Shown piece after piece: positions 1-12,028 of a stretch of 12,028 nt of DNA. The stretch is from Nitrososphaerales archaeon TH526 (lineage in GTDB: Archaea > Thermoproteota > Nitrososphaeria > Nitrososphaerales > Nitrososphaeraceae), in the NCBI GenBank assembly GCA_014523665.1, contig JAATVR010000609.1, forward strand, positions 1 to 12,028, read 5' to 3'. The position numbers were made by a program, and so were the translations under genes. Every line of letters begins with the position of its first letter. Positions within the stretch are counted from its first letter, which is position 1. The notes under the pieces were generated by a model that was not told the origin of the DNA, ran no database searches, and was given only the letters and a program-made list of their open reading frames with translations.

Positions 1-404
1 AAGGAATTAAGAACCATAAAGATAAGTCAAGTGGATCTAATTCGGGCTCCTCCTTGGACTAGCCATTTAACATTCTTTTGTTTTTTGATGATGTGCTACA
101 AATAAAATCATATCGCCAAGTAAATAAAAATCAGAATTTGAGAATCGAATGGGGTGCATTCATTTTGTAACCTTCGTCATAGATTAGTGCTTTTAGCAGC
201 AAGCGAAAGTGCATAGTAGAACTCAAAGATGTGTCCATAATTCTGAATAATCTATACGACTTGATCCCCATTATAGATTAGTACAACATTCATGACGGCC
301 AATTTTCTAATGACATTTTACTGTCACACAAGTCCCAAAATACCATCTCTACATATCAAGCAAACGTGAAACAAAGACAGAATATCATTACAAAACTACC
401 TGAA
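1..404. other. Region without a recognisable gene
   Basis: I find no open frame of useful length, no RNA gene and no clear promoter here. The short minus-strand frames at the left edge close after about 20 codons. The stretch could hold the far end of a gene outside the window or simply be spacer. Confidence 0.5.
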
Positions 405-720
405 TCAGAGCCTATATTTACCTTGCTTCAAGACAAGCCTTGTATGAACCAACAATGTGACTATTACGATGACAGCAAATGATTTAATAAATCCACAGCA
501 TATGCCACAATTCATTTTTCCTTTCTTGGGACTCAACTTAGTGATTCTTAGACCTATTTCGGAGTACTGTTCAAGAAAAGTAGCAAGTGGCGGTTCTGAA
601 AGAAAAATGTCGGTAGATGACGAGAATGCTAAAACATCACTAGTGATATATTTTTCAAGCGCAAAAATATCCAGTAAAGAAATACTTACGTTAGCTTTAG
701 AGAAGTCCAAAGTGAACTAA
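405..720. other. Two mutually antisense short open frames, neither convincing
   Basis: A plus-strand frame (457-720, GTG start; possible ATG at 469; 87 codons) and a minus-strand frame (710-405, TTG start; 101 codons) cover the same DNA, so at most one is coding. The minus product would have a short Cys-containing stretch (NCGICC) followed by one hydrophobic segment (SFAVIVIVTLLV) near its C-terminus, as in a small single-span membrane protein. The plus product is mixed hydrophilic with no motif. Neither has a Shine-Dalgarno or a TATA box at the usual 25-30 base distance. I do not choose between them. Confidence 0.2.
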
Positions 721-948
721 TGCAATACTTTATTCCTGTGCTATAATATCCAAAACTTGAACCTAGTCTTGTACATATATTTCGACAGGGTAATACAAAA
801 CACAGTACACAATGATTTAAAGATCATAAAAGTAGTGCGATACCCTACTGAGGGAGACATGACTCTTGTAGTTACAAGACATAGAGAGATTGCCAGAAGA
901 TGGTCAAAGATGACGTATGTTTAAGTCGGAAAAAATCCTCTTTGAGGA

Positions 949-1488
949 TTAAACTAAGCATTGATGAAAAAGCTTGAAATATGCCGTCAAAACTGGATGT
1001 TGCTCATTGGAGAGATAGGTCATCATCCGATTTGCTAAGGCTAGAATCAACCATAGTATAAGAACCTTTTCTATCAAATATCGTGTCCTTACAGGTCCAT
1101 GGGGATTCAAGATAGAACTCCACAGGAGGAGTTTTGGAAGTTCCTGCACATATTTGAAGGAATGAACCTCTACCCTGCAGTTTATTAAATTACTATCACC
1201 TGATCTTAGATATGGCTCAACCACTAGTTTCATATAGTCTACTGAATACTGATAGTACTTGATCAAGTTTGGTTTGCTTCTAGCAATTTCGCTTCCATAT
1301 GCTTTTATATAATTCCGAATACAAACTACGCTGTAGGTTATAAAATTTCTTAGCTCATCTGATATTTTCTTGTGTCCTGAATCGACATATATTTTCGGCG
1401 CCGAAAAAATAGCATGCTCTTCAATAGTATACTTCAAGTTCAACGAAACCGTAACTCCAGGAACTACCGTATCAAAAATCCTCATCAT
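949..1488 (-). CDS. Hypothetical protein, 179 residues
   Basis: I do not recognise this protein. The frame begins with two consecutive ATG codons (1488 and 1485), a pattern seen at other starts in this window. The product is mixed alpha/beta in character, rich in Tyr, Leu and Lys, with a hydrophobic stretch near residues 140-155 (VLILWLILALA) that could be one membrane-associated helix. There is no signal peptide and no catalytic motif I can name. No Shine-Dalgarno is visible. The nearest TATA-like stretch (about 1502-1508) is only 17-20 bases away, closer than at the better-supported starts. The gene stands alone, and its 5' third contains the palindrome at 1392-1407. It is probably real because of its length, but function is unknown. 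Confidence 0.5.
   Translation of the reverse strand: MMRIFDTVVPGVTVSLNLKYTIEEHAIFSAPKIYVDSGHKKISDELRNFITYSVVCIRNYIKAYGSEIARSKPNLIKYYQYSVDYMKLVVEPYLRSGDSNLINCRVEVHSFKYVQELPKLLLWSSILNPHGPVRTRYLIEKVLILWLILALANRMMTYLSNEQHPVLTAYFKLFHQCLV
1392..1407. repeat. Perfect 16-bp palindrome, copy 1
   Basis: TTTTCGGCGCCGAAAA is a perfect inverted repeat with a GC-only core in AT-rich surroundings. It sits inside the 949-1488 gene, where it is read as Phe-Ser-Ala-Pro-Lys. The 20 bases at 1387-1406 recur exactly, in the same orientation, at 9120-9139. Confidence 0.75.
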
Positions 1489-1520
1489 CCACTCACTATC
1501 CTATAATTGGTTCGATTCTA

Positions 1521-1658
1521 ATGCCAGAGTTGAGGGCTTCACATAACTCCTATTGCATTGTATTTCGCAAAAATATTTCATGTGGAGTCAATAGATATTT
1601 TGCTAATGCGGTTTACGAGAATTGTACTATGAGTCAATGTTTGTCTTGCGAGGGCTAA
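1521..1658 (+). CDS. Possible small Cys-rich protein, 45 residues
   Basis: An ATG-started frame of 45 codons lies divergently from the 949-1488 gene. The product has five cysteines, three of them clustered at the C-terminus (NCTMSQCLSCEG), which would suit a small metal-binding or disulfide-bonded protein. A TATA-like CTATAATTGG lies at 1501-1510, but only about 16 bases before the ATG, which is too close for a leaderless start. A frame of this length can arise by chance in this DNA, so the call rests mainly on the clustered cysteines and is weak. Confidence 0.2.
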   Translation: MPELRASHNSYCIVFRKNISCGVNRYFANAVYENCTMSQCLSCEG

Positions 1659-1748
1659 TTAGGTTCTCAAAATATTTCAACGCTTCAAATGACTAAGCTA
1701 GATGGGGCCCTCGGTAATAGATAATAGTTTTCCGAAATCATGATATAG

Positions 1749-1755
1749 TATAAAA
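1749..1755 (+). promoter_or_regulatory. TATA box for the 1777 gene
   Basis: TATAAAA is centred about 25 bases before the ATG at 1777. In archaea transcription starts roughly 25-27 bases after the TATA centre, so the transcript would be leaderless. No Shine-Dalgarno precedes the start, which fits. Confidence 0.6.
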
Positions 1756-1776
1756 GTGAACGATGTGATCTAGTTT

Positions 1777-2565
1777 ATGATGGATGTCACCCTAAGCGCA
1801 CGTTACTTCCAATTGGAAAAGTATCAAAGTCGGTTCACACTGCCGCCAATTGAAAGTTATATCTGCGATGATTTTGCAAAAATGTATAAACCTGAAATTT
1901 ATGGTGGAGATTACTCTGAGCCAGAACCCGAAGGAATCTATTATCGGATTTTGTATGAACCCATTTTAAGGATGTTGTGTTTGCAATACTATGTGTACTG
2001 GCTGGAGCAAAATTGTTTAGGGTTGTTACCTGTAGCAGATCACCATTATGACTATGAACCGATATTTATTTACCTGCAGCATTCGAGTATATTTCCAGTA
2101 GGAATTGTAAACGGCGGATATAGTAAGGGCCTGGGCGTGTCGTGTAGATTTCATAAGACCGAGATACGGATGAAAGAGATCACAGAGAGAGATTCTAACG
2201 AGTACGAAGCGAAATACAAAACATCCCCGGATCCATTCTATCCATTCGGTGGGAAGGAGGGCCTAAATGGAGCTGCATGCATTAAGAAATATCCCCTTGC
2301 AGGAGCGGTATATTTCAACAATTCCCATCCTATGTTTGGGATAGCTTCCTGTTCACATGTATTCAGCGGTGCGGAAAAGGACCTACGTGGCAGGGTTTTG
2401 TCCATACCATTGAAAAGACTTGGAGACCAAATTCTGAATGAATGGTATTTTGAACATTTCAAATCGGAAGATGAAGAACCATTTGGACACGACGTAAGCA
2501 ATACATTTGATTTTCCTTACATCAAATATTGCAATCCAAAGCCTTTTCTTCAACGTAATAGGTAG
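1777..2565 (+). CDS. Hypothetical protein, possibly NPP1/Vps62-like fold
   Basis: A 262-residue acidic, Tyr/Phe-rich protein starting at one of two consecutive ATGs (1777, 1780) placed correctly behind a TATA box. It has no signal peptide or membrane segment. Residues 56-76 are a Tyr-rich stretch ending QYYVYW, followed by ADHHYDYEPIFIYL (87-100), then PVGIVNGGYS (107-116), and later NNSHPMFGIASCSHVF (181-196). The order 'aromatic YW, H-x-x-D-x-E, beta strand, small-residue GG' resembles the Ca-binding GHRHDWE region of NPP1 necrosis-inducing proteins and Vps62-type proteins. That is a remote resemblance from memory, not an assignment. His89/90, Asp92 and Glu94 would be the candidate metal ligands. 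The gene is monocistronic and converges with the 2894-4124 operon. Confidence 0.75.
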   Translation: MMDVTLSARYFQLEKYQSRFTLPPIESYICDDFAKMYKPEIYGGDYSEPEPEGIYYRILYEPILRMLCLQYYVYWLEQNCLGLLPVADHHYDYEPIFIYLQHSSIFPVGIVNGGYSKGLGVSCRFHKTEIRMKEITERDSNEYEAKYKTSPDPFYPFGGKEGLNGAACIKKYPLAGAVYFNNSHPMFGIASCSHVFSGAEKDLRGRVLSIPLKRLGDQILNEWYFEHFKSEDEEPFGHDVSNTFDFPYIKYCNPKPFLQRNR

Positions 2566-2788
2566 GATTGGACCGGAATGAATAATTCTAGCTGAAGGAA
2601 ACGGATTATCTACGTAATAGAGTACCTTAATTCTCGTAGTGCTTCCATTGATTTGACAAGCATGGACATAGATAGTACGCATTATTTCAATGCTAAGATT
2701 TCGACCGTTTGACTAAAAGGGTATAGTTGAATTAGAAGTCTTGGAATAGCGATATCTCAATTGAATTCGACATTAAGCGACTCAAAAT

Positions 2789-2806
2789 CGTGCTGACTCG
2801 AGCACG
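2789..2806. terminator. Hairpin in the convergent intergenic region
   Basis: CGTGCT (2789-2794), a 6-base loop and AGCACG (2801-2806) form a perfect 6-bp GC-rich stem, with a possible T-G pair at its base. It lies in the 328-base spacer between two genes that converge, so it could act on transcripts from either side. On the plus strand it is followed by a T-rich tract (2864-2874, TTTTTGTTTTT), the sort of signal archaeal polymerase stops at. The rest of the spacer 2566-2893 holds nothing else I can support. Confidence 0.3.
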
Positions 2807-2893
2807 GGCATAGGATCATTCGAATTCAAATTGTACACAATGACCACTCATAACTCCGTTCACTTTTTGTTTTTAGATCAATATTTCACCCAT

Positions 2894-3259
2894 TTATTTA
2901 GGCAATAGACTCTCTGGCAGAGTACCCTGAGGAGCTGAGGATAGTACTAATGTTTCGAAACGGCAATTATTATCAATTCGCAATTCTGTATTACCGTTGC
3001 TCCGTAGGGAAACGTCAACTCTGTACGCATACCACTCACGGTTCTTGTTCCCATCTCTTACGAAGCATCCTCGATAACCAAGAGCTGGTGGAGAGGGCCT
3101 AGCAGCTTCTGCATTCTCAAACGATTCCCAAACTTTTTCCAATTCTTGTACCGTTTCTCTACTAACGCTCCAAGTAGGATCCGGCCGGCCTGAAAAAATA
3201 TAGGCTCCAGCAATCCACTTTTCATTAGTGTGAGATCTAGCGGATTTTGATATGACCAT
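2894..3259 (-). CDS. Stand-alone FSGR/LGYRG-module protein, 121 residues
   Basis: This small protein consists almost entirely of one module. IFSGRPDPTW lies at residues 21-30, a helical E/L-rich stretch with helix-type spacing follows, then ALGYRGCFV at 59-67, and a strand-rich tail ends in LPESLLPK. The same module (IFSGR, then ILGYRG) forms the N-terminus of the gene immediately upstream, so the two are paralogous domains. I have a memory of 'FSGRPNP...LGYRG' proteins of unknown function in myxobacteria and other bacteria, but no function is known to me. The ATG at 3259 overlaps the end of the upstream gene by 23 bases, and no Shine-Dalgarno is visible, so translation is probably coupled. 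No signal peptide or catalytic motif is present. Confidence 0.75.
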   Translation of the reverse strand: MVISKSARSHTNEKWIAGAYIFSGRPDPTWSVSRETVQELEKVWESFENAEAARPSPPALGYRGCFVRDGNKNREWYAYRVDVSLRSNGNTELRIDNNCRFETLVLSSAPQGTLPESLLPK

Positions 3260-4124
3260 GTTTTACAACCATGAAGGCACAAAAATCTGTGTACGGTCCT
3301 CGATCGGCTGTTCGAGGGTCAGGGATAATATTTCCGCTATTGTCTAAGTTTGTCGCTGGGGTACTGCCTGGTTTGTGTGTCCAAAATCCATTTATTGATT
3401 TTCTGTACCAGTGAAAATCAATGCCTGGAGCAACTACTAGAGCTGCTAAATGTCCTTCCTTTGCACACTTGTTGTTTGCGTTAGGCACATCTACAAGTGC
3501 ATCGGCTACAGAGGCGGGCTTTACCGCAGCACAGGAAAGTGAAGTATACATTGAACCACCAGCAAGTCCAGGCTGGGCAAAAGTATCGCTTCTATAGTTA
3601 GTCGCATAATTGTAACAATTATTGTTAAGCTGCCTTTGGCCCCCATCGTTCCACCAATCAGGTTCATAAACTGGAGCGCACTTACACAGTATCCTTGCTG
3701 GCCAGGTAATCCGTTTTGTCTTGAACAGTTTGCTTAGCTGGAAGGATCGTGTCCTCTCTTTGTTAACAAAGCTAGAAATATTTCGCCCTATGCTCAATTT
3801 CCGAATTGGTCCTTTCGATCCACAGAAGTAATTTTCAAAGTTTTCGTCAGCTGCGAGATGAGCAAGTCCGGGTCCAAACAATTTTCCATGTACTACACGA
3901 AAACTTCTTGGCAACGTCTTTAGTTTCAATCCTTTGTCTTTCTGTCGAACAACAAGTCCTCTATAACCCAGAATTGAGCTCGGGGTCATTTCGCGTTGGT
4001 CCTTTTTTAATTCGTTCGCTGGTTCCAACCTTTTGAGTGTTTGTACTGCCTCCTCCCCTTCCAATTCTAATACTGGGTTTTTGCGACCACTAAAAATGTC
4101 GACTTCGATTTCAAGTTTCAACAT
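3237..4124 (-). CDS. FSGR/LGYRG module fused to a Cys/His-rich domain, 295 residues
   Basis: First gene of a two-gene operon. Residues 8-61 carry the module shared with the next gene (DIFSGRKNP, then ILGYRGLVV). After a Lys/Arg-rich middle, residues 167-290 form a distinct domain: NNNCYNYATNYRSDTFAQPG (167-186), HLAALVVAPGIDFHWYR (225-241), FWTHKPGSTPATNLDNSGN (247-265), then DPRTADRGPY. The Cys170 and His238/His250 pattern would suit a papain-like thiol hydrolase fold, an inference only. From memory, 'FAQPG...HWYR...HKPG...D.SG' domains occur in many bacterial hypothetical proteins and in a mollusc shell-matrix protein family. ATG 4124 is preceded by a TATA-like CTTAAAT about 25 bases away (4146-4151) and by AAGGG five bases upstream. 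No signal peptide is seen. Confidence 0.8.
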   Translation of the reverse strand: MLKLEIEVDIFSGRKNPVLELEGEEAVQTLKRLEPANELKKDQREMTPSSILGYRGLVVRQKDKGLKLKTLPRSFRVVHGKLFGPGLAHLAADENFENYFCGSKGPIRKLSIGRNISSFVNKERTRSFQLSKLFKTKRITWPARILCKCAPVYEPDWWNDGGQRQLNNNCYNYATNYRSDTFAQPGLAGGSMYTSLSCAAVKPASVADALVDVPNANNKCAKEGHLAALVVAPGIDFHWYRKSINGFWTHKPGSTPATNLDNSGNIIPDPRTADRGPYTDFCAFMVVKHGHIKIR

Positions 4125-4145
4125 GAACCCTTGTATATTCGAATG

Positions 4146-4151
4146 ATTTAA
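4146..4151 (-). promoter_or_regulatory. TATA-like box for the 4124 operon
   Basis: On the minus strand CCTTAAATC is centred about 25 bases before the ATG at 4124. It closely resembles the GCTTAAATAG box before the 6270 start. It would drive both FSGR-module genes. Confidence 0.4.
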
Positions 4152-4352
4152 GGATTGAGTAAATAGTAATAGATGACAATAGAGTTAAACTGAATCCTTA
4201 GCGGTACGAGGATGGAGAAGATGCTGTTTTAGACTTGTTACAATGGACATAGAAGTTCCGAATAATTTCAATCAATCACTCTCAAAAGACTACAGTTGAG
4301 AGTCCTCCACAAACAAATTGATTTATAGGATTAAAGATATTCGAACTACTTA

Positions 4353-4700
4353 TCAGTAACCTTCGACAAAGAATATTTGGAACATAGTCGTTCCATTATT
4401 CCCAGATAGGAAAAGGAAAATTGGACTAAACTTAAAAAAGCCTCTTAACTTATATTTCCCCTTATTCATAACTACAACTGCAAATCCATTCTGATGTATC
4501 CTGCCATTATTCGTATGAGGTTTACATGATTGATCCTTGGCAAGATCACACTTTTGTCAAATTACAGCTGTACTGCCATCTAGGTTACAATTCGATACAT
4601 CGGTAGCATTCGTAATTGAAGCTGCACCATTTGGACTGGCAATTATAGGTTCTATAGTAGTACTGCTATTGCTACTGCTACTACTACTACTTGAGACGCG
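4353..4700 (-). pseudogene. Remnant of a Ser-rich secreted protein with in-frame TGA
   Basis: Reading the minus strand from 4700, 47 open codons begin with a Ser/Asn/Thr run (eight Ser before the first Asn, counting the entry codons), then TTIEPIIASPNGAASITNAT and DVSNCNLDG. A TGA at 4559-4557 interrupts the frame, which then continues for 67 codons (QKCDLAKDQSC, NNGRIHQNGFAVVVMNKGKY, LSGNNGTTMFQIFF) to TGA-TAA at 4355-4350. Both halves have secreted-protein composition and Cys on each side of the stop. The frame has no start: a TAA at 4703-4701 precedes it, and upstream lies the divergent peptidase promoter. So both the 5' end and one codon are lost. Tandem Ser linkers before a globular part are common in Nitrososphaeria surface proteins. 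I do not recognise the globular part. The flanking stretch 4125-4352 holds no gene. Confidence 0.6.
4671..4692. repeat. Trinucleotide (ACT/AGT) tract
   Basis: GCTACTGCTACTACTACTAC followed by TT reads as AGT/AGC serine codons on the minus strand and is the Ser linker of the 4353-4700 remnant. Tracts like this expand and contract by slippage. Confidence 0.7.
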
Positions 4701-4732
4701 TTAAAGGACGTTACTATGAGTTCACTACCAAA

Positions 4733-4739
4733 AAATATA
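4733..4739 (+). promoter_or_regulatory. TATA-like box for the C1 peptidase
   Basis: AAATATA within AAAAAATATAAG is centred about 29-32 bases before the start codon(s) at 4765/4768, with no Shine-Dalgarno between. This suits a leaderless or nearly leaderless transcript. Confidence 0.45.
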
Positions 4740-4767
4740 AGAATTCCTTTGTTAGCAGATACATTTG

Positions 4768-5673
4768 ATGGTTTCCAAACTTAAAGGTATGGGTTGGTTG
4801 CGAGATCCAATTGACCCGAGAGATTTTTCTCTTGAGGATCCTAAGGTCAAAAAAATTCTAACGAGCAACAATAATAAAAAACTGAAGGCTAAGCGCGCGA
4901 CCGACCTTCCTAACAAGGTAGACTACCGTAAGTGGTGTCCACTTATTGAAGATCAAGGTGATTTAGGTAGTTGTACTGCAAATGCTGGTGTAGGGATGTA
5001 TGAATATATGCAAAATAAGGCTATGGGAAGATACATAGATGGTTCAAGACTCTTTTTGTATAAAGCCACAAGATTACTAATGGGACGCGAAGGCATACGT
5101 GATTCTGGTGCTTATATTAGGACGACGCTAGGAGCAATACGACTGTTTGGGATACCACAAGAAAATTATTGGCCTTACACAGATGACCCGGTAGAATTTG
5201 ATAGAATGCCTGACCCCTGGCTTTGGACCCTGGGACAATACTTTAAGTCGATCGTACATTTTAGATTAGATAATACCATATATGCAGATGAGAATATCAA
5301 AAGAATCAAAGAGTTTGTCTCGTACGGATTTGCGGTTGACTTTGGATTTTATGTTTTTCACTCTATTTGGGACTCCTACCGCAATGGTGGTGTAATACCC
5401 TTTCCAGCAAATACGGAAAGATTTGAAGGGGGGCACTCTGTGCTGATAGTCGGCTATGATGACAATAAGGTGTCTACTAATGGTAGAGACGGTAACACTG
5501 CAACGGGATGCTTTCTAATTAGGAATTCGTGGGGCGAAGACTGGGGAGATTATGGATACGGATGGATCCCATATCAATTCTTTCAACCCAAATTTAATGG
5601 CGATGTGCTGGCTGATGATGCCTGGACAATAATTAGCGAATCATGGATCGATACAGGAGAGTTTATGCCATGA
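4768..5673 (+). CDS. C1-family (papain-like) cysteine peptidase
   Basis: This is a papain-fold thiol peptidase of about 301 residues; numbering below counts the TTG codon at 4765 as residue 1. The oxyanion Gln64 and nucleophile Cys70 are in EDQGDLGSCTANA (62-74), the catalytic His224 in EGGHSVLIVGYDD (221-233), and the Asn254 in IRNSWGEDWGDYGYGW (252-267), so the whole C1A active site is present. The N-terminus GMGWLRDPIDPRDFSLED matches the short GW-x-x-D-x-x-DPRD lead of prokaryotic C1 peptidases that lack a long inhibitory propeptide. No signal peptide is visible, so a cytoplasmic site or non-classical export is implied. I prefer the ATG at 4768 over the in-frame TTG just before it. The gene is monocistronic and divergent from a decayed Ser-rich gene. 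Its substrate is unknown. Confidence 0.93.
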   Translation: MVSKLKGMGWLRDPIDPRDFSLEDPKVKKILTSNNNKKLKAKRATDLPNKVDYRKWCPLIEDQGDLGSCTANAGVGMYEYMQNKAMGRYIDGSRLFLYKATRLLMGREGIRDSGAYIRTTLGAIRLFGIPQENYWPYTDDPVEFDRMPDPWLWTLGQYFKSIVHFRLDNTIYADENIKRIKEFVSYGFAVDFGFYVFHSIWDSYRNGGVIPFPANTERFEGGHSVLIVGYDDNKVSTNGRDGNTATGCFLIRNSWGEDWGDYGYGWIPYQFFQPKFNGDVLADDAWTIISESWIDTGEFMP

Positions 5674-5756
5674 AGATCATCTCCTATTTGAATCAATCTT
5701 ATGTCATATAGATTTGTATTAGAATAAGATTTGTAAAATGAATATACGTTCTATAA

Positions 5757-5762
5757 TTTTTT
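5757..5762 (+). terminator. Possible T-tract terminator after the peptidase
   Basis: Six T residues occur 84 bases after the peptidase stop, in the convergent spacer before the BNR-type gene. There is no hairpin, but archaeal termination needs only a T run. The evidence is weak. Confidence 0.25.
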
Positions 5763-5838
5763 GAGCGTACATGTAACGAGCAAGTTCTAATCGTATAAGA
5801 CATTGTGCAGTAGGCAGATGATTTGAACAATCTATGTG

Positions 5839-6270
5839 TCATTCCACACTGTTAATACTTTGATTTGGTGTTTGAAGCAGAATTACTCCAAGCGTTACGC
5901 CACCTCCTGGATGTGCAGTACTTAAAGGATCACCAATACTCGCATTTCGTTCAGACCAGCTTACCACAACGTTTTGGTTGGTTGATGATATTTCTATGTC
6001 ACTTGAATTTGAGAGGGTTCTATTTAGAAGATCCGTTTTGCTCGTAAATGTTGCACCGCCGTCCGTTGACAATCCAAATGAGATCCTATCGTCACCAGTG
6101 ATATTTGAAAATGAGAAAACATACACGTTTTTAGCAGAAATCTAAGAAGAGGCAATTGCAAAATTTAGTTGGAACTTCTTTCTTCCCTCTAAGGAGATTT
6201 CAAATATAGCACATACTACCATGGAGGTAGTCAACAATATAACCAGTACAAATAAAGCTGGCTGTTTCAT
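5839..6270 (-). pseudogene. Secreted BNR/sialidase-like protein with in-frame TAG
   Basis: From ATG 6270 the minus strand encodes a clear signal peptide: MKQP, then the hydrophobic core ALFVLVILLTTSMVVCAIF. Forty-two codons in, TAG (6144-6142) interrupts the frame, which resumes in phase as ISAKNVYVFSFSNITGDDR, FGLSTDGGATF (an Asp-box/BNR motif), and NVVVSWSERN, ending at 5839. The total is about 142 sense codons. S-T-D-G-G-A-T-F beta-propeller repeats followed by 'NVYVVWSD' are typical of the many secreted repeat proteins of Nitrososphaeria. A whole propeller would need six or seven blades, and this has about one and a half, so it is also very short. The promoter and signal peptide are intact, which suggests a recent lesion or a base-call error. 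A GTG start at 6126 would give only a leaderless fragment without export signal. Confidence 0.7.
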
Positions 6271-6292
6271 AGATGAATGTAGGTAAAATTCC

Positions 6293-6299
6293 TATTTAA
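6293..6299 (-). promoter_or_regulatory. TATA box for the BNR-type gene
   Basis: Minus-strand TTAAATA lies about 26 bases before the ATG at 6270, the same spacing as at other starts in the window. It supports 6270 as the true start of the interrupted frame. Confidence 0.5.
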
Positions 6300-6405
6300 G
6301 CGAGTTGGGAAACACTATAGGGTAAAGTCATACGATCCATCATAATGATTTTCTGCGACCATGCTTACGTATATATGGTAATATAGCCCTGTAAAATGAC
6401 TTCAC

Positions 6406-6888
6406 TTACAATCCTGGCCTACTAAACAAGTTCATGAGCATAGATATATCACTACCGGAAATACTAATCGGATTGACAACCTTTTGAATAGTCGACCCTA
6501 TCGTATCAATTACCTTAATGATAATTTCCTTCTGCGTAGTCAAGGCTGCATCCACCAGCTGATTATGTCGAGCCCAATAGACACTATTGGCTTCAGGTGC
6601 GGAACTTGGAAATTCATTTTTCAAGTCGCCGTCTATATCTATGGTCGTCTTAAAAACTGGTCCTGGACCTGAGCTAGTTTCTATTGTTCTCTGTGTAGAG
6701 TCAACGTACGAAGTTTGCAGTATTTTTGTGAGTTGATCCCATGAATTCTTTGTTTGAGCGTTAAACTGTTCAATCTGCTTATTGAATTGTTCCATTAATA
6801 CCTCATTGGTCTTTACTCGTTTTCCAGAATCCTCGAACCACTTCTTCGTATCTTCATACCATTTCCTGTAAAAATCTTCACTTCCCAT
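6406..6888 (-). CDS. Small helical protein, function unknown
   Basis: A protein of about 160 residues with no signal peptide or membrane span. The first 65 residues are rich in Lys, Glu, Gln, Trp and Phe with helix-type spacing (DFYRKWYEDTKKWFEDSGKR, then LMEQFNKQIEQFNAQ), which should form amphipathic helices or a coiled coil. A second helical segment (VDAALTTQKEIIIKVIDTIG) precedes a short tail with SISGSDISMLMNLF. The composition recalls phasin- or PhaE-like accessory proteins of polyhydroxyalkanoate granules, which some soil Nitrososphaeria make, but no specific motif shows this. ATG 6888 is preferred over the TTG at 6891 because a TATA box is centred 27 bases before it. The gene is monocistronic. 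Confidence 0.7.
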   Translation of the reverse strand: MGSEDFYRKWYEDTKKWFEDSGKRVKTNEVLMEQFNKQIEQFNAQTKNSWDQLTKILQTSYVDSTQRTIETSSGPGPVFKTTIDIDGDLKNEFPSSAPEANSVYWARHNQLVDAALTTQKEIIIKVIDTIGSTIQKVVNPISISGSDISMLMNLFSRPGL

Positions 6889-6911
6889 CAATTAGTCTCA
6901 TTCCGACTGTC

Positions 6912-6918
6912 TATTTAT
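6912..6918 (-). promoter_or_regulatory. TATA box for the 6888 gene
   Basis: Minus-strand ATAAATA is centred about 27 bases before ATG 6888, with no Shine-Dalgarno at the start, so the transcript is probably leaderless. Confidence 0.55.
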
Positions 6919-6924
6919 GTCTTA

Positions 6925-7378
6925 TTTCCAACCAATCTTCTATAAAGAATAATTTGAATAGTGGAGTCAAATCTACGCTACTATTGAATCTGGAAGCGCT
7001 CAATTGTCTAGATGATAAAGCTAACTTTGACATCCAGAGTCAATTGAAAATTTAGTGTTCCTCTTAGATATTATATCGTATACCACTTCCCGTTCCCAAT
7101 AACTAAATCCCTTTTTAAGTTTCTATCCATCCATGAGAGAAATTCTAATCATATTTGTAATTCATTATTTTTAATACTGCTAGTATGCTAGAGAGATTTG
7201 CTAAATATAATCTATAATACTATATATCACCCCAGCCTACTCCTACTTACGTATTTCATCCTATTATGTTCAATTCAATTTTGTCACCGTTCAGACGGTA
7301 TTTTGGTCTTTAGTTAGTGAAATGTTAGCTATCTACTTTGTCTTATCTGAAATTCTTCAAAAGATGGTGTTTAAACGG
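6925..7378. other. Intergenic region, short inverted repeat only
   Basis: No coding frame or RNA gene is apparent. The only structure noted is ACCGT-TCAG-ACGGT at 7286-7299, a 5-bp perfect stem with a 4-base loop, lying about 80 bases past the stop of the minus-strand tyrosinase operon. It could be a 3' end hairpin, but it has no T run on the minus strand. Confidence 0.35.
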
Positions 7379-7918
7379 TCAAGCAGACTTTCCCAATTCT
7401 GCAGGGTTTTCATAACAGGTTACTCGGATTCTTTTGTACTTTAGCACATCTTTGGCATCGCTCAGCCGTTGACCGCTTCTAATCCTAGGAACTACAGTTA
7501 TTGTAAACTTCGACCTAGTCCGTGCATATTTTTTTAGCAATTTAGTAGCTTCCACTGACTTATAGACTGGATCCACATGACTATGTATCCTAGAATCATA
7601 TGTCCTAAATGGGGCGGGTTCGCAATGACCTTCGTCACCCCAACAACCGTCGTGACCAAAAACGTTGTACGAACCAACATAACCATTCGATTCATTCAAT
7701 GGGGTATTCTCATCTGCTCTAGGATTATTAAGGAACACTCGTCCTTCATACGAAGGTCCATTAGTGTCTACTCCGTAAAATTCAATTATAGCTTTGTAGA
7801 ATTCGTTTTCGTTCCGGTCGTACATTAAACTCATCTCGGGAGTGGTTAACTTGTTACCAAATTTATCTTCTATACCATCTCCACTCTCATCATTTTTGTG
7901 CTGTAATTTATTATTCAT
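7379..7918 (-). CDS. Separate tyrosinase C-terminal-type beta domain protein
   Basis: Second gene of the tyrosinase operon, 179 residues from ATG 7918. Core features are EFYGVDTNGPSYEGRVFLNN, then GYVGSYNVFGHDGCWGDEGH followed by CEP, and KFTITVVPRI near the end. As I know the family, the series 'vyLN.p...yaGs..fFGH..C.G..GHC.v...YD.R...H.tp...fTVTVVP' is the C-terminal beta-sandwich normally fused to bacterial tyrosinase-family enzymes. Here it is a stand-alone protein. The conserved Cys92, Cys99, His98 and His88 (ATG numbering) could bind or deliver copper, in the manner of caddie proteins, or the domain could cover the active site. Both are inference. The start is fixed by a textbook Shine-Dalgarno; the in-frame TTG at 7945 that overlaps the tyrosinase stop has none. 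No signal peptide is seen. Confidence 0.88.
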   Translation of the reverse strand: MNNKLQHKNDESGDGIEDKFGNKLTTPEMSLMYDRNENEFYKAIIEFYGVDTNGPSYEGRVFLNNPRADENTPLNESNGYVGSYNVFGHDGCWGDEGHCEPAPFRTYDSRIHSHVDPVYKSVEATKLLKKYARTRSKFTITVVPRIRSGQRLSDAKDVLKYKRIRVTCYENPAELGKSA

Positions 7919-7926
7919 AACTTTTT

Positions 7927-7935
7927 CCTCCTTCC
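7927..7935 (-). promoter_or_regulatory. Strong Shine-Dalgarno deciding the 7918 start
   Basis: Minus-strand GGAAGGAGG ends eight bases before ATG 7918. It is the only perfect Shine-Dalgarno noticed in the window and sits at the only non-overlapping internal operon gene, as expected where first genes are leaderless. Confidence 0.85.
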
Positions 7936-7941
7936 TTTTTT

Positions 7942-8721
7942 TCAAAATTTTACCTCAGAACCTCCTGCAGCGTATTCATATCCCAGGTCATATATTTTTA
8001 GAACATTCTTGACACGATATGGGAAAGGTTCTAGATCCATTTCTGGCAAACCCTCAGGCAAATTGTTTCCATGTTTGGTCTGCCAAATGGCCCATATCCT
8101 ATCTATATTGCAATGATGTGCCCAAAAGACCGGATCGTACGCAGAATAAGCCTGAGTGCTCATCGATCCACCACACCAAACATGGACCGAATCATGAACT
8201 TCTTGTAACGCTGTACTAAATTCTCCGAAATCTGAAATATCATACAACGCTTTCACAGATGAATTTGCTGGCAGCTGGCGAGGACGTCTAGGATTTCGCT
8301 TCGTATCAGCATCTTGTGAAGGAATATGAAACTTGTATAACGGATTTTGCGTTCCATCCGCAGTTGGTTCCTTATAAGCCTTAGGTATGCCTTCTCTATG
8401 TGACAGGGGTGAAGTCGCATCCCACCAAGGTAATGAAATATTCGAATCATGGTCCAGTAAATGATCCTCAAATACTTTTAGATACGCGCGGTGCCAAGGA
8501 AGAAAAGCATGCGTTCTTAAAAAGGGGAACCTTCGACTGCTTTGACCATGCCAACAATACCAATCGGGAACACCGTGATTGCCTGCCATGTGATTATAGC
8601 CCCTGTTATCTGTTATGGCCATAAATTTCGTCATTGCTTTTCTAAAGGTACTCAATCGAGGCGCGTCATAGCTACTAATGTTCATCCTCCTTCTTACTAT
8701 GTCATCGCCTGGACCATTCAT
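7942..8721 (-). CDS. Tyrosinase (type-3 copper oxidase) catalytic domain
   Basis: A 259-residue type-3 copper enzyme that would oxidise phenols or catechols to quinones with O2. The CuA region runs from YNHMAGNHGVPDWYCWHG (42-59) to FLRTHAFLPWHRAYLKVFE (67-85). Likely ligands are His49, His58 and His77, with Cys56-x-His58 placed as in fungal enzymes that have a Cys-His thioether. His71 is an alternative. The CuB region is HDSVHVWCGGSM (176-187; His176, His180) and DPVFWAHHCNIDRIWAIWQ (196-214; His202/203). The residue after the first CuB His is Asp177, where many monophenolase-active enzymes have Asn. There is no Tat or Sec signal. The protein stops where the catalytic domain ends; the usual C-terminal domain is the next gene. 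A TATA box fits the ATG at 8721. Archaeal tyrosinases have been described from marine ammonia oxidisers. Confidence 0.95.
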   Translation of the reverse strand: MNGPGDDIVRRRMNISSYDAPRLSTFRKAMTKFMAITDNRGYNHMAGNHGVPDWYCWHGQSSRRFPFLRTHAFLPWHRAYLKVFEDHLLDHDSNISLPWWDATSPLSHREGIPKAYKEPTADGTQNPLYKFHIPSQDADTKRNPRRPRQLPANSSVKALYDISDFGEFSTALQEVHDSVHVWCGGSMSTQAYSAYDPVFWAHHCNIDRIWAIWQTKHGNNLPEGLPEMDLEPFPYRVKNVLKIYDLGYEYAAGGSEVKF

Positions 8722-8745
8722 TTTAAAATTATGCTACAAACGCTC

Positions 8746-8755
8746 CATTTAAAAA
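8746..8755 (-). promoter_or_regulatory. TATA box for the tyrosinase operon
   Basis: Minus-strand TTTTTAAATG has its TTTAAA centred about 29 bases before ATG 8721. No Shine-Dalgarno lies at that ATG, consistent with a leaderless first gene. Confidence 0.55.
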
Positions 8756-9330
8756 CATTATTTCATTAAAAAAATTGTTGTCCTATCCAGCAAAAAGGGA
8801 TCCCTATGATATATACACAAGTCAATATGATTGGGTTATAAGCATTTAAATTTGCTTGATGGTTGCCGTACGAGTTCAGTTGAAGGCATATCCATCTTCA
8901 ATGAGATGAAACGAGCTTTATGCACTAATTCAAGTCCGCGTTAGAATCATTTTATCTTATTTGATTCGGATTGATTTGGGCTAAGTTGGGGTAGAATGAT
9001 TCAAATCTTTGAACGGCTCCTACCGATCATTATTTCACTTTTGGACATTAGACTCCTGCAAGTTATTGCAACACGTAGAAGAATGAAAGCTTTTGGATAT
9101 GAATATGGGCAATCACAAGATATATTTTCGGCGCCGAAATTTATTCAGCTCTCATTCAGTATTAATTACCATTTAATGTCTTGGAAGCACCCCATCGTGA
9201 ATATAGTTGTTTCACCATGACGCATGTACATATCAGCCACCTAATCATTAGTTACCATATGCGAGGTAGTAAGGTATGTGTAAGATCTAACTGAACTCAT
9301 CTTTATCATCGAGATTGCAAAGTTGAATAT
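8756..9330. other. Long spacer with one doubtful 74-codon frame
   Basis: This stretch upstream of the tyrosinase operon has no clear gene. One plus-strand frame at 8996-9220 (ATG, 74 codons) starts with a hydrophobic stretch (LLPIIISLLDIRLL) and contains the second palindrome copy, read as Phe-Ser-Ala-Pro-Lys. It has neither TATA box nor Shine-Dalgarno at its start, and I would not call it a gene. The rest shows only short closed frames. Confidence 0.35.
9126..9139. repeat. Perfect 14-bp palindrome, copy 2
   Basis: TTTCGGCGCCGAAA, embedded in the 20 bases 9120-9139 that are identical to 1387-1406 in the same orientation. It lies about 400 bases upstream of the tyrosinase start, outside any firm gene. 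Confidence 0.75.
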
Positions 9331-9331
9331 G

Positions 9332-9337
9332 TATAAA
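9332..9337 (+). promoter_or_regulatory. TATA box for the 9362 gene
   Basis: TATAAA is centred 27-28 bases before the ATG at 9362, which marks that ATG as a genuine, probably leaderless, start even though the frame behind it soon closes. Confidence 0.55.
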
Positions 9338-9361
9338 GACAATCAATAATAAAAGCTGAAT

Positions 9362-9669
9362 ATGGATCTAAAGTCCAATGGAACAGCCGGAAGTGTCAAG
9401 ACTAATTTTGAATATATAGAAGTGATTGAATCACGTTATCAAAGCAATTGGAAGCCTACAGATACTATGTTATTGAAACTAAAAAATGCAAAATAGTTGC
9501 ACATGATGGAAGACCACTTACGGTAGTTGGAAAATGCGATACTTCCTACATAAATAAACTTACAAGTGTAGAAGATGATCATCATTACCCCTTGCGAAGA
9601 CATGAACACCACAAGCACAAATGGGCTGGGAGATTCTGCTATACTGGGGACACTGTCATTTGTTATTAG
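9362..9669 (+). pseudogene. Frameshifted small His-rich gene
   Basis: From ATG 9362, behind a well-placed TATA box, 44 codons are open (MDLKSNGTAGSVKTNFEYIE and on) to TAG 9494-9496. In the -1 frame a second open stretch runs to TAG 9667-9669 and looks coding: KKCKIVAHDGRPLTVVGKCD, then DDHHYPLRRHEHHKHKW, and GRFCYTGDTVICY. A join anywhere from about 9430 to 9490 would give one protein of about 100 residues. The A6 run in CTAAAAAATGC near 9480 is the obvious site, since A-AAA-AAT fits the -1 slippery form. The His cluster and four Cys suggest metal binding. I do not recognise the family. It may be a true frameshift, a homopolymer error or recoding; the first two are more likely. A minus-strand frame covers the same DNA but encodes the hydrophobic complement. 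Confidence 0.5.
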
Positions 9670-9872
9670 AAAGTATTGTATGGACCACGGCCCCGATGTA
9701 CCATGACTTCCAGCGCCATTTTTACCTGGTTGATTTACGATTTGGTGCTGAATAGTAGAAAACACTGGCATCTCAAAGAAACCAACTAAGATTACATTCT
9801 TACTGTGTTCCACTAAAGATAATGAGCCCTCAATCATATCACTTAATTATGAGTCTGTAGTAAAATCGAGAA

Positions 9873-9881
9873 GTATATATT
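9873..9881 (+). promoter_or_regulatory. TATA-like box before the patatin gene
   Basis: GTATATATT lies about 33 bases before ATG 9911, slightly farther than at the other starts, which would leave a leader of a few bases. It supports 9911 as the beginning of the PKD-patatin gene. Confidence 0.4.
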
Positions 9882-9910
9882 TGCAAAAACTTTCCATAAT
9901 AGGACGCTAG

Positions 9911-12028
9911 ATGAAAGAAGTATCACCTCAGGGGGAAGAATAATACGCCTAAATCAGTACCAATAGATTCCCGTGTTAATCACGAAAAACCTGTCGCATA
10001 TGCCGGTCCCAAACAGATCGTATATGAAGGAGACAAAGTAGTTCTGGAAGGTAGTTGCAATCTCGATGGGGGTAAAATAGCGAATAAAAACATTATGTAT
10101 TCTTGGAACCTGGATCGCGATAGTAGTGATGGTAATAGACCCGATTTCTTCCTTGAACCCGTAGAAGAAAATACTAGAAACGCTAGTTTCATTGCCCCTT
10201 ATGTGAGCTTTGATCCAAGTAGGCCAGATAACCAGACGTACCTATCTCTTGTATTCAAACTTGTAGTTAAGGACTTCAACAGCAGGCTAGAGAGTGATCC
10301 ATCGTGGATTACGATCATTGTAAAGACGATACAAAGAGTATTGATTCTGCAAGGGGGTGGTGCGCTTGGAGCCTACGAAGTCGGTGCATACAGGGCATTG
10401 TGTGAAAGACTCTCTGCAAAAGATAAAGAAAATGATGCAAGAAAGAATAGACCACTATTTGATATTATTGCAGGGACATCGATCGGTGCTCTAAATGCGG
10501 CATTGATTGTCAACTCAATAAAGCAGAGTATGAAGGCTAAGAGTCCTAAAGTTCCCATTAATGAAATGTGGAGTAAATCAGTTGTGGATCTTGAAAGGTT
10601 CTGGGATGCCATAACATTTTCAATCCCACCTTTTGAGAACCAATTTTTTGATACCTGGTGGAATTTCTTACATGTTGCCACTTCTAATATACAGCACTGG
10701 ACTAAAAGTTATCTTGATAACTTAAGTAATTCTAAATCTGAAATGCTTAGTCCAGAAAATAATACATTCAATCCGTACTACCTTTACCTGCGAGATGATA
10801 TGGTTACACCTGCTGCGGATGCAGAAACTGCTAGGAGATTCTTCTCATGGTTATATTTCCCTTATCTTCTTCCAAATAAGGTGGTTACTCCAAACTTTCC
10901 GCAGCCTGACACCAAATTTTTTACTGGGGTTCCACGATTAACAAGGTTTGATAACAGTGCATTGGCTAAGGTAGCAATGGACCAGAATTTTTGGAATTAT
11001 GAAAATGATCCAATAAAGACAGAATTTCAAAAAGGAGAACCAAGATTGTTAATTGTGGCCGTAGATATTCAAGATGCAACATCGAGTGTGACATTTGACA
11101 GCTACCTGTGTGAGAGCAAATACAAAGATGGTACTAGTTCCTTTCCAGAGCACATAATAAAATATACTGATGGGATTAGTATGAAACACGTCAGAGCGAG
11201 CATGTCTCCACATACTGTAATAGATTATCCATGGTTGCTAGATGAGCAAGATGATAGTAATAAAGACAAGAGACGATACTTTTGGGATGGTGCTTACCTT
11301 AGTAATACTCCACTAAGAGAGGTACTACACTTGCATAGATACTACTGGTACACTTTGCAGAATGCCAGGTTAAATAACACTGATGAAATGAAAAACAAAA
11401 GTAGTAAAGCAGTCGATGGAGCTGGAAGTATTGATAGCGATAGTAATGAGCTCCATGTTCCACATCTAGAAATCTATATAGCTAATTTGTATCCCATAGT
11501 CGAACAAGACCAGGATATTCCCCCGAAAGATCCAGATATTATTCAAGATAGAGAATTGGACATAAGATTTCATGATAAGACGAGATACGACATAAAAATA
11601 TCAGAGTTGATAACAGATTATTTGATATTGCATGGACAAATGAAGAATTTGGCCTTGAAGCATATTGGCATATTTGATAAGAATAAGATTCAGGGATTCG
11701 AAGAGGAATATCAAAGTATCCTAGGAGGATTAACGCATAGTCAAAAAAGAAGTAGCAATGAGTACCGTGTTACTGATAACAAGTACGAAGCTGCCCCAGA
11801 CGAGCTTCAAAACGACAGAACCTATAAGGATCTGATAGATGGTAGATTTGATGTGGCAAGAGTCGTGTATATAAATAGGAAAGATGACCAGGGGACGATC
11901 TTTGGGAAAGCGGCCGACTTTTCAAAGGAAACAATGATCTTGATGAAGGAAAAGGGATATGAGGATGCATGGCGAGCTCTGGATATCGCCTCAGAGAAGA
12001 AATCATCTCAATCATATAAAATAATTTG
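9911..12028 (+). CDS. PKD-like domain fused to patatin/DUF3734 lipid acyl hydrolase (partial)
   Basis: The frame is open from 9915 to the window end with no stop, about 704 codons, and continues beyond it. It has no usable start codon before its first domain. ATG 9911, one frame off, opens MKEVSPQG and joins after a +1 shift in GGGGG (9931-9935). Numbering through that join, residues 27-135 are PKD-like: KPVAYAGPKQIVYEGDKVVL, GSCNLDGG, MYSWNLD and ASFIAPYVSF. The patatin domain follows at once: oxyanion loop QGGGALGAYEVG (147-158), nucleophile elbow GTSIGALNAA with Ser190, and WDGAYLSNTP with catalytic Asp459. The C-terminal VVYINRK and KAADFSKETMILMKEKGYED match the DUF3734 tail of bacterial patatins. 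It should hydrolyse acyl esters of lipids. No signal peptide is present, unusual beside a PKD domain. The catalytic call is firm; the start is not. Confidence 0.88.

Follow-up and report, generated by a model that had tools for sequence, protein, structure and literature searches.

The usual place of PKD domains is the cell surface, and those of the K319L-like type (PF22352), such as the PKD domains of KIAA0319 and KIAA0319L, belong to surface proteins. Patatins hydrolyze many acyl esters. As archaeal membranes are ether linked, the numerous patatins of the archaeon studied here and its relatives raise the question of what these enzymes cut. In Haloferax mediterranei, PhaZh1 is described as a patatin-like intracellular polyhydroxyalkanoate (PHA) depolymerase encoded beside bdhA (PMC11205408, PMC7137286), and according to one of these reports, a review, the phaZh1 knockout was without effect on PHA mobilization (PMC7137286). 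N. viennensis is reported to make PHA, as detected by Raman (PMC4129164), and “Candidatus N. evergladensis” is reported to encode both PhaC and PhaE (PMC4084955).

In the window (the whole stretch of DNA analyzed here, which is the complete 12,028-base contig C504 of a 4.9-Mb genome assembly in 833 contigs), a PKD-like domain is predicted directly ahead of a patatin catalytic core (Table 1). Like PhaZh1, the encoded protein is archaeal, patatin-like and probably intracellular, with a lipase-box serine. It differs in the box itself (GTSIG here, GTSGG in PhaZh1) and in its PKD domain, which the review descriptions of PhaZh1 do not mention; this comparison is by description, not by sequence. A preliminary description of the same DNA had read an unbroken frame from the PKD domain through the patatin core into a DUF3734-like part. 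This holds for the 704 open codons, but not for the gene ends, since the ATG at 9911 belongs to another frame and a terminal stop codon is missing. A stop at 9912-9914 immediately precedes the PKD frame, which in the window copy has no ATG, GTG or TTG upstream of 10095. In P0002 and P0005, which start with MKEVS, the frame continues directly into the PKD domain. As such intact copies exist, the 5' end of the window gene is either damaged or misassembled, while its domain junction is intact.

Table 1. Features of the PKD-patatin gene, in window positions (residues are those of the open frame)
Feature	Positions	Strand	Remarks
Short ATG-led frame, MKEVSPQGEE-stop	9911..9943	+	Other frame than PKD domain; resembles start of P0002 and P0005
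PKD-patatin open frame, P0001	9915..12026	+	704 codons; no stop codon before contig end
Predicted PKD-like domain, K319L type, Ig-like beta-sandwich	9987..10325	+	Residues ~25-137
Linker-free junction, residues 134-142	10314..10340	+	IIVKTIQRV here; mostly IIVKMVQRA in relatives
Patatin catalytic core PF01734, residues 143-470	10341..11324	+	E 6.9e-15
Oxyanion glycine loop GGG, residues 147-149	10353..10361	+	113/113 rows reaching the position
GTSIG nucleophile elbow, predicted catalytic Ser189	10473..10487	+	Kept in 114/114 rows reaching the position
DGA motif, predicted catalytic Asp458	11286..11294	+	Kept in 119/119 rows reaching the position
DUF3734-like C-terminal part, residues 607-695	11733..11999	+	Weak match, below curated cut-off

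The joined frame had been expected to carry PKD, patatin and DUF3734 domains. A Pfam search of the window protein recovered the patatin (PF01734, 56.2 bits versus a cut-off of 27.7; 18 of 18 aligned proteins also match), but no PKD family at an E value of ≤1, and PF12536 (DUF3734) stayed at 15.2 bits, below its cut-off of 22 (E 0.027). PF12536 matches 13/18 aligned proteins at E ≤ 0.1 (best 3.7e-5). By its sequence, the window protein is related to the DUF3734 patatins and, with PF12536 below its cut-off, is not counted as a member. The PKD assignment rests on the relatives and on a structure model. PF22352 matches 12 of the 18 aligned proteins at E ≤ 0.1 (best 5.2e-9), the window protein not among them, and PKD_4 matches four of the 18 at the same threshold. 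The model of residues 21 to 138 (pLDDT 86.3) predicts a PKD/Ig-like beta-sandwich, as the preliminary description had proposed for the N terminus, and the closest solved folds among the VIA-align matches listed include the KIAA0319 PKD domain. Finally, the PKD profile also detects PKD repeats elsewhere in the same genome. The domain thus resembles K319L-like PKD domains in sequence profile (in the relatives) and in fold, yet here it precedes a probably cytosolic enzyme. On our reading of the alignment, its conserved positions seem to be those of an ordinary domain core, and no binding motif stands out.

The two domains appear to be packed without a linker. Of 121 aligned rows, 110 span the nine junction columns without a gap and the remaining ones do not reach through; in no row is residue 137 separated from residue 138 by an insertion. 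IIVKMVQRA accounts for 47 rows and IIVKMIQRA for 19. In the model, the last PKD strand (residues 130 to 137) is followed directly by the first patatin strand (139 to 145). Compared with the window protein, the relatives have a median identity of 0.54 for the patatin core (118 proteins), 0.47 for the PKD part (103 proteins) and 0.11 for the N-terminal tail (68 proteins). Judging from the conserved motifs, the Ser-Asp dyad and the glycine oxyanion loop of the fused protein are intact.

An N-terminal PKD domain was found in 107 of 121 proteins examined (the query and the 120 listed of 1927 matches), and the other 14 records begin inside or after the PKD domain. This frequency places the fusion far beyond chance, and we consider it virtually certain that it is real. 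Relatives that bear an organism name among the 120 listed of 1927 are labeled Nitrososphaeraceae. Within this family, fused copies were detected in 3 of 70 genomes (the window genome, G001 and G016), which represent three genera, so that the architecture does recur in Nitrososphaeria. The family search used two queries with thresholds of E ≤ 1e-60 and 1e-70, which are strict enough that weaker fused copies may have been missed. Only four of 398 genomes sampled across the phylum gave a match at E ≤ 1e-50, and the sole fused match was the window's own. A scan of named genomes, which may leave out the window genome and those near it, gave no frame with both domains in the best 80 loci of 497 confirmed relatives. 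A candidate in G025 was not counted as fused, only its C-terminal half lying within the stretch examined. When the PKD part of P0094 served as the query, 38 matches were obtained, of which 36 came from the fused set and two (P0122 and P0123) have no listed patatin domain; P0122, the best non-patatin match, contains FG-GAP repeats and begins with a signal-like stretch.

A tree built from 35 fused and 35 unfused patatins placed the fused proteins in one group explained by one change (support 94/94; 94% of bootstrap trees), with the root placed at the midpoint and the fused rows being a chosen subset. This topology suggests that the fusion arose once. Unfused relatives start near the glycine loop, as claimed in the preliminary description. 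Homologs with the PKD residues in a separate gene were not encountered in the loci examined: the PKD profile found no such gene beside unfused relatives, with the exception of a multi-PKD open reading frame (ORF) that lies some 4 kb away from a remote patatin (L046). The fused copy is one of many patatins in the window genome, in which the patatin-like matches, several per gene, number 44 and are spread over 22 contigs. Contigs C601, C689, C97, C370, C144 and C556 are among these; on the first two, the copies are divided over different frames.

Our literature search found no paper describing a PKD-patatin architecture, and none that pairs a patatin with a PKD domain or with DUF3734; of 13 papers with “patatin” and “PKD” as whole words, the 12 listed look unrelated by title. 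Patatin-like phospholipases are mentioned in a paper on skin ammonia-oxidizing archaea, the available part of which contains no PKD fusion (PMC13245735). However, labels for PF22352 together with PF01734 are already precomputed on 7 proteins among the 120 listed of 1927. The earlier statement that no enzyme with this domain order had been described therefore agrees with the papers searched, in which the architecture is undescribed, but the order was already visible in database labels.

The cellular location was assessed by hydropathy (Kyte-Doolittle), not by a signal-peptide predictor. In 77 complete N termini, the mean over the most hydrophobic 15-residue stretch of residues 1 to 45 does not exceed 1.56. 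As none of them shows export-like hydrophobicity, the fused enzyme is probably cytosolic. Together with the ether-linked membranes of archaea, this makes an ester substrate in the cytosol likelier than presentation of the enzyme at a membrane or S-layer. Of the three sites that the preliminary description had considered possible for the lipase, the membrane and the S-layer are thus disfavored, whereas the storage granule receives indirect support. A PKD domain in an apparently cytosolic enzyme is of interest in itself.

A lead on function comes from remote bacterial relatives. Bacterial DUF3734 patatins share with the window protein the order of patatin core and C-terminal part, the glycine loop and a WDG(A/G)..SNTPL motif. 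They differ in having no PKD domain, in their length of about 400 amino acids and in their far stronger DUF3734 match (E 1.5e-33 for L095, versus 0.027 here); of two bacterial patatins tested, both carry DUF3734, the second at E 2.4e-34. Among the 45 bacterial loci (L052 to L108), 26 have an SDR frame on the same strand within 1.5 kb, and all four SDRs tested (L095, L062, L094 and L070) exceed the TIGR01963 cut-off for 3-hydroxybutyrate dehydrogenase. In contrast, the three fused loci (the window, L137 and L138) show no SDR of any kind. Likewise, a same-strand SDR of at least 50 bits within 1.5 kb is absent from 35 archaeal loci, 24 of which have complete flanks. An archaeal SDR in L066 lies on the opposite strand near an unfused patatin, and the 25 best models listed for it do not include TIGR01963. 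An SDR in G009 (L166), on the same strand and about 0.5 kb upstream of an unfused patatin, was rejected at 140 bits versus the TIGR01963 cut-off of 307. The window genome encodes no 3-hydroxybutyrate dehydrogenase above that cut-off (best 205 versus 307 bits). As the bacterial patatins score only 34 to 61 bits to the archaeal profile, transferring a function from them to the archaeal protein is bold.

Since a cytosolic patatin in a cell with ether-linked membranes needs another ester, we propose that the fused protein may act on PHA. The bacterial SDR neighbors, the PHA synthase in the genome and the PhaZh1 precedent are indirect pointers to this substrate. The PHA synthase of the window genome is of class III; such a synthase was also detected in eight of nine further genomes, and the ninth is 66% complete. 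Under this proposal, a single fusion in soil Nitrososphaeraceae would have placed a K319L-type PKD domain ahead of a DUF3734-like patatin, and the resulting enzyme could be a cytosolic serine hydrolase for a bulk, water-insoluble ester, most likely PHA granules or their oligomers. The PKD domain, rigidly packed at the edge of the first patatin strand, might anchor the enzyme to the granule, either directly or through a granule protein. Points against this mechanism include the SDR results for the archaeal loci, the absence of recognizable shared neighbors among the fused loci, the remoteness of the bacterial patatins, the phaZh1 knockout result, the PKD domain's lack of an obvious binding motif and the absence of a usual in-frame start before 10095 in the window copy. 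We give a cytosolic hydrolase of PHA-type esters that docks through a rigid PKD module a probability of roughly 0.4. The more far-reaching version, in which a surface-type PKD domain was turned into an intracellular docking module for an enzyme that mobilizes the PHA reserve of soil ammonia-oxidizing archaea, is unlikely; if true, these archaea would have their missing PHA depolymerase, and a PKD domain would be at work within a cell. A conserved fused subfamily with an apparently intact active site offers a concrete candidate for a testable substrate, a storage polyester.

The gene neighborhoods of the fused copies were considered as well. A conserved operon was rejected, as the neighbors differ among the window (a tyrosinase and a papain-like protease), G001 (by eye, a P450-like and a response-regulator-like protein) and G016 (by eye, a thioredoxin-like protein and a helicase); by eye, the three fused loci share no recognizable neighbors. 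An unfused relative in G446, a member of another family of the same order, lies 8.6 kb from phaC and was not used as evidence, given the unrelated genes in between. Contig C22 of G446 holds a compact PHA locus (L160, 13520-16861) with PhaC (TIGR01836) and, by eye, PhaE-like, AbrB-like, phasin-like and alpha/beta-hydrolase ORFs.

A possible alternative is that the protein is a cytosolic esterase or lipase for other esters (triacylglycerol, imported acyl lipids or lysophospholipid), in which the PKD domain serves only folding, stability or oligomerization. The broad acyl-ester range of patatins would allow this, and the abundance of patatin-like matches in the window genome suggests diverse substrates. 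The rigid junction of constant length would fit a purely structural PKD role; however, unfused relatives manage without a PKD domain, and the neighborhood of the bacterial DUF3734 patatins points to 3-hydroxybutyrate metabolism. Lipases and a possible triacylglycerol reserve have been discussed for Nitrososphaera (PMC4084955), which is in line with a lipase of this kind.

Export of the enzyme by a route that leaves no trace in the sequence, for action at the surface of the cell or on other cells, is rather improbable. Hydrophobic N termini do occur in two other PKD proteins encoded by the window genome (2.42 and 2.57 on the same scale), while of two further PKD loci in this genome one is split between frames and the other has no hydrophobic start. 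The signal-like start of P0122, the mildly hydrophobic start of some records in one subgroup (MQSEALILGIIYYELSV, up to 1.48) and the listing of patatins among the interaction traits of skin Nitrosocosmicus (PMC13245735) also favor export. Against this, 0 of the 77 complete fused proteins exceed the hydropathy value given above, and the N-terminal tail is modeled with low confidence and is unconserved.

A role as an abortive-infection phospholipase like the CBASS effector CapV is very improbable. CapV shares the patatin fold and the dyad and is among the structural matches, and the sole PDB sequence matches at E ≤ 0.1 are two cyclic-nucleotide-activated phospholipases (best 0.0044). The PADLOC phospholipase-effector matches of the patatin core are weak, though (best E 2.4e-6), and the best stretches cover only about 60 residues of the core, with 25.1 bits over about 57 residues; the NCBIfam CBASS phospholipase match reaches 19.3 against a cut-off of 200. 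None of the 8 other scanned window proteins matches a defense model at E ≤ 0.001 or represents a CD-NTase partner. No relative was found in viral contigs and no PHROG match at E ≤ 0.01, so that neither these searches nor PADLOC gave anything specific. Moreover, an ether-lipid archaeal membrane is no obvious patatin target. That misassembly or a frame error has artificially joined two genes has next to no probability: the out-of-frame 5' start in the window would fit, but the junction there is unbroken, and the independent occurrence of the same fusion in the other proteins and in two other genomes refutes it.

Several other genes of the window deserve mention. The tyrosinase (7942-8721, minus strand; PF00264, E 1e-31) overlaps by four bases a downstream ORF on the same strand (7379-7945) of 188 amino acids without a Pfam match; by eye, the latter resembles the C-terminal lid part of polyphenol oxidases, presumably present here as a separate gene. 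Two further minus-strand ORFs (3237-4124 and 2894-3259) overlap, have no Pfam match and by eye share an N-terminal IFSGR..P motif; they look like tandem paralogues. The papain-family cysteine protease (4765-5673, plus strand; PF00112, E 1.5e-13) is encoded in an archaeal contig.
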